From: Cystobacter ferrugineus | Lineage (GTDB): Bacteria; Myxococcota; Myxococcia; Myxococcales; Myxococcaceae | Assembly: GCF_001887355.1 (NCBI RefSeq) | Contig: NZ_MPIN01000006.1 | Span: forward strand, 434,001-498,000 | Direction of reading: 5' to 3' | DNA length: 64,000 nt | Part shown: one piece after another, positions 1 through 64,000 of the stretch | Numbering within the stretch: position 1 is the first letter of the stretch | How the letters are laid out: every line of letters starts with the position of its first letter | The notes under the pieces: model-generated | The model's input: the letters and a program-made list of their open reading frames with translations, nothing else | Told to the model about the DNA's origin: nothing | Databases searched by the model: none | Translations under genes and position numbers: made by a program

Positions 1-2452
1 GCACCACGAAGTCCGCGTCCGCGCCCCGGCCATCCCGCGCGCCGAAGCGCCCCGAGCCCGCCAGCGTCGTCACCTCGCCCGAGGGGGAGATGCGCCGCAC
101 CCGGTAGTTGCCCGGATCCGAGAACGCCACGCTCCCGTCCGGCATCACCGCGATGCCCACGTAGGGCAGCATGCGCGCGGCCTCACCACTCGCGTCCGCG
201 AAGCCGCCCGGAGGCGAGCCGGCCAGCACGCTCACCGTGCCGTTGGACAGCTTGAGCACGCGCATCATCCCCGTCTCCACCACGTACACCGTGCCGTCCG
301 GGCCCTGCGCCACCGCCGAGGGCCGGTACATCCACAGGTTCGCCGGGAGCGTGGACACGGGGTTGCCCGGCGCGAGCAGATCGATGCGGCGGATGACGCC
401 ATTGCCCAGGTCCGCCACCAGCAGCTCCTGCGCCGGCGTGACGAAGAGCCCCGCGGGCTGATTGAAGCGCGCCTGCGAGGCGCTGCCGTCCATGCCGCCC
501 GGCTGCATCTCCGCTCCGGCGAACACCGTCGTCGTGCCGTCCGGCGTGATGCGGCGGATGCAGTAGTTGTCCGAGTCGGACACGTACACGTTGCCCTGCG
601 CGTCCGCGGAGATCCCCAGCGGACCATTGAGCCGCACATGCGAGAGCGTGGAGACGGAGCCATCCGGCGACACGCGCTTCACCTTGTTGGCCAGCGCGTC
701 CGCCACGGCCCAGCCGCCCCCGGGCAGCACCGCCACCGCCACCGGCGCGGCCAGCAGTCCCCGGCCCGGAGGACCATCCTGATCTCCCCGCTTGCCGGCG
801 ACTCCCGCCACCGTGCGCACCGTGGCGGGCGCGGGAATCCTCGGCGGCGGCAGGGGCTTGGGCGTGATGGTCACCAGGTTGTCCGGCACCTCCCGGCCCA
901 GGCCCTTGTAGAGCACGTTGGCCACGATGCGCGCCGCGCGTGGATCTCCCGAGTCGCTGTTGCCCAGCACGTGCACGAAGTCGATGCCGCCCGCGGAGAA
1001 CACCCACGCCTTGCCCTTGCGGAACACCACCATCTGCCCGAAGCCAAAGGCGCCCTGCAGCGACAGCGCGGGAGACTCGGCCAGCACCGCCACGTTCCCG
1101 GGCGACTTGCCATTCTCCACCAGCTGATCCTGCTCGTAGCCGTTGGCGCGCCAGATGATGTCGCCGTTCTTGAATCCCGTGCCCTCCAGGGCCCAGTGGT
1201 CCGCCTGGGTGATGACCGTGGGGTGGGCGAACTGGTGCCAGCGCGCCGAGAACATCACGCCCAGCAGCTCGTTCTCCGGACGCTTCGGCGCCAGATCCCG
1301 GAACTTGCCCGTCCAGTCCGGGCTCTTCATGCTCACCGTGTCGCGCTTGTCGCCCTTGTAGCAGGTGACGATTCTCCGCGGCCGGCCATCCGCCGACGGA
1401 TCCAGCCGCACCTGCCAGTAGGCCTGGTTCGCCCCGAGGTTGATGAGCGAGCGGCCCTCGGCCTGCGCCTTGTCGGCCCGGTCACGCTGCGTGCGCGTCC
1501 AGTACTCATCGTGCCCCGACATGATGAACACCTTGGCCTGATCGAGGATCTCCCCGCTGCGGTCCATCTCCTCGTCGGTGACGTACGCCACGTCCAGCCC
1601 CTGCGCCTCCAGCCACAGGATGAGGTTTTGATCATCGTCCAGGAGGTGGCCCGAGCCCTGGCCGCGGTAGTAGGGCCTGTCGAACGAGGCCTGGAAGGCA
1701 CGCCCCACCCCCGTGATGCTGTGCTTGTCATCGTAGAGGCTGGTGCCGCCCCAGACGTTGTACGCCTGCCAGGTCTGGGTGGGGATGATCGCCATCACCT
1801 CGGCGCCCGGCCGCGGAGCCCTCACGAAGAACGGCACGTAGCGCTGGAGGTTGTCCTCGCGCACCAGCTTCACCAGGTACACGCCCGGCACCCACTTCGC
1901 GTCCGTCTCGATCTCCAGCGTCGGCTTCCAGGTGCAGCTCACCAACCCCGTGGGCCGCTGCGGCGGGCACGCCCCCTGGGGCACCGCCTGCAGCGGACCT
2001 CCACGCACCACCTCCCGGCCCCCCAGCCCGCCGTAGTAGCCCAACCGGTACACCTCCCAGGAGAACTTGCGCGGACCGTCCTTCACCGACACCGCGATGG
2101 ACACCCGCTGCCCCGGCGACACCGTGGACTCGAGCGCGTAGCCCTCGATCTCGTTCTGGTTGGCGCCCTTGGTGATGCGCCAGGCACTCGTCCCCGGACG
2201 GGCGTTCTCCTTGCGGATGAGCTGGGGATCATGCGGCTCGGGGGGCGTGCCCGCGTCTCCCGGGCCCGAGGGGGACGGCGTCACCCCTCCGTCGACCAGG
2301 ATGGGCGTTCCCGCGTCCGGATCCTGAATGGGCTTCTGCTCCCCCCCACTCATGGGAGGAGAGGTAGGACTCTGCGTACACCCCAAGAGGAGTCCCAGCA
2401 GACACCCCATGATGATCAACGATTGCCGGCTGACGTTTCGACCCTGTCCCAT
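1..2452 (-). CDS. Lipoprotein with N,N-dimethylformamidase-like domain and NHL repeats (3' end cut by window edge)
   Basis: Start chosen at 2452 (ATG, preceded by GGGAGA). The first 25 residues are a lipoprotein signal ending in LLLGC, so the protein should be lipid-anchored after export. A Pro/Asp-rich linker follows, then a region with the hallmarks of the N,N-dimethylformamidase large-subunit-like family: YRLGYYGG, TWQAYNVWGGTSLYDD and MSGHDEYWT (about residues 85-470). The last 300 or so visible residues are repeated VAVLPGGGWAVADAL / GISADAQGNVYVSDSD type units, typical of NHL beta-propellers. 817 codons are visible and the C-terminus lies beyond base 1. The amidohydrolase-like assignment is by motif; substrate unknown. 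Lipid anchoring and the propeller suggest a surface or periplasmic role rather than cytosolic DMF degradation. Confidence 0.8.
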   Translation of the reverse strand, partial: MGQGRNVSRQSLIIMGCLLGLLLGCTQSPTSPPMSGGEQKPIQDPDAGTPILVDGGVTPSPSGPGDAGTPPEPHDPQLIRKENARPGTSAWRITKGANQNEIEGYALESTVSPGQRVSIAVSVKDGPRKFSWEVYRLGYYGGLGGREVVRGGPLQAVPQGACPPQRPTGLVSCTWKPTLEIETDAKWVPGVYLVKLVREDNLQRYVPFFVRAPRPGAEVMAIIPTQTWQAYNVWGGTSLYDDKHSITGVGRAFQASFDRPYYRGQGSGHLLDDDQNLILWLEAQGLDVAYVTDEEMDRSGEILDQAKVFIMSGHDEYWTRTQRDRADKAQAEGRSLINLGANQAYWQVRLDPSADGRPRRIVTCYKGDKRDTVSMKSPDWTGKFRDLAPKRPENELLGVMFSARWHQFAHPTVITQADHWALEGTGFKNGDIIWRANGYEQDQLVENGKSPGNVAVLAESPALSLQGAFGFGQMVVFRKGKAWVFSAGGIDFVHVLGNSDSGDPRAARIVANVLYKGLGREVPDNLVTITPKPLPPPRIPAPATVRTVAGVAGKRGDQDGPPGRGLLAAPVAVAVLPGGGWAVADALANKVKRVSPDGSVSTLSHVRLNGPLGISADAQGNVYVSDSDNYCIRRITPDGTTTVFAGAEMQPGGMDGSASQARFNQPAGLFVTPAQELLVADLGNGVIRRIDLLAPGNPVSTLPANLWMYRPSAVAQGPDGTVYVVETGMMRVLKLSNGTVSVLAGSPPGGFADASGEAARMLPYVGIAVMPDGSVAFSDPGNYRVRRISPSGEVTTLAGSGRFGARDGRGADADFVV

Positions 2453-2555
2453 GCCTGTCTCCCGTACCCCTCAAGGGGTCGAGGGTAAGCACCCGGACTG
2501 GATGGGGAAGTGCCAGGACATGGCGTGAGTAACTCCTTGGACACAAAGAGAGCAC

Positions 2556-3749
2556 TCACGCTCCGAGGAACTCCCGATGCAACCGGGACGTCAGGCCCTT
2601 CATGTGTTGCTTATCCACCAGGAGCGTGAGTTGGAGCGGCGAGGTGTGCACCGCATGCACCCGGGCGCCCAGCTCCTCGGCCACCCCCAGCGCGCGCCGC
2701 AAGAGGCTCCAGTCGGCGTTGATGCCCGCTCCCACCGCCGTCACCGCGCCCACCTCCTCGCGCAGCGCCACCGACTCGCCGAAGCGCTCGCCCAGCTCGC
2801 GCTGGAGCGCCTGCAGCCCATGCACGTCCTGCAGGGGCACCGCGATGAACACCCGGCCCTCTCGCCCCAACAGACCATCGAAGGCCAGCGCCCGGCCCCG
2901 CACGGCCCGCGCGTCCAGGAACTCCAGCACCTGTGCCACCCGGGCGGGTGCGCCCACCGCCGACAGCACCGCCATCTCCCCCTCGGCCGTCACCCCCTTG
3001 ACCCCGGTGACCCCGGGCGTCCCCTGCTCCACCCGGGTGCCCGTGCCCTGTCCGTGCGCCGTGCGCGCCTGGATGACGATGCCCCGCGCCTTGGCGAACT
3101 CCACCGCCTGGGCGTTGAGCACCTTGGCGCCCGCGCTCGCCAGCTCCTGCATCTCGTCGTACGAGAGCGACTCGAGCTTGCGCGCGTCGGGCACCACCCG
3201 CGGATCCGCGCTGAAGATGCCGTCCACGTCCGAGTAGATTTCACACGCCTCGGCCCCCAGCGCCGCCGCGAGCGCCACCGCCGTGGTGTCCGAGCCTCCC
3301 CGCCCCAGCGTCGTCACCTCGCGCCGGGTGGACACGCCCTGGTAGCCCGCGACGATCACCACCTGGCCCCGCGCGAGCTCCTCTTCTATCCGGTAGGGCC
3401 GCACCTCGACGATGCGCGCCTGCGAGTGCACGTCATTGGTGATGATGCCGCTCTGGCTGCCCGTGAAGCTGATGGCCGGCACGCCCATCTCCTGCAGCGC
3501 CATGGACAGGAGCGCCATGGAGATGCGCTCGCCGCACGTGAGCAGCATGTCCAGCTCGCGCCGCGGGGGATCCGCCGACACCTGCTTGGCCAGGGCCAGC
3601 AGCTCGTCCGTGGTGTCCCCCCGGGCGGAGACGACGACCACCACCTGATAGCCCCGCTCGCGCGTCTGCTTCACCCGGAGGGCCACCCGGCGAAGCTTCT
3701 CCACGTCGGCGACCGACGAGCCGCCATACTTCTGCACCACGATTGGCAT
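2556..3749 (-). CDS. lysC: Aspartate kinase
   Basis: Aspartokinase, 397 residues, phosphorylating aspartate as the first step to lysine, threonine, methionine and diaminopimelate. The N-terminus carries the family signature [11 protein letters not shown]. The kinase domain contains [17 protein letters not shown] and [16 protein letters not shown], followed by [15 protein letters not shown]. About 130 C-terminal residues match the paired ACT domains that bind the feedback inhibitor (VTAVGAGI lies in the second). Length is normal for a monofunctional bacterial aspartokinase. It stands alone here: the upstream neighbour is divergent and the downstream gene is 103 bp away on the same strand. No strong Shine-Dalgarno is visible before the ATG at 3749. 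Confidence 0.95.
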
Positions 3750-3915
3750 AAGGAATCCGATGCTTTGTTCCTAGAGACCCGAAAAGGTCACAGGTAACCT
3801 GACCCGGCGCGTCCGCCAAGACACTCTGGAAGCTCCCCATGCACAAGGCCCGCCCCCGCTCGCCCTTCCCGTGTCCTCCCCGCCCCTCCCCCGTACCGCC
3901 CGCAGGAGCCCCCAC

Positions 3916-4647
3916 ATGGCCATGATCGAGGTGCGCCAGCTCACCAAGCGCTACCGGGAGCGCGTCGCCGTGGACCACCTGGACTTCTCCCTCGCCGAGG
4001 GTGAAATCCTCGGATTCCTGGGCCCCAATGGCGCGGGCAAGTCCACCACCATGAAGCTGCTCACCGGCTTCCTGCCCCCCTCCGAGGGCACCGCCCGGGT
4101 GGCCGGCTTCGACGTGTTCGAGCACCCGCTGGAGGTCAAACGACGCATCGGCTATCTGCCGGAGACGCCGCCGCTCTACCCGGAGATGACGGTGGTGGGC
4201 TACCTGCGCTTCGTGGCGCGGCTCAAGCAGGTGCCCGGCCGGGGGCTCGACGCCGAGGTGGAGCGGGTGGCCGGGCTCACCGGGCTGTCGGACGTGATGG
4301 GCCGGCTCATCCAGAACCTCTCCAAGGGCTACCAGCAGCGCGTGGGCCTCGCCCAGGCCCTGCTCGGCTCCCCGCCCGTGCTCATCCTCGACGAGCCCAC
4401 CGAGGGCCTGGATCCCTCCCAGCGCGCCGAGGTGCGCGCCCTCATCAAGGGGCTCGCGGGCAAGCACACCGTCCTGCTCTCCACGCACATCCTCCCCGAG
4501 GTGACGATGACCTGCGAGAAGGTGCTCATCCTCCACCAGGGCCGCGTCGTGGCGTACGACACCCTGCGCAAGCTGGAGCGGCAGCACTCGGGCGCGGAGG
4601 GCAAGGCGTCCCTCGAGGAGATCTTCATCAGGTTGACCGCGGCCTGA
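3916..4647 (+). CDS. ABC transporter ATP-binding protein (GldA-like)
   Basis: ATPase subunit of an ABC-2-type exporter, 243 residues. Walker A GPNGAGKST, signature region LSKGYQQRVGLAQALL, Walker B LILDEPTEGLDP and the H-loop LLSTHILPEV are all present. An in-frame ATG exists 45 bp upstream, but MAMIEVRQLTKRY at 3916 is the usual N-terminus of the family. It heads a same-strand run with a six-helix ABC-2 permease, a GldG-family protein and a DUF4340 protein, the arrangement called GldA/GldF/GldG in gliding Bacteroidetes and widespread in Myxococcota. The cargo is unknown; a link to gliding is inferred only from the name of the Flavobacterium homologues. Confidence 0.93.
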   Translation: MAMIEVRQLTKRYRERVAVDHLDFSLAEGEILGFLGPNGAGKSTTMKLLTGFLPPSEGTARVAGFDVFEHPLEVKRRIGYLPETPPLYPEMTVVGYLRFVARLKQVPGRGLDAEVERVAGLTGLSDVMGRLIQNLSKGYQQRVGLAQALLGSPPVLILDEPTEGLDPSQRAEVRALIKGLAGKHTVLLSTHILPEVTMTCEKVLILHQGRVVAYDTLRKLERQHSGAEGKASLEEIFIRLTAA

Positions 4648-4702
4648 AGCGCCGCGCGTTCCACGCTCTTTTCCCCTGGATTTCCCCCCTGGAGGTTCCC
4701 GG

Positions 4703-5497
4703 ATGCGCACCGCCCTGGCGATCGCCCGCAAGGAACTGTCGCTCTACTTCACCACGCCGTGGGCCTACGCGGTCCTCACCGCGATGCAGACCCTGGCGTC
4801 GTTCTTCTTCGTCAACTCCCTCTCCGAGTTCCAGCGGGCCCAGGACATGGCGCGCCAGTTCGGCTGGGAGAACGTCCCCCCGCAGTTCCGCAACCTCACC
4901 GACGGGGTGATGGTGCCCTTCTGGCACACGGTGATGACGCTCACGCTCTTCGTGGTGCCCTTCCTGTCCATGCGGCTGTTCGCCGAGGAGAAGCGGCACA
5001 AGACGTTCGAGCTGCTGATGACGGCGCCCATCCGCCCCGTGGAGATCGTCCTGGGCAAGTACCTCGGGGGGCTGGGCATCGTCACGGCCACGCTCGGGCT
5101 CACGCTCCTCTACCCCGTGCTGCTCGCGTGGCTCGGCCAGGGCGAGTCCGGCGCCGCGTTGGAGTGGGGCACGGTGCTGCTGGGCTACGCCGGGCTCCTG
5201 TTGTGGGGGGCAACCTGCATGGCCATCGGCCTGTTCATCTCCGCGCTTACCCAGAGCCAGATGGTGGCCGCGCTGGTGACCTTCGCCGTGCTGCTGCCCT
5301 GGCTGCTGCTCGGCAACCTCGCCCAGAGCGCCGACGAGCCCATGCGCTCCGTCATCGCCTATGTGTCCTTCTCCTCGCAGCTCTCGGGGCTGCTCGGTGG
5401 CGTGTTGGATCTCCAGACCCCCGTCTTCTTCGTCTCCGTCATCCTGCTCGCGCTGCTGCTCTGCCACCGCACGGTGGAAGCGCAGCGGTGGGCTTGA
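4703..5497 (+). CDS. ABC-2 type permease (GldF-like)
   Basis: Integral inner-membrane subunit, 264 residues, preceded by GGAGG seven bases before the ATG and 55 bp behind its ATPase. About six hydrophobic segments are visible (for example around LTAMQTLASFFFV, VMTLTLFVVPFLSM, LLLWGATCMAIGLFISAL and FAVLLPWLLLGNLA). The motif FAEEKRHKTFELLMTAPI just after the second helix is the characteristic cytoplasmic loop of ABC-2 permeases. It is expected to pair with the GldA-like ATPase to form the transporter core, with the following GldG-family protein as partner. Confidence 0.9.
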   Translation: MRTALAIARKELSLYFTTPWAYAVLTAMQTLASFFFVNSLSEFQRAQDMARQFGWENVPPQFRNLTDGVMVPFWHTVMTLTLFVVPFLSMRLFAEEKRHKTFELLMTAPIRPVEIVLGKYLGGLGIVTATLGLTLLYPVLLAWLGQGESGAALEWGTVLLGYAGLLLWGATCMAIGLFISALTQSQMVAALVTFAVLLPWLLLGNLAQSADEPMRSVIAYVSFSSQLSGLLGGVLDLQTPVFFVSVILLALLLCHRTVEAQRWA

Positions 5498-5521
5498 GCA
5501 CACAGGACTCCGGTACCCACC

Positions 5522-7105
5522 ATGAAAGCGGCCAACCTCGGTAGGATCCTGGGCGGACTCGGGCTCTTGCTGCTGCTGTCCAGCCCCTTCACCCTCTTCC
5601 TCACCTCGGGCTCGACCTCCCTCTTCGTCATCAAGGCGGTGCTGGGGCTCGGGCTCGTGGCGGTGTACTTCGCCACCAACTTCAAGCGGCTCGGCCAGTT
5701 CGCCTCGCGGCGCTCCAGCTTCTTCTTCGGCAGCAGCGCGCTGACGGTGCTCCTGGCGCTGCTCGGGCTCGGGGCCGTCAACTACATCGCCCACGCGCGC
5801 AACAAGCGCTGGGACCTGACGGAGCACAAGGTCTTCACGCTGTCGCCCCAGACGGTGAGCGTGCTCCAGTCCCTGCGCGAGCCCGTGCGCGCCATCGCCT
5901 TCCTCGCCCCGGAGCACCCCGCGCGCGAGGGTCTGCGCGCCACCTTCGAGCGCTACCGCATCGAGGCACCCGAGCGCTTCTCCTACTCCTTCGAGGATCC
6001 GCAGCGCCGTCCGGATCTCACCCGGAAGTACTCGCTGCGCGGTGGTCAGACGACGGTGGTGCTCGTGCGCGGCGAGGGCGCCCAGGAGACCCACACCTCG
6101 CTCAACGTCATCAGCGAGCAGGATCTCACCAACGCCCTGCTGCAGCTCTCCCACGCGGGCAACCAGCGGGTGTACTTCGTCATCGGCCATGGCGAGTGGC
6201 CCCTGGAGCGCGAAATTCCCCGCCCCGGCCAGCAGGGCCGCACGACGAGCCTGTCGGAGCTGCGGCGACAGCTCACCCAGGAGGGCTATGCCCCGCGGGA
6301 GCTCAACCTCGGGGGAGGCACGCCGGTGCCCCGGGACGCCGCGCTGCTCGTCGTCGCGGGAGCCAAGGCGCCCTTCAACGAGCCCGAGGTGGAGTCGCTG
6401 CGCGAGTACCTCGCCGCCGGCGGAAGGATGATCTACTTCGCCGAGGTCTACGGAGAGCCGGGGCCCGAGCTGAGGAAGCTGTTCGCGGAGTATGGCGTGG
6501 GGATTGATCCGGGCGTGGTCGCCGACGCGCAGTTCAACGGTGGCAGCCCCTACCTCATCGTGTCCCTCTTCTATGGCGAGCATGAGATCTCCCGGCTGCT
6601 GCGCCAGCGGCAACTCAACATCGAGCTGCCCACCGCCCGGGGCCTCACGGTGCTCGGCGAGGGGCTCGCGCCGGGCGTGAAGGTGGAGAGCGTGCTGCGC
6701 ACCTCGCCCTATGGCTGGGAGGAGTCGTCGCCCGACGAGAAGCCGGCCCCCGGCGAGGGCGAGCGCACGGGGCAGATTCCCCTCGTCACCGCCAGCTCGC
6801 GCTCGACGGCGAATGCCGAGAACAAGCGCTTCGATGAGTCGCGGCTCGTGGTGGTGGGCGACTCGGAGCTGCTCTTCGATTCCAACTGGGGCCACGAGGG
6901 CAACCGCAACCTGGTGATGAACGCCTTCGGCTGGGCCACCCATCAATCCGACAAGGTCACCATCCGCCCGCCCGACCGGGCGACCTCCACCCTCACCCTG
7001 GACGCGGCCACGCTCGGCCGCATCCGTTTCCTCGCCACCGATGTGCTGCCCCTGTCGCTGCTCGGCGTGGGCCTGGCCATCTGGCTCTCGAGGCGCAACA
7101 AGTGA
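5522..7105 (+). CDS. GldG-family ABC-associated membrane protein
   Basis: 527-residue protein of the GldG / ABC-type uncharacterised transport system family. Two hydrophobic segments lie near the N-terminus (about residues 10-45 and 70-85), followed by NKRWDLTEHKVFTLSPQT, the typical start of the large extracytoplasmic domain. Further in are FVIGHGEWPLE and the DUF4350-like region LREYLAAGGRMIYFAE. A final hydrophobic helix (VLPLSLLGVGLAIWLSRR) anchors the C-terminus. It lies 24 bp after the permease gene and overlaps the next gene at GTGA. Probably the periplasmic, non-catalytic partner of the transporter; biochemical role unestablished. Confidence 0.85.
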   Translation: MKAANLGRILGGLGLLLLLSSPFTLFLTSGSTSLFVIKAVLGLGLVAVYFATNFKRLGQFASRRSSFFFGSSALTVLLALLGLGAVNYIAHARNKRWDLTEHKVFTLSPQTVSVLQSLREPVRAIAFLAPEHPAREGLRATFERYRIEAPERFSYSFEDPQRRPDLTRKYSLRGGQTTVVLVRGEGAQETHTSLNVISEQDLTNALLQLSHAGNQRVYFVIGHGEWPLEREIPRPGQQGRTTSLSELRRQLTQEGYAPRELNLGGGTPVPRDAALLVVAGAKAPFNEPEVESLREYLAAGGRMIYFAEVYGEPGPELRKLFAEYGVGIDPGVVADAQFNGGSPYLIVSLFYGEHEISRLLRQRQLNIELPTARGLTVLGEGLAPGVKVESVLRTSPYGWEESSPDEKPAPGEGERTGQIPLVTASSRSTANAENKRFDESRLVVVGDSELLFDSNWGHEGNRNLVMNAFGWATHQSDKVTIRPPDRATSTLTLDAATLGRIRFLATDVLPLSLLGVGLAIWLSRRNK

Positions 7106-8592
7106 ACGCCCGGCAGAAGAACCTCGTCACCTTGCTGGCCGCCGCGGTGGTGGCCGGAGGACTCGGCCTCTACGCGTACTTCGGGGTGATGAAGCCCCAG
7201 TCCGAGCGGCCTCCGGCGCCGGAGACGCCCGGCGCGCTCTTCCCCACCTCCTCGCCCGGGGAGCCCGGCACGGATGCGGGCACCCCGGCCGCGCCCGTCT
7301 TCACCTCCATTTCCATCGAGCGTCCCCAGGGCAAGGTGGAGCTGGAGCTGCGCGACGGCACCTGGCGCATCACCTCGCCGATGTCCGCGCTGGCCGAGCG
7401 CAAGCGGGTGCTCGGGCTGATCGACCAACTGGCGGACGCGAAGTTCACCGGGACGGTCACCGACAAGCCCACCGACGAGGAGCTGGAGCGCTTCGGGTTG
7501 AAGCCGCCTCAAGCCACCGTGTCCGCCCGGGCCTACGTGCCGGATGAGCAGGGAGGTGGCGCGCAGGACCCCTCGCGCCAGCGCTCGGTGACGTTCCACC
7601 TGGGCATCGAGAACATCTTTGACGGCTCGGTGTACGTGCGCCGCGAGGGAGACCCCCACGTGTACCTCGCCAGCGGCGCGCTGCGCGTCATGCTCCTCAA
7701 TGACATCTCCGCGTGGAGGAGCCACGAGGTCTTCACCGTGGACGAGTCCTCGCTGCTGCGCATCGAGCTCAAGGGGCGCAAGGACACCGTGGTGCTGGAG
7801 CGGGCCACCACCGACAAGCCCTGGCAGATGGCCCGTCCGATGGTGATGCGCGCGGACTCCAAGCGCGTGGCGCGCATCTTCTCCGACTTGAAGCTCCACA
7901 AGGCCCTCGGCTTCCCGGAACCGGAGTGGGAGCCCCAGGTGGTGCGCGCGTTGGAGAAGCCCGCGGTGGAGGCCACCCTGGTGCCCAAGATAGGAGGGCC
8001 CCTGCGCATCCAGCTCGTGGAGCTGGAGGTGGGCGGCTACAAGCGGACCTTCGCGCGGACCGAGGGCGGGGCGGAGCCCATGCTGGCCGAGGTGGACTCC
8101 AATACCCTCAACGTCCTGACGCCACCGCCCCTGGACTTCAAGAGCAAGAAGGTGCTCGAGATGCGGGCCGGTGATGTCCAGAAGCTCGTCATCCACCCTG
8201 GAGGACGTGGCGAGCCCATCACCCTGGAGCAGAACCCGGAAACCAACCGCTGGGAAGTGGTGTCCCCCCTTGCCGGCCGGGCCCGGGAGTTCAAGGTGGC
8301 GTCCCTGCTGGGCTCCCTGGAGAAACTCGAGGCGGAGGCCGTGGCCGCCACCGGGGCGAAGCTCGGCGCGCGCCATGGCATCACCGACGGCTCTCGCGGG
8401 GTCACGCTGATGGATGGCGCGGGCCATGAGATCGCGCGGCTGTGGATCGGAAACCCCGTGCCGGGCAACGACCTGCGCACCTTCGGACGGGGCTCGTCCG
8501 AGGACATCTACGAGCTGAAAACCGCCGCGCTCGAGGCCCTGCCCCTGTCGCTGGAGGAGTTGCTGGGTCAGGGACAGGGCAGCGCGCCCTGA
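7102..8592 (+). CDS. DUF4340 domain-containing protein
   Basis: 496-residue protein starting at a GTG that overlaps the stop of the GldG-family gene (GTGA), which implies translational coupling. One N-terminal transmembrane segment (VTLLAAAVVAGGLGLYAYFGV) is followed by a Pro/Gly/Thr linker and a soluble body with two repeated DUF4340-like halves: WRITSPMSALAERKRVLGLI near residue 90 and WEVVSPLAGRAREFKVASLL near residue 385. It fits the usual fourth member of GldA/F/G-type operons in delta-proteobacterial relatives and is probably extracytoplasmic. The family has no known activity; a structural or accessory role in the exporter is inferred from co-occurrence. Confidence 0.85.
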   Translation: MNARQKNLVTLLAAAVVAGGLGLYAYFGVMKPQSERPPAPETPGALFPTSSPGEPGTDAGTPAAPVFTSISIERPQGKVELELRDGTWRITSPMSALAERKRVLGLIDQLADAKFTGTVTDKPTDEELERFGLKPPQATVSARAYVPDEQGGGAQDPSRQRSVTFHLGIENIFDGSVYVRREGDPHVYLASGALRVMLLNDISAWRSHEVFTVDESSLLRIELKGRKDTVVLERATTDKPWQMARPMVMRADSKRVARIFSDLKLHKALGFPEPEWEPQVVRALEKPAVEATLVPKIGGPLRIQLVELEVGGYKRTFARTEGGAEPMLAEVDSNTLNVLTPPPLDFKSKKVLEMRAGDVQKLVIHPGGRGEPITLEQNPETNRWEVVSPLAGRAREFKVASLLGSLEKLEAEAVAATGAKLGARHGITDGSRGVTLMDGAGHEIARLWIGNPVPGNDLRTFGRGSSEDIYELKTAALEALPLSLEELLGQGQGSAP

Positions 8593-8608
8593 GCGGGCGC
8601 GCGGGGCC

Positions 8609-9343
8609 TCACACCTCGAGCAGCAGGAAGCGCTGCTCCGGGTGCATCTTCGTCATGAGCGGCATCGCCACGTTGTAGACGGGGATGCCGCTCTTCGTCT
8701 TCCCCTGGGGCGCGCCATGGTGCGCGTGGCCATGGAAGACCGCCTCCGCGCCGTAGTGGTCCACCGGCATCGCCAGCCGGCTGGTGCCCAGGAAGGGGCG
8801 GATCTCGATGTTCTCCCCCTCCAGCGTCTCCGCCACGGGGGCGTAGTGCATGATGACGACCTTCTTGGGCGTATCCAGGTGGCTGAGCGCCGCCTCCAGC
8901 TTGAGCGACTCGTGCACCGCCTCCTGGACGAAGGACTTCGTCTGCCCCTCGCCGAAGGCCTGCAGCGTGGCGTTGCCAAAGCCTCCACCGAAGCCCTTCA
9001 CCCCCGCCACCCCCAACGTCTTCTCGAAGATGAAGTGGTCCCCGTCGAGGATGTGCACGCCGGCGCGCGACAGCTCGCCGCAGATCTCCTTGGCCTGGTT
9101 GTGCTCGTAGTCATGGTTGCCGAGCACCGCGGCCACCGGGACGCGCAACGCCGACAGCTCCTCGGCGAGCACCTTGCCCTCCTCCACCATGCCGCGATCC
9201 GTCAGATCCCCACAGAGCAACAGCAGGTCCGCCTCCACGTTGATCTGCTTGACGAACTGGCGGAAGCGTCCGTGCTGATCCTCCCGGCAATGGAGATCAC
9301 CGACCGCCGCCAAGCGTATTTTCGAGTTCGCATCTCGCGCCAC
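8609..9343 (-). CDS. Metallophosphoesterase
   Basis: Calcineurin-like phosphoesterase, 244 residues, with the ordered metal-binding motifs GDLHC, GDLTDRG, GNHDYEHN, HYAPVAETLEG and HGHAHHGAPQG. The start is a GTG at 9343 preceded by AAGGGGGA at good spacing; this places the first 47 bp inside the 3' end of the upstream nucleotidyltransferase-like gene in another frame. Substrate cannot be told; the class includes phosphodiesterases and nucleotide phosphatases. It ends 16 bp from the convergent DUF4340 gene. Confidence 0.88.
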   Translation of the reverse strand: MARDANSKIRLAAVGDLHCREDQHGRFRQFVKQINVEADLLLLCGDLTDRGMVEEGKVLAEELSALRVPVAAVLGNHDYEHNQAKEICGELSRAGVHILDGDHFIFEKTLGVAGVKGFGGGFGNATLQAFGEGQTKSFVQEAVHESLKLEAALSHLDTPKKVVIMHYAPVAETLEGENIEIRPFLGTSRLAMPVDHYGAEAVFHGHAHHGAPQGKTKSGIPVYNVAMPLMTKMHPEQRFLLLEV

Positions 9344-10154
9344 GTGCGTCCCCCTTCTCTCGATCCCGCTCGTCCCAGGACCTGCCGTCCCGATAACCCC
9401 AATGGTGGATGTCCACCATGTAGTTCACCTTGGAGATGAGCGTGCCGCGGCACAAGCGCTCCTGCCAGTTGCCCTCCTTGAGGGTGTCGAGCGTGCGCGA
9501 CATGAGCTCCGTCATGAGCCACGTGGGCACCAGGTCTCGCTCGCACGGGTAGGCGAAGCGGAACATCATCAGATGGCTGAGCAGCACTTCCCAGTACCGG
9601 TCGAAGCGGCGCAACAGCCGCGCCCAGTCCATGCCGTGCCCCATCTTGAGGATGAGGTGGTTGATGTCCGCGCCATCGTAGCGCTCGCGCTCGGTGACGA
9701 AGGCCTTGGACCAGATGGTCTCCTCGGCGGGAGACACCAGACATTCGCGGCCGAACACCGGCGCCTTGCGCGCGTGCTCGAACCACTCGTCGTCCACCGT
9801 GGCCACGCCGTTGCCCGAGGAGAAGATGAAGTCCACGAAGTACTCGCCCCGCCAGGCCTTGTAGAGCCAGGCCTCGTCCGTGCGTTCGGTGCGCCAGCCG
9901 TCCTTCTCCAGGACGACCAGTGCCTGCTCCGCGTCGCGTTTGCGGGGAAACAGGTCCAGGTCCTTCGTGTCGCGGTAGATGCCCGTATAGGCGGAATAGG
10001 CGTAGGCCCCGCCCACCAGGAAGGGCACCCCCGAGTCCAACAGCACCTCGATGGCGCGCCCTCGCGCGTTGATTTCATCGGGATGACGTTGTCGCTCGGC
10101 GAGCGAGGCGTCGATTCCCATCTCTCCTGGATGATTGGAGTCTCGCTTTTCCAT
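9297..10154 (-). CDS. Nucleotidyltransferase-fold protein
   Basis: 285-residue protein with the signature of the nucleotidyltransferase superfamily near residue 46: FLVGGAYAYSAYTGI followed by RDTKDLDLF, i.e. the GG...DxD arrangement of polymerase-beta-like enzymes. The C-terminal half is helical (RRFDRYWEVLLSHLMMFRFAYP) as in stand-alone NTP_transf-like proteins. Substrate unknown. The start is uncertain: ATG at 10154 has no clear Shine-Dalgarno, while an in-frame ATG at 10121 has AGGAG only two bases away. It overlaps the metallophosphoesterase gene by 47 bp, so the two are probably co-transcribed. Nucleotide transfer paired with phosphodiester hydrolysis would make functional sense, but this is inference. 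Confidence 0.75.
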   Translation of the reverse strand: MEKRDSNHPGEMGIDASLAERQRHPDEINARGRAIEVLLDSGVPFLVGGAYAYSAYTGIYRDTKDLDLFPRKRDAEQALVVLEKDGWRTERTDEAWLYKAWRGEYFVDFIFSSGNGVATVDDEWFEHARKAPVFGRECLVSPAEETIWSKAFVTERERYDGADINHLILKMGHGMDWARLLRRFDRYWEVLLSHLMMFRFAYPCERDLVPTWLMTELMSRTLDTLKEGNWQERLCRGTLISKVNYMVDIHHWGYRDGRSWDERDREKGDARGARCELENTLGGGR

Positions 10155-10515
10155 GGGGGGAAGCTAGGGACGGGGTGGATCCCCGTCGAAATCGACCCCA
10201 AGTCCGCCTGGAGGGCAGACGGGCTGGGCCCCAAGGGCTTGAAATCCTTGGGCTTTCATTTTTCGTCCGAGCCGTTTTCCATTTTCCGGTCCCACGGTGT
10301 CACACCAGCGAACGAGCCGTGCGCACCCGAGGGCCGGGCAGACCTTGAGAGATTCGCTCGTGACGAGTACCCCCCCACGGCAGTGGCCGGAACCACCCGC
10401 GCCCAGGGCGCCACGCCGAGCCGTTCCAGCGGGACGCCTGGTTGCTCCCGGAGACGAGGACGGGGCGAGTAAGCTCGGTCCTTTCCCCCGAGGCGAGGCG
10501 AGGCAGTTCTTGGCA
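10155..10515. other. Intergenic region before the sigma-factor operon
   Basis: Divergent promoter region of about 360 bp between the nucleotidyltransferase-like gene and the ECF sigma gene. The only structure seen is a perfect 7-bp inverted repeat, GACGGGG / CCCCGTC with a 5-base loop, at 10169-10187, directly upstream of the leftward gene. No convincing promoter hexamers were found by eye. Confidence 0.4.
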
Positions 10516-11049
10516 GTGACGACCCCACCGGACCTGAAGGTCATCGACGGAGGCCAGAAGGACCGGCATGCCTTCCTGCACGAGCTGTACAAGACCTACG
10601 GTGGCAGCGTGTACGGGCGCTGCCGCTATCTCCTGAAGGACAACACGAAGGCGGAGGACGCGGCACAGGAGGTCTTCGTCCGCGTCCTGCTGCAACCGGC
10701 GTCGCTGCGCATGGCGAACTCGCCCCTGGCGTGGTTGATGAAGGTCGCCACCCACTACTGCCTCAATCAATTGCGCGCGGAGCAGGCGCCGTGGCGGCGC
10801 TGGTTCGAGCGGGACGAGCTGGCGCGTCCCGAGGGGGACGGAGGCGAGCGGACCCTGGAGACGCGCGACCTGGTGCGCTCGCTCTTGTCCCGGGTGGACC
10901 CGGAGACCCAGGCGGCGGTGGTGCACTACTGGGTGGATGGAATGACGCTGGAAGAAGTGGCGGCGCTGCTGGGCCGCTCGGTGCCCACGGTGCGCAAGCG
11001 GCTGGAGGGCTTCGCGACCCTGACGAACGAGGAGCTGAGGGTCCCATGA
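10516..11049 (+). CDS. ECF-type RNA polymerase sigma factor
   Basis: Sigma-70 family extracytoplasmic-function factor, about 177 residues. Region 2 is visible as VYGRCRYLLKDNTKAEDAAQ and EVFVRVLL, and region 4 as MTLEEVAALLGRSVPTVRKR, the promoter-recognition helix-turn-helix. Start chosen at GTG 10516 (VTTPPDLKVIDGG); a TTG six bases upstream is the alternative, and GAGGCGAGGCAG precedes both. Longer in-frame extensions upstream lack family character. The stop overlaps the next gene in ATGA. The next gene has a short zinc-binding-like N-terminus and a membrane helix, so it is the likely anti-sigma factor. Confidence 0.9.
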   Translation: MTTPPDLKVIDGGQKDRHAFLHELYKTYGGSVYGRCRYLLKDNTKAEDAAQEVFVRVLLQPASLRMANSPLAWLMKVATHYCLNQLRAEQAPWRRWFERDELARPEGDGGERTLETRDLVRSLLSRVDPETQAAVVHYWVDGMTLEEVAALLGRSVPTVRKRLEGFATLTNEELRVP

Positions 11050-11801
11050 GCGCGCATCTGGCGGAGTGGACGCTGCGGCGGCTGCGCGCCGGGGAGCTGC
11101 CCGGCGGGGAGGCCCAACAGGCCCGGAGCCATGTCGCCACCTGCGCGGAGTGCCAGCGGGTGCTCCACGGGCTCGAGGAGGAACAGGCGCGCTTCGAGGC
11201 CCAGGTCCCCTTTGAGCGCTTCGCGGCCGGGGTGGAGGGCGCCCTGAAGCAGCCGAAGGAGCCCGCCTCGCAGCCGCGCGTCAACGGCCTGCTGGTGGCG
11301 GTGGCGGCCCTGGTGTTGCTCGCGGTGACGGTGCGTCCCTTGCTCGAGCCCGAGTCCGTCAACCGGCTCAAGGGCAGTGGCGCCTCGGCGACCCTGCGTA
11401 TTGGCGGCGAGGGCCCCCAGCGCGCCGTGCTCCCCGGGGACACGGAGACGGTGCTGCCGCACGAGCGGGTGCGGATCGGCTACACGGCGGGACCCTACCC
11501 CTTCATCCTCGCCCTCTCGCTGGACGACACCGGGGAAGTCTCCCCGCTGTACGCCACCGAGGATCAGCGCAGCCTGCGCGTGGAGCCGGGCGCCGGACGG
11601 CACTGGCTGCCCGACAGCGTGAGCTTCACGGGGACGGGGAACGAGCGGGTGATGGTGCTGCTGTCCAACGAGCCCCTGGAGCTGCGCGAGGTGGCGGAGA
11701 GAGCGCTCCGCGCCTGGGAGGAGGCGGGAAACCAGGTCTCGGCGATGAGCCCCCTGGAGCTGGGTGGGGTGGAAATCGACTGGGTGCTGCACAAGCCATG
11801 A
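11046..11801 (+). CDS. Membrane zinc-finger (anti-sigma-like) protein with DUF4384-like domain
   Basis: 251-residue protein overlapping the sigma factor gene at ATGA. The first 45 residues contain HVATCAECQRVLHGLEEEQ, an HxxxCxxC signature of the zinc-binding anti-sigma domain. One transmembrane segment follows (NGLLVAVAALVLLAVTVRPLL, about residues 79-99). The extracytoplasmic part includes RIGYTAGPYPFILALSLDD and TGEVSPLYA, which resemble DUF4384, a domain often associated with caspase-like proteins in myxobacteria. Likely role: inner-membrane anti-sigma sensor controlling the upstream factor. It overlaps the caspase gene at another ATGA. Confidence 0.8.
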   Translation: MSAHLAEWTLRRLRAGELPGGEAQQARSHVATCAECQRVLHGLEEEQARFEAQVPFERFAAGVEGALKQPKEPASQPRVNGLLVAVAALVLLAVTVRPLLEPESVNRLKGSGASATLRIGGEGPQRAVLPGDTETVLPHERVRIGYTAGPYPFILALSLDDTGEVSPLYATEDQRSLRVEPGAGRHWLPDSVSFTGTGNERVMVLLSNEPLELREVAERALRAWEEAGNQVSAMSPLELGGVEIDWVLHKP

Positions 11802-13399
11802 GGCGTCTGGGCCTGTCCGCCTGGGGTCTGCTCCTGGGCCTGCTCCTGGCGAGCGCCGCGGGAGCCGGGCCCACGCGCCGCTTCGCGCTGGTGGCGGGCA
11901 ATGACGAGGGAGGCGCGGGCACCCGGCCGCTGCGCTTCGCGCGGCAGGATGCCCGGACGATGCAGAGCCTGCTGTCGCGGCTGGGAGGGGTGGCGCCTGG
12001 AGATTCGCGGCTGCTGCTGGACGAGGAGCCCGAGGACTTCCTGCGGGCGCTCGCCGCGGTGGAGGCGCAAGCCCGGGCGGCGAAGGCCCGGGGCGAGCGC
12101 ACCGAGCTCATCCTCTACTATTCGGGCCATGCGAAGGACGGCGCGCTGCGCATGGGCGAGGGGGTGCTGGACCTGGAGGCGCTCAAGCGCCGGCTGGAGG
12201 CCTCTCCCGTGGACATCCGCATCGCCATCCTGGATGCGTGCCGTTCGGGCTCGCTCACCCGGACGAAGGGAGCCCGGCGCGCGCCCGCCTTCACCATCGA
12301 TACGGGCCTGACCCAGGCGGCCCGGGGGCTCGTGCTGCTCACCTCCAGCTCGGCGGACGAGGACTCGCAGGAGTCGGATCTGCTGGGCGGCAGCTACTTC
12401 ACCCACCACCTCTTCAGCGGACTGCTGGGGGACGCGGATCGCTCGGGGGACGGGCAGGTGACGCTCTTCGAGGCGTACTCCCATGCCTACGCGCGCACGG
12501 TGGCGGACACCGCCGACAGTGGCGCCGGAGCGCAGCACCCCACCTTCAGCTACGACCTGTCGGGCCAGGGGGACCTGGTGCTGACGGACTTGCGCGGACG
12601 CGACGAGGGCGTGCTGTTGCCGGGTGCCGCGCCCGCGGGGGCCTATTACTTCGTGAGCCCCCTGGGGCACGTGGTGGCCGAGGTGGACAAGGCGGCGGAC
12701 ACCGAGCGCAGGCTCGCGCTGGCGCCCGGCCGCTACACGGTGAAGCGCAGGCTGGTGGACCGGCTGCGCATCGGGGAGACCGAGGTCCGCCGCGGGAGCA
12801 CCACGGTGCTCGACGAGTCGAGCCTGCGCGACGCGCCCTTCTCGGATGATCCGGTGAAGGGCGTGCCGTACCCGCCGCGGACCCGGCGCGCGTATTGGAC
12901 GCTGGGGCTCGGCGGTGGCTACCACTCCTTCTTCGACACGCCCACGCGCGACAACCTCTTCCTCTCCACTCCGATGCTGGGACTGGAGGCGAGCCTGCAT
13001 CACTACTTCCACGAGGACTGGCGCTGGGACGTCGATCTGTCCTTCGGCTCGCGGCAGGCCACGCTGGCGCTGCCCACGCTGTCGGGGCCGCTCTACCGCT
13101 ATTCGTTGATCAACGTGGGCACGTCGTTCGCGCGCGAGTGGCCCCTGGGCCGAGCGAGCCCCTTCCTCGGCGCGCGTCTGGCCTACTCGGTCATGGTTCG
13201 CGACTTCACGGACACGAACCTGCCGACCCAGTTCTACGGGGTGGTGACTCCCGGGCTGATGGCGGGCGTGCGCTGGTCGCTGACCCACCACATCGAACTC
13301 ACCGGACGCGCCCGCGTCCATTACCTCCTCTACGACGTCGACGAGCAGCGCTCCCTGGGCTACTGGGAACTCGGGGCACTCGTCACGTTCCGGCTCTGA
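11798..13399 (+). CDS. Caspase-like (C14) protease with C-terminal beta-barrel-like region
   Basis: 533 residues beginning with a Sec signal peptide (GLLLGLLLASAAGAG). The next 240 residues are a caspase-like domain: RRFALVAGNDEGG, the catalytic His in LILYYSGHA (His111) and the catalytic Cys in IAILDACRSG (Cys148), followed by LTSSSADEDSQES. After a PEGA-like stretch (YTVKRRLVDRLRIGETEV) the last 170 residues alternate aromatic and polar residues (YWTLGLGGGYHSFFDTPT to WELGALVTFRL) and end in aromatic-x-Leu, as outer-membrane beta-barrels do. The protein should therefore be exported, with the protease in the periplasm or at the surface. It is translationally coupled to the sigma and anti-sigma genes. 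Caspase family is confident; barrel insertion is inferred. Confidence 0.85.
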   Translation: MRRLGLSAWGLLLGLLLASAAGAGPTRRFALVAGNDEGGAGTRPLRFARQDARTMQSLLSRLGGVAPGDSRLLLDEEPEDFLRALAAVEAQARAAKARGERTELILYYSGHAKDGALRMGEGVLDLEALKRRLEASPVDIRIAILDACRSGSLTRTKGARRAPAFTIDTGLTQAARGLVLLTSSSADEDSQESDLLGGSYFTHHLFSGLLGDADRSGDGQVTLFEAYSHAYARTVADTADSGAGAQHPTFSYDLSGQGDLVLTDLRGRDEGVLLPGAAPAGAYYFVSPLGHVVAEVDKAADTERRLALAPGRYTVKRRLVDRLRIGETEVRRGSTTVLDESSLRDAPFSDDPVKGVPYPPRTRRAYWTLGLGGGYHSFFDTPTRDNLFLSTPMLGLEASLHHYFHEDWRWDVDLSFGSRQATLALPTLSGPLYRYSLINVGTSFAREWPLGRASPFLGARLAYSVMVRDFTDTNLPTQFYGVVTPGLMAGVRWSLTHHIELTGRARVHYLLYDVDEQRSLGYWELGALVTFRL

Positions 13400-13414
13400 A
13401 CTGGGAGCGTGTCA

Positions 13415-14389
13415 ATGCGAACCCTCTGGCTCTTGCTGCTGGGCTGTGCCACCAGCGCCTGCGTGGGCAACTTCTCCAACGACGACCTCGAGTTCCTCAA
13501 CGCCCTGCCCGCGCGAGAGGATCTGATGGCCCGGCTGCCAGGAAGCGAGGCGCGCACCGGCGCGAGCGGCGAGGGGCCACGCGTGGGCCGGCTGTCACTG
13601 GGAGAGTCCTCCCCGTTCTATCGCAGCACCCACGAGGCCTCGGACCTCTTCAACGCGGGGCTGGATGCACTGCTGTCGCGTCTGGAGTTGATCCAGGCCG
13701 AGCCCCCGACGACGCGATCCCTGGGCAAGCGGGTCTGGGGGCCCATGAAGCTCGACATGTCCGACGAGCACGAGGTGCGCCTCTTGATGACTCGCAATGG
13801 CCGGGTCTTCGACTACCGGCTCGAGGTCCGGCGCACGGGCTCGGGCGATGCGGGCTGGTGGACCTTCCTGGATGGCGTCTTCCAGGCGGACGGGGGCATG
13901 CGCCGGGGAACGGGAGCGGTGCACCTGCGGATCGGGGCGGCGGTCGCCAACGGCTTCGATCTGGGGTGGCTCTCGGCGAAGGGCCTGGAGTGGCTCTCGC
14001 TCCAGGAGCGCCTGGACATCGTCTACCAGACGCGCACACTGCCCTTGCGCGTGGAGATGAACTTCGTCTCGACCCAGGCCTCGCCGGAGTTCCAGTACAC
14101 CTACCGCAAGCTGCCGGACGGGCTCGGGGAGATGAGGTTCTTCCTCCGGGCCGACCTCGTGCCGGGCCAGGCACAGGAGGGCCTGTCCATCGTCAGCCGG
14201 TGGACGAAGGACGGCGATGGGGTGGCCCAGGTGGCGGTGACGGGGGGGGATGTGACCGAGGGACTCGAGGAGACCCACGTGGAGTGCTGGGACACGAGCT
14301 TCCAGCTCACCTACCGTCAGCGAAGCTGGAAGGCGGCCCCGGAGGGAAGCCCCGAGGCCTGTCCAGACGTCTCCGCGCTCGGGCCCTGA
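13415..14389 (+). CDS. Putative lipoprotein of the sigma/caspase operon
   Basis: 324 residues, starting at ATG 13415 with GGGAG seven bases upstream; a GTG six bases earlier is too close to that site. The N-terminus MRTLWLLLLGCATSACVGN is a short lipoprotein signal with SAC as the probable cleavage site. The rest is soluble with no motif I recognise; the segment WWTFLDGVFQADGGMRRG and a Tyr-rich QYTYRKLPDG stretch suggest a beta-rich fold. It lies 15 bp after the caspase gene and is likely its operon partner in the envelope. Function unknown. Confidence 0.75.
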   Translation: MRTLWLLLLGCATSACVGNFSNDDLEFLNALPAREDLMARLPGSEARTGASGEGPRVGRLSLGESSPFYRSTHEASDLFNAGLDALLSRLELIQAEPPTTRSLGKRVWGPMKLDMSDEHEVRLLMTRNGRVFDYRLEVRRTGSGDAGWWTFLDGVFQADGGMRRGTGAVHLRIGAAVANGFDLGWLSAKGLEWLSLQERLDIVYQTRTLPLRVEMNFVSTQASPEFQYTYRKLPDGLGEMRFFLRADLVPGQAQEGLSIVSRWTKDGDGVAQVAVTGGDVTEGLEETHVECWDTSFQLTYRQRSWKAAPEGSPEACPDVSALGP

Positions 14390-14398
14390 GGCCGCGGC

Positions 14399-15802
14399 TC
14401 ACATGTCCTCCAGCTCCTTGCCCTTGGTCTCGCGGATGAAGAAGAGGACGAAGAGGAGCGAGGCCACCGCCGCCGCGGTGTACAGCCCGTAGGCGAGGCC
14501 CAGGCCCATCGTGCGCAGGCTGGGGAAGGTGGCGGAGACGACGAAGTTGGCGACCCACTGCGCGGCGCCGGCGAGCGCCAGGGCCTGGGCGCGGATGCGG
14601 TTGTTGAACATCTCCCCGAGCAGCACCCAGACCACGGGACCCCACGACAGACCGAAGCAGAAGACGTAGAGGTTGGCGGCGACGAGGGCGATGGTGCCCG
14701 CGGCGCCCTGGAGCACGGGGGCGCCCGAGGCATCCAGCGGCGCCGAGCCGAACACGAACGCCATCGTCCCGAGCGTCAGCATCATCCCCACCGAGCCGAT
14801 GATGAGCAGGGGCTTGCGCCCGAAGCGGTCCACCGTGGCGATGGCGATGAACGTGGTGACGATGTTGGTGACGCTGGTGATGACGGTGATGATGAGCGAG
14901 TCCTTCTCCGAGAACCCCACCGCCTGCCAGAGCACGCTCGAGTAGTAGAAGATGACGTTGATGCCCACGAACTGCTGGAAGACGGACAGGCCGATGCCGA
15001 TCCAGACGATGGGCAAAAGGCCGAAGCGTCCGCGCAGATCCTTGAAGCGGCCGCGCTCCTCGGAGGAGAGCGTGCGGCGGATTTCCACCATCTTCGCCTC
15101 GGCGCCGCGGCCCAGCACGGTGCGCAGCACGGTGAGGGCCTTGGCCTCGTCGCGCCGGGCGACGAGGTAGCGCGGGGACTCGGGAATCATGAGGGCGCCC
15201 ACGCCATAGGCCACGGCGACGGGCAGCTCGGACAGGAGCATCCAGCGCCACGCGGCCAGCCCGAACCAGTAGGGGTTGTCCGCCGAGCCCGCCCCGGCGG
15301 CGATTCCGTAGTCGGCGAGCAGCGCCGCGAAGATGCCCGTCACGATGGCCAGTTGCTGCAGCGAGCCGAGCCGGCCCCGGAGGTGGGCGGGAGCGATCTC
15401 CGCGATGTAGGCGGGAGCGATGACGCTGGCGATGCCCACGGCGATGCCGCCCACCAGGCGCCACAGGCTCAAGTCCACGAGCCCGAAGGCGAGCCCCGAG
15501 CCCAGCGTGCTCACGGAGAAGAGGATGGAGGCCACCACCATCACCCGGATGCGGCCCAGGCGGTCCGCGAGCTGACCACCCACGAACGCCCCCACGGCCG
15601 AGCCGATCAGCGCCGAGGACACGGTCAGGCCGATGGCGGTGTCACTGGCCTGGAAGCTGGACGCCAGGGCGCCCACGGCCCCGTTGATGACGGCCGTGTC
15701 GTAGCCGAACAGGAAGCCACCCAGGGCGGCCACCGAGGAAATCAAGACAACCTTGGAGACGGACCCATCCGCCGCCATCGCGCCTTCGCGCACATGCCCC
15801 AT
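14399..15802 (-). CDS. Sugar porter family MFS transporter
   Basis: Major facilitator of the sugar porter family, 467 residues, twelve predicted helices. Diagnostic motifs are FLFGYDTAVINGA in helix 1, DRLGR in loop 2-3, PESPRYLVARR after helix 6, QQFVGINVIFYYSSVLW in helix 7, DRFGRKPLL in loop 8-9 and IRETKGKELEDM at the C-terminus. Start set at ATG 15802 because GGGAGG stands seven bases before it. Probably a proton-coupled or facilitated monosaccharide importer like GalP/XylE/GLUT; the exact sugar cannot be told. It is convergent with the preceding lipoprotein gene, only 9 bp apart. Confidence 0.93.
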   Translation of the reverse strand: MGHVREGAMAADGSVSKVVLISSVAALGGFLFGYDTAVINGAVGALASSFQASDTAIGLTVSSALIGSAVGAFVGGQLADRLGRIRVMVVASILFSVSTLGSGLAFGLVDLSLWRLVGGIAVGIASVIAPAYIAEIAPAHLRGRLGSLQQLAIVTGIFAALLADYGIAAGAGSADNPYWFGLAAWRWMLLSELPVAVAYGVGALMIPESPRYLVARRDEAKALTVLRTVLGRGAEAKMVEIRRTLSSEERGRFKDLRGRFGLLPIVWIGIGLSVFQQFVGINVIFYYSSVLWQAVGFSEKDSLIITVITSVTNIVTTFIAIATVDRFGRKPLLIIGSVGMMLTLGTMAFVFGSAPLDASGAPVLQGAAGTIALVAANLYVFCFGLSWGPVVWVLLGEMFNNRIRAQALALAGAAQWVANFVVSATFPSLRTMGLGLAYGLYTAAAVASLLFVLFFIRETKGKELEDM

Positions 15803-15861
15803 CCACACACCTCCCGGAACGCGCACCTCATCATCCGCACGCCGGACGGCGAGTCATCCCC

Positions 15862-17232
15862 TCAGGCGCCAGAGGGTGTCGGCCGCTGGAAAGAAGCGGC
15901 GTCCGCAGTGTCGCCCACGGGCAGTTCGAGACACAGGCGGGCCCCGCCCTCCGGGCGGTTGCTCGCGGTGAGCCGTCCGCCGAATTGGGCCACCAGCTCG
16001 CGCGACAGGTTGAGCCCCAGGCCCATGCCCTTGTCGGGCCCCTTCGTCGTGAAGAAGGGCTCGAAGAGCCGGGGCAGCACCTGGGGAGGAAAACCGGGCC
16101 CGTTGTCCTCGACGAGCAGCACCACGTGCGCGTCCCCGAGGCGGCCCGTCACCCGGACCTCGCCGCCGTTGGCGCGGTGCGACTCCAGCACGTCGCTGGC
16201 GTTGACGAGCAGGTTGATCACCACCTGCACCAGGCGCTGGCGCACGACGAAGATCCTCGGCAGATCCACGGGCACATCGATGTGCAGCCACGCCACGTGC
16301 TTGAGCCGGAGCGAGGCCAGCTTCATGGCATCGGCCACCACTTCCGCCAGCGAGCAGTCCGTGGGCTCCTGGGCTTCCATGCGCGCGAACCCCTTGAGGT
16401 CCGCGACGATCTGCAGGATGTGGCGCACGCCCAGGCGCGTCTCGGCGAGCACGTCGGCCAGCGCCTCGCGGTCCACCTCGCGCGGTGCCAGCAATTCCTC
16501 GCGCACGTAGTCCACGTTGGAGCCCACGTAGGCCAGCGGGTTGTTGATTTCGTGCGCCACCCCCGCCGCCAACTGCCCCACGAGCGCCAGCTTCTCGGCC
16601 TGGGCCCGCCGGTGCTCACTGAGCGCCAGTGCCTCCAGGGCCTCGCGGCGCTCGCGCTCGCCGCGGAGGCCCTGCTCCACATCCAGGACCCGGGAGACCC
16701 GGACGCCGAGGAAGTCGGCGACGAGCGTCGTGCACACCAGGATCAGGAGCCAGAACGCCGACTCGACCACGGGTCGCTGGGCGCGGTGCACGAGCAACAG
16801 GGTGCCCGCGCAGCACACCGCGCCACTCAGGAAGATGGCGCCCCGGTCCTGCCACGGGGACAGGGCGATGCCCACCCCCAGGGGCATGGTGGCCGCCAGG
16901 GTGAAGTAGGGCGTCCCGACCCCGCCCATGGTGTCGGCCAGCCCCACCATGCAGGACGCCGAGCCGAACACGAAGAGGTACAGCGTCGCGCGGTTCCAGG
17001 CGGGAGATCTGTCGGGTAGGAACTTCATCACCGCGACGAGAGCGGCCCACGCCAGGCGGATGCCCAGCGCGCGCGCGCTGAAGCGGCCCAGGTAGAGCAC
17101 GTCGAACCAGCCGGTGCCCAGCAGGAGCACCACCAGCCCCCCGAGCGAGCGATCATTCCACACCGCCCGCCACCCTCCTGGGCGGGTCGTGACCGTCTCG
17201 GTGGCCAACGCGGGGGCGGATGAGGAAGTCAT
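15862..17232 (-). CDS. Orphan sensor histidine kinase
   Basis: 456 residues from ATG 17232, which follows GAGAGAGGTC. The first 175 residues hold about six hydrophobic helices (for example GGLVVLLLGTGWFDVLYLG, WLLILVCTTLVADFLGV) with no large periplasmic domain, so the signal is probably membrane-linked or intracellular. A coiled coil then leads to the H-box VGQLAAGVAHEINNPLAYVG (His227). The catalytic domain has the N-box VVINLLVNASDV, G1 VEDNGPGFPP, F-box PFFTTK and G2 GMGLGLNLS. No response regulator is adjacent, as is common in myxobacteria. Input signal unknown. Confidence 0.92.
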   Translation of the reverse strand: MTSSSAPALATETVTTRPGGWRAVWNDRSLGGLVVLLLGTGWFDVLYLGRFSARALGIRLAWAALVAVMKFLPDRSPAWNRATLYLFVFGSASCMVGLADTMGGVGTPYFTLAATMPLGVGIALSPWQDRGAIFLSGAVCCAGTLLLVHRAQRPVVESAFWLLILVCTTLVADFLGVRVSRVLDVEQGLRGERERREALEALALSEHRRAQAEKLALVGQLAAGVAHEINNPLAYVGSNVDYVREELLAPREVDREALADVLAETRLGVRHILQIVADLKGFARMEAQEPTDCSLAEVVADAMKLASLRLKHVAWLHIDVPVDLPRIFVVRQRLVQVVINLLVNASDVLESHRANGGEVRVTGRLGDAHVVLLVEDNGPGFPPQVLPRLFEPFFTTKGPDKGMGLGLNLSRELVAQFGGRLTASNRPEGGARLCLELPVGDTADAASFQRPTPSGA

Positions 17233-17318
17233 GACCTCTCTCGAAAACCGGAAAGAGTAACACACTCGGAGTACAAGCATGGGCTGCCCCGCCCGCCTGA
17301 CCTCCCCGGCATCCATCC

Positions 17319-17347
17319 TTGACTCGGTGGGAGTCACTCTCTACGTT
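17319..17347 (+). promoter_or_regulatory. Sigma-70-type promoter of rpoZ
   Basis: TTGACT at 17319-17324 and TACGTT at 17342-17347 separated by exactly 17 bp, ending 41 bp upstream of the rpoZ start codon. Confidence 0.6.
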
Positions 17348-17388
17348 GGATCTCTTCCCCTCGGATTTTAGCGAAGGACCCCTGAACC

Positions 17389-17628
17389 ATGGCTCGCGTC
17401 ACAGTCGAAGACTGCCTCCCCCTGGTCGACAACCGGTTCGCGCTCGTGCTGCTGGCGGCCAAGCGCGCCCGTCAGCTCATGGCCGGCGCCCGCCCCATCA
17501 TCGACATCTCCAAGAACAAGCCGCCCGTGCTCTCGCTGCGTGAGGTGGCCACCGGTCGGGTGAAGTTCGATCGCGACGTGCGCGAGGCCCTCACCGGTAA
17601 GTACTCCAAGGAGCCCTCGGGCCTCTAG
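17389..17628 (+). CDS. rpoZ: RNA polymerase omega subunit
   Basis: 79-residue omega subunit, which helps assemble the beta' subunit into RNA polymerase. The conserved core is complete: [32 protein letters not shown] and [10 protein letters not shown]. Length is normal for delta-proteobacteria-like omega. It has its own promoter just upstream and its last four bases overlap the convergent Nudix gene. No spoT or gmk neighbour is present, unlike enterobacteria. Confidence 0.95.
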
Positions 17629-18104
17629 TCGTCGCCCTGCTCCGGCGGTCGTCCGGAGACGGCGAGCAGGCCTCCCGCGCGCAGCAGCATCCGGGCCGCG
17701 CGCGCGGCGATGGCCTTCTCGCCCTTGTAGCCCAGCAGTGAGGCCACGCGCACGAGCGGTACCCAGCGGGCCTCGTCCACCTCCACCCGTTGTCCCGCGT
17801 GCTGGATGTCACCGAGCACGCCCGAGTGATAGCGGAAGAGGAAGAAGTGGACGCGCTTGAAGATGCGCTGGCCACGGAACTGATAGACGTAGCGGATCTC
17901 CCCCAGCGGGGCGACGAGCGTGGCCCGCAGGCCCGTCTCCTCCCACACCTCGCGGGTCGCGGTCTGCTCGGCGGACTCCCCGGGGTCCACGTGCCCCTTG
18001 GGCAGCGCCCAAAGAGAGCGGCCATGGGGGCGGATGACGGCCACCTCCAGCTCTCCTGCCTGTTCTCGAACGACGATTCCTCCGGCGGAGGCCTCTCGGG
18101 GCAT
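17625..18104 (-). CDS. Nudix hydrolase
   Basis: 159-residue Nudix protein. The Nudix box [20 protein letters not shown] plus TGL matches the consensus GX5EX7REUXEEXGU in full, so it should hydrolyse a nucleoside diphosphate linked to another moiety with Mg2+. [10 protein letters not shown] at the N-terminus and WALPKGH resemble the diadenosine polyphosphate/MutT-like subgroup, but substrate is not certain. Overlaps the 3' end of rpoZ by 4 bp on the opposite strand. Confidence 0.9.
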
Positions 18105-18137
18105 GACGCCACCGTACCCGATGAGCGCACGCCGCGG

Positions 18138-18779
18138 TCAGGAGACTTGCGCGAAGTGGCGCAGCTTGGCTTCCGCACCCAATCGGTAGGCGTAACGCAG
18201 GTCGGACAACAGCCGCTCGAGCCGCCGGGACGCCACATGCCCCATCAGCCGGGAGCAGAAGTTGCGCGACAGCCGGTTGGCCTCCTGGTAGCGCCACCGC
18301 TCCTCCTCGGACAAGCGGGTCCGGTAGGACACCCGGTCGAACAGCCGCGAGCGCAGCTCCTCGGCCCACTCCCGCACACCCGCGCCCCAGCGGTGCAGCA
18401 GGCACAAGGCGAACTTGTCCACCTCCGCCTGGGCCTCCAGCTCCAGCAGGGACACGGTCCGCTCCTGGGTGACGGTGTGCGCCAGGTAGACGAAGTGGGA
18501 GACGCCCTCGGCGAGCTGGCAGAAGCCGTCCAGCTCGCGCTCCATCAGGGCGTGGACCGGTGCGCCCTCGTAGGGCTCGAGCCGCCGCAGCAGCGCGGGG
18601 GCCAGGTAGAGGGCCATCTCCACCGCGCCGTCCTCCTCGCGCACGAGCAGCTCCTCCTCGGAGCGGCCGGTGGAGCCCAGGAGGACCGCCGCCTCCGAGT
18701 CCACCAGGAACAGCTCCGCGCGGGCCTCGCAGGTGAGGCCGTAGATGGCCTCCAGGTGGTCCTGCACACGGTTGATCAT
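18138..18779 (-). CDS. Unknown conserved-type protein
   Basis: 213 residues from ATG 18779 (MINRVQDHLEAIYGL). No recognised domain and no signal or membrane segment. Predicted mostly helical and rich in Arg, Glu and Leu, with an unusually arginine-rich second half (SRNFCSRLMGHVASRRLERL). It follows the 197-residue unknown gene by 16 bp in the same orientation, so both are probably one transcript. Function unknown. Coding is supported by gene-like third-position GC and the tight operon spacing. Confidence 0.7.
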   Translation of the reverse strand: MINRVQDHLEAIYGLTCEARAELFLVDSEAAVLLGSTGRSEEELLVREEDGAVEMALYLAPALLRRLEPYEGAPVHALMERELDGFCQLAEGVSHFVYLAHTVTQERTVSLLELEAQAEVDKFALCLLHRWGAGVREWAEELRSRLFDRVSYRTRLSEEERWRYQEANRLSRNFCSRLMGHVASRRLERLLSDLRYAYRLGAEAKLRHFAQVS

Positions 18780-18795
18780 GCGCCGACCCCCAGGC

Positions 18796-19389
18796 TCAGT
18801 TGGGCATCCCCTTGGGGCACACCAGGCCCGCGTCGACCAGGACCCGCTCCAGCCGATCATCGCCGGTGCGCACCCAGCTCTCGTACACCTTGAGGGCTCC
18901 CGAGGGGCCATTGCTCACGAGCCCCCGGGCGGCGATCTCCCCGAGCACCTCGACGAGCGCGCGGAAGCGGGCGCTCAGCTCGCGGTACACGGCGGCGAAG
19001 CCCGCGGCCGGAGCCAGGTCGGCGAGTTGTCCGTACGCCGCCCCACCCATCTGGATGTAGTAGTCCTGCCCCACGGGCCCCTCGCGCAGCGCGCCCGAGA
19101 AGAAACCCGCCTGATAGAGCGACACGTCTCCCAACCGCCGCAGGGTCCGGATGCGCTCGTCTCGCTGCTGTTGGAGCGAGCGGTGATACAGCACCGCCAG
19201 GGGCTCCTGCTCCGAGCGCCCGTCCTCTCCCTTGCTGAACAGCTTGTCGGACGAAGCGAACTCCGCCAGCAGGTTCACCAGGTAGAACTCGGTCGTCTCC
19301 GCGACCGCGACCTTTTGGCGCCGGATGACCTCTTCCAGGAGCGTCTTGAAGAATTCCTTCAACGACGGGGACGTCACCAGTTGACTCAT
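18796..19389 (-). CDS. Unknown conserved-type protein
   Basis: 197 residues from ATG 19389; AAGGGAGG nine to ten bases upstream decides this start over longer forms. Soluble, mainly helical, no recognised motif; sequence includes TEFYLVNLLAEFASSDKLF and DVSLYQAGFFSG. First gene of a two-gene leftward unit with the 213-residue unknown protein, divergent from groES. I cannot assign a function. Confidence 0.72.
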   Translation of the reverse strand: MSQLVTSPSLKEFFKTLLEEVIRRQKVAVAETTEFYLVNLLAEFASSDKLFSKGEDGRSEQEPLAVLYHRSLQQQRDERIRTLRRLGDVSLYQAGFFSGALREGPVGQDYYIQMGGAAYGQLADLAPAAGFAAVYRELSARFRALVEVLGEIAARGLVSNGPSGALKVYESWVRTGDDRLERVLVDAGLVCPKGMPN

Positions 19390-19643
19390 GGACGCTCGAC
19401 CTCCCTTCTCACCCCCGGAAATCGCGGCGGGGGCCATGGGGATCAGAATACCAACGAGCGCGCCATGCCGCAAAGCGGCATCCAATCATTCCAAGGACTT
19501 ACGCTGGCACTCCCCACCGTCGACTGCCAGAAAGTCACCGGTGAAAGCGGCCCGCCGGGCCGGGAATCCACTGGTGGACAATTCCGGGAAAACCCAATCA
19601 TCCCGGGAGGTTGCCACCTTTCCTGGCACGTCTCCGGGCGCGC
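19390..19643. other. Intergenic stretch between the unknown gene pair and the groE promoter
   Basis: About 250 bp with no coding potential I would defend. Holds the divergent promoter of the leftward gene pair, not identified. Nothing else seen. Confidence 0.4.
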
Positions 19644-19671
19644 TTGACGGGTCGACTCCCCTGGTTATTAT
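19644..19671 (+). promoter_or_regulatory. Sigma-70-type promoter of groESL
   Basis: TTGACG at 19644-19649 and TATTAT at 19666-19671 with 16 bp between them. The predicted transcription start near 19678 places the CIRCE operator in the first 40 bases of the message, the classical arrangement for HrcA repression. Confidence 0.8.
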
Positions 19672-19687
19672 CCCGCGCGCTTGGCGG

Positions 19688-19714
19688 TTGGCACTCGTGA
19701 GGTGCGAGTGCTAA
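19688..19714 (+). promoter_or_regulatory. CIRCE operator (HrcA binding site)
   Basis: TTGGCACTC, nine-base spacer, GAGTGCTAA: an inverted repeat matching the CIRCE consensus TTAGCACTC-N9-GAGTGCTAA with one mismatch (A to G in the left arm). Located between the groE promoter and groES, so the operon is expected to be repressed by HrcA and released on heat shock. Confidence 0.93.
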
Positions 19715-19793
19715 TCGCCCGGGCCACAAGCCCTTCATCCACCCCGTGGGCGCGCCGTGTTCCGGAACGCCCCCCTCAACGAGGAGATCGACC

Positions 19794-21786
<1,993 letters not shown>

Positions 21787-21841
21787 TTCCCTCCCGCGGG
21801 CCCGTGGGCGCGGCTTCCCCCGCGCTCCGGGCCTCCCCGCC

Positions 21842-21876
21842 ACGGCCCCAGGTTCCCTCGTGGAGCCTGGGGCCGT
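21842..21876 (+). terminator. Terminator hairpin after groEL
   Basis: 11-bp perfect stem ACGGCCCCAGG / CCTGGGGCCGT, extended by CC/GG past a two-base mismatch, 55 bp after the groEL stop. The following TTCGCATT is only a weak U tract. Confidence 0.65.
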
Positions 21877-21968
21877 TCGCATTGCGGGGCCTGGAGGACC
21901 GCATGCCTGGATGGCACGAGACCCGGCTCGCGATTATTTTCAGCCCACGAACATCCAGGAGGACACAC

Positions 21969-22226
21969 GTGCAACCCGTGAAGATCTACACCACCACCTA
22001 CTGTGGCTACTGCGTCCGGGCGAAGGATCTCCTCAAGCGCAAGGGCGTCGCGTACGAAGAAGTGGACGTGACGGGTGACGACGAGATGCGCTCGAAGCTG
22101 GTGGAGATGAGCGGTGGCCAGCGCACGGTGCCGCAGATCTTCATCGGCAGCACGCACGTCGGGGGCTACACGGACCTGGCCCAGTTGGACCGGGACGGCA
22201 AGCTGGACCCTCTGCTCCAGGCCTGA
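21969..22226 (+). CDS. grxC: Glutaredoxin
   Basis: 85-residue glutaredoxin 3-type thiol oxidoreductase. Start is a GTG at 21969 with AGGAGG six bases upstream. The redox motif CGYC sits in TTTYCGYCVRAKDLLKRKGV, followed by the glutathione-binding TVPQIFI and GGYTDLAQL. Cytosolic; it should reduce disulfides and mixed disulfides using glutathione. The two-cysteine active site marks the dithiol class. Lies between the groEL terminator and a small unknown gene. Confidence 0.94.
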   Translation: MQPVKIYTTTYCGYCVRAKDLLKRKGVAYEEVDVTGDDEMRSKLVEMSGGQRTVPQIFIGSTHVGGYTDLAQLDRDGKLDPLLQA

Positions 22227-22337
22227 TTGACGGGCGGGCGGGCGAGCCCCCGCCCCCGGCAAGCATCTCGCCTCCCCCATGAGCAGGTTACCCCGAGCGA
22301 TATCCCACATGGGGTTCTCACACAGGGGAGGTGGACG

Positions 22338-22742
22338 ATGGCCAAGGCAGGTGGAAAGTCCCCGGGCATCAAGGACGACGTCATTGGCGTGATCTACCAA
22401 CGGCTGCAGGCGGCATCGGACGTGGATCAGTACCTCCAGGACGCCGAACAACAGGGGGACCGGGAAGTGGTCGAGTTCCTGCGCGACTACCAGGAGTCCC
22501 AGAGGGACCTGGCCGAGCGCGCCAAGAACCTGCTCGGGGCCCGGATGGCGCGCACCGAGGCACCGCGCGAGGCCCGCGTGCAACCCGGCAAGAAGCTGGT
22601 GGTGGATGCCGAGCACCTGCGCAAGGACGTCGGCTCGCCCACCAACGCCCAGATGAAGTCGGGTGGGCAGGCGCAGGACGACATCGTCGACGAGCAATCC
22701 AAGGAGTCGTTCCCGGCCAGTGACTCGCCCGCCAAGTACTAG
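22338..22742 (+). CDS. Small acidic unknown protein
   Basis: 134 residues; ATG 22338 follows GGGGAGG. Soluble and highly charged, with no Cys. The first part (VIGVIYQRLQAASDVDQYLQ, then DAEQQGDREVVEFLRDYQES) looks like two amphipathic helices with a DUF2383/ferritin-like flavour. The tail ends in DEQSKESFPASDSPAKY, and a SFPASDPP-type tail is seen on small stress-related proteins in proteobacteria. Function not known; a stress-associated role is a guess from that tail and from the groESL/glutaredoxin neighbours. Confidence 0.75.
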   Translation: MAKAGGKSPGIKDDVIGVIYQRLQAASDVDQYLQDAEQQGDREVVEFLRDYQESQRDLAERAKNLLGARMARTEAPREARVQPGKKLVVDAEHLRKDVGSPTNAQMKSGGQAQDDIVDEQSKESFPASDSPAKY

Positions 22743-22762
22743 CGGCTTCCACTAGGAGGCGA

Positions 22763-22795
22763 ACGGCCCGGGCACGCCCTTCGTGTCCGGGCCGT
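22763..22795 (+). terminator. Terminator hairpin
   Basis: 14-bp stem with one G-T pair and a five-base loop (ACGGCCCGGGCACG / CGTGTCCGGGCCGT), 21 bp after the stop of the small acidic protein gene, followed by a short CGTTT. Confidence 0.7.
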
Positions 22796-23005
22796 CGTGC
22801 GTTTGGGCTCCCCGCCCACAGGGGCGCTCCCAGCCTTCTCCCACTCCCACCCGGGGTGGAAATCTCCCGGAGGGCTTGATTCCTGGTGAGCGGGCCGGAG
22901 CGCGAGACAAACGCTTGCTCCCTTCGGAAAGCCCCCGTAAACAGGGAACTTCCGTGAAGCTGGCGGAGCCTTCTGCTCGCCGCGCGGATTGGAGGGTCTA
23001 CACCC

Positions 23006-24385
<1,380 letters not shown>

Positions 24386-24422
24386 GGCCTCCGTTGTCCT
24401 GACCCCAACGGAGAACCACCAC

Positions 24423-25631
24423 ATGATGCGCCGTATCGCCATCGCCTCCCTCCTCGCTTCGGCGGCCGCGGGCTGCGCCAGCACGCAGCAGGCCCAGACC
24501 CAGGGCCCCACCACGAAGGAAGAGCGGATGCGCATCAGCAACCAGCCGCCCTTCGACGTGTCGGTGTGCCAGACGCAGATGCCCGCCCTGCCCCAGCCCT
24601 CCAACCAGGGCGGCCTCGTGGGCGGCCTGCTCTTCGCCCGTCCCCAGGTGATGGAGTGCCTGGTGGATCCCAAGTCCCGCGGTGACGCGGAGGCCACGCG
24701 CGTCGTCGTGAAGACGACCGTGAACGACCAGGGCGGCACGCACGCCGTCTCTGGCGAGAACCTCACCCCCGAGGGCATCGCGTGCGTGCAGAAGACGGTG
24801 GACACGCTCGTGCCGCTCACCGCCCTGGCCAAGGGCGCGCAGCCGGTGGAGTCCGAGAGCGTCTTCGTGCACGAGCGCGGCAACAGCGCCAGCGTGAAGT
24901 TCGGCACCAACCCGGGCTCGGACTACTCGGGCGCCGTGCGGCTCGCCCAGCCCCAGTGGTGTGACTGCTACGCGGGCTTCACCACCGTGGCGCCCCCCAC
25001 GCTGCTCGCCAACATCACCCTGAAGAAGACCGCGACGACCGCGGCCGACATCACCTTCGACACGGTGGGCACGCCCGAGGGCGAGCAGCTCGCCGCGTGC
25101 ATCAAGGGCAAGATGGCGGCGGTGCCGGCGAAGCTGGACGTGGACGAGCTGAAGTTCCCCTACCGCTTCGTCCACTTCAACTCGCGCGCCACCGAGCCCG
25201 CCGCGGATCTCCAGCCCGAGATGCGCTTCTTCCAGCTCGATCTGGTGCGCAACCAGCGCTCGGCCGACGCGGCCATCGCCTTCGGCCACCGCGCCAACGC
25301 CGCCGAGATCTATGACGCCGTCGTCGCCAGGTACCAGAAGACCAAGGACTGGAAGCTGGTGGACGAGCTCAAGAGCAAGTGCAAGGTGCTCGTCGACTCC
25401 TCCCAGGCGTGGGTGAAGGCCATCGAGGCCCAGCTCCAGGTGGACCAGAGCACCCTGGGGCTCGCCCAGGAGCTCAAGGCCAAGGACGCGTCCTGGGCCG
25501 ACCTGGAGCCCAAGGCCCAGGAGGTCATCAACAACACGCAGCAGGACCTGGACAACGCCAAGAAGCGCCTCGAGGCCGACCAGGCCGCCTGCCCCAAGGA
25601 GACCCGGGAAGCCGCGCCCAAGAAGAAGTAG
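24423..25631 (+). CDS. Putative lipoprotein with C-terminal coiled coil
   Basis: 402 residues. MMRRIAIASLLASAAAGCAS is a lipoprotein signal with AAGC as lipobox; ATG 24423 or the adjacent ATG 24426 both serve. The body has several cysteines (VCQTQMP, VMECLVDP, WCDCYAGF, LAACIKGK) consistent with periplasmic disulfides. The last 100 residues are predicted coiled coil (SKCKVLVDSSQAWVKAIEAQ to DNAKKRLEADQAACPKE) with a Lys-rich end. It begins 37 bp after the FHA regulator gene. No family recognised. Confidence 0.75.
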   Translation: MMRRIAIASLLASAAAGCASTQQAQTQGPTTKEERMRISNQPPFDVSVCQTQMPALPQPSNQGGLVGGLLFARPQVMECLVDPKSRGDAEATRVVVKTTVNDQGGTHAVSGENLTPEGIACVQKTVDTLVPLTALAKGAQPVESESVFVHERGNSASVKFGTNPGSDYSGAVRLAQPQWCDCYAGFTTVAPPTLLANITLKKTATTAADITFDTVGTPEGEQLAACIKGKMAAVPAKLDVDELKFPYRFVHFNSRATEPAADLQPEMRFFQLDLVRNQRSADAAIAFGHRANAAEIYDAVVARYQKTKDWKLVDELKSKCKVLVDSSQAWVKAIEAQLQVDQSTLGLAQELKAKDASWADLEPKAQEVINNTQQDLDNAKKRLEADQAACPKETREAAPKKK

Positions 25632-25669
25632 TCCCCGGCGCCTGAAGCACCCGAGGCCCTGAAGCACCG

Positions 25670-25705
25670 AAGGCGCGGTCCCTGGAAGCCCAGGAACCGC
25701 GCCTT
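25670..25705. terminator. Bidirectional terminator between convergent genes
   Basis: Inverted repeat with 16-base arms and one mismatch (arms start AAGGCGCGG and end CCGCGCCTT), placed between the stop of the lipoprotein gene and the stop of smc. TTCTTCACTTT follows on the plus strand. Confidence 0.75.
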
Positions 25706-25734
25706 CTTCACTTTCCCGGGGGCCCCGGGGCTTC

Positions 25735-28700
25735 TCAAGCCACGCTGGTGTTGTCGTTGGCCGCGGTGGCCTCGCGCAGCCGCACGCTCACCAGCTTGGA
25801 GATGCCGGGCTCCTCCATGGTGACGCCGTAGAGGGTGTCGGCCACTTCCATGGTGCGCTTGTTGTGGGTGATGAGGATGAACTGCGACTGCTTGCTCATC
25901 TCCTTCACCATGTCGTTGTAGCGGCCCACGTTGCCCTCATCCAACGGGGCGTCGACCTCGTCCAGGAGGCAGAAGGGCGTGGGCTTGATGAGGAAGATGG
26001 CGAAGATGAGCGCCACGGCCGTGAGCGCCTTCTCGCCGCCGGACAGCAGGTTCATGCTCTGCAGCTTCTTGCCGGGCGGCTGGGCGACGATCTCCACGCC
26101 GGGCTCCGTCCCCTGCCCTTCCTGGGTGAGCACCAGGCTCGCCCGGCCTCCGCCGAACAGCCGCGGGAAGATGGCCTGGAACTTCTCGTTGACGATGTCG
26201 AACGTCTGCTTGAAGCGCTCCCGGCTCGACGCGTCGATGCGCCGGATGGCCTCCTGCAGCTTCTCCATCGACTCGCTCAGGTCCTTCTTCTGCGCGAGCA
26301 GGAACGCCGAGCGCTGGGTGAGCTCCTCGTGCTCGTCGATGGCGGTGAGGTTGATCTCCCCCATCTTCTCCACCTGCGCGCGCAGCTCCTTGAGCTCCTG
26401 CTCCGCCTCCTCGCTCAGCGAGGGCAGCAGGTGGTAGTTGTGCACCTCGTCGGGCAGCTCCACCGCGTGGCGCTCGCGCACCCCGGCCACCAGGTGCTCC
26501 AGCTCCAGGGAGATCTCCCGCTCGCGCAGCGTCATCTGCGACAGGCCCTGGGTGAGCCCATCCAGCTTCGTGCGCAGCTCCCGCAGCGCCGTCTCCTGGT
26601 CCCTCACCTCGCCCGTGGCCGTGGTATGGGCCGCGCGCCGCGCCTCCAGCCCCTCGGTGGCGCCGCGCAGCGCCTCGGCCTTCTGGGCGCGCTGGGCTTC
26701 CGTCTCGCCGATGCGGCGGTTGAAGTCCTCCACGCGCGAGGCGCCCTCGCGCACCGTGGACTCCAGCTTGCGCACCCGGCTGGCCATCTCCTCGCGCTGG
26801 GCGAGCAGGCTCTCCAGCTCCTTGCGCGCCGCCTCGCCACGCTCGCCGCCCGCCGCCACCTTCACCTTGAGGCTGGTGAGCTGTCCGGTGGCCGCGTCCG
26901 CGCGCTGCTTGAGCGACTCCAGCTCGCCCAGCAACTGCTTCACCCGCTCCTCGCGCGCCTCGCGGTCCGTCTGGCCGTGCGCCACCTCGCCCCGGCTGTT
27001 CTCCTCCTCGTGCGCCAGGCCCTCGTACATGTGCGCGAGCTGGGTCTCCTCGGCGTCCACCGCGCGGATCCGATCCCGCACCCGCGCCAGGTCCTCACTC
27101 GCCTTGTGGAGATCCTTCTCCTGGCTGGCCAGGCTCAGCTCCTCGGCGTGCTGGTTGCGCGAGAGCCCCTTGAGCACGTCCTCCGTGTCTCCCATCTGCT
27201 TCTGCAGGGTGTAGTGCCGGGTGAGGATCTCGTTGTAGCGCTCCTCCACCCGGGCCACCTCGATGGCCAGCTCGGCGATCTCCCGCTTCTTCTGCAGGGC
27301 ACCCACCGCGGCGCCCTCGCGCTCACCGCCGGTGATGGTGCCGTCCGCGCGGAACACCTCGCCCTCCAGGGTGACGAGCGTGCAGGCCTCGCTCGTGACC
27401 TCGGCGTAGCCGCGCGCGCTCGCCAGGTCCTCCACGATGATCACGTCCCCGAGCAGCAGCCGCACCACGGGCTGCAGCGCCGGCTCACACGTCACCTCAT
27501 CCAGGGCGCGCGCGAGCACGCCCGGATGGGAGCGATCCGGTTGGATTTCAGGAGGGAGCCGCTCGGGGGGAGGCACGGGCAGGAAGCTGCCGCGGCCCTC
27601 GGCGGCGTCCTTGAGGTACTCCACCAGCTCCACGCCCTTGGCGCGGCTCTCCACGACGACGTGCTGCAGCCGCTCGCCGAGCACCGCCTCCACCGCGCGC
27701 TCGTAGCGCGGCGTGGTGGAGAGCACATCCGCCACCAGGCCGAAGATGCCCTGGGCGCGCGCCTCCTCGCCCGCGCGCACCATCACCGCGCGCACGCCCT
27801 TGTCGAAGCCCTCGTAGTCCTTCTGCAGCGCCTCCAGCGAGGCGAGCCGGGTGCGCTTGTCGCTCAGCTCCTCGCGCAGGCTGATGACCTGGACCTCGTT
27901 CTCCGTGAACGCCTGGCGGGTGCGGCGCAGCGCCTCCTCTTCCTGGCCCTTGCGCTCGGCGATTTCGATCGACAGGTGGCGCCGGTCCTCCACCTGGCGG
28001 GCCACTGACTGGCGCGCGTCCTCGAGCTGCTTCTCCTGCTCGCGCAAGCCGTCCGCCTCGGCGCGATTGCGTGCGCGGCGGGCCTCCAGGTCCGCCTTCT
28101 GGCGGGCGAGGTTGACGAGGTTGCTCTCGTGGTTGGCCAGGCGGCTGGCCACGGTGACGAGCGCGGCGCGCTCCTGCTCCAGCCTCAGGCCGATCTCCGC
28201 CTGCAACTGGCCCGCCCGGCGCAGCTCCTCCTGCGCCACCCGCATGGCCACCTCGTCCTCCTTCCACGAGCCGGCGATGCTGCTGAGCTCCGCCTCGCGC
28301 GAGCTCATGGTCTCGGCCACCTCGGCCTGCCGGGCCTTGAGCGCCTGGAGCTCCACCTCGGACTGCGCCACCCGGGCGCTCGTCTCCTCGAGGTCCTTGT
28401 GCCAGTAGGCCAGGTCCTGGTCCGCGCGCTGCACGGCGCTCTCCAGGGCGTGCACCTCGGCCGACAGCTTCTGCAGCGCCTGGGTCTCCGCCTCCAGCGC
28501 GGCGCGGCGCTCGGCGATGGCGGCCTCCTGCTCGCGCATCTTCTCCAGGCCCTCGCGCTCCTCGCCCACCACCCCGCCCAGCTTCTCCTGGAGCTGCTTG
28601 GCCTCGGCGTGCAGCGCCAGGAAGCGGTGCGAGGCGGAGTGCAGATCGATCTCACGCATGCGCGCCTTGAGCTTGCGGTACTTCTCGGCCTTCTTCGCCT

Positions 28701-29334
28701 GGCGCGACAGGCTCTCCAGGCGGCGCTCCAGCTCGTTGGTGATGTCGGTGACGCGCAGGAGGTTGGCCTGGGTGGCCTCCAGCTTGCGCTCGGCGGCCTT
28801 GCGGCGCGACTTGTACTTGGTGACGCCCGCGGCCTCTTCGATCAGGTGGCGCCGATCCTCGGGCTTGCTGGAGACGATGAGGCCCACGCGGCCCTGCTCG
28901 ATGATGGAGTAGGCGCGCGTGCCCACACCGGTGCCGAGGAACAACTCGGTGATGTCCAGCAGGCGGCAGGTCGTCTTGTTGATGAGGTACTCGGACTCGC
29001 CGTTGCGGAAGAGCCGGCGCGTGACGGTCACCTCGGGGATGCCGCCCAGGTGCGCGGGCAGCGTGTCCGTCTCGTCCACGTGGAAGGTGAGCGACACCTC
29101 GGCCATGGACAGGGGCGGCTTGGACTCCGAGCCGTTGAAGATGACGTCCTCCATGCCGCGGCCGCGCAGGTTCTTGGCGCTCTGCTCGCCCATCACCCAG
29201 CGGATGGAGTCCACCACGTTCGACTTGCCGCAGCCGTTGGGGCCGACGATGCCCGTGACGCCCTCATCGAACGTGAAGACGCTGCGCTCCATGAACGACT
29301 TGAAGCCGGTGATGTCCAGGCGCTTGATTCGCAT
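25735..29334 (-). CDS. smc: Chromosome segregation ATPase SMC
   Basis: 1199-residue SMC protein, the core of bacterial condensin that loops and segregates DNA. ATG 29334 gives the canonical N-terminus MRIKRLDITGFKSFMERSVF, with Walker A GIVGPNGCGKSNVVDSIRWV. Two long coiled-coil arms flank a hinge around residues 510-640 (GRGSFLPVPP, ARALDEVTCEP). The C-terminal head has the signature NLLSGGEKALTAVALIFAIF and Walker B PTPFCLLDEVDAPLD. Length matches full-size SMC. The kleisin partners scpA/scpB are not in this window. It is preceded on the same strand by the CorC-type gene after a 363-bp gap. Confidence 0.97.
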   Translation of the reverse strand: MRIKRLDITGFKSFMERSVFTFDEGVTGIVGPNGCGKSNVVDSIRWVMGEQSAKNLRGRGMEDVIFNGSESKPPLSMAEVSLTFHVDETDTLPAHLGGIPEVTVTRRLFRNGESEYLINKTTCRLLDITELFLGTGVGTRAYSIIEQGRVGLIVSSKPEDRRHLIEEAAGVTKYKSRRKAAERKLEATQANLLRVTDITNELERRLESLSRQAKKAEKYRKLKARMREIDLHSASHRFLALHAEAKQLQEKLGGVVGEEREGLEKMREQEAAIAERRAALEAETQALQKLSAEVHALESAVQRADQDLAYWHKDLEETSARVAQSEVELQALKARQAEVAETMSSREAELSSIAGSWKEDEVAMRVAQEELRRAGQLQAEIGLRLEQERAALVTVASRLANHESNLVNLARQKADLEARRARNRAEADGLREQEKQLEDARQSVARQVEDRRHLSIEIAERKGQEEEALRRTRQAFTENEVQVISLREELSDKRTRLASLEALQKDYEGFDKGVRAVMVRAGEEARAQGIFGLVADVLSTTPRYERAVEAVLGERLQHVVVESRAKGVELVEYLKDAAEGRGSFLPVPPPERLPPEIQPDRSHPGVLARALDEVTCEPALQPVVRLLLGDVIIVEDLASARGYAEVTSEACTLVTLEGEVFRADGTITGGEREGAAVGALQKKREIAELAIEVARVEERYNEILTRHYTLQKQMGDTEDVLKGLSRNQHAEELSLASQEKDLHKASEDLARVRDRIRAVDAEETQLAHMYEGLAHEEENSRGEVAHGQTDREAREERVKQLLGELESLKQRADAATGQLTSLKVKVAAGGERGEAARKELESLLAQREEMASRVRKLESTVREGASRVEDFNRRIGETEAQRAQKAEALRGATEGLEARRAAHTTATGEVRDQETALRELRTKLDGLTQGLSQMTLREREISLELEHLVAGVRERHAVELPDEVHNYHLLPSLSEEAEQELKELRAQVEKMGEINLTAIDEHEELTQRSAFLLAQKKDLSESMEKLQEAIRRIDASSRERFKQTFDIVNEKFQAIFPRLFGGGRASLVLTQEGQGTEPGVEIVAQPPGKKLQSMNLLSGGEKALTAVALIFAIFLIKPTPFCLLDEVDAPLDEGNVGRYNDMVKEMSKQSQFILITHNKRTMEVADTLYGVTMEEPGISKLVSVRLREATAANDNTSVA

Positions 29335-29697
29335 GAGGGAACGGGCTCCCGAGAAGAAGGTGCGGACGGACGAGAAACGGCGCCGAGGCCGAAAAATCGG
29401 CTCCGGAGCGATTTCGGACGAGTAGCACGCAAGTTTTCGACCGATCAAGCATGACGCCCGCCCGGCCCATGCATTCGCGTGCGCGGGCGCGCTCGTCCCC
29501 TCCCGCCAACCCGGGGGTTGTGGGAACGAGAACAGACGCTACCTTCCCTCCGCTCTTCCTGGAGGCTGCCCACGCTCAAGGCCCTGCTCGCCCTCTCGCT
29601 CCACACGGGAGCGGTCTCCGAGGGTGTAGCACCCCCCTCTGACATGGCGGCGCCAGCCCATGCCGGGGGGGAGGCGGCGCGAGGCGCGCCACCGGGC
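29335..29697. other. Intergenic region upstream of smc
   Basis: 363 bp between two leftward genes. On the minus strand TTGATC (29448-29443) and CTACTC (29425-29420) lie 17 bp apart and could be the smc promoter, though the -10 is poor. A small interrupted inverted repeat (CCGAAA...TCG / CGATTTCGG) at 29389-29417 overlaps the expected transcription start. No gene seen. Confidence 0.35.
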
Positions 29698-31038
29698 TCA
29701 GGCCTCGGGAGCCGCCGTCACCGGGGGCTTGGGGCTGGCCTGGGGCTCCACCGTGACCTTCACCACGCGCGGGCCCTCGACCTCCTCCACCTGGATGCGC
29801 CACATGTCCAGCTTGAGCATGTCGCCCTTGAGGGGAATGCGGCCCAGCTTCGCCATGAGGTAGCCGGCGATCGTCGTCACCTCGACGTCGTCGTCATCCA
29901 GCTTGAACGACACGTCCAGCCGGTCCTCCAGGTCATCGAGCTGCGCGGAGCCGGGCAGCTCGAAGCGGCCGCCCGGCAGCGAGCGCACCTCGTCCACGCG
30001 CCGCCCCAGCTCGGCCACGTCGCCGACGATCTCCGCCACCACGTCGGCGATCGTCACCAGGCCGGAGGTGCCCCCGTGCTCGTCCACGACGAGGGCCGTC
30101 TGCCGGCGCCGGCGGCGGAACTCGTTGAGGAGCTGCTCGAGCGTCACGTGCTCCGGCACGTACAGCACCGGCCGCTGCACCTGGGACAGGCTGCGCAGCT
30201 CCCCGCGGGACAGGAGGAAGAAGAGGTCCTTCACGTTCACCACCCCCTCCACCTCGTCCAGGTTGCCGCGGCACACCGGCAGCCACGTGTGGCCCGCCGC
30301 GCGCGCGTCCGCGACGCACTTGTCCAGGGGCTCCTCCATGTCGAGGAACTTCACCTGGTTGCGCGGCACCATCACCTGGCGCGCCGTCTTCTGGGCCATC
30401 TCCAGCGAGCGCTCGAGCAGCTCGGCGCGCGCGGTGGTGATGGCGCCCGCCTGCGCGGAGCTGTGGAGGATGACGCGCAGCTCGTCCTCGTTGTGCGCGT
30501 CCTGGGACTCGTGCGCGGTGTGCATGCCGAACGCCTTGAGCACCCAGCCGGCCAGGGCGTTGAGCAGCCAGATGGCCGGATAGAAGACGAAGTAGAAGGC
30601 GCGCATGGGCAGCGCCACCGCGAGCGTGGTCGCCTCGGCGCGCTGGATGGCGAGGCTCTTGGGCGCCAGCTCCCCGAGCACGATGTGCAGGAAGGTGATG
30701 ATGGCGAAGGCGATGGCCACCGAGATGGAGTGGGCCAGCGCCGGCCCCGCCGCCTCGGGCACCACCTCGAGCAGCACGGGCTCCAGCAGGTGGGCGAACG
30801 CCGGCTCACCGAGCCAGCCCAGCCCCAGCGACGCGAGGGTGATTCCGAACTGCGTGGCGGACAGGTACGCGTCCAGCTTGTCCACCATCTTCATGGCGGT
30901 GGCCGACCCCGGCCGTCCGTCGTCCACCAACGCCTGCAGGCGCGTGGGACGAATCTTCACGATGGCGAACTCGGTCGCCACGAAGAAGCCATTGGCGATC
31001 ACCAACAGCAGCGCCAGGCCGAGGAAAACCCATTCCAT
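29698..31038 (-). CDS. CNNM/CorC-HlyC family membrane protein (DUF21, CBS pair, transporter-associated domain)
   Basis: 446 residues. The N-terminal DUF21 domain has four hydrophobic segments (FLGLALLLVIANGFFVATEF, LASLGLGWLGEPAFAHLLEP, ISVAIAFAIITFLHIVLGE, and one near YFVFYPAIWLLNALAGWV) with the family motif GELAPKSLAIQRAE. Two CBS domains follow (VMVPRNQVKFLDME; VVDEHGGTSGLVTIADVVAE), and the C-terminus is the CorC_HlyC domain (RFELPGSAQLDDLEDRLDV). Members are linked to Mg2+/Co2+ efflux and acid or metal tolerance rather than true haemolysins. It lies 42 bp downstream of the TPR gene on the same strand. Confidence 0.92.
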   Translation of the reverse strand: MEWVFLGLALLLVIANGFFVATEFAIVKIRPTRLQALVDDGRPGSATAMKMVDKLDAYLSATQFGITLASLGLGWLGEPAFAHLLEPVLLEVVPEAAGPALAHSISVAIAFAIITFLHIVLGELAPKSLAIQRAEATTLAVALPMRAFYFVFYPAIWLLNALAGWVLKAFGMHTAHESQDAHNEDELRVILHSSAQAGAITTARAELLERSLEMAQKTARQVMVPRNQVKFLDMEEPLDKCVADARAAGHTWLPVCRGNLDEVEGVVNVKDLFFLLSRGELRSLSQVQRPVLYVPEHVTLEQLLNEFRRRRRQTALVVDEHGGTSGLVTIADVVAEIVGDVAELGRRVDEVRSLPGGRFELPGSAQLDDLEDRLDVSFKLDDDDVEVTTIAGYLMAKLGRIPLKGDMLKLDMWRIQVEEVEGPRVVKVTVEPQASPKPPVTAAPEA

Positions 31039-31079
31039 GGTGGGGACTCAGGGGCTCGAAGAAGGGCTCGGGGGAGGCC

Positions 31080-31895
31080 TCAGAAGAGCGCCTCGAACCC
31101 GGGATCGCTCTTCAACGAGTCGAACATCGTATCCGTGGCGAGCCAACCCTGGACCTTGGCGCGATCGGCCGCCACGGCCTTTTGCAGGAAGGTCAACGCA
31201 TCGGCCCGGCGGCCCCAGAGCGCGTAGAGCGCCGCCAGGTTGTAGTTGAGCAGCAGATCCTCCGCGTTGAGCGCGCTCGCCTTCTCGTAGGAGCGCTCCG
31301 CCTCGGCGTAGAAGCCCTTCTGGGCGTAGCAGATGCCCAGGTCCAGGTGCGCCTCGAAGTTGTCGGGCTCCAGCCGCACCACTTCCTTGAGCTGGGTGAT
31401 GGCCGAGCGGTAGTCCCCCTCGTCCATCAGCAGCGCGGCGAGCTCGTGCCGGGGGAAGGCGTCCTGGGGCTCCAGCTCGATGGCTGTCTGCAGCTCGCGC
31501 ATGGCCTCCTCGATGCGCCCCTGGTCCGCGTAGGTGAGGCCCAGGTTGAGGTGCGCGTCCGGGTACTCCGGATCCAGCTCGATCGCCTCGCGGTACTCCC
31601 CCACCGCCATCTCGTCGGCATGGGTGGAGAGGAAGCAGGCGAGGTTGTAGTGCGCGGTGGGGCTGTCCGGCTCCAGCTTCAGCGCGGTGAGGTACTCGCC
31701 CAGCGCCTCGCGGAAGAGCTTCTTCTCGGCGTAGACGGTGGCGAGGTTGTCGTGGGCGTGAGCGGAGTCGGGATCGAGATCGATCGCCTTCTTGAACTCC
31801 TTGATGGCCTCGTCCAGCCACCCGCGATCCGCCAACTCGATGCCACGTGAGTTGTGCTCGTCGGAGAGAGCGATGTTGTCCTTTTCCCGGGCCAT
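31080..31895 (-). CDS. TPR repeat protein
   Basis: 271 residues consisting almost wholly of tetratricopeptide repeats: about seven 34-residue units of the type NSRGIELADRGWLDEAIKEF, NLATVYAEKKLFREALGEYL, NLGLTYADQGRIEEAMRELQ and DLGICYAQKGFYAEAERSYE. No signal peptide, so cytosolic. It should be a protein-protein interaction scaffold, partner unknown. It is followed by the CorC-type membrane protein gene on the same strand after 41 bp. Confidence 0.85.
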   Translation of the reverse strand: MAREKDNIALSDEHNSRGIELADRGWLDEAIKEFKKAIDLDPDSAHAHDNLATVYAEKKLFREALGEYLTALKLEPDSPTAHYNLACFLSTHADEMAVGEYREAIELDPEYPDAHLNLGLTYADQGRIEEAMRELQTAIELEPQDAFPRHELAALLMDEGDYRSAITQLKEVVRLEPDNFEAHLDLGICYAQKGFYAEAERSYEKASALNAEDLLLNYNLAALYALWGRRADALTFLQKAVAADRAKVQGWLATDTMFDSLKSDPGFEALF

Positions 31896-32023
31896 GAACT
31901 CGCGAAATCAATGTACGCGCCGCCACTTTCACGGCGCAAGCAAGAGCCATCCCTCCCGGTGAATGCCTGGAGGGTCCTATCCCGGAAGTCCTAATGACCA
32001 GCGCCCCAGGGATCCAGCGCGCG

Positions 32024-32050
32024 GGGGAGGGGAATGCTCGCCCCCTCCCC
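32024..32050. terminator. Possible terminator hairpin
   Basis: GGGGAGGGG / CCCCTCCCC nine-bp inverted repeat with a nine-base loop between the 34-residue gene and the TPR gene, both leftward. No U tract, so only a possible stop. Confidence 0.35.
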
Positions 32051-32080
32051 TTCTGAGCAGGGGAGGAGGCGGACGGCCAA

Positions 32081-32185
32081 CTACTTGCGGCGCTCGCGAG
32101 CGCGGCGGCGCTTGAGGGCCGCCTTCTTCGAGCCGGCGCGGTTGGACAGCTTCTTCTTGCTGCGATTTCCCTTCTGGGCAGGCAT
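32081..32185 (-). CDS. 34-residue highly basic protein
   Basis: Tiny frame starting at ATG 32185 with GGAG about ten bases upstream. The product is [20 protein letters not shown] followed by [14 protein letters not shown]: 17 of 34 residues are Lys or Arg and none is acidic except one Glu. Such composition is typical of small ribosome-associated or nucleic-acid-binding proteins. It lies divergent from prfA, 155 bp away. Could be a small ribosomal protein of the Thx/bS22 kind, but there is no clear sequence match I can see. The clean start, charge pattern and position make chance unlikely. Confidence 0.6.
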
Positions 32186-32340
32186 CTTCTTGGTACTCCG
32201 TTTCGGCGGAATGGAGCCGCACGGACAGGCGGCGAACCGCCCTTTTTTCACGCTCCGGGACCGGAAGTCCACGGAATTTCTTGGCCCCGTCCGGCCTTGC
32301 CAGGGGCCAGACAACGGGGCACAACCCCCAGCCCACACCG

Positions 32341-33428
<1,088 letters not shown>

Positions 33429-33432
<4 letters not shown>

Positions 33433-34310
33433 GCGAGGAGATCTGGACCATCCGCCGGGTGCTCACCTGGACGGCGCAGCACTTCGAGAAGCGGGGCGTG
33501 GACGCGCCCCGGCTCACCGCCGAGGTGCTGCTCGCCCACGTGTTGAAGACGACGCGCGTGCGCCTGTACGTGGACCTGGACCGGCCGCTGGAGAAGGAGG
33601 AGCTCGCCGCCTTCAAGGCGCTCATCGCGCGGCGCATGGCGGGCGAGCCCACCCAGTACCTCACCGGCGTGCGCGAGTTCTACAACCGCCCCTTCAAGGT
33701 GGACGCGCGCGTGCTCATCCCCCGGCCCGAGACGGAGCTGCTGGTGGAGGCCGCCCTGCACGCCCTGCCCAAGGACGGCCCCGGCACCGCGCTGGACGTG
33801 TGCACGGGCTCGGGCTGCATCGCCATCAGCCTCGCGGCCGAGCGGCCCCAGGCCAGCGTGCTCGCCACGGACCTGTCCCCGGACGCCTGCGCGCTCGCGC
33901 GGGAGAACGCCCAGGCGCTGGGCGTGGCGGACCGGGTGAGCGTGCTGCACGGCAGCCTCTTCACCCCCCTGCCCCCGGACGCCCGCTTCCAGGTGGTGGT
34001 GTCCAACCCGCCCTATATCGCCTCGGGCGAGATTCCGGGCCTGTCCGCCGAGGTCCGCCGCGAGCCCCGGATGGCGCTCGACGGGGGGCCGGATGGACTC
34101 GCGCTGCTGCGCCAGGTGATCGAAGGCGCCCGCCGCGTCCTCGTGCCTGGCGGGCTGCTTGCAATGGAAATCGGCGAAACACAGGGCCCCGCCGTTCAGG
34201 CCCTCCTCCAGGCCGCGGGCTACGACAACGCGCGGGTGGAGAAGGACCTGGAGCGGCGGGATCGCCTCGCTTTCGGGACACAACCCGTGGCCAACCAGCC
34301 ACGGGGGTAA
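33429..34310 (+). CDS. prmC: Release factor glutamine methyltransferase
   Basis: 293-residue N5-glutamine SAM-dependent methyltransferase that modifies the GGQ motif of RF1 and RF2. Visible are the helical N-terminal domain ([20 protein letters not shown], with [13 protein letters not shown]), the SAM-binding [14 protein letters not shown] and the catalytic NPPYI in [14 protein letters not shown]. Translationally coupled to prfA by the ATGA overlap and followed by murA after 12 bp. Confidence 0.96.
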
Positions 34311-34322
34311 GAGACGGGACAG

Positions 34323-35588
34323 ATGGACAAGATCGTCGTGAAGGGTGGTCACTCCCTCAAGGGGGAGGTGACCGTGTCGGGCGCGAAGAACGCCGCGCTG
34401 CCCATCCTCGCCTCGGCGCTGCTCGCGGACGGCAAGAGCGTCTACCGCAACGTGCCGGACCTGGCGGACGTGACCACCATGCTCAAGGTGCTCGGCACCA
34501 TGGGCTGCGGCACGGGGCGGCTGACCGGCGAGCGCACGGACGTGTGCGAGGTGAGCGTCGAGGGGCCCATCCACCCCGAGGCGCCGTATGATCTGGTGAA
34601 GACGATGCGCGCCTCGGTGCTGGTGCTCGGCCCGCTGGTGGCCCGCTTCGGCCGGGCGCGCGTGTCCATGCCGGGCGGGTGCGCCATCGGCGCGCGCCCC
34701 ATCGATCAGCACCTCAAGGGCCTCAAGGCCCTGGGCGCGGACATCCACCTCACCGAGGGCTACGTCGAGGCGACGGCGAAGCGCCTGAAGGGCGGCACCG
34801 TCAACTTCGACGTCATCACGGTGACGGGCACGGAGAACGTGATGATGGCGGCGGTGCTCGCCCAGGGCCGCAGCGTGCTGGAGAACTGCGCGCGCGAGCC
34901 CGAGGTGGAGGAGCTCGCCCGGGTGCTCAACAAGATGGGGGCGCGCATCCAGGGCGCGGGCACCTCCGTCATCACCATCGACGGGGTGGACGGGCTCAAC
35001 CCCGTGGAGCACGCCATCCTCCCGGACCGCATCGAGGCGGGCACGCTCATGGTGGCCGCCGCCATCACCGGCGGTGACGTGCTGGTCCGGCGCGTGGTGC
35101 CCGAGCACCTGGAACCCATCATCCTCAAGTTGCGCGAGACGGGCTGCACCCTGACGACCGAGGAGGGAGGTATCCGGGTGAAGGCCCCCTCGGTCATCCA
35201 CTCGGTGGACGTGAAGACGGCCGAGCACCCGGGATTCCCCACGGACATGCAGGCCCAGCTCATGGGGCTGATGACGGTGGCCGACGGCACCTCGGTCATC
35301 TCCGAGCGCATCTTCGAGAACCGCTTCATGCACGTGCCGGAGCTGCACCGCATGGGGGCGGACATCACCATCCAGGGGCATACGGCGGTGGTGAAGGGGG
35401 TGCGCGCCCTCTCGGGAGCCCCCGTCATGGCCACGGACCTGAGGGCCAGCGCCTCGCTGGTCCTGGCGGGTCTCCGAGCCGAGGGCAAGACGGAGGTCCA
35501 GCGCATCTACCACCTGGACCGCGGCTACGAGCGCCTGGAGCGCAAGCTGCGCGACCTGGGAGCAGACATCTCCCGGGTCAAGGCCTGA
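34323..35588 (+). CDS. murA: UDP-N-acetylglucosamine 1-carboxyvinyltransferase
   Basis: 421-residue MurA, first committed enzyme of peptidoglycan synthesis, transferring enolpyruvate from PEP to UDP-GlcNAc in the cytosol. Catalytic residues are present: Lys22-Asn23 in [12 protein letters not shown] and the fosfomycin-target Cys120 in [18 protein letters not shown]. The enzyme is full length. As Cys and not Asp occupies position 120, fosfomycin sensitivity would be expected at the enzyme level. Third gene of the prfA-prmC-murA run. Confidence 0.97.
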
Positions 35589-35755
35589 GCCCTGGGGGTG
35601 GCCACAGGGTTGGGTGGATGAACACAATGCGGGGGTTGGGTTGCATCTCAAAAATCATGCGACCTATCATTCCCAGAACGCCCGGGGGCATGCCGTGACC
35701 CGGACTGCACCCCCCACGGGAGCTCAGCTCCCCCAACAGGAGAAAGATCCACCCC

Positions 35756-36145
35756 ATGAATTGCCCCGGTTGCAGCGTCGAGATGGTTGATCTCGAAGGG
35801 GACCACGAGACGTTGCGCAAGTGTGGAGAGTGCGGCGGACTCTGGATTGACGTCGCGGATCTCAACCGGATCCTGCTCCACAACAACCTGCCTGGACTCG
35901 AGAGCCAGGGAGGCAAGGTCGACGCGGATGCGCTCACGGGCCAGTGCCCCGAGTGCCAGGTGGATCTCGTCCGGGTCGGCGGAGGAGACCGCCAGCATCC
36001 GCTGAGCTACGACACCTGCGAGTCGTGTGGCGGCATGTTCCTCGAGTCGGAGTTCGCCGACGCCACCGACGCCAAGGTCGCCGAGCAGGAAATCATCGAC
36101 TTCTTCCGGCACTTCAACGCCAAGAGGAAGACGGCCGCCGGCTGA
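35756..36145 (+). CDS. Double TFIIB-type zinc-ribbon protein
   Basis: 129 residues with two zf-TFIIB-like zinc ribbons. The first is MNCPGCSVEMVDLEGDHETL with KCGECGGLWIDVADL; the second is GQCPECQVDLVRVGGGD with TCESCGGMFLESEFA. Each has the CPxC...CxxCGGxW/F(I/L)(D/E) pattern. No signal or membrane helix. The function of such proteins is generally unknown; DNA/RNA binding or a structural zinc role are possible. Stands alone between murA and a divergent-style lipoprotein gene on the same strand. Confidence 0.85.
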   Translation: MNCPGCSVEMVDLEGDHETLRKCGECGGLWIDVADLNRILLHNNLPGLESQGGKVDADALTGQCPECQVDLVRVGGGDRQHPLSYDTCESCGGMFLESEFADATDAKVAEQEIIDFFRHFNAKRKTAAG

Positions 36146-36336
36146 GCCCCTCGCGCTCCGGGCGCCTTCTGGCCTCGCCTCACCGGGCACCCGTCCGCCT
36201 GACGGGCCCGAAATGGCCCCTCGTGTCTTTACTTGTCCCCTCCGCCGGGATGAAAGCGTCGGCCCGCCTGTTGGCGGACCTTGACACCCGGGCACCAGGG
36301 GATTGAGTAGGCAGGCGAATGCCAAGAGGGAACGGA

Positions 36337-38256
36337 ATGCGACGTCTGGGTGGGGTGTGGCTGTGCCTGCTGCTGGCCGGCTGCCCGAATGGCTGCTCGA
36401 ACAAGGAGGTTTCGGTTCCCGACGCGGGTCCCGTGGTCACCGGACCCGATCAGCTCGAGGAGAAGGAACCCGATGATCGGCCCGAGCAGGCCCTCACCCT
36501 CGCCCGCGACGCGACGGTGAGCGCCAGCCTCGGCGCGGATCCGTCCAAGCCCGACGAGGACTGGTACCGGCTGGCTCCGAGCACCCCGCGCGTGGCGGAC
36601 GTGAGCGTCTCCGGCATTCCCGGCGGAGACGTGGTGCTGGAGGTGTACGACGCGCCCGGCGTGCGCAGCGCCAACCTCAACAGCGCCGGGGTGGGCAAGC
36701 CCGAGCGCTACCCCAACCTCTTCGTCGAGGGCGAGCGCTGGGTGCGCGTGGCCTCGGCGCGCAAGGGTACGGGTGGTGCCTACACGCTCGAGGTGCGCTA
36801 CCACGTCCCCGAGGACGGTGTGGAGCGCGAGCCCAACGATCGGGCGGTGGACGCCACGCCCCTGCAGTTGGGACAGACGGTGGCGGGCTTCATCGGCCAC
36901 GCGGGAGACGAGGACTGGTACCGGCTGGAGCTGCCCGAAGTGGCTCAGGCCGCGCCCACCCCGGCGCCCCCCACCCCGGACGCGAACGACGCCGGGAGCG
37001 CGCCCACGGCACCGGCTGAGGCGGCGCCGGCCCCCGGCGAGCCCAACGTGCCGTCCACGGAGCCCACTCCAGGACAGCCGGTGGAACCCTCGGCGGAGGA
37101 CCCGTCCGCCACCGCCCAGCAGGAGCCCCCTCCGAGCGAGCCGCTCCAGGTCCCCATTCCCCTCCCCCTCCCGAACCAGCCCGCCCCCGTGCCGGAGGAG
37201 CCTCCCGCGGTGGCGCTGAAGATCGATCTGGTGGGAGTGGAGGGCGTGCGCACGGAGCTCTCGGTCCTCACGGCCGCCGAGGCACCGCTGTTCACCACGA
37301 AGAGCATCGAGGGAGAGGGGCTGTCGCTGCGCAACGTGGGTGCCCGGGCGACCGATCGCGTGGTGTACCTGGTCGTGAAGAGCGGCTGGAGCGGGACGGG
37401 CAAGGACGCGAAGCGGGGCTTCAACACCGAGAAGGCCTACTCGCTCACGGTGACCCTGGAGGAAGCCGGAGCCAACGCGGAGCTGGAGCCCAACGAGGAG
37501 CTGTACAAGGCCACGTCCCTGCCGCTCGCGGGCTACAAGGAGGGCTTCCTCTCGCCCAAGGGCGACGTGGACAACTTCGTCCTGAAGACCGCGGAGCCGG
37601 TGCTCGCCCGGGTGGAGCTGTCGGGCGTGGAGCGCGTGGACGTGGAACTGTCCGTCATTCAACCCCCCGAGGGCGAGGGCCAGAAGGAGACGGTGCTCCA
37701 GCGCGCCAACGATGGCGCCATCAAGGAACCCGAGCGCCTCAACAACGTGGCCTGTAGCGGCACGTGCTACTTCCGGGTGCAGGGGGCGTTGCGCAAGCAG
37801 GACGGCAAGTGGGTGCGCGACTACGAGAACGCGGAGCAGCCCTACCGCCTGTCCATCACCACCGTGCCCGACGACGGCAGCCAGGAGCGTGAGCCGAACA
37901 ACAGCGCGGACCGCGCCACCGAGCTCACCCTCGGCAAGGCGGTGCGAGGCACCGTCTACCCGCTCAAGGACGTGGACTATTACCGCTTGGACCTGTCGGA
38001 CCGGCCGGTGCGCACGCCCATCCGGGCCACGCTGCTGGGCATCCTCAAGGTGGACGTGGGCCTGTACCTGCACCGCCTCGGAGAGGACGGCAAGCTGTCG
38101 CTCGTGCAGACGTCCGACCGTGCCAAGGGCGACCAGGCCGAGACCATCCGCTACAGCGCCGAGCCCGGCATCTACGTGCTGGAGGTGCGCGACGCGCGCA
38201 ACCGCGAGGCCAACTTCCAGGATGCCTACCAACTCACCGTCGAGGAGGGAGAGTAG
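36337..38256 (+). CDS. Repeat lipoprotein with four PPC-like modules
   Basis: 639 residues from ATG 36337, chosen because AGAGGGAA precedes it; an ATG 18 bp upstream lacks one. The signal MRRLGGVWLCLLLAGCPNGC carries a lipobox LAGC. Four modules open with Glu-Pro-Asn/Asp motifs: KEPDDRPEQA, REPNDRAVDA, EPNEELYKA and REPNNSADRA, each followed by an aspartate-rich DWYRL/DYYRL/DNFVL strand as in bacterial pre-peptidase C-terminal (PPC) domains. A Pro/Ala-rich linker (about residues 205-290) separates module 2 from module 3. Likely an outer-membrane or periplasmic binding protein; ligand unknown. It ends 21 bp upstream of the tRNA-Gly promoter. Confidence 0.8.
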   Translation: MRRLGGVWLCLLLAGCPNGCSNKEVSVPDAGPVVTGPDQLEEKEPDDRPEQALTLARDATVSASLGADPSKPDEDWYRLAPSTPRVADVSVSGIPGGDVVLEVYDAPGVRSANLNSAGVGKPERYPNLFVEGERWVRVASARKGTGGAYTLEVRYHVPEDGVEREPNDRAVDATPLQLGQTVAGFIGHAGDEDWYRLELPEVAQAAPTPAPPTPDANDAGSAPTAPAEAAPAPGEPNVPSTEPTPGQPVEPSAEDPSATAQQEPPPSEPLQVPIPLPLPNQPAPVPEEPPAVALKIDLVGVEGVRTELSVLTAAEAPLFTTKSIEGEGLSLRNVGARATDRVVYLVVKSGWSGTGKDAKRGFNTEKAYSLTVTLEEAGANAELEPNEELYKATSLPLAGYKEGFLSPKGDVDNFVLKTAEPVLARVELSGVERVDVELSVIQPPEGEGQKETVLQRANDGAIKEPERLNNVACSGTCYFRVQGALRKQDGKWVRDYENAEQPYRLSITTVPDDGSQEREPNNSADRATELTLGKAVRGTVYPLKDVDYYRLDLSDRPVRTPIRATLLGILKVDVGLYLHRLGEDGKLSLVQTSDRAKGDQAETIRYSAEPGIYVLEVRDARNREANFQDAYQLTVEEGE

Positions 38257-38277
38257 CGCCGCTCGCGAGACTTCTCG

Positions 38278-38306
38278 TTGACAAGCAGCGATGGGCCTTC
38301 TACTTT
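38278..38306 (+). promoter_or_regulatory. Sigma-70-type promoter of tRNA-Gly
   Basis: Perfect TTGACA at 38278-38283, 17-bp spacer, TACTTT at 38301-38306; the tRNA begins 17 bases after the -10. Confidence 0.8.
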
Positions 38307-38322
38307 CCCCCTCGCTCGCCGC

Positions 38323-38395
38323 GCGGTGGTAGCTCAGCTGGTAGAGCACGAGCTTCCCAAGCTCGGGGTCGCCGGTTCGAACCCGGTCCGCCGCT
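38323..38395 (+). tRNA. tRNA-Gly(CCC)
   Basis: 73 bases folding into a full cloverleaf. Acceptor GCGGTGG / CCGCCGC (one T-G pair), D arm GCTC/GAGC, anticodon stem CGAGC/GCTCG with loop TTCCCAA (anticodon CCC, reading GGG glycine codons), five-base variable loop, T arm GCCGG/CCGGT with loop TTCGAAC, discriminator T. CCA is not encoded. Confidence 0.96.
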
Positions 38396-38397
38396 CT

Positions 38398-38453
38398 GAA
38401 GGGCCTGGAACTGCTGGAGAAGTCCTCCAGAGGTTCCAGGCCCTTCGCCTTTT
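38398..38453 (+). terminator. Rho-independent terminator after tRNA-Gly
   Basis: 14-bp perfect stem GAAGGGCCTGGAAC / GTTCCAGGCCCTTC with an inner CTGGAG / CTCCAG helix, followed by GCCTTTT. Begins two bases after the tRNA 3' end. Confidence 0.85.
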
Positions 38454-38498
38454 GGGGCCACGAGCGGCCCAAGAGCAACCAGGCGCACCTCCCAGTCT

Positions 38499-38672
38499 CC
38501 TGGAGTTGAGCATGCAACAAACGCGTGTTACGCGAAGTGCATCCGCGCTGGTGGCGACAGCATCAATGGCCGGAAGTGGCATGAGACCCAGTGTCAGGCG
38601 TGCTTCGACGCCTGTATGCGCCACGGGTACTGGCCTCTGCGGGCGAACAGCAAGCCCTGTCCAGGAGCGTGA
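38499..38672 (+). pseudogene. C-terminal remnant of a Cys-rich protein
   Basis: Just past the tRNA terminator an open frame with no start codon runs to a TGA at 38670-38672. It reads PGVEHATNACYAKCIRAGGD and continues with GRKWHETQCQACFDACMRHG and YWPLRANSKPCPGA. Seven Cys and the aromatic/His residues look like a genuine Cys-rich domain rather than random frame. The stop is followed after two bases by the ATG of the next gene, the spacing expected for a translationally coupled pair. I read it as the tail of a larger, mostly deleted gene; the 5' part is missing because the tRNA terminator lies there. Family not identified. Base composition is lower in GC than flanking genes. Confidence 0.5.
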
Positions 38673-38674
38673 GC

Positions 38675-39154
38675 ATGGAAACCCCACGCCCGGAGCGCTC
38701 CCCCTCATTGGGTCGTGAGATCGATTTCCTCTTCTTGCGGTTGATCGAAACCAATGCCTCCTACGAGGACTACAAACGCGAGTTCCTGAAGTTGGAGAAG
38801 CGGTGGCTCCAAAGAGCGAAGACCACGGCTCAGCGCCTCGCGGTGCGGCAAATCGTCGCGAAGACCCTCCTTACCCAGGCCTTCGGGTTCAACATGCCGT
38901 GGAAGGAGTTCGGCCGGTGGCTTCGCCGCCTCCAGCAACTCGGCTTCCGTGATTTGGGGATGCGCGTTCACGTCGCTTGCATCTACGTGCAGTCACTTCC
39001 CCTCTTCCCTCGCCAAGCCCGTGAGGCGTGGGACATGTTGGAGGACGCGGAGAAAAGAGCGCTCCGGCTTCGTCGTGCTCATCCCCTGCGGCAAGAACAC
39101 CTGGAATCGATCCTCCACACGAAGAAGGTGGCCCGAGTGGCTACGCCCTCATGA
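38675..39154 (+). CDS. Small unknown protein coupled to a Cys-rich remnant (putative immunity-type gene)
   Basis: 159 residues from ATG 38675, with AGGAG seven bases upstream inside the preceding remnant. Soluble, basic and helical (LIETNASYEDYKREFLKLEK, RWLQRAKTTAQRLAVRQIV, AWDMLEDAEKRALRLRRA). No recognised domain. GC is visibly lower and codon choice more relaxed than in neighbours, typical of accessory genes in this window. TGA-GC-ATG coupling to the remnant, and the analogous coupling in the 55-57 kb pair, make an orphaned immunity gene plausible; this is inference. Could equally be a stand-alone myxobacterial protein. Confidence 0.6.
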   Translation: METPRPERSPSLGREIDFLFLRLIETNASYEDYKREFLKLEKRWLQRAKTTAQRLAVRQIVAKTLLTQAFGFNMPWKEFGRWLRRLQQLGFRDLGMRVHVACIYVQSLPLFPRQAREAWDMLEDAEKRALRLRRAHPLRQEHLESILHTKKVARVATPS

Positions 39155-39226
39155 GGAGTGGCCGACCCCTGGCTGAACAGCCAACCGCCTCTTGACTGAA
39201 CGTCCTTTCAGCCCCACCCTGAGTGG

Positions 39227-40264
39227 GTGAAGCCGCGTCCCGTCTCCAATCCGCCCAACCCCTGGGACACCACCGCCGTGGAGTACCTGGAGGAGATTCC
39301 TCCCACGAAGCTGGAGGTGCTCGAGGACCACAGCCGCGAGGTGCTCGGACGCAACGACAGCCCCGACGTGGGCTTCACCTGGAGCGTCAACCCGTACCGC
39401 GGCTGCCTCCATGCCTGCGCGTACTGCTACGCCCGGCCCTACCACGAGTTCCTCGGCTTCGGCGCCGGCACCGACTTCGAGACGAAGCTCGTGGTGAAGC
39501 CCCGCGCCGCGGAACTCCTGCGCGATGCCTTCGAGCGCAAGAGCTGGAAGGGCGAGACGGTCGCCTTCAGTGGCGTCACCGACTGCTACCAGCCCCTCGA
39601 GGCCTCGCTCCGCCTCACGCGCGCCTGCCTGGAGGTGTGCGCCGAGTACCGCAACCCCGTGGGCATCATCACCAAGGGCCCCCTCATCGAGCGCGACCTG
39701 GACGTGCTCCAGACGCTCGCCCAGCAGGCCCGGCTGACGGTGTGCATCACCCTGCCCTTCCATGACGAGGCCGTGGCGCACGCCATGGAGCCCTATGTGG
39801 CCTCGCCCCGCCGGCGCCTGCTCACCATCGAGCGGCTGGCCTCCGCGGGCATCTCCGTGTGCGTGGCCGTCGCCCCCCTCATCCCCGGACTCAACGACGA
39901 GGACATGGTGCGCGTGCTCACCGCGGCGAAGGAAGCGGGCGCCACCCGGGCCTTCTCCACCCTGCTGCGCCTGCCCGGCCCCGTGCAGGGCGTCTTCGAG
40001 CAGCGCCTGCGCGAGAAGCTCCCCCTGCGCGCCGAGCGCGTCCTGCACCGCATCCGCGAGACGCGCGGAGGCGAGCTCAACGACTCGCGCTTCCGCGTCC
40101 GCATGCGCGGGGAGGGCCTCTACGCCGACACCCTCCACCAGCTCTTCTCCTCCACCGCGCGCCGCCTGGGGCTGAGGACGAGCGAGCCCATGGAGGCGGA
40201 CGGCGACAAGGAGAGCACCTTTCGCCGCCCCATGAAGTCCGGCACCCAGCTCAGCTTCTTCTGA
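39227..40264 (+). CDS. SplB-like radical SAM protein (PA0069 family)
   Basis: 345-residue radical SAM enzyme related to spore photoproduct lyase. The iron-sulfur motif CxxxCxYC is seen in GCLHACAYCYARPYHEFLGF, followed by FSGVTDCYQPLEASLRLTRA and TKGPLIERDLDVLQTLA, which are characteristic of the SplB/PA0069 group annotated as DNA-repair photolyase-like. The start is a GTG at 39227 without a strong Shine-Dalgarno, so the N-terminus may vary slightly. The C-terminal SGTQLSFF is typical too. Real substrate is not established for the family. It faces the M13 peptidase gene convergently, 21 bp away. Confidence 0.88.
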   Translation: MKPRPVSNPPNPWDTTAVEYLEEIPPTKLEVLEDHSREVLGRNDSPDVGFTWSVNPYRGCLHACAYCYARPYHEFLGFGAGTDFETKLVVKPRAAELLRDAFERKSWKGETVAFSGVTDCYQPLEASLRLTRACLEVCAEYRNPVGIITKGPLIERDLDVLQTLAQQARLTVCITLPFHDEAVAHAMEPYVASPRRRLLTIERLASAGISVCVAVAPLIPGLNDEDMVRVLTAAKEAGATRAFSTLLRLPGPVQGVFEQRLREKLPLRAERVLHRIRETRGGELNDSRFRVRMRGEGLYADTLHQLFSSTARRLGLRTSEPMEADGDKESTFRRPMKSGTQLSFF

Positions 40265-40285
40265 GCACCGGACCCGCCCGAGCGC

Positions 40286-42379
40286 CTACCAGACCTCGCA
40301 GCGCTGCGCCGCGGGACGCACCATCTTCGCGTCCACCTTGCACTGGAAGGCCTTCTGGAACTCGGACAGGTTGCCCACCGGGCCGTTCACCCGCCAGTAC
40401 GGCGGCGAGTGCGGATCCACCACCGCGAGCTGCCGCGCGTAGGCGTCCCGGTACTTCGAGCACCAGGACTGCGCGTAGCCGATGAAGAACTGCTGGCTCG
40501 GCGTGTAGCGCGAGCCCTCGGCCTTCTTCGCGGCCTCGGGATCCTTCGCCAGCCAGGCCTCCATGGCCGCGTGGGCCAGCTTCAGGCCGCCCAGGTCCGC
40601 CACGTTCTCGCCCAGCGTCAGCGCCCCATTCAGCTTCACGTCGTCGATCGCCGTGTAGTTGTCGTACTGCTCCTTCACGCACGCCACGCGCTCGCGGAAG
40701 GCCTTGTCCGAGGCCGGCGTCCACCAGTCCCGCAGGTTGCCCTCGGCGTCATACTGCCGGCCCTCGTCGTCGAAGCCGTGGGTGATTTCGTGGCCCACCA
40801 CCATGCCCATGGCCCCGAAGTTCACCGGCACCGTGGCCTCGCGGTCGAAGAACGGCGGCTGGAGGATGCCCGCCGGGAAGACGATCTCGTTGAAGGGCGG
40901 GTTGTAGTAGGCGTTCACCGTGGGCGGAGACATCAGCCACTCCTCCTTGTCCACCGGCTTGCCAATCTTGGCGATCTGCCGCGCCTGCTCGAAGGCGTTC
41001 GCGCCCATGATCGAGAGCAGGAACGACTCGCGATCCACCTTCATCGCGCCGTAGTCACGCCACTTGTCCGGGTAGCCAATCTTGTTGACGATCTTGCGCA
41101 CCTTCACCAGCGCCTGCTCCCGCGTGGCCGCGTCCATCCACGCCAGCGTGTCCAGGTTGCGCTCGAAGGCCTTCTCGATCTCCGTCACCATCTGCAGCGT
41201 GGTCGTCTTGCCGTCCGCGCCGAACGTGCGATCGATGAAGGGCTGCGCGAGCGCCTCGCCCAGCGCCATGTTCGTGAAGCGCACGCACTTCTTCCAGCGC
41301 GCCACGTCCTCCTTCGCGCCCGTCAGGTTCTGCGAGAAGCGGAAGCGCTCGTCCTGGAAGGCCTTGGGCAGCGCCGGCACCGCGCTCGACACGTAGTTCC
41401 ACGTCAGGTACGGCGTCCACGCCGCCGCCGGCATCGTCTTCGCCAGCCGCTCCACCTCCTTGAAGAACGGCGGGTGCGACACGTTGAGCGCCTGCACGCT
41501 CCCGGCCCCCGCCGCCTTGAAGTACTCGTCCCACGGGAAGCCGGGCGCCTCCGCCTTCAGGCCCTTGCGCTCCAGGCGGTGGTAGAGGCTCTTCGGCTCG
41601 CGGCGCTCCACGCGCGACATCGACGCCTTGGCGAGCGCCGTCTCCACCTCCAGCACCGCCGCCGCGCTCTTCGCCGCCGTCTCGGCCGGCTCGCCCAGCA
41701 GCACGAAGATGTTCTTCACGTGCTCGGTGTAGGCGTCACGCAGCGCCTTCGACTTCTCGTCGTCCTTCAAATAGTAGTCCCGGTCCGGCAGGCCCAGGCC
41801 GCCCTGGTCCACCTCGCCGATCATCTGGCTGGCGTCCTTGAAGTCGGTGTTGGCGCCCATCCGGAAGAGCGGGAACACGTTCTGCGCGTGCAGCGTACCC
41901 ACCACCCGCGCCAGGTCCTTCGCGTTCTTCGCCGTCAGCTTCGCCAGCTCCGCCTTGAGCACCGGCAGCGACGCCTCCAGCTTCGCCTCGTCCATGCAGG
42001 CGCCGTAGAAGTCCCCCAGCTTCTGCGCGGAGGCGAGCCCCTCGGGCGCCTTGCCCTTGGACACGCCCTCGAGGATCTCCCGGAGGATCTCCTCGTTGCG
42101 CGCCGCCACGGCGTCGAAGCCGCGCGACCAGCGGGGACGGTCCGCGGGGATCTCCGTGGTCTTCACCCAGTTGCCGCACGCGAACTCGTAGAAGTCCTCG
42201 CAGGGGTTGGCCTGCTCGTTCATCGAGGCCAGGTCCAGACCCGGAGAGAGCGGACGGGACTCGGCGGCGGGCTGGGGCTGCGTGGAGGGCGTGGCGGGCG
42301 AGGGGGGCGTGGGCGCGGGCTCCGCCGTCTTGCAAGCGGACGCCACGAGACAACATGCGGCGAGCAATGCCTTCTTCAT
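40286..42379 (-). CDS. M13 family (neprilysin/PepO-like) zinc metalloendopeptidase, lipoprotein
   Basis: 697 residues. MKKALLAACCLVASACKTAE is a probable lipoprotein signal, followed by a Pro/Thr linker. Peptidase family M13 motifs are complete: NPCEDFYEFACGNW near the N-terminus, the zinc-binding HEITH in MVVGHEITHGFDDEG, the third ligand in LGENVADLGGLKLA, substrate-binding NAYYNPPFNEIVFPAGILQ, and the terminal RCEVW. Expected to cleave small peptides in the periplasm or at the cell surface. Last gene of the leftward run that includes the bufferin-like cassette, serC and the chalcone-isomerase-like gene, but separated from the latter by 127 bp. Confidence 0.95.
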   Translation of the reverse strand: MKKALLAACCLVASACKTAEPAPTPPSPATPSTQPQPAAESRPLSPGLDLASMNEQANPCEDFYEFACGNWVKTTEIPADRPRWSRGFDAVAARNEEILREILEGVSKGKAPEGLASAQKLGDFYGACMDEAKLEASLPVLKAELAKLTAKNAKDLARVVGTLHAQNVFPLFRMGANTDFKDASQMIGEVDQGGLGLPDRDYYLKDDEKSKALRDAYTEHVKNIFVLLGEPAETAAKSAAAVLEVETALAKASMSRVERREPKSLYHRLERKGLKAEAPGFPWDEYFKAAGAGSVQALNVSHPPFFKEVERLAKTMPAAAWTPYLTWNYVSSAVPALPKAFQDERFRFSQNLTGAKEDVARWKKCVRFTNMALGEALAQPFIDRTFGADGKTTTLQMVTEIEKAFERNLDTLAWMDAATREQALVKVRKIVNKIGYPDKWRDYGAMKVDRESFLLSIMGANAFEQARQIAKIGKPVDKEEWLMSPPTVNAYYNPPFNEIVFPAGILQPPFFDREATVPVNFGAMGMVVGHEITHGFDDEGRQYDAEGNLRDWWTPASDKAFRERVACVKEQYDNYTAIDDVKLNGALTLGENVADLGGLKLAHAAMEAWLAKDPEAAKKAEGSRYTPSQQFFIGYAQSWCSKYRDAYARQLAVVDPHSPPYWRVNGPVGNLSEFQKAFQCKVDAKMVRPAAQRCEVW

Positions 42380-42506
42380 CCAGTCGTTCTCCGTGTGGGG
42401 TATGAGGCGGACGCACCCTATCCGGCCACGGGCGCGCGCGCCTCAACGTCGTACGGGAGGGCGGCCCTCACGTGCCCCCCCGTCGGAATACCCCCGACGC
42501 GGAGTG

Positions 42507-43067
42507 CTACTCCTTGCCCAACATCCCGTCCTTGACGCTGCCGTCGACCGGGTTGTTGCCGAGCCACACCGAGAAGAGCGCGTCGGCGAAGTCCTTGCCC
42601 TCCACCGAGATCTTCTGTCCCCCCTTGCTCTCGATGGTGGTGCCCTGGCCGGGCACGTACGTGAGCAGCAGCTCGTCACCCTTCTTCAGGTCCGGAATGG
42701 CCGAGGTGAAGGTGTCCAGCCGCTGCTGGAGCGAGGGCAGCTTGTCCTTCGCGTTCTTCTTGAAGCCGTCCACGATGGCCTCGGAGATCGTCTTCTTGTC
42801 CAGGTCGCGCAGCATGGACATCCGCACGCGCTTGATCTGCTCCGAGCCGATGGCCTGGGCGCCCTCGCGCGAGGGGTTCTGCAGGTAGAGGCCGGCGGCG
42901 TACACGTTGAAGACGAGCTTCTTGCGCAGGCCCACCCCATTGAGCTTCAGCTCCTTGCCCTCGACGGACACCGCGTCGGGAAACGCCACCCCCGCCACGT
43001 CCTTGGCGGCGGCGGGCAGAGCGAGTACGGCGGTCAACAACACGGCACACAGCGTGGTGTTCTTCAT
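42507..43067 (-). CDS. Chalcone isomerase-like exported protein
   Basis: 186 residues with a signal peptide (MKNTTLCAVLLTAVLALPAA, cleaved after AAA) and the start of the chalcone_isomerase-like family: VAGVAFPDAVSVEGKELKLN then GVGLRKKLVFNVYAAGLYL. Further in are SMLRDLDKKTISEAIVDGF and FADALFSVWLGNNPVDGSVK. GGAGAGGTC precedes the ATG. Bacterial members have the chalcone isomerase fold but usually lack flavonoid activity and may bind fatty acids or heme-like ligands. It follows serC by 30 bp on the same strand. Confidence 0.88.
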   Translation of the reverse strand: MKNTTLCAVLLTAVLALPAAAKDVAGVAFPDAVSVEGKELKLNGVGLRKKLVFNVYAAGLYLQNPSREGAQAIGSEQIKRVRMSMLRDLDKKTISEAIVDGFKKNAKDKLPSLQQRLDTFTSAIPDLKKGDELLLTYVPGQGTTIESKGGQKISVEGKDFADALFSVWLGNNPVDGSVKDGMLGKE

Positions 43068-43097
43068 GACCTCTCCTGTGGAAGGGGGAGGGCCACC

Positions 43098-44186
43098 CTA
43101 GCCTTTCTTCCGGGCGAACTCCTCCAGGAAGGACACCAGGGCGCGCACATCGTCCACCGACACCGCGTTGTACAGCGAGGCGCGGATGCCCCCGCTGATG
43201 CGGTGCCCCTTGAGGCCCACCATGCCCGCCTTCTTCGCCTCGGCGACGAACGTGGCGTCCAGCTCCGGGGTGGGTAGGTGGAAGACCACGTTCATGAAGG
43301 AGCGCGACTCGCGCTCCACGGGCGCGCGGTAGAAGCCCGCGTTCGCGTCCAGGGAGCGATAGAGCAGCTCGCCCTTCTGCCGGTTGCGCGCCTCCATCCC
43401 CGCGAGCCCGCCCTGCTCCTTCATCCACGCCAGCACGTTGCGGCACAGGTAGATGGCCAGCGTGGGGGGCGTGTTGTAGAGCGAGTTGTTCTCCGCGTGG
43501 AGGGAGTAGCGGAAGATCTTCGGAATGTCCCGGCGGCCCTGGGCGATGAAGTCCTTGCGAGCCACCGCGATGAGCACGCCCGAGGGCCCCAGGTTCTTCT
43601 GCGCCCCCGCGTAGAGGAAGGCGAAGCGGCTCACGTCCGTGGGCTTCCACATGAAGTCCGAGCTCATGTCCGCGATGAGCGGCACGCTCCCTACCTCGGG
43701 CCAGGTGTGCCACTGGGTGCCGTAGAGGGTGTTGTTGCTCGTCAGGTGGACGTACGCCGCCCGGGGATCCAACTGGAGCTCGCCCTGCCCGGGCACGCGC
43801 ACGTAGCGCTTGTCCGGGCCCACCGTGGTGGCGGCGATGCGCGCCTGACCCACGATGCGCGCCTCGTCATAGGCCTTCTCGCTCCACACACCCGTCATCA
43901 GGTAGTCCGCGCTCGTGCCCGGGTGCAGGAAGTTCATCGGCACCTGGGCGAACTGCTGCGACGCCCCACCCGTGAGGAAGAGCACCTGGTGGGTGTCCGG
44001 AATGCCCAGCAACTCGGTGAGCAGGGAGATGGTCTCGTCGTGGACCGCCTCGTACTCCTTGCCCCGGTGGCTGTGCTCCATCACGGACATGCCCGAGCCC
44101 TGGAAGTCGATCAGCTCGTCGCGCGCTCGCTCGAGCGCGGGCAGGGGCAGCCCCGCGGGGCCAGGATTGAAGTTGATGACGCGCAT
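43098..44186 (-). CDS. serC: Phosphoserine aminotransferase
   Basis: 362-residue PLP enzyme converting 3-phosphohydroxypyruvate to phosphoserine in serine synthesis, and the matching step of pyridoxal phosphate synthesis. Family features: [18 protein letters not shown] at the N-terminus, [27 protein letters not shown] binding the cofactor phosphate, [13 protein letters not shown], and the PLP lysine in [22 protein letters not shown] precedes the ATG. It lies 77 bp downstream of the DUF2063 gene of the bufferin-like cassette, possibly read through from it. Confidence 0.96.
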
Positions 44187-44263
44187 GACTGGGTCCTCTC
44201 ACTGGAGAAACAACGCGCGGCCATTCTGCCCAACGCTTCCGCCGGGGGAAGCGCGAAGCGCCA

Positions 44264-44980
44264 TCACGGCGCCAGGACGAGTCCGTCGGCCACCCGGGTG
44301 TCCACGGCGGCACGGATGACCGCCTCCTGCACGCCCGTCGCCTCCGCCACCTGACGGGGCTCCAACCCCTCCACCGCCATTTTCAACACCAACAACGAGC
44401 GCTCCTCGGCCTCCAGGTACATCGTCACCAGCCGCTCGGGGTGGCGCCAGAGCAGCGCCAGCTCCTGTCCGGGCTCCGGCCGCGCCCCCACCCCGGCCCG
44501 CATGAACGCGCACAGCCGGAAGGGATGCTCCAACATCATCAGCGTCGGGTTCACCGTCAGGCGCTCCACGCGCTCGGGCAGGGGCTCCATCGACGTGTAC
44601 ACCGCGAAGTCCGTCCACTCGAAGCGCGCCAGCGCGGGCAGGAAGTCCGGCAGCCCCCGCGCCCCCACCTCGTCCGCGAGGAAGCCGGCGAAGCCCTCGC
44701 CCATCCGGTTCATCTCGAAGGGCCGGGCGGGACGCGAGGCACCATAGGCCCGCACCAGCTCCGCCCAGAGCGCCGGCTCCACGCACCCGCGCACCCGGGG
44801 GTAGAGCTTGTCCAGGGTGGCCTCGCCATGGTGACGCACCATCTGGCCATAGAGCGCCATGCGCGAGCGCGGCGCGTCCCAACCCGGGTGCGCCGCGTAC
44901 AGCCGCTCGAGCGCCTCCGGCCCCGGGTCCGCGAAGTACGCCTCCATCGACTCGAAGAAACCCCACAGTCCCGGTTTCAT
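44264..44980 (-). CDS. bufC: DUF2063 RiPP partner protein (BufC/HvfC-like)
   Basis: 238 residues from ATG 44980, which overlaps the stop of the DUF692 gene (ATGA), so the two are co-translated. The N-terminal part is the helical DUF2063 domain (RSRMALYGQMVRHHGEATLD, KLYPRVRGCVEPALWAELVR), and the C-terminal part resembles the RRE-like/winged domain of BufC proteins (MYLEAEERSLLVLKMAVEG). In characterised bufferin and related clusters this protein partners the MNIO enzyme and delivers the precursor peptide. The role here is inferred from gene order and family. Symbol by analogy. Confidence 0.82.
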   Translation of the reverse strand: MKPGLWGFFESMEAYFADPGPEALERLYAAHPGWDAPRSRMALYGQMVRHHGEATLDKLYPRVRGCVEPALWAELVRAYGASRPARPFEMNRMGEGFAGFLADEVGARGLPDFLPALARFEWTDFAVYTSMEPLPERVERLTVNPTLMMLEHPFRLCAFMRAGVGARPEPGQELALLWRHPERLVTMYLEAEERSLLVLKMAVEGLEPRQVAEATGVQEAVIRAAVDTRVADGLVLAP

Positions 44981-45822
44981 CGCGCCACCCCCCGGAGCAG
45001 CTCCCGCGCCCGATCCGCCTCGTCCAGCACCGCCTCCAGCGAGGGGATGTCCTGATCCCATTCGATCAACGTCGGCACCGGCCCGGTGCGCTCGAGCACG
45101 TAGCGGTAGAGCGACCACACCTCGTCGCAGACGGGCGCCCCATGCGTGTCGATGAGGACGTCGGGCCGCCGCTCGTGCCCCGCGAGGTGGATCTGCCCCA
45201 CGCGCTCCAGCGGCAGCGCGTCCACGAAGGCGCGCGCGTCATAGCCATGGTTGCACGCGTTCACGTACACGTTGTTCACGTCCAGCAGCAGGCCGCAGTC
45301 GGCCTCCTCGGCCACGTACCGCAGGAAGTCCGCCTCCGCCAGGGTGCCACCGGGCATGCGCGCGTAGTAGCTCGGGTTCTCCAGCAGGAAGGGCCGGCCC
45401 ACTCGCGCCTGCACCTCACGCACGCGCGGGACCACGTGCTCCACCGCCTCGGGCGAGAAGGGCAGCGGCAGCAGATCATAGAGGTAGGCGCCCCCCAGCC
45501 GCGCGTAGCAGAGGTGATCCGAGAAGAAGGGCGCGTCCAGCCGCTCCACCAGCGCCTGGAGTCCGGAGAGGTAGGCCTCGTCCAGCGGCTCCGGACCGCC
45601 CACGTTCAGCGCCACCCCATGCGGCAGGACCGGCCAGCGCTCGCGGCACGCGTCCAGCGCCCGCTGTGGACGGCCGCCGAGCGTGAGGAAGTTCTCCGGG
45701 ATGATCTCCACCCAATCCAGTGCGCGGGAGGTCTCCGGCAGCCGAGCATGGAACTCACGCCGCAGCCCGATTCCCACCCCGAGCGGCTCGCCGCCCCACC
45801 TTCGCGCGTGTGCCACCGGCAT
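44977..45822 (-). CDS. bufB: DUF692 multinuclear iron oxidative enzyme (BufB/HvfB/MbnB-like)
   Basis: 281 residues from ATG 45822, chosen because AGGAG stands seven bases before it; longer in-frame starts lack one. The TIM-barrel DUF692 motifs bearing the iron ligands are all there: LDWVEIIPENFL, FFSDHLCYARLGG, FLLENPSYYARMPG, LLLDVNNVYVNACNHG, QIHLAGHERRPDVLIDTHG and LIEWDQDIPSLE. These MNIO enzymes oxidise cysteines in precursor peptides, for example to 5-thiooxazoles in bufferins or oxazolones in methanobactin. With a Cys-rich precursor gene 107 bp upstream and DUF2063 downstream it forms a complete minimal bufferin-type RiPP cassette. Product chemistry is inferred. Confidence 0.9.
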   Translation of the reverse strand: MPVAHARRWGGEPLGVGIGLRREFHARLPETSRALDWVEIIPENFLTLGGRPQRALDACRERWPVLPHGVALNVGGPEPLDEAYLSGLQALVERLDAPFFSDHLCYARLGGAYLYDLLPLPFSPEAVEHVVPRVREVQARVGRPFLLENPSYYARMPGGTLAEADFLRYVAEEADCGLLLDVNNVYVNACNHGYDARAFVDALPLERVGQIHLAGHERRPDVLIDTHGAPVCDEVWSLYRYVLERTGPVPTLIEWDQDIPSLEAVLDEADRARELLRGVAR

Positions 45823-45929
45823 GTCGGCTCCTGGAAGAAAAGACACGGGCGGCGGGAAGAAGGCTCCCCACCACCCGGAAGACAACCCCCGGAGCACCGG
45901 GGGCCCATCCTCGACGGCTCCCGCGACGG

Positions 45930-46202
45930 CTACTTCTTGCCACCACAGCCGTTGGCGCCGCAGCCACCCGCGCCACAGCTGTGCTCACTGGACTTCTCGG
46001 TCGAGGGCGTCGCGGTGCCCTCGGCGGCGGGGGCAGCGGCGGCGGCGGGGGCGGCGGACTCGGCGGGGACCGCGCTGGCCGCGTGAGCGCTCGTGCTCTC
46101 CTGCTCGGCGGGAGCGGCCGCGGTCTTGGCGGTCGCACAGCCGGTCGCGAGCGCGCCGAGGGAGAGGGAGCCCACGAGGGCGGTCAGGGTCTTGCGGTTC
46201 AT
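45930..46202 (-). CDS. bufA: Putative bufferin-type RiPP precursor with lipoprotein-like signal
   Basis: 90-residue exported protein; AAAGGA sits eight bases before ATG 46202. The signal MNRKTLTALVGSLSLGALAT is followed by GCATAK, which can serve as a lipobox (ATGC) or leave a periplasmic mature peptide. A 45-residue Ala/Pro/Ser linker with no other feature leads to the tail EHSCGAGGCGANGCGGKK, three Cys each followed by Gly, like the CG-rich core motifs modified by DUF692 enzymes in BufA/HvfA precursors (DUF2282-like). The tail is short, lacking the repeated EGKCG pairs of long bufferins. Likely modified by the adjacent enzyme pair and used in metal (copper) handling; inference from characterised relatives. 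Confidence 0.8.
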   Translation of the reverse strand: MNRKTLTALVGSLSLGALATGCATAKTAAAPAEQESTSAHAASAVPAESAAPAAAAAPAAEGTATPSTEKSSEHSCGAGGCGANGCGGKK

Positions 46203-46252
46203 GGTGTTTCCTTTCAGGGGTCGGGCCGGGGACGGATGCACCTGGCGGAGAA

Positions 46253-46277
46253 CTCCCTTCGCCTGGAGCGAAGGGAG
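46253..46277 (-). repeat. Perfect 10-bp inverted repeat in the bufA leader
   Basis: CTCCCTTCGC / GCGAAGGGAG with a five-base loop, 50 bp upstream of the bufA start codon. Could be an operator or an RNA hairpin acting as attenuator or stabiliser. No U tract follows, so it is not a clear terminator. Confidence 0.7.
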
Positions 46278-46289
46278 CCCGCACCACCA

Positions 46290-46315
46290 TACGCCCGGGG
46301 CCCGACGGGGTTACA
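46290..46315 (-). promoter_or_regulatory. Possible ECF-type promoter of the bufferin-like cassette
   Basis: On the minus strand TGTAACC is followed after about 15 bp by CGTATGG, an arrangement resembling ECF-sigma promoters (AAC ... CGT). It lies 88 bp upstream of bufA and just outside the inverted repeat. Hexamer-level evidence only. Confidence 0.3.
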
Positions 46316-46657
46316 CCGGGAGAACGCGGCACGAGGGATTTCATGCCCGGGAGGCTCTCCCTTTCCCTGGATTTCCCTGTTTTTCCACCCTCTTGTCCAG
46401 GTGGTGGTAAACGGGGTGAATGGAATTTGACAGCCTGCCCGTCCCCCTGCCCTCTTGGTCAAGAATCCGAAAATTCTCCCTTGAATCAATGGGTTGGAGT
46501 GTTGAGGCCTGGAAAAGCGCCTACCCGGGGGGACTCCCGGGGCCTCGGGGCTCCGGGATATTTTCTCCGAAAACGTTGATTGCAAATCAGTAAACGCGCT
46601 CGCACAGTTCAAGGAATGGAGCAGCCGGCGGGCCTGAGCGCCGGCCCAGGAATGGCG
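46316..46657. other. Intergenic remainder between bufA and the XRE regulator
   Basis: About 340 bp of divergent upstream DNA, noticeably AT-richer from 46360 to 46600 than surrounding genes, as expected for a promoter region. I could not fix a promoter for the rightward regulator. No gene seen. Confidence 0.4.
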
Positions 46658-48196
46658 ATGAACGAGAACGCACTGAACGCCAACGTGGGATTGAAGCTGC
46701 GCGGCCTGCGGCTCGCCCGCAACATCAAGCAGACGGACGCGGCGAAGGATCTGGGGGTCTCCCCGGCGTACTTGAATCTCATCGAGAAGGGCAAGCGCGT
46801 GATGCCCTTCCCCCTCTTGTGGAAGGCGCTGCGCTACTTCGATCAGGATCCCGAGCAGTTCATGTCCACCCTGGGCGAGGGCCGGGTGGACGAGGCGCTG
46901 GCGAAGCTGTTGGACGAGCCGTTGCTCAAGAGCCTCGACATCGACTCCGAGTCCCTGCAGAGCCTGTCGGCGGAGCCGAAGCTGGCCGGCACGGTGGCGG
47001 CGCTCTTCAACCTCTACAAGAACACGCGCACGCAGTTGGAGAACGTGCTCGCGCAGCTCAACTCCGAGGAGCGCTCGCGCATGAACGCGGCGCCGGGCGG
47101 CTCGGAGGGGCCGCGCTTCGACTACTCCCCGTTCGACGAGGTGAGCGACTTCCTCGAGTCGCACCACAACTACTTCCCCGAGCTGGAGGAGCAGGCCGAG
47201 GCGCTGCGGCGCGACTTCAAGCTCGGGCGCCTGTTGTCGAGCCCCCAGCTCATCCCCATGCTGGAGGAGCGCTTCGGCTACCGCGTGCGCGTGGAGGCCG
47301 CCTCCAGTGGCTCCTCGGTGGTGCGCCGCCTGGATCCGGACAACCAGGAGCTCATCCTCTCGCCGGACCTGACCGAGCAGCCGCTCAAGTTCCAGCTCGC
47401 CGCGTCCATCGGCCTCTTGATGTTGGATCAGGAGAAGCTGGTGGAGCGCATCGTGGGCGCGGCGCGCACCCGGCACGCGGAGACGCTGCGGCTCATCAAG
47501 GTGAACCTGGCCAACTACTTCGCCGGCGCGCTGATGCTGCCCTACGGGGAGTTCTTCAAGGAGGTGGAGCGCACGCGCTACGACGTGGAGCTCTTGTCCA
47601 ACCTCTTTGGCACCACGTACGAGACGGTGGCTCACCGGCTGTGCAACCTGTCGGACCCGAAGCGCCGGGGCCTGCCCTTCCACTTCCTGCGCGCGGACAT
47701 CGCCGGCAACATCTCCAAGCGCTACAGCGGCACCGGCATCAAGTTCGCCACCGGTGGCGGCTCGTGCGGCAAGTGGGCCGTGCACCTGGCCTTCCTCAAC
47801 CCGTCCCAAATCACCCGGCAGTACTCGATGATGCCGGACGGCACGTCCTACTTCTGCTTCGCCAAGGTGCAGCTGCAGCCCATCGAGGGCTCCATCGTGC
47901 GCGGCACGGCCTACTCCATCGGCCTGGGCACCCACGCGGAGAACGCCAAGTACCTGGCGTATGGGTTGCCCACCACGGATCTGCGCAAGGACGCCGTCCC
48001 CAGCGGCATCTCCTGCCGCTTCTGCGAGCGCACCGACTGCAACCAGCGCGCGGCCGCCAGCTACCGCTTCGCCTTCTCCTTCGACGAATACACCAAGAAG
48101 GATTGCTTCTTCTCGCCCCTGCTGGTCCACGAGGCCGGCCGTGCGGAATCGCTGGACAAGGCGCCGCGCCGCCGTAACAAGGCCGAGGAAAACTAG
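46658..48196 (+). CDS. XRE-family regulator with ImmA/IrrE-like and DUF2083 domains (short-chain acyl-CoA type)
   Basis: About 512 residues. An N-terminal HTH (LRGLRLARNIKQTDAAKDLG, VSPAYLNLIEKGKRVMPFPL) is followed by a long helical linker, a DUF955/ImmA-like region (QPLKFQLAASIGLLMLDQEK; the LANYFAGALMLPYGEFF helix stands where peptidases carry HExxH) and a C-terminal DUF2083-like region with a Cys cluster (ISCRFCERTDCNQR). This layout matches RamB/ScfR-type regulators that sense short-chain acyl-CoAs and control acetate/propionate genes. ImmA metal ligands appear absent, so protease activity is unlikely. Start chosen at ATG 46658 because CCAGGA is correctly spaced; ATGs at 46616 and 46652 are alternatives. 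Confidence 0.85.
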   Translation: MNENALNANVGLKLRGLRLARNIKQTDAAKDLGVSPAYLNLIEKGKRVMPFPLLWKALRYFDQDPEQFMSTLGEGRVDEALAKLLDEPLLKSLDIDSESLQSLSAEPKLAGTVAALFNLYKNTRTQLENVLAQLNSEERSRMNAAPGGSEGPRFDYSPFDEVSDFLESHHNYFPELEEQAEALRRDFKLGRLLSSPQLIPMLEERFGYRVRVEAASSGSSVVRRLDPDNQELILSPDLTEQPLKFQLAASIGLLMLDQEKLVERIVGAARTRHAETLRLIKVNLANYFAGALMLPYGEFFKEVERTRYDVELLSNLFGTTYETVAHRLCNLSDPKRRGLPFHFLRADIAGNISKRYSGTGIKFATGGGSCGKWAVHLAFLNPSQITRQYSMMPDGTSYFCFAKVQLQPIEGSIVRGTAYSIGLGTHAENAKYLAYGLPTTDLRKDAVPSGISCRFCERTDCNQRAAASYRFAFSFDEYTKKDCFFSPLLVHEAGRAESLDKAPRRRNKAEEN

Positions 48197-48210
48197 CCCC
48201 CCGCCCTTCC

Positions 48211-49086
48211 ATGAATCACCACGACACCGAACGCGCCCACATCCTCCAAGCCATCCAAGAACAGCGCAACGCGCTCGCCGTGACGCGGATCACCGGAGAC
48301 CCGGCGGAGACGGGCCGGGGACTCGTCCACCTGGCCGAGCTGCACGGCATGCTGGAGGAGCACGCCGAGAGCCGCCGCCACTACGAGGAGGCCCTGGGCT
48401 TCTTCCAGACGGCGGGGGACAAGGAGGGCCAGGCCCAGGTGCTCTTCGGGCTGGGGGTGGCGCGCGCCCACTTCGGGGATCACCGGGGCGCCGTCGAGCA
48501 CATCGCCCAGGCCACGCTGCTCTTCAACGGCCTGAAGGATCAGGAGAACGAGGCGCTGTGCCGGGCGGCCATCGGCGAGTCGCTGCGAGCGATCGGCCAG
48601 CCCAAGGGCGCCGAGGAGAAGTTCCAGGAGGCGCTGCTGCTCTACCGGCAGGCGAAGAACGGGCCACGCGTGGCCCGGCTGCTGTTGGACATCGGCGACA
48701 TCCGCATGGAGGCGGGCGAGTACGAGGCGGCGCGCAAGCGCTTCGCCGAGTCCCTGCAGGTGCTGCGCAAGGAGCCGGAAATCGACATGGAGGCCCTGGC
48801 GCTGTGCGAGCTGCTGTTGGGCGAGGCCGAGGGACTCCTGGGCAACCACGAGGCGGCGCGGCCCCACCTGCAGCAGGCCGCGGAGCTGTACTCGCAGCTA
48901 CACGACCATGCCTATGAGTCGCGGGCCCGGTGGGACCTGAGCATCGCGTGCACCTTCATGCAGGACTGGAAGGGCGCGCGGGCCGAGCTCGAGACGGTCA
49001 TCCCGCTCTTCGAGCACCAGGGCCGCGGAGAAGACGTGGCCAAGGCCCGCAAGGTGCTCGCGCACTTCGACTCGCGCGGGGTGTAG
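48211..49086 (+). CDS. TPR repeat protein
   Basis: 291 residues, cytosolic, made of about six tetratricopeptide repeats (LVHLAELHGMLEEHAESRRH, LLDIGDIRMEAGEYEAARKR, HLQQAAELYSQLHDHAYESR, ARWDLSIACTFMQDWKGARA). It follows the XRE regulator by 14 bp and is probably co-transcribed, suggesting it interacts with that regulator or a partner. No enzymatic motif. Confidence 0.82.
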   Translation: MNHHDTERAHILQAIQEQRNALAVTRITGDPAETGRGLVHLAELHGMLEEHAESRRHYEEALGFFQTAGDKEGQAQVLFGLGVARAHFGDHRGAVEHIAQATLLFNGLKDQENEALCRAAIGESLRAIGQPKGAEEKFQEALLLYRQAKNGPRVARLLLDIGDIRMEAGEYEAARKRFAESLQVLRKEPEIDMEALALCELLLGEAEGLLGNHEAARPHLQQAAELYSQLHDHAYESRARWDLSIACTFMQDWKGARAELETVIPLFEHQGRGEDVAKARKVLAHFDSRGV

Positions 49087-49166
49087 CGGCTCGAGGCGGA
49101 GCAGCCGGAAGCTCGGAGTGGAACCTGCCCCGCATCCAGCCCGGCTCCTCCGCCAAGGCACATCCC

Positions 49167-49970
49167 ATGGAGCCTGGGCAATCCTTTCCATTGCAACTGC
49201 CATCTTTCCTGTATGGCACCCAATCCTCGGTGCGCCAGAAGACAAGGAGGGAGGGATTGCGATGCGGGAAGCAGTATCGCAAAGACGGAACCTTCCCCAT
49301 CCCCCAGCAAATGCACGAGATTGCCTCGGGTGAGGTAGTGCTTGCACACGAGGTAGTAGACTTCCAGCGCGAGCAACCTTCCTGGCGGCTATACATGGTA
49401 TCGCACGTCATGACGGCCTTGTCCGAGGCTCCGGAATGGCAGAACCCATATCCTGTGAGGAATGCCTACGAAGCGTTCTTCCGACAGACGACATGGGGAG
49501 CACTGTTCTTCGCCACGACCCATATGGGCCCGGTGAGCGCGGAACGAACCGCAGCGCGCCTACAAGCGGTCTTGCGCTTCTGGGAACCACTCCAATCTGC
49601 TCGCTATCTCTTCAGTACTCCGAATGCCACGCACTCCCTGGAGGAACTGATGGAAGCCTCCTGCGGATGGGCCATGAATGCATGGTGCCCGACGGTGGAA
49701 TCCTCTGTGCGCGCGCGATTGGAAACGGCCACGAAGCGAATGGCACAAGCGACGCGAGAAGATTGCATTGAAGCCATCCTCCGGCAGATGCCACGTGCTC
49801 TTTCCTCCGCGCGCGGTTTGAAACACCCGCGGGTTCTGGCTGAGCCCTCCTTCCAGCGAGAACGCCTCTGCTCGCTCGAACCGGCGTTGTTCGAGCACGT
49901 CTCTGGCGCGTGCACGGCGGATCTCCTCGAGAAATTGTATGAGTGGGATCGTGAACTCGGCATGCAATAG
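49167..49970 (+). CDS. Unknown accessory-type protein
   Basis: 267 residues from ATG 49167 (AAGG ten bases upstream); a later ATG at 49311 is possible. Soluble, with no recognised motif. The sequence has many aromatic and His residues (EVVDFQREQPSWRLYMVSHV, NAYEAFFRQTTWGALFFATT). GC and codon use are clearly lower than in its neighbours, suggesting horizontal transfer. It sits alone between the TPR gene and the kinase operon. An orphan immunity or phage-derived role is possible but there is no direct evidence. Confidence 0.6.
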   Translation: MEPGQSFPLQLPSFLYGTQSSVRQKTRREGLRCGKQYRKDGTFPIPQQMHEIASGEVVLAHEVVDFQREQPSWRLYMVSHVMTALSEAPEWQNPYPVRNAYEAFFRQTTWGALFFATTHMGPVSAERTAARLQAVLRFWEPLQSARYLFSTPNATHSLEELMEASCGWAMNAWCPTVESSVRARLETATKRMAQATREDCIEAILRQMPRALSSARGLKHPRVLAEPSFQRERLCSLEPALFEHVSGACTADLLEKLYEWDRELGMQ

Positions 49971-50146
49971 AGCGTGAGGCGACCCCAGAACCTCGACTCA
50001 TTCCAGGCGCCCATTGTCATCTTCGTGACAGAGCCTCCTCTCCGATGGGCCGGAGGCAGTCCTCCGCCCTTGTTCTCCGTCCTCTCCCAAGTATCGGATG
50101 CGTTCCCGTTTTTACGTGAATATCCGGTAACGCAGGGAGCAGTGGG

Positions 50147-52777
50147 ATGAGCGACACGGAGTGGCCAGCGGATGAGGAAGGCGCCTTCGAGTCCTCCGAC
50201 AAGACGGTGACGGTATCCGAGCGGCCCAGGTCCGTCCCGCGCGAGGTGCCCCCCTCGGGAACGACGCTGGCCGGGCGCTACACCGTGCTCGAGCCGCTCG
50301 GCGAGGGCGGCATGAGCGTCGTCCTCGCCGCCTATGACGCCCAGCTCGACCGCCGCGTGGCCCTCAAGCTGCTGCGCACCCGTTCCGAGCCGGATGACGA
50401 TGCCCGCTCGGAGCTGCGCATGGTGCGCGAGGCGCAGGCCATGGCCCGCCTCAACCACCCCAACGTGGTGGCCGTCTACGACTCGGGCCGCCTGGAGGAT
50501 GGCTCGTTCTTCATCGCCATGGAGTACGTGGAGGGGCAGACGCTGCGCCAGTGGATGCAGGAGCGGCCCCGCCCCTGGCGCGAGGTGCTGGACTCCTTCC
50601 TCGCCGCGGGGCGCGGACTCGCCGCCGCCCACGAGGCCGGCCTCATCCACCGCGACTTCAAACCCGACAACGTGCTCGTCGGCCGCGACGGACGCGTGCG
50701 CGTGACGGACTTCGGCGTGGCGCGCACCCAGACCCTCGCCGAGGCCCCCCTGCCCTCCTCCGCGCGGCCGGGCGCCTGGGACGCCGAGATCACCCTCGCC
50801 GGCTTCGTCGTGGGCACTCCCCGCTTCCTCGCCCCCGAGCTCCTGCGCGGCGCCCCGGCCGACGCGCGCGGCGATGTGTTCTCCTTCTGCGTGGCCCTCT
50901 ACGAAGCGCTCTGCGACCAGCCCGTCTTCGTGGGCGACACGGATGTCGAGCGCACCCAGGCCCGCTTCGAGGGGCGCATCAACCCCCCTCCGGCCCACCT
51001 GCCCACCTGGGTGATGCGCTCCGTCCTCCAGGGCCTGTCCGTCGATCCCCTCCAGCGCCCCGCCTCCATGTCCACGCTGCTCGAGGCCCTGTCGGATGAT
51101 CCCGACGTCCGGCGCCGCGAGCGGCTGAGCCGGATCATCCGGGTCTCGGCCGGACTGGGACTGGCGGCGCTGGCCGCCGGGGGATGGATGCAGCAACGCG
51201 ACGAGGGGCCCGAGTGCGCCCACCTGGAGCGCGAGCTGGCCGGCGTCTGGGATGACTCCGTGCGGCAGCAGGTGCGGCAGGCACTGGAAGGCACCCGACT
51301 GGACTACGCGCTCGCCACCGCCGACCGCGTGTTCCAGACGCTGGAGGACTACACCCGCACCTGGACGCGGATGCGCACCGAGGCGTGCGAGGAGGCTCGC
51401 GACCAGGCCGGAGAGCCGCGAAGCCTGGCGGTCCTGAAGGAATACTGCCTGGAGCGAGCACGTGGCCGGTTGCGCGCGCTCACCGGGTTGCTCGGCCGAG
51501 GCTCGGACGCGGAGCTGCTGCCCCGCGCCGTGGAGGCCGCCCAGGGTCTGCCCCCGCTGGAGTACTGCACGGATGCCCGGGTGCTCACGGCCGCCGTGCC
51601 ACCCCCGGAGGATTCCCGGGTGCGCGCCCAGGCCGAGACCCTCCAGAACGAAGTGGACAAGCTGGAGGCGCTCTACGAGTCGGGCAAGTACGCCGAGGGC
51701 CTCACGTTCGGCGAGGCGCTGCTGCCCCGGGTGGCCGAAGTGCCTTATCCCCCGCTGCGCGCGCGGGCCCTGTTCCAGCTCGCCCAGAACCTGGAGGGCG
51801 CCGGGGAGTTCAAGCGCGCCGAGGAGCGCGTCCGCGAAGCGATCCCCCTGGCCGCCGAGGGCCGGGATGACGCGCTGCACGCCCAGACCTGGGGTCTGCT
51901 GACCTTGCTGGTGGGCAACCGGCAGGGCCGCTACCAGGAGGCGCGCGACCTGGCGCTGATCACCTCCGCGGTCGCCTCGCGCACCGAGAACGCCCTGGCC
52001 CGGGCCGAGGCCCTCAACGCCCTGGGCACGTGGTGGAACGGCGTGGGCCGCCACGACGAAGCCCAGTCCTGCTTCGAGCGCGCGCTCGCGCTGTGCCAGC
52101 AGGTGCGCGGGCCCCGCCACCCCTACGTGGCGGGCTACCACAGCAACCTCGGCTTCGCCCTGTTCCAGCAAGGCGCCTATGCGGAGGCCCTGAGACACAT
52201 CGTGGGGGCCCAGGAACTCTGGGAGGACGTGCTGGGCCCCGAGCACCCCTATCTGGTCCACGCCCTCGTCAGTCGAGGCATGGTGCTCTGGAAACTGGAC
52301 CGGCCCGAGGAGGCACTCGCCCCCCTGGAGCGGACACTGGCCCTCATCGACAATCAACTGGGGCCCGAGCATCCCTTCCGCACCGAGCCCCTGACCCTGC
52401 TGGGCTCCGTGCTGGCGGACCTGGGACGCTACCCGGAAGCCGAAGAGCGGCAGCAACAGGCGCTGGCGCTGAAGGAAAAGGTCCTGGGAGCCGAGCACCC
52501 CAGCATCGCCGAATCCCTGCTCGGACTGGGTCACCTGCGGCGGCTCCAGGGCCGCACCTCCGAGGCCGTCCCCCTGCTCGAGCGCGCCCTGACGCGGGCC
52601 CAGGAATCCACCCGCGCCGAGGTGCAATTCGAGCTGGCCCAGACGCTCTGGAGTCTCGGAACCACCCCCACGCGCGCCCGGGAGCTGGCCTCCGAGGCCC
52701 ACGCCTACTGGCAGCGGCTCGGACACCCCGAGAAGGCCCGGACGGAGCAGTGGCTCGCCACGCACACCACCCCCTGA
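50147..52777 (+). CDS. Membrane Ser/Thr protein kinase with C-terminal TPR domain
   Basis: 876 residues. Hanks-type kinase domain at residues 45-310: glycine loop LGEGGMSVVLAAYD, ATP-binding Lys74 in VALKLLRT, catalytic HRDFKPDNVLVG (Asp170), DFGVARTQ and APELLRGAPADARGDVFSFC. A transmembrane helix (IRVSAGLGLAALAAGGWM, about residue 335) leads to a 500-residue extracytoplasmic part with TPR-like repeats (EAQSCFERALALCQQVRGPR, HPYVAGYHSNLGFALFQQGA, YPEAEERQQQALALKEKVLG). This kinase-TM-TPR layout is common in myxobacteria. HRDFKPDN has Phe instead of Leu, a common benign variant. It starts the same-strand run with the two PH-domain genes. Sensory ligand unknown. Confidence 0.95.
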   Translation: MSDTEWPADEEGAFESSDKTVTVSERPRSVPREVPPSGTTLAGRYTVLEPLGEGGMSVVLAAYDAQLDRRVALKLLRTRSEPDDDARSELRMVREAQAMARLNHPNVVAVYDSGRLEDGSFFIAMEYVEGQTLRQWMQERPRPWREVLDSFLAAGRGLAAAHEAGLIHRDFKPDNVLVGRDGRVRVTDFGVARTQTLAEAPLPSSARPGAWDAEITLAGFVVGTPRFLAPELLRGAPADARGDVFSFCVALYEALCDQPVFVGDTDVERTQARFEGRINPPPAHLPTWVMRSVLQGLSVDPLQRPASMSTLLEALSDDPDVRRRERLSRIIRVSAGLGLAALAAGGWMQQRDEGPECAHLERELAGVWDDSVRQQVRQALEGTRLDYALATADRVFQTLEDYTRTWTRMRTEACEEARDQAGEPRSLAVLKEYCLERARGRLRALTGLLGRGSDAELLPRAVEAAQGLPPLEYCTDARVLTAAVPPPEDSRVRAQAETLQNEVDKLEALYESGKYAEGLTFGEALLPRVAEVPYPPLRARALFQLAQNLEGAGEFKRAEERVREAIPLAAEGRDDALHAQTWGLLTLLVGNRQGRYQEARDLALITSAVASRTENALARAEALNALGTWWNGVGRHDEAQSCFERALALCQQVRGPRHPYVAGYHSNLGFALFQQGAYAEALRHIVGAQELWEDVLGPEHPYLVHALVSRGMVLWKLDRPEEALAPLERTLALIDNQLGPEHPFRTEPLTLLGSVLADLGRYPEAEERQQQALALKEKVLGAEHPSIAESLLGLGHLRRLQGRTSEAVPLLERALTRAQESTRAEVQFELAQTLWSLGTTPTRARELASEAHAYWQRLGHPEKARTEQWLATHTTP

Positions 52778-52799
52778 GGAAGGGTACGCTCCACGCACG

Positions 52800-53342
52800 A
52801 TGGACCCAACCTCCCCGCCCGCCTTTGATCCACGCGGACTCACCCGGCCCGCTCCCATCCTGCTGCGCTACTACACCCTCGTGTCGCTGGCCGCGCTGGC
52901 GGCCTTTCCGGTCGTCTGGCTCGTGAACTTCTTCCGGTACGAGACGCTCAAGTACTCGTTCGGCGAGGACGGCGTGTCGATGAGCTGGGGCATCCTGTTC
53001 CGGCGGGAGATCCACCTCACCTACCGGCGCATCCAGGACATCCACGTCACCCGGAACCTCCTCCAGCGCTGGATGGGCCTGGCCACCGTCAGCATCCAGA
53101 CGGCCAGCGGCAGCGCGACCCCCGAGATGCAGATCGACGGCATCCTCGAGTTCGAGCAACTGCGCGACTTCCTCTACACGAAGATGCGCGGGGCCCGAGG
53201 CCTCGCCGAGCCCGCCGCCCCGCCCGCCCACGCGAGTGCTCCCGCTGAGCCCTCGGATGAAGCCCTGGTCCTGCTGCGGCGCATCGCGGCGGACCTGGCG
53301 GTCATCGCCGACTCCTCGTCCGGGAAGGGTTCTTCCTCATGA
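52800..53342 (+). CDS. Bacterial PH (bPH2) domain membrane protein
   Basis: 180 residues. One N-terminal hydrophobic segment (YYTLVSLAALAAFPVVWLVNF) precedes a bPH2-type domain: LKYSFGEDGVSMSWGILFRR, EIHLTYRRIQDIHVTRNLLQ, RWMGLATVSIQTASG. This is the YdbS/YdbT-like half-module, and the Pro/Ala linker leads to a C-terminal helix with ALVLLRRIAADLAVIAD. The following gene overlaps at ATGA and encodes a second bPH2 protein, so they probably form a complex in the inner membrane. Function in the family is unknown. Confidence 0.82.
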   Translation: MDPTSPPAFDPRGLTRPAPILLRYYTLVSLAALAAFPVVWLVNFFRYETLKYSFGEDGVSMSWGILFRREIHLTYRRIQDIHVTRNLLQRWMGLATVSIQTASGSATPEMQIDGILEFEQLRDFLYTKMRGARGLAEPAAPPAHASAPAEPSDEALVLLRRIAADLAVIADSSSGKGSSS

Positions 53343-54118
53343 AAGCGCCGCTCACGAGGCAAGCCTCCGCGTGGGTGTACCAGGGCGTCTGGGCCGTGTT
53401 GACGGGGCTGTTCCGCGTGCCGAGCCAGCCGCCGTCCCTTCCCGGAAGCCAGGTCCTGGCGATGCGCCCGTGCGACGGCTGGTTGTTCTACCGCAAGGTG
53501 GGCTTCTGGATCGGCCTGCTCGCGACGGTGCTCCCGATAACCGCCGTGGGCCTCGTCATCCTCATCACCCGCCCGGTCCTGGTGGTGGCGGTGCTCGTGC
53601 CCGTGTTCGCCGTCGTCCTCGTCATGAGCCTCGCCAGCTATGTATCCATCCACCTGGGCTATGACACCACGTGGTATGTCCTGTCGGAGCGCGCCCTGCG
53701 CATCCGGCGCGGCGTGTGGACGATCCACGAGACCACCATCACCTTCGACAACGTCCAGAACGTGAAGATCACCCAGGGTCCGCTCCAGCGGCTCTTCGGC
53801 TTCTCGGATCTGGTGATCGAAACAGCCGGCGGCGGAGGCGGCGGTCCTCACCAACAACTGGAGCAGTCCAGCCATGTCGGACTGCTCCAGGGCGTCGAAG
53901 CTCCCAAGGTCCTGCGCGAGCAGATCATGGAGCGGGTGCGCGCCTCCCGCTCGGCGGGCCTGGGCGACGAGCACGACACGGAACTGCACCCGGCCAGCGC
54001 GCCCACGAGCTGGACCCCCGCGCACCTGGAGGCCCTGAGGGAGATCGCCGCCCATATGGCGCGGCTGCGCGCCCGCTCGGGACGCACCGAACCCGACAGG
54101 AACCTTCAAGGCAGTTGA
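53339..54118 (+). CDS. Second bacterial PH (bPH2) domain membrane protein
   Basis: 259 residues, translationally coupled to the first PH-domain gene (ATGA). Two adjacent membrane helices (WIGLLATVLPITAVGLVILI, VVAVLVPVFAVVLVMSLASY) precede the PH domain, with YVLSERALRIRRGVWTIHET, TITFDNVQNVKITQGPLQRL and FGFSDLVIETAGGGGGG, the glycine run being an insertion. The C-terminal helix region (HLEALREIAAHMARLRA) resembles that of the preceding protein, suggesting duplication. It is followed by a Cys-rich membrane protein gene after 45 bp. Confidence 0.82.
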   Translation: MKAPLTRQASAWVYQGVWAVLTGLFRVPSQPPSLPGSQVLAMRPCDGWLFYRKVGFWIGLLATVLPITAVGLVILITRPVLVVAVLVPVFAVVLVMSLASYVSIHLGYDTTWYVLSERALRIRRGVWTIHETTITFDNVQNVKITQGPLQRLFGFSDLVIETAGGGGGGPHQQLEQSSHVGLLQGVEAPKVLREQIMERVRASRSAGLGDEHDTELHPASAPTSWTPAHLEALREIAAHMARLRARSGRTEPDRNLQGS

Positions 54119-54163
54119 CTCCAGAGGTCAACTCCGCTTGCGTAGGCGGGAAAGGAGCGACAC

Positions 54164-54967
54164 ATGGCGGACGAGAAACACTGGACGCGAGACAGGTTGG
54201 GTTCGTTCTACCTCGGCGCGAGACATGACGATCTGGGACCGGGCCTGGGGCGGCTCTACGAGGCCTGGCAGGAAGGCACGGGGGCGCCGGTACTCCTGTT
54301 GCAGCCTGACACCAACGTGGACTGGCAGCCCGAAGGGCCCCTGCGGGTCCAGCTCACCTTCGACCCGAGGTGGTCCACCGTAGCCGTGAAGGTGGAAGAG
54401 GCTCCCGCTCCACCCGATCTCTCGGATGTGGCCAACATCCTCGTGCTGACCACCGCGGCGGTCACACGCGTGGAGGATGATCCCCAGGTGCGGACCCATG
54501 TCGCCTCCAAGCCCAGACCGCATGCGATGCCATCGGCGCCACCTCCGGCGGCCCGGGAGCCGCGCTTCGAACGTGGGCTGGCACTCGCGGCCCTCTTCGT
54601 GCTTTCACTGGGGCTCGGTGTCTGGCTTTGCCTCGAGCACGGTTCCATCAACCCGGGGCACGTATCGTCCGCCATGGAGACCAGTGGAATGCCCTCGCCA
54701 GATGCGACGAACATGGGCAGCTCGACGCTCCCGGACGAAACGGCCATCGCCTATCCCATGCCCAGCAAGCCCTTCCGGAATCAATCGACCGCGCCCTGCT
54801 ATCCCCAATTCGATGAGGTGGAAATCAACGGGGGATGCTGGTTCGAAGTAGCTCGACGTCCTCCCTGTCTGAAGGACGTCCAGGCCGAGTACAAGGGCAA
54901 GTGCTATCTACCCATCTCGAAGGATCGAGACCGGGGAGGCAAGCCAGCACAGTCCATCGAGCCCTGA
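54164..54967 (+). CDS. Membrane protein with Cys-rich C-terminal domain of kinase-associated type
   Basis: 267 residues; AAGGAG precedes ATG 54164. The N-terminal 135 residues are soluble (LGSFYLGARHDDLGPGLGRL, FDPRWSTVAVKVEEAP). One transmembrane helix (ALAALFVLSLGLGVWLCLEH, about residues 147-168) is followed by a Ser/Thr-rich spacer and a C-terminal domain with four cysteines in pairs: APCYPQFDEVEINGGCW and RRPPCLKDVQAEYKGKCYLP. The same C-terminal pattern (INGGCW ... PPC ... GKCYLP) is, as I recall, fused to Ser/Thr kinases in other myxobacteria, so here it likely acts with the kinase three genes upstream. Ligand unknown. Confidence 0.78.
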   Translation: MADEKHWTRDRLGSFYLGARHDDLGPGLGRLYEAWQEGTGAPVLLLQPDTNVDWQPEGPLRVQLTFDPRWSTVAVKVEEAPAPPDLSDVANILVLTTAAVTRVEDDPQVRTHVASKPRPHAMPSAPPPAAREPRFERGLALAALFVLSLGLGVWLCLEHGSINPGHVSSAMETSGMPSPDATNMGSSTLPDETAIAYPMPSKPFRNQSTAPCYPQFDEVEINGGCWFEVARRPPCLKDVQAEYKGKCYLPISKDRDRGGKPAQSIEP

Positions 54968-55063
54968 GATGAAGCGAGCACAAGGCTCACGAGGGCCGAG
55001 TGGACGCAGCCCTCCAGCCAGAAGGCGGAACCTTGAGCACGACCCTTTCAAGCAGTGCCGGTC

Positions 55064-55822
55064 TCAAGGGGCTGCGCGGCCACCAATCTCCGGGAAACGC
55101 TCGTAGGCTCGTTTGAGCGCGTCCAGGTGGGCGGGATTGTCCAGGTCGAGCGGCTCCTCGGTGAGCCTGACAACCCACCCGCCCGTCGCGGTACGCCGGG
55201 CGCGTGACAGTAGCTCCGCGTCACGGGGCAGGTCCGGGAACCCGATGGCTTCCGCGGCTGCGGCTGACCAGTAGTTCAGCCACCCGAGGTTATGCGGAAT
55301 CTCGGGCACGCGGATGTAGTCTGGGAACCTGAGTGCTGGGAGCCCACGTGGCGGAACCCCTGGCTTACGTACCGGATCGATCGTTTGCCGCGAAATCTCA
55401 ACGGCCGCGTTGAACGGCGTTGCGCGCCCCCAGAAAGCGCGGGCGCCCTCCCCTATGGCCGCTAGCACCGCCGCCGCCGCCTCAATGCCGGCTGCGTCCA
55501 GGTGCAGCGACCCGTGGACTTCCAAGTACGGCGGGCTCCCTGCCGCAAGCCCGTTCGGGTTCTCCCACCCGGTAATCGTCACCGGGCGGGTTTTGTCATC
55601 GTTGCAAAGAAACGGAAACCCGTTGTCTGTCCTATCTGTCTCGACCCATTCATCGCGGTGCGGCAATGCAATGAACTCTTCTTTTTCAGAGAGCGTCCAT
55701 CCCAACCGCAGGCCAGGAAGGGAACCTTCCATTCCATGAACGATAGCGAGAGGCCGCCTATCGTCGTCCACGAGCGCAGGCGCATAAACAACGATGCCGA
55801 GTTCTTCAGGGAAGATCGCCAT
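55064..55822 (-). CDS. Putative immunity protein (DUF5953-like)
   Basis: 252 residues, starting one base after the TGA of the upstream toxin-like gene (TGA-T-ATG) and thus translationally coupled to it. N-terminus MAIFPEELGIVVYAPALVDD then REPLAIVHGMEG-type text (here RRPLAIVHGMEGSLPGLRLG). Soluble with conserved-looking LPHRDEWVE, GWENPNGLAAGSPPYLEVHG and WLNYWSAAAAEAIGFPDLPR. It resembles a family I recall as DUF5953, found in Cystobacterineae next to DUF6310 genes; unverified here. As a small acidic partner immediately downstream of a nuclease-like toxin, the simplest reading is an immunity protein. Confidence 0.68.
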   Translation of the reverse strand: MAIFPEELGIVVYAPALVDDDRRPLAIVHGMEGSLPGLRLGWTLSEKEEFIALPHRDEWVETDRTDNGFPFLCNDDKTRPVTITGWENPNGLAAGSPPYLEVHGSLHLDAAGIEAAAAVLAAIGEGARAFWGRATPFNAAVEISRQTIDPVRKPGVPPRGLPALRFPDYIRVPEIPHNLGWLNYWSAAAAEAIGFPDLPRDAELLSRARRTATGGWVVRLTEEPLDLDNPAHLDALKRAYERFPEIGGRAAP

Positions 55823-55823
55823 A

Positions 55824-56787
55824 TCAGCACCAATCCATGACGACGACCTTGAGGGTCCTATCCAGTGCCTCAAGAGCATCCTTGTGCGCGGCGCTTTTCA
55901 CGCCAACAGCAAAGTTGTATCCACATGCTTCTGCGAGCCTTTTCTCGCGTTGTATTTCCGGCAGTTTCATTCGAGCAAAAAACCTCTGGGAATGTGGTGA
56001 GTGTTTGTCAAAATCATCCGTTTTGACGTCCCACAGCGTGCGTGTGGTCAGTTGTAGCGCATCGAAGTTCTTCCCATTTACGTACACATCCCCGCCGGGG
56101 AAGCTGTTGTTCGGCATCTTGTCGGCGCACTTGTTGTGCGGGTCATGCCCGCCAAGGTGGCGCGGCAATGGGATGGGCTTGCATCTTGGGTCGTCTTCCT
56201 CCAGGAGGGCGGACGCGGGCTGCTTCCGCGGCGAGGGCTGCCGGGCCGGTGCTTTCGCCGCACGAGGCTGGGCCTCGAGTTCCACCATGAGCTGCCGCGA
56301 GGACTCCGAGACGTCCCGCAGCCGGGCCTCAAACTCCCGTTGATCGTCGACCCAGGGCGGGCGGCTGTCGGACTCCGGCCCGGCGGTGCTGGAGGGCCAG
56401 AGCAGGACGAGGGCCACGAGGCACCGGGCCCCCCCTGGAGAGCGCCAAAGGGGCCTCGCTGGCGCGTCCAGCCTGGGCGAGGCCCTCGACTCCCCTCGCC
56501 ACCTCAGCGGCTTCCGCCGCGGCGAGCTCGCGGTCCAACTGCACCCACTGACGCGGCTCCAGGTCCTCGCGGGCCCGAGAAAGCAGCGCCCTGGCCTTGT
56601 CCAGGTCCGCCTTTCCAATCCGCGACCGTTCCGGTGCCGGCTCCATCGGCGCGGAAACGAACCGGATGCGCGGACCCGAAGTGGGAGTCGACGCGAAGGC
56701 GTGGGGCCGTGGCCTCGACCGCGGGGCGGGCGCGCTCGCGCAGGCGGTGAGCAGCAACAGCAGCGCACTCCAGGTCAGCAAGCGCAT
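55824..56787 (-). pseudogene. Putative nuclease-type toxin (DUF6310-like), frameshifted in a 7-G run
   Basis: Start ATG 56787 with AAGGA seven bases upstream. The first frame encodes a lipoprotein signal (RLLTWSALLLLLTACASAP) and an Arg/Glu-rich helix (SRIGKADLDKARALLSRARE, DLEPRQWVQLDRELAAAEAA). At 56429-56435 lies a run of seven C on the plus strand (seven G in the gene). Removing one base there joins this frame to the next, which gives a membrane segment CLVALVLLWPSSTAG and the C-terminal domain CADKMPNNSFPGGDVYVNGK, NFDALQLTTRTLWDVKTDDF, ending VVMDWC. The D...DxK (WDVKT) pattern fits a PD-(D/E)XK nuclease. Without correction the first frame ends near 56329. Either a real inactivating shift, a programmed slip, or an assembly error. 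Confidence 0.68.
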
Positions 56788-57100
56788 CGACACGTCCTTC
56801 CATCAAGCGTGGGTGCCGCGGGCCTGGCCTGACCTCCTTTGCAGTATGCCAGCACGCGCTCACGGCGATGTTGCGCGGAACATGCCGGCGAGCGGCGACC
56901 CGGCCCGGGGCGCGTCCGTGTGCGCAACCGGGGCCAGGCGCCAGGAGCTGACGTACCTGGGCTTGACCCCGGCGGCCTGGCCGCGAAGGAGCACTCCCGG
57001 GCCCGCACTTCGAGGCGAGAAGTTCTGATCGTCAGCCTTGTTTCGAAAGGGGCGGGTGCAATAGTCTCCGCGCGCCTGCATCCGCGGAGGGGTTGTTCAC
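56788..57100. other. Intergenic region before the amino acid ABC operon
   Basis: About 310 bp of divergent upstream DNA. GGAGGGG stands just before the rightward start codon. A weak TTGTTT ... CAATAG pair precedes it. No gene or repeat seen. Confidence 0.35.
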
Positions 57101-57862
57101 ATGAAATTGCTGAGCCGACTTGTCGCCCTGGCGCTGTGCCTCGTAACCACCCTTGTCGAGGCTCGGACGTTCGAGGAGATCAAGAAGGACGGCAAGATCA
57201 TCGTCGCCTCTGAAGGCGGTTTCCCTCCCTTCAACTTCTTCCGGGGCCCGACGCTCACGGGATTCGAGATCGAGCTCGCGGAGGCGCTGGCCAAGAAGAT
57301 GGGTGTGCAGATCGAGTGGCGCGCCCTCGCGTTCGATGCGCTCCTCGCCGGCCTGCGCCAGGATCGCTGGGATATGGTGATCGCCTCGTTTGGCGTCACT
57401 CCCGTGCGTGCCAAGGCCGTCTCCTTCACCAATCCCCACTACTGTTCGGGCGGGGTGATTGTCACGAAGAACCCGGCCATCCGAAAGGCGGATGATCTCG
57501 CCGACAAGGTGGTGGCGGTGCAGACGGGCACCACCTATCTGGAGAACGTCCAGAAGCTCGCGAAGGTGAAGGACGTGAAGAACTTCCCGAAGGATACCGA
57601 CGCGCGCGCCGCGCTCGTCAGTGGTCGCGTGGATGCGTGGGTGACGGACAAGTTCGTCGCCAAGGCCGCCCTGGAGGCGGCCCCCTCCGCGGGCCTGACG
57701 ATTGGCGACTTCGTGTTCATCGAGCACATCGCCCCCGCGGTGAAGAAGGGCAACACCTCGCTCGTGGAGGCCATCAACAAGGCCCTCCAGGAAGTCATGG
57801 CCGACGGCACGTACGAGGCGATCTCCAAGAAGTACTTCAACGAAGACATCCGCTGCCGGTGA
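57101..57862 (+). CDS. Periplasmic amino acid-binding protein (ABC importer)
   Basis: 253 residues with a Sec signal peptide (LSRLVALALCLVTTLVEA). Solute-binding protein family 3 features: IIVASEGGFPPFNFF, GFEIELAEALAKKMGVQIEW, WDMVIASFGVTPVRAKAVSF and DLADKVVAVQTGTTY. Captures a polar or charged amino acid in the periplasm and hands it to the permease encoded 40 bp downstream. Exact substrate is not decidable. GGAGGGG precedes the start codon. Confidence 0.93.
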   Translation: MKLLSRLVALALCLVTTLVEARTFEEIKKDGKIIVASEGGFPPFNFFRGPTLTGFEIELAEALAKKMGVQIEWRALAFDALLAGLRQDRWDMVIASFGVTPVRAKAVSFTNPHYCSGGVIVTKNPAIRKADDLADKVVAVQTGTTYLENVQKLAKVKDVKNFPKDTDARAALVSGRVDAWVTDKFVAKAALEAAPSAGLTIGDFVFIEHIAPAVKKGNTSLVEAINKALQEVMADGTYEAISKKYFNEDIRCR

Positions 57863-57902
57863 GCGCTCGCCGCGACGACATCACTCCGCGCCGGACGCCT
57901 CA

Positions 57903-58688
57903 ATGAACGGTCTTCTCTCCGTCTGGCCCCAGGCCTGGACGCGTAAACAGCGCAGCAGCGCCACCATTGCCCTGGCGGTCGCCGTACTGGTGGCGTTCTT
58001 GTGGCTGCTCGCCATCCCCCTCGCGCTGGTGCCCGATCCCATCGGCCCCGCCGCCCAGGAGTTCGCGGAAGGCGCGCGCGTCACCGTGCAGCTGACGCTC
58101 GTCTCGGGGCTGGTCGGCGTCGTGCTCGGCGTGCTCGCCGCCCTGGCGAAGCTGGCGCCCTTCCCGCCGCTGCGTTGGGTGGCCGGGCTCTACATCTGGG
58201 TGATCCGCGGCACACCGCTGCTCGTGCAGGTGCTGTTCGTGTTCCTCGCCCTGCCGATGCTCATCCCCGGAATCCAGCTCTCGGACTTCAACTCGGCGGC
58301 TGCGGCGCTCGCGGTGAACGTGGGCGCCTATAACGCCGAGGCGCTCCGGGCCGGCATCCTCGCGGTTCCCAAGGGGCAGACCGAGGCGGCACGGTCCCTG
58401 GGCCTGTCGCCCGCGCAGACCTTCCTCCACATCGTGTTCCCGCAGAGCTTCAAGATCGCGCTGCCGCCCCTGGTGAACAACCTGGTGGCGCTGCTCAAGG
58501 ACTCCTCGCTGGCGTATGTCATCGGCGTCGTCGAGCTGTCCAACGTCGGCAACCGGGTGCAGGCCGCCACGTTCCAGCCCGTGCCGGTGTTCATCGCGAC
58601 GGCGTGCATCTATCTCTTCCTCACGACCGTGCTGACCCAGATCTCGGGCGCCATCGAACAGCGGCTCGACGTCGAGCAGCGGTCCTGA
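57903..58688 (+). CDS. Amino acid ABC transporter permease
   Basis: 261 residues, inner membrane, about five helices. The N-terminal third contains a long hydrophobic stretch (IALAVAVLVAFLWLLAIPLA), then the HisM/GlnP-type core (TVQLTLVSGLVGVVLGVLAA, WVIRGTPLLVQVLFVFLALP, NVGAYNAEALRAGILAVPKG). The EAA loop is in QTEAARSLGLSPAQTFLHIV then FPQSFKIALPPL. A single permease gene implies a homodimeric channel. Between the binding-protein and ATPase genes. Confidence 0.94.
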   Translation: MNGLLSVWPQAWTRKQRSSATIALAVAVLVAFLWLLAIPLALVPDPIGPAAQEFAEGARVTVQLTLVSGLVGVVLGVLAALAKLAPFPPLRWVAGLYIWVIRGTPLLVQVLFVFLALPMLIPGIQLSDFNSAAAALAVNVGAYNAEALRAGILAVPKGQTEAARSLGLSPAQTFLHIVFPQSFKIALPPLVNNLVALLKDSSLAYVIGVVELSNVGNRVQAATFQPVPVFIATACIYLFLTTVLTQISGAIEQRLDVEQRS

Positions 58689-58698
58689 GGCCCCACGC

Positions 58699-59475
58699 AT
58701 GAACATGCCGCCCGCCCAGACTCCCCCCACCGCCTCGCGACAAACGCCGCTCATCACCGTGGAGGGTGTGAACAAACACTTCGGCGCCGCGCATGTCCTG
58801 CGCGATGTCTCCACCCGCTTCCACGCGGGCGAGGTCGCGGTCATCATCGGTGCCTCCGGCTCCGGGAAGTCGACGTTCCTTCGCACGCTCAACCGGCTCG
58901 AGAAGCACGACTCCGGACGAATCGTGGTGAATGGCATCGAGCTGAATGACAGCGTGAAGAACCTCGATGCGATCCGCCGCGAGGTGGGAATGGTGTTCCA
59001 GCAGTTCAATCTGTTCCCGCACCTCACCGTGCTCGAGAACATCACGCTCGCGCCACGCCGCGTCCGCAAGACTCCACACCAGGACGCCCAGCGCGCGGCG
59101 CTCGAGCTGCTCGCCCGCGTGGGCCTGAAGGACCACGCGAACAAACACCCGCACCAGCTCTCGGGCGGTCAGCAGCAGCGTGTGGCCATCGCGCGTTCGT
59201 TGGCGATGCAACCGAAAATCCTGCTCTTCGACGAGCCGACCAGCGCCCTCGACCCCGAGATGATCAACGAGGTGCTGGACGTGATGAAGGACATCGCCCG
59301 CTCGGGCATGACGATGATCGTCGTCACGCACGAGATGCGTTTCGCCCGTGACGTCGGTGATCGAATTCTGTTCTTCGATCAGGGCAGCCTGCTTCAAGAG
59401 GCTCCTCCCGACGAGTTCTTTGACAGACAACAAAACGAGCGGATCCGGGGCTTCCTGGGACAGCTCGCGCACTGA
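58699..59475 (+). CDS. Amino acid ABC transporter ATP-binding protein
   Basis: 258 residues, GlnQ/HisP-type ATPase. Walker A GASGSGKST, Q-loop VFQQFNLFPHLTVLENI, signature LSGGQQQRVAIARSLA, Walker B ILLFDEPTSALDPEM and H-loop VVTHEMRFA are complete. The motif after the Q-loop is typical of polar amino acid importers. It lies 10 bp behind the permease gene and is followed by the DcaP-like porin gene, so the same operon may supply an outer-membrane entry route. Confidence 0.95.
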   Translation: MNMPPAQTPPTASRQTPLITVEGVNKHFGAAHVLRDVSTRFHAGEVAVIIGASGSGKSTFLRTLNRLEKHDSGRIVVNGIELNDSVKNLDAIRREVGMVFQQFNLFPHLTVLENITLAPRRVRKTPHQDAQRAALELLARVGLKDHANKHPHQLSGGQQQRVAIARSLAMQPKILLFDEPTSALDPEMINEVLDVMKDIARSGMTMIVVTHEMRFARDVGDRILFFDQGSLLQEAPPDEFFDRQQNERIRGFLGQLAH

Positions 59476-59520
59476 CAACCCAGACAGTGCGGTCGTATTG
59501 GCTCCGAGGAGATGAAAGTG

Positions 59521-60939
59521 ATGAGGATGCGTCGGACGTTCGGAGGGCTCTCCACCGCGGTCCTGCTGTTGGGCTCCGCCGCCCCAGCCGCCGAGCAGGC
59601 ACAGCAAGACCCGCGGCCATCGGACGTCGAGGAACTGCGCGCGGAGCTGAAGCGGCTTCGCGAGGAGTTGGACGCCCTCAAGGCGGCACGGCCCGAGGCC
59701 ACCACGGAGGAGCGGCTCGACGCCGTCGAGGTGAAACAAGAGGACGCGGTCGTCTCGGGTGACATCCCCGGCTCCTTCCGCGTGCCCGGCACGGACATCT
59801 CGATGCGGTTCTACGGCTGGGCGGAGCTGAACTGGATTCACGACTTCCAGGGCGACAACTCCGACATCGACTACGCGACGTTCTCCCCGTACGTGCCGCT
59901 CGAAGGCACGCCCGAGGGGAAGCGCAAGAACCGTGACTTCGTCCACGCCCGCACGTCCCGGGTGGGGCTCGAGGCGGGCATGCCCACCCGCTTTGGCGTC
60001 CTCGGGGTGAAGATCGAAGGTGACTTCAACAACGAGCCCCGCACCGGCGACACCGCGCAGTACGGCTCTCCCCGGAACGTCATCACGCAGCAGCTGACGA
60101 GCAGCTACGGCTTCCGCCTGCGTCATGCGTACGGTCAGTTCGGCGGACTGCTCATCGGTCAGACCTGGTCCACCTTCATGGACATAGACAACTACCCCGA
60201 GACCGTGGACTTCAACGGCCCCGTGGGCGCGACCATCATCCGCCAACCGCAGATCCGCTACGCCTACGTCACCCAGTCGTTGGGCACCTTCACCGCCGCG
60301 ATCGAGAACTCGTCGAGCTATGTGCTCGATGAGGAGGGCGCAGTGATGGCCTCGAGCCTGTCCCGCATGCCCGACTTCATCGTGCGCTGGGACAAGGGCT
60401 TCCAGTGGGGTGCGCTGAGCGCGCGCGCCGTGACGCAGGAGCTGCGCGTCAAGGATGGCGAGGAGGTGGACGCGACCCGGCGCGGTTGGGGCGCCGCGGT
60501 CAGCGGGCTCGTGAAGGTCCGCGGCAGCGACATTTTCACCTTCGGCGTGACAGGGGGTAAGGGAGTGGGGCGCTACCTCAACTACTCCGAGGGCGCCCTC
60601 TACGAGACGGAAGCCAATCGGATCCGGCTCGAGAAGGCCATTGGCTTCCTCGTCGGCTACCAGTTCAAGCCCACCGACTGGCTGCGCTTCAATGTGGTCT
60701 ACGGCATGGCGCGCCACTTCGACGACGATTTCACCGAGCTCGCCGTGTCGACCGGGATCGACAGTGGCCGCTTCGGCATCAACCGCTTCGTCCATCAGGC
60801 CAACTTCGGCCCCATCTTCACGCCGATGAAGAACGTCGACCTGGGGCTCGAGGCGAGCCTGGCCGAACGCCAGACGCTCGCCGGGGAGAAGGGCTACATG
60901 ACGCGCCTGAACTTCATGGCCCGGTACTACATCAACTGA
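59521..60939 (+). CDS. DcaP-like trimeric outer membrane porin
   Basis: About 472 residues. ATG 59521 follows GAGGAG at nine bases; an ATG at 59512 is too close to that site. A signal peptide (GLSTAVLLLGSAAPAAEQ) is followed by a short coiled coil (VEELRAELKRLREELDALKA) and the barrel start FRVPGTDISMRFYGWAELN. Later hallmarks are LTSSYGFRLRHAYGQFGGLL, IGQTWSTFMDIDN and the C-terminal TRLNFMARYYIN ending in Tyr-Ile-Asn. DcaP porins form trimers that admit dicarboxylates or other anionic substrates. Position behind an amino acid ABC importer suggests uptake of an acidic amino acid; inference. Confidence 0.9.
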   Translation: MRMRRTFGGLSTAVLLLGSAAPAAEQAQQDPRPSDVEELRAELKRLREELDALKAARPEATTEERLDAVEVKQEDAVVSGDIPGSFRVPGTDISMRFYGWAELNWIHDFQGDNSDIDYATFSPYVPLEGTPEGKRKNRDFVHARTSRVGLEAGMPTRFGVLGVKIEGDFNNEPRTGDTAQYGSPRNVITQQLTSSYGFRLRHAYGQFGGLLIGQTWSTFMDIDNYPETVDFNGPVGATIIRQPQIRYAYVTQSLGTFTAAIENSSSYVLDEEGAVMASSLSRMPDFIVRWDKGFQWGALSARAVTQELRVKDGEEVDATRRGWGAAVSGLVKVRGSDIFTFGVTGGKGVGRYLNYSEGALYETEANRIRLEKAIGFLVGYQFKPTDWLRFNVVYGMARHFDDDFTELAVSTGIDSGRFGINRFVHQANFGPIFTPMKNVDLGLEASLAERQTLAGEKGYMTRLNFMARYYIN

Positions 60940-61004
60940 GCGACATGCGCCGGCCTCGGCGGCGGGCCGCTCGACCCGTCGCCCTCGTCCAGGGCTCGGT
61001 AACA

Positions 61005-61041
61005 CCCCAGAACCCCTCAACTGGATTGAGAGGTTCTGGGG
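61005..61041. terminator. Bidirectional terminator hairpin
   Basis: CCCCAGAACC / GGTTCTGGGG stem with an inner CTCAA / TTGAG helix, between the porin stop and the convergent secreted-protein gene. No long U tract. Confidence 0.75.
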
Positions 61042-61110
61042 CGGGCGCGGGCGCGGCGGACTGCCCCCCCCCCGCGCCGCTCCCCCCTGAACGGCTCGGG
61101 TTGGGATGAA

Positions 61111-62043
61111 TCAATTGCCCGACCAGGTGCTCCGCAGGATCACGTCGTACTTGCCACCCGAGTCATCCTGCACGCGCGTCGTGGAATAGGCGGTGCTCGT
61201 CCCGGAGGTGCAGTCGAACGAGAGGCTACCGGAGGCGGAGCCCCAATCATCCCCGCTCGTGTCGTCGTCCTCGCGGATGGAGTAGTTCACCGGCAGGTTG
61301 ACGTGCGCCCCGGTCGCGACGGAGGCGGAGGACATGAAGATGTTGATGTACTTCGTCGCGCCCACGGCGATCCGCATGTAGCCACCCGCCGAGGGCCAGT
61401 CGTTGGCCACATTGCCGGTAGGCGTCTGCAGGCTGGTGAACAGCTCGACCTCGGCATCCCCCTCGAGGCCACCCTGGCCCGTCACCACCTTGATGGAGTC
61501 GAGGTAGACGCTGTAGTTGCACGTGCCCGCGAGGGTGCGGGCCTCGGCGTTCTTGACGGCGATGGCGAGCGGGATGTGATGGACCTCGTTGCCCACCTTC
61601 AGGGTGACGGACTGCTCGAGGAGCGCACCGGGCTCGACGGAGGAGAGATCGATGTCGAGGGAGATGGACTGGCTGTCACCCGGGGTGACCCAGCCGTCCT
61701 GCTGCCGGGCCGTCACACCGCGCGGCCCCTCCAGCTCGAGCGACCAGTACACGGCCTCCTGCGTCTGGTTGGAGATGTCCGCGATCATCATGGAATCGAC
61801 GCGAGCGCCAGGTGCCAGCTCCAGGGACAGACCCCCCCGCTCGTCGTTCTTGACCAGGAACACGGTCAGATCGCAGGAGTCGGACAGGCCATCCTTGTCG
61901 TAGTCGTGGGTTTCGGCGATGGACGCCGGGCAGCCCCCGCGCGTGTGGGCCTGCTCGGCGGAGCTCACGGGTGCCGCGTACGCGGCGCCCGCCAGGGTGA
62001 GGGCAACGGTTCCCGACAGCAACGAGGCAATGCTTTTCTTCAT
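61111..62043 (-). CDS. Secreted protein with a Ca-binding-like Asp motif
   Basis: 310 residues from ATG 62043. Signal peptide KKSIASLLSGTVALTLAGAA is cleaved near AYA. Right after it comes THDYDKDGLSDSCDL, a calcium-binding DxDxDGxxD repeat as in thrombospondin type 3/EF-hand-like secreted proteins. The remainder is beta-rich with CARDB/Ig-like character (PGDSQSISLDIDLSSVEPGA, LLEQSVTLKVGNEVHHIPLA) and Tyr/Thr-rich stretches, with two further Cys (CNYSVYLDSI, FDCTSGTS). No enzyme motif; likely an extracellular structural or binding protein. Confidence 0.8.
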   Translation of the reverse strand: MKKSIASLLSGTVALTLAGAAYAAPVSSAEQAHTRGGCPASIAETHDYDKDGLSDSCDLTVFLVKNDERGGLSLELAPGARVDSMMIADISNQTQEAVYWSLELEGPRGVTARQQDGWVTPGDSQSISLDIDLSSVEPGALLEQSVTLKVGNEVHHIPLAIAVKNAEARTLAGTCNYSVYLDSIKVVTGQGGLEGDAEVELFTSLQTPTGNVANDWPSAGGYMRIAVGATKYINIFMSSASVATGAHVNLPVNYSIREDDDTSGDDWGSASGSLSFDCTSGTSTAYSTTRVQDDSGGKYDVILRSTWSGN

Positions 62044-62300
62044 GACGATTGTCCTTGTCTGGTGTTGTGAAAGGCGAACGCCGCGAGTGGCTGCCGTACA
62101 GCGCCCTCTAGCCTCCGCATGAATAAGACGTGGAGCCGCGCGATTGTTACCCACGCATTTTCTTCGCCCTTTTCCGTGCACGGCCATGGGCGCGCGGGAC
62201 GCGGGAAATGGCCAGTCAGGGAGGAGCCCCAGGCGGACTACCGCGAGGGTGCCCTCTCCATCCAATGCTCGAATCCACCAGGGGTTCCCCAGGAGGCGAT

Positions 62301-62326
62301 CACACTGCCCCTCGAGGGGCAGTGTG
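62301..62326. terminator. 26-bp perfect palindrome after the last gene
   Basis: 13-base arms CACACTGCCCCTC / GAGGGGCAGTGTG with no spacer, directly after the stop codon of the leftward protease-like gene. Strong hairpin potential; lacks a U tract. Could be an operator or terminator. Confidence 0.6.
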
Positions 62327-62329
62327 GGC

Positions 62330-64000
62330 TCAGCCAACCGAGGACAAGAGCCGGGCGAGCGCCTCGCGCCCGGCCTCACGGTAGAACTGCTCCCAGCGGA
62401 GCAACTCGCTGAGCGGGATGCCCTGGCTCCTGGCGATGTCCTCGGGACTGGCCTGGCGGGTGAGAAGCGCGAGGATGGCCTTCTCCGCCTCGGCGGCGCT
62501 CGGCCCGGGGGTGCTCCGGGTGCGCTCCATGAACTGGGGACCCAGCAGGGCCCTCAGCGCTTCCCGCTCGTCGGACGGGCCCGGCGCGCAAGGAGCCACC
62601 TGGCAAGAGGCCAGCGGCAGCCGGACCGCGGGGTCCCCCAGCAGGATGTAGTTGGCGAGATCCTGCCGCTGCATCCACAGCCAGGCTCGCGCCACCGGGT
62701 CGACGGAGAACGAGCCCCCGTACGTGCGCTGCATCTCCTCCTGATTGTAGAGCATCGCCAGCTCGCTGCTCGTCTCGTTGAGGAACTGCAGCAGGGTGCT
62801 CAGCGCGACGCCGGCACGGCTCCCCCGAGCGAGCGCCTTCAGCAGCTCGATGAAGCGGGAGGGCGTGCCACGGCCCTTGTCGTTGAAGCTGCAGGACCAG
62901 GCGAGATCCACGTGCCCCATCACCGCCAACGGCCCGTTGGGGTTGGCCAGCGCGGCCTGGGGCAGCGCGGCGATGAACGGCCGCTCCCCCTGCTGGGGCA
63001 GCGCTTCGAGACCCCTGCGCGCGTTCGGGTCGGACGCGGGCAGTTGGCGCAGCCAGTGCGTGTAGCTGCTGCGCGTGGGCGTTCCCGCGCTGAAGCACGC
63101 GAAGCTGAACCAGACGCCCCCCGGAAGGAAGGGACGCGACGCGAGCTCCTCCGCCGGCAGGAATCGCCCGTCCGGCAGCATCAGCTCTCCCTGGTGCGCG
63201 AGCCGCTCCTCGGGCCGGGCCCAGCCCCCCGGAGGCCGTCCCCTGCCATGGCTCAGCGTGAACAGCACGCCCGGCCCGGGCTCCGCCGCGTGGGAGAGGA
63301 GCGTCTCGAGGGGCACGGCCCCCTGCCCTCCCAGCTCGAGGATGTCCGCCGCGGGGAAGTCGTCCACCTGCTGGCGCTCCCGGCAGGCCGCGACGCTCGG
63401 GGCGATCAGCACCCGGTGCCCCAGCTCCGTCGCGGAGGTGCCGTCCCGAGAAGTGTAGAAGAGCATGCGCGCCCTCGCCTCCCGCGCGGCCACTCCTTCC
63501 CACCGCAGCACCTTCTCGACATAGGCCTCGTAGCCCGCGTCCGACGAGAAGGCCAGCCGACCCACGAACGCATCCGTGGTCAAAGCCTGCTGCAGCTCCA
63601 GAGGCACCTCGTGCAGGTCCCCCAGCAGCAGCAGGTAGCGCGGCCGGTTCTTCTCGGACGTCTTCTCGTGGCGGAAGACCTCCTTCTTCCAGCCCGCGGC
63701 ATACGCGCCATCCATGACCGACGGGACGCGGTAGATCTCCACCGGTGCGCCCCCCTGGGCCTCCTGGCGCAACCGCCGCAGCGGCTCGACGAGCGCCAGG
63801 AGCCGGTCGCCACGAGCACCCTTCGGGGCCACCAGACCCCAACGCTGCGCGGGCAGCTCGTTGGGATCTCGCGTCGCGTCCCACAGGTTTTCCGGCAGCT
63901 CGACGGCCTCGGGGCGAGGAGCGCGCTGGAGTGTCTCCAGTTGGAGCCCCTGGCGGGCTGCCAGTCGCTCCTCGGAATGGGCGAGCAGCAATTCGAGTGT
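62330..64000 (-). CDS. Caspase/C25-like cysteine protease with C-terminal HTH-like segment (5' end cut by window edge)
   Basis: The open frame enters from the right edge and runs to 62330, giving at least 556 residues; no start is visible inside the window that is clearly genuine. Core motifs are VLFTLSHGRGRPPGGW (possible catalytic His) and WFSFACFSAGTPT (possible catalytic Cys), followed by VMGHVDLAWSCSFND, which resembles C25/CHAT-like cysteine peptidases. The C-terminal 80 residues (LTRQASPEDIARSQGIPLSE, LLRWEQFYREAGREALARLL) have the look of a transposase-type helix-turn-helix or adaptor module. No signal peptide can be judged. Possibly a conflict-system protease; exact family is not certain. 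Confidence 0.6.
   Translation of the reverse strand, partial: TLELLLAHSEERLAARQGLQLETLQRAPRPEAVELPENLWDATRDPNELPAQRWGLVAPKGARGDRLLALVEPLRRLRQEAQGGAPVEIYRVPSVMDGAYAAGWKKEVFRHEKTSEKNRPRYLLLLGDLHEVPLELQQALTTDAFVGRLAFSSDAGYEAYVEKVLRWEGVAAREARARMLFYTSRDGTSATELGHRVLIAPSVAACRERQQVDDFPAADILELGGQGAVPLETLLSHAAEPGPGVLFTLSHGRGRPPGGWARPEERLAHQGELMLPDGRFLPAEELASRPFLPGGVWFSFACFSAGTPTRSSYTHWLRQLPASDPNARRGLEALPQQGERPFIAALPQAALANPNGPLAVMGHVDLAWSCSFNDKGRGTPSRFIELLKALARGSRAGVALSTLLQFLNETSSELAMLYNQEEMQRTYGGSFSVDPVARAWLWMQRQDLANYILLGDPAVRLPLASCQVAPCAPGPSDEREALRALLGPQFMERTRSTPGPSAAEAEKAILALLTRQASPEDIARSQGIPLSELLRWEQFYREAGREALARLLSSVG

Follow-up and report, generated by a model that had tools for sequence, protein, structure and literature searches.

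What does a myxobacterium make from a small, exported, cysteine-rich peptide encoded upstream of a DUF692 enzyme, and what does the lipoprotein-like end of its signal mean for the product? This question is raised by a three-gene cassette on the minus strand of a window from Cystobacter ferrugineus, a soil bacterium that lives as a predator, by which we mean the whole stretch of 64,000 nucleotides that was analyzed. The cassette comprises a lipoprotein RiPP precursor, P0001 (90 aa; 45930-46202), recognized by its ORF translation and homologues; an MNIO (DUF692/BufB-like) peptide-modifying enzyme, P0002 (281 aa; 44977-45822), recognized by Pfam, NCBIfam and an alignment with PDB entry 3BWW; and a DUF2063 partner of the PME type 1/HvfC-like kind, P0003 (238 aa; 44264-44980), recognized by Pfam and NCBIfam. 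A gap of 107 bp separates the precursor and MNIO genes, and an ATGA overlap joins the MNIO stop to the partner start. The earlier note on this DNA had described a compact bufferin-type cassette with this spacing and overlap, and the profile matches agree with that description. Ten window neighbors scanned with Pfam comprised a ScfR-type regulator, a chalcone-isomerase-like protein, a class-V aminotransferase (read as SerC), an M13 peptidase, a radical SAM protein, a TPR protein, a kinase, two PH-domain proteins and one protein without a match. No DoxX, transporter or copper gene was found among these ten, in line with the earlier statement that DoxX and transporter genes are absent nearby. In the genome as a whole (12.05 Mb, 42 contigs), six MNIO matches exceed the Pfam cut-off.

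Inspection of the enzyme reveals intact active-site residues. P0002 scores 350.9 bits against Pfam MbnB_TglH_ChrH and 327.7 bits against NCBIfam MNIO_BufB (cut-off 310), and stays under the HvfB cut-off (296.6 versus 360 bits). The residues taken to be the iron ligands align together with their flanking motifs with 3BWW, and no ligand-motif residue checked is missing from more than one of the 53 enzymes, which upholds the earlier claim of a full MNIO ligand set. Correspondence with residues of FonB was established indirectly, through 3BWW and published residue pairs; by this route, the Asp matched with the proposed catalytic Asp249 of FonB is present in 53/53 enzymes, and the Arg pair that PMC13097082 connects with substrate binding is matched by R21 (53/53) and R22 (51/53). 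The position next after the Asp, presumed to equal FonB Phe250, is Gln in 50/53 enzymes, P0002 included, and the substrate preference of P0002 may consequently differ from that of known EGKCG enzymes. A tie between this enzyme residue and the residue before the core Cys was considered and rejected, given that Gln predominates and also occupies the site in the Cys-Lys-type enzyme L003. The partner P0003 matches Pfam DUF2063 (46.6 bits, cut-off 27.2), as had been proposed, and falls under the HvfC cut-off (54.3 versus 142 bits). It partly resembles SbtM, at 63.4 bits and thus far under that model's cut-off of 350, and a PDB sequence search with P0003 returned nothing at E<=0.001.

The precursor is not a chance ORF, as homologues occur in 64 of 145 genomes of the order and 69 of their 77 copies lie directly upstream of the cognate enzyme. 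To assemble the family, we searched 59 genomes (the window's own and those of relatives) with the protein and the 145 order genomes with a profile. Before counting, 6 weak precursor rows (E >= 5.6e-5) were dropped from the profile search and 18 MNIO rows of more remote kinship (E >= 4e-101) from a separate MNIO search. This Myxococcaceae precursor family spans nine genera, with members named in Archangium, Corallococcus, Hyalangium, Pyxidicoccus, Citreicoccus and Myxococcus, including M. xanthus AM003. Viewed from the enzyme, each of the 69 cognate-clade MNIOs follows a same-strand family precursor, with 7-166 bp separating the two matches, whose limits need not be the exact gene ends. The earlier note held that absence of the precursor from other DUF692 clusters would count against its reading; the reverse is observed. 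Eight copies are not adjacent to a cognate MNIO: that of G095 runs into a contig end, and each of the remaining seven is an additional copy in a genome where a precursor-MNIO pair is also present. In a 195-genome sample of the phylum, only one weak match fell outside the Myxococcaceae-level group f1 (G190, E 5.2e-8, one internal stop), and the viral contigs scanned with P0001 held no relative. Comparison of the window precursor with two same-genus copies gives a dN/dS of ~0.44, based on only 8 differing codons each. A Myxococcus-like cassette also appears in an assembly titled Comamonas sp. KCTC 72670 (L054), which is probably mislabelled or contaminated.

Sec-type signals of the precursors were judged by sequence pattern. 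The P0001 signal ends in L-A-T-G-C (residues 18-22; 46137-46151, minus strand), which we take to be a lipobox on the strength of two patterns, with C22 as the predicted lipidation site and Ala at +2. The 41 rows of alignment A2 agree without exception at M1, K4, V10, G11, S14, L18, G21, C22, C81, G82 and C86. Both patterns fit 53/53 distinct precursors, which had been picked with a lipobox-like pattern, and Ala stands at +2 in 52 of them. Because this selection demanded a lipobox-like end, the family search was redone by profile without the lipobox filter; a lipobox was present in all 86 matches, and the three flagged by the script also contain LATGC. What had been noted as a possible lipobox (ATGC) is thus a fixed trait of the family members examined. 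These results bear on whether the same chemistry might instead yield a bufferin that is cleaved by signal peptidase I and stays soluble in the periplasm, with the lipobox a coincidence. The -3 residue of P0001 is Ala, which is less typical of a lipobox at that position than Leu, and the signal of another MNIO precursor of the same genome (L003/L085) fits neither pattern. Most MNIO precursors, moreover, are reported to have Sec signals, with lipoproteins a minority (PMC12452194). We nevertheless judge a soluble product very unlikely, as G21-C22 is invariant in the 41 aligned members and a lipobox ends the signal of every distinct member found, even though C22 lies outside the repeat core.

Behind the signal, an Ala/Pro-rich linker (about residues 27-69; 45996-46124, minus strand) leads to the C-terminal tail EHSCGAGGCGANGCGGKK. 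Its core consists of three tandem 5-mers, EHSCG-AGGCG-ANGCG (45942-45986, minus strand), whose C76, C81 and C86 make up the Cys content of P0001 together with the lipobox Cys. Relatives often carry additional Cys units in their Ala/Pro-rich linkers, and their cores hold 2-6 Cys, with a Cys-Cys spacing of 5 the most frequent (85 cases). The most frequent core 5-mers in the family are EGSCG (32), AGSCG (17) and EGKCG (12). The window precursor is without EGKCG repeats and without Lys before Cys; its 5-mers nonetheless lie in exact register with EGKCG, and true EGKCG repeats are found in relatives such as L019, L057 and L068. From this 5-mer spectrum and spacing, the window core is therefore read as a degenerate EGKCG repeat. 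That is to say, the three CG units after a long linker that the earlier note had singled out as unusual are there, and they are less odd than supposed, being an exact 5-residue repeat.

Profile models place the precursor less readily. P0001 matched no HvfA, Buf or Pfam precursor model; it contains no DUF2282 domain and so falls outside Buf1, and its three core Cys set it outside Buf2, with six or twelve conserved Cys. The NCBIfam HvfA models NF050137 and NF050188 do match 8/41 family members at E<=0.1 (best 5.2e-5), P0001 not being one of them. Matches of P0001 to CopL, superantigen-like, Alpha_GJ and other models were below the Pfam/NCBIfam cut-offs and were attributed to the Ala-rich linker. 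The core can also be read as C-x4-C-x4-C, and in a set of 23 loci we searched 225 predicted ORFs for HxHxDH, which we take to be the signature of Lactamase_B_2 genes, and found 0. Both observations concern the published, uncharacterised family of CxxxxC lipoprotein precursors (Cluster X in PMC12636315; CxxxxC in PMC12452194), to which P0001, with C76, C81 and C86 in the fitting spacing, might belong and carry that family's own modification. The published set is all from Pseudomonadati, a kingdom that includes Myxococcota, and Cluster X has lipoprotein signals. We consider this assignment unlikely, however, as a Lactamase_B_2 gene occurs in 54% of the published clusters, and relatives with plain EGKCG repeats tie the present precursors to oxazolins.

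The reading we favor, with a probability of roughly 0.75, is that the cassette makes a lipid-anchored captophorin, an oxazolin/bufferin-type RiPP for metal capture at the envelope. Counted for it are the pairing of every cognate-clade MNIO with an upstream precursor, the invariant lipobox and core Cys, the score above the BufB cut-off, the conserved ligand motifs, the HvfA-model matches and EGKCG 5-mers of some relatives, a conserved promoter-like motif described below, and the precedents of NedA, fontiphorin and the Caulobacter sigmaF operons. Counted against it are the lack of a model match for P0001, the HvfB and HvfC scores below cut-off, the Gln at the presumed specificity site, the gaps in motif distribution, the lack of genome-wide enrichment of the loose motif and the absence of DoxX and copper genes from the scanned neighbors. 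For the chemistry, lipidation, localization, metal and induction of the cassette we infer the following sequence of events. The DUF2063 partner would present the precursor to the MNIO, which would oxidize the Cys residues of the xxxCG repeat core, with 5-thiooxazole as the most likely result (-4 Da each). The peptide would be exported by Sec, lipidated on C22 and cleaved by signal peptidase II. Ala at +2 of a lipoprotein predicts outer-membrane sorting, and the +2 Ala of P0001 would direct the peptide there. The Ala/Pro linker would then hold a head of three thiooxazoles, at which soft metals, most likely copper, may be bound at the envelope or on vesicles. Transcription would probably proceed from a sigmaF-type ECF promoter, from which we propose that metal stress would induce the cassette. 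A lipid-anchored MNIO peptide would thus have been kept across nine genera, the model Myxococcus xanthus included, and since the family is present in this tractable species the role of the anchor is testable by a single Cys change.

The putative promoter, GTAACC-N15-CGTATG (46288-46314, minus strand), lies 85 bp before the precursor start codon. It is the sole match of GTAACC-N14-17-CGTATG in the genome, for which the reversed control likewise gives one match, and it arose 0 times in 100 shuffles of the window. Across the family, GTAACC-N15/16-CGTA occurs at most 1.3 kb upstream of 36/49 distinct non-T6SS precursors, compared with 0/49 for the reversed motif, 1/49 for the opposite strand and a shuffle mean of 0.065 (maximum 2). 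These 49 precursors were de-duplicated by sequence and chosen by signal-peptide pattern among the loci examined, and L061/L094, which lies within a T6SS region, was counted with them. The distance from motif to precursor start is either 47-174 bp or 704-729 bp, in the latter case mostly with the motif before a YceI-like gene. Genome-wide, the loose motif showed no enrichment over its reversed control, and for this reason only its placement is informative.

Placement was next compared with the occurrence of nrsF. In a tally made by eye, the loose motif precedes at least one family precursor in 46/64 genomes and is missing before the precursor in 18/64, the Myxococcus xanthus group among them. 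Of the 64 genomes, 55 encode a strong NrsF orthologue (E 1.8e-24 or better), the other nine having none or a weak one (E 2.9e-7 or worse). The motif is present in 46/55 strong-NrsF genomes versus 0/9 of the others (Fisher p = 1.8e-6, uncorrected for descent), and all nine of these others carry genus code g23, so this contrast may reflect one or few losses. Nine of the strong-NrsF genomes lack the motif (G017, G026, G097, G105, G119, G127-G130), which speaks against a strict motif-NrsF rule. In six of 41 genomes (G016, G111, G112, G121, G126, G131), a same-strand copy of the motif follows the nrsF match, 6-69 bp past its end; in three such regions examined (L126, L127, L128), a motif after sigF-nrsF precedes a DUF1223-type gene, Pfam-confirmed for one. 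The genome of the window also holds an MNIO cluster at C1:1450656-1453986 (L085:5657-8987) whose SCKGD-repeat precursor has a non-lipobox (SPI-type) signal. Beside this cluster lie nrsF (33.6 bits, cut-off 26.8) and a gene for an ECF sigma factor, and its precursor is preceded by TGTAACC-N16-CGTC, at 63 bp when counted from the first base of the motif to the start codon. Two similar small secreted Cys proteins (CQLRKALCLIENAGNP), at L111:1188-1430 (contig C11 of the same genome) and L085:9878-10102, each follow a sigmaF-like motif, and the former matched no Pfam family.

Judging by the promoter motif, many myxobacterial captophorins may be part of a sigF-nrsF circuit; the motif also predicts co-regulation of extra precursors lacking an enzyme, YceI, DUF1223 and the small Cys proteins. 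The same gene company could be taken differently, namely that the MNIO installs another modification and that the product is no metallophore, serving for example as a surface signal or redox peptide. The DUF1223 gene and the small Cys proteins under the shared motif would suit such a role, as would the Gln at the presumed specificity site, the resemblance of the partner to part of SbtM and the chemical diversity of MNIOs (PMC12452194). We rate this as quite unlikely, since the enzyme exceeds the BufB cut-off, MNIO-PME1 pairs are reported to install 5-thiooxazole broadly, with fontiphorin as a precedent (PMC13097082), and in Caulobacter the sigmaF regulon responds to heavy metals (PMC3511200).

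Seven family precursors (L089, L090, L091, L092, L093, L094, L095) are without an adjoining cognate MNIO, and a precursor-MNIO pair is present elsewhere in each of their genomes. The sigmaF-like motif also precedes six of these MNIO-distant precursors (L089-L093, L095), and precursors far from their cognate MNIO suggest one enzyme serving several lipopeptides. In 13/23 loci (22 named ones together with the window), the precursor is preceded by a same-strand gene for a YceI-type secreted protein, as determined by sequence clustering with a representative tested by Pfam, and YceI is also found beside three non-adjacent precursors (Pfam-tested for L090); the window itself has no YceI neighbor. 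Upstream of the precursor in 19/23 loci there is also an ORF cluster (L058:4194-5942 and relatives), possibly a gene-calling artefact, whose 582-aa representative from L058 gave no Pfam match. Separately, the window's genome encodes at C18:186254-186970 (L006, L088) a distant MNIO domain in a frame of ~550 aa, beside a Cys-rich lipoprotein-like ORF.

A second family cassette of the same genome, again with lipoprotein precursor, MNIO and DUF2063 genes, is located at C1:501600-502730 (L002, L084). It follows genes read by sequence likeness as Hcp, TssF, TssG and VgrG, and then MORN-like and ricin-B-lectin-like genes. Similar arrangements occur in G002, G003, G084, G085 and G087, variable in content and some with PAAR or DUF4280, and no lectin was identified in that of L098; Pfam was applied to ten representative proteins of these five genomes and to two lectins (L042, L061), the remaining labels being by sequence likeness. 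The six T6SS-linked MNIOs form one clade (SH-aLRT 98-99, short search), and the sigmaF motif precedes 0/6 of their precursors. In Hyalangium G111 (L094/L101), a related MNIO-less precursor appears, likewise by sequence likeness, in a T6SS region. The role of the T6SS-linked cassette could be immunity, cargo or hitch-hiking. A bolder proposal, to which we give little credence, is that lipidated MNIO peptides have split into a sigmaF-controlled metal buffer of the envelope and a sister clade in T6SS operons (in the order VgrG, PAAR/DUF4280/MORN-like gene, ricin-B lectin, precursor, MNIO, partner), in which the peptide would be a weapon part or immunity factor. If true, a RiPP maturation pathway would be coupled to T6SS. 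The clade is unexpected and directly testable, and a T6SS lipoprotein, TssQ, is mentioned near bufferin clusters (PMC12636315).

How, then, does the cassette compare with known systems? Like Bufferin 2 (Buf_6/12Cys), it has an enzyme of the NCBIfam BufB type, and about 16% of Buf2 bufferins have lipoprotein signals in a study that also describes the CxxxxC precursors (PMC12452194); it differs in having three core Cys instead of six or twelve, and Cys-Gly instead of Cys-Lys. With the captophorins/Buf_EGKCG (fontiphorin, HvfA), it shares an MNIO with PME1, repeated Cys-Gly 5-mers and a Sec signal. In contrast to these, the window has no Lys before Cys, Gln at the presumed FonB Phe250 site, no DoxX in the scanned neighbors and, in every family member examined, a lipobox. 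Regulation finds its closest likeness in the sigmaF-NrsF regulon of Caulobacter, where GTAACC-N16-CGAA precedes DUF2282-DUF692-DUF2063 operons and responds to chromate and cadmium (PMC3511200). The two have in common the GTAACC -35 element, a spacing of 15-16 versus 16, MNIO/DUF2063 operons and, at another MNIO cluster of this genome, an adjoining ECF sigma gene and nrsF. They differ in a -10 element of CGTA, not CGAA, and in targets that are lipoprotein precursors, not DUF2282 peptides, with control in the myxobacteria inferred from sequence.

NedA/NedBC of Neisseria dentiae shares a lipobox precursor, an MNIO with partner and an xxxCG 5-mer core with three such motifs, which are modified in NedA; this lipidated EGKCG peptide has been made, tri-acylated and with -12 Da on the core (PMC12636315). 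The window differs in its degenerate 5-mers, Ala/Pro-rich linker and sigmaF-like motif, and in the stand-alone precursors of its relatives. The earlier note had proposed that a lipid-anchored peptide would be a variant layout; with lipoprotein signals already published for Buf2 (PMC12452194) and NedA (PMC12636315), that layout is not in itself new, and the cassette is a variant, not a new kind. The promoter, the stand-alone precursors, the YceI gene of relatives and the T6SS-linked paralogue are absent from that note, most of them being beyond the DNA it covered. A Myxococcaceae-wide, putatively lipidated family, its promoter and a T6SS-linked MNIO are undescribed in the titles and abstract openings among the matches listed, although a mention in a supplementary table is possible. 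Relative to these known systems, what is new here is the sigmaF-like promoter, the extra precursors distant from an MNIO, the YceI neighbor of the relatives and the paralogous T6SS clade.
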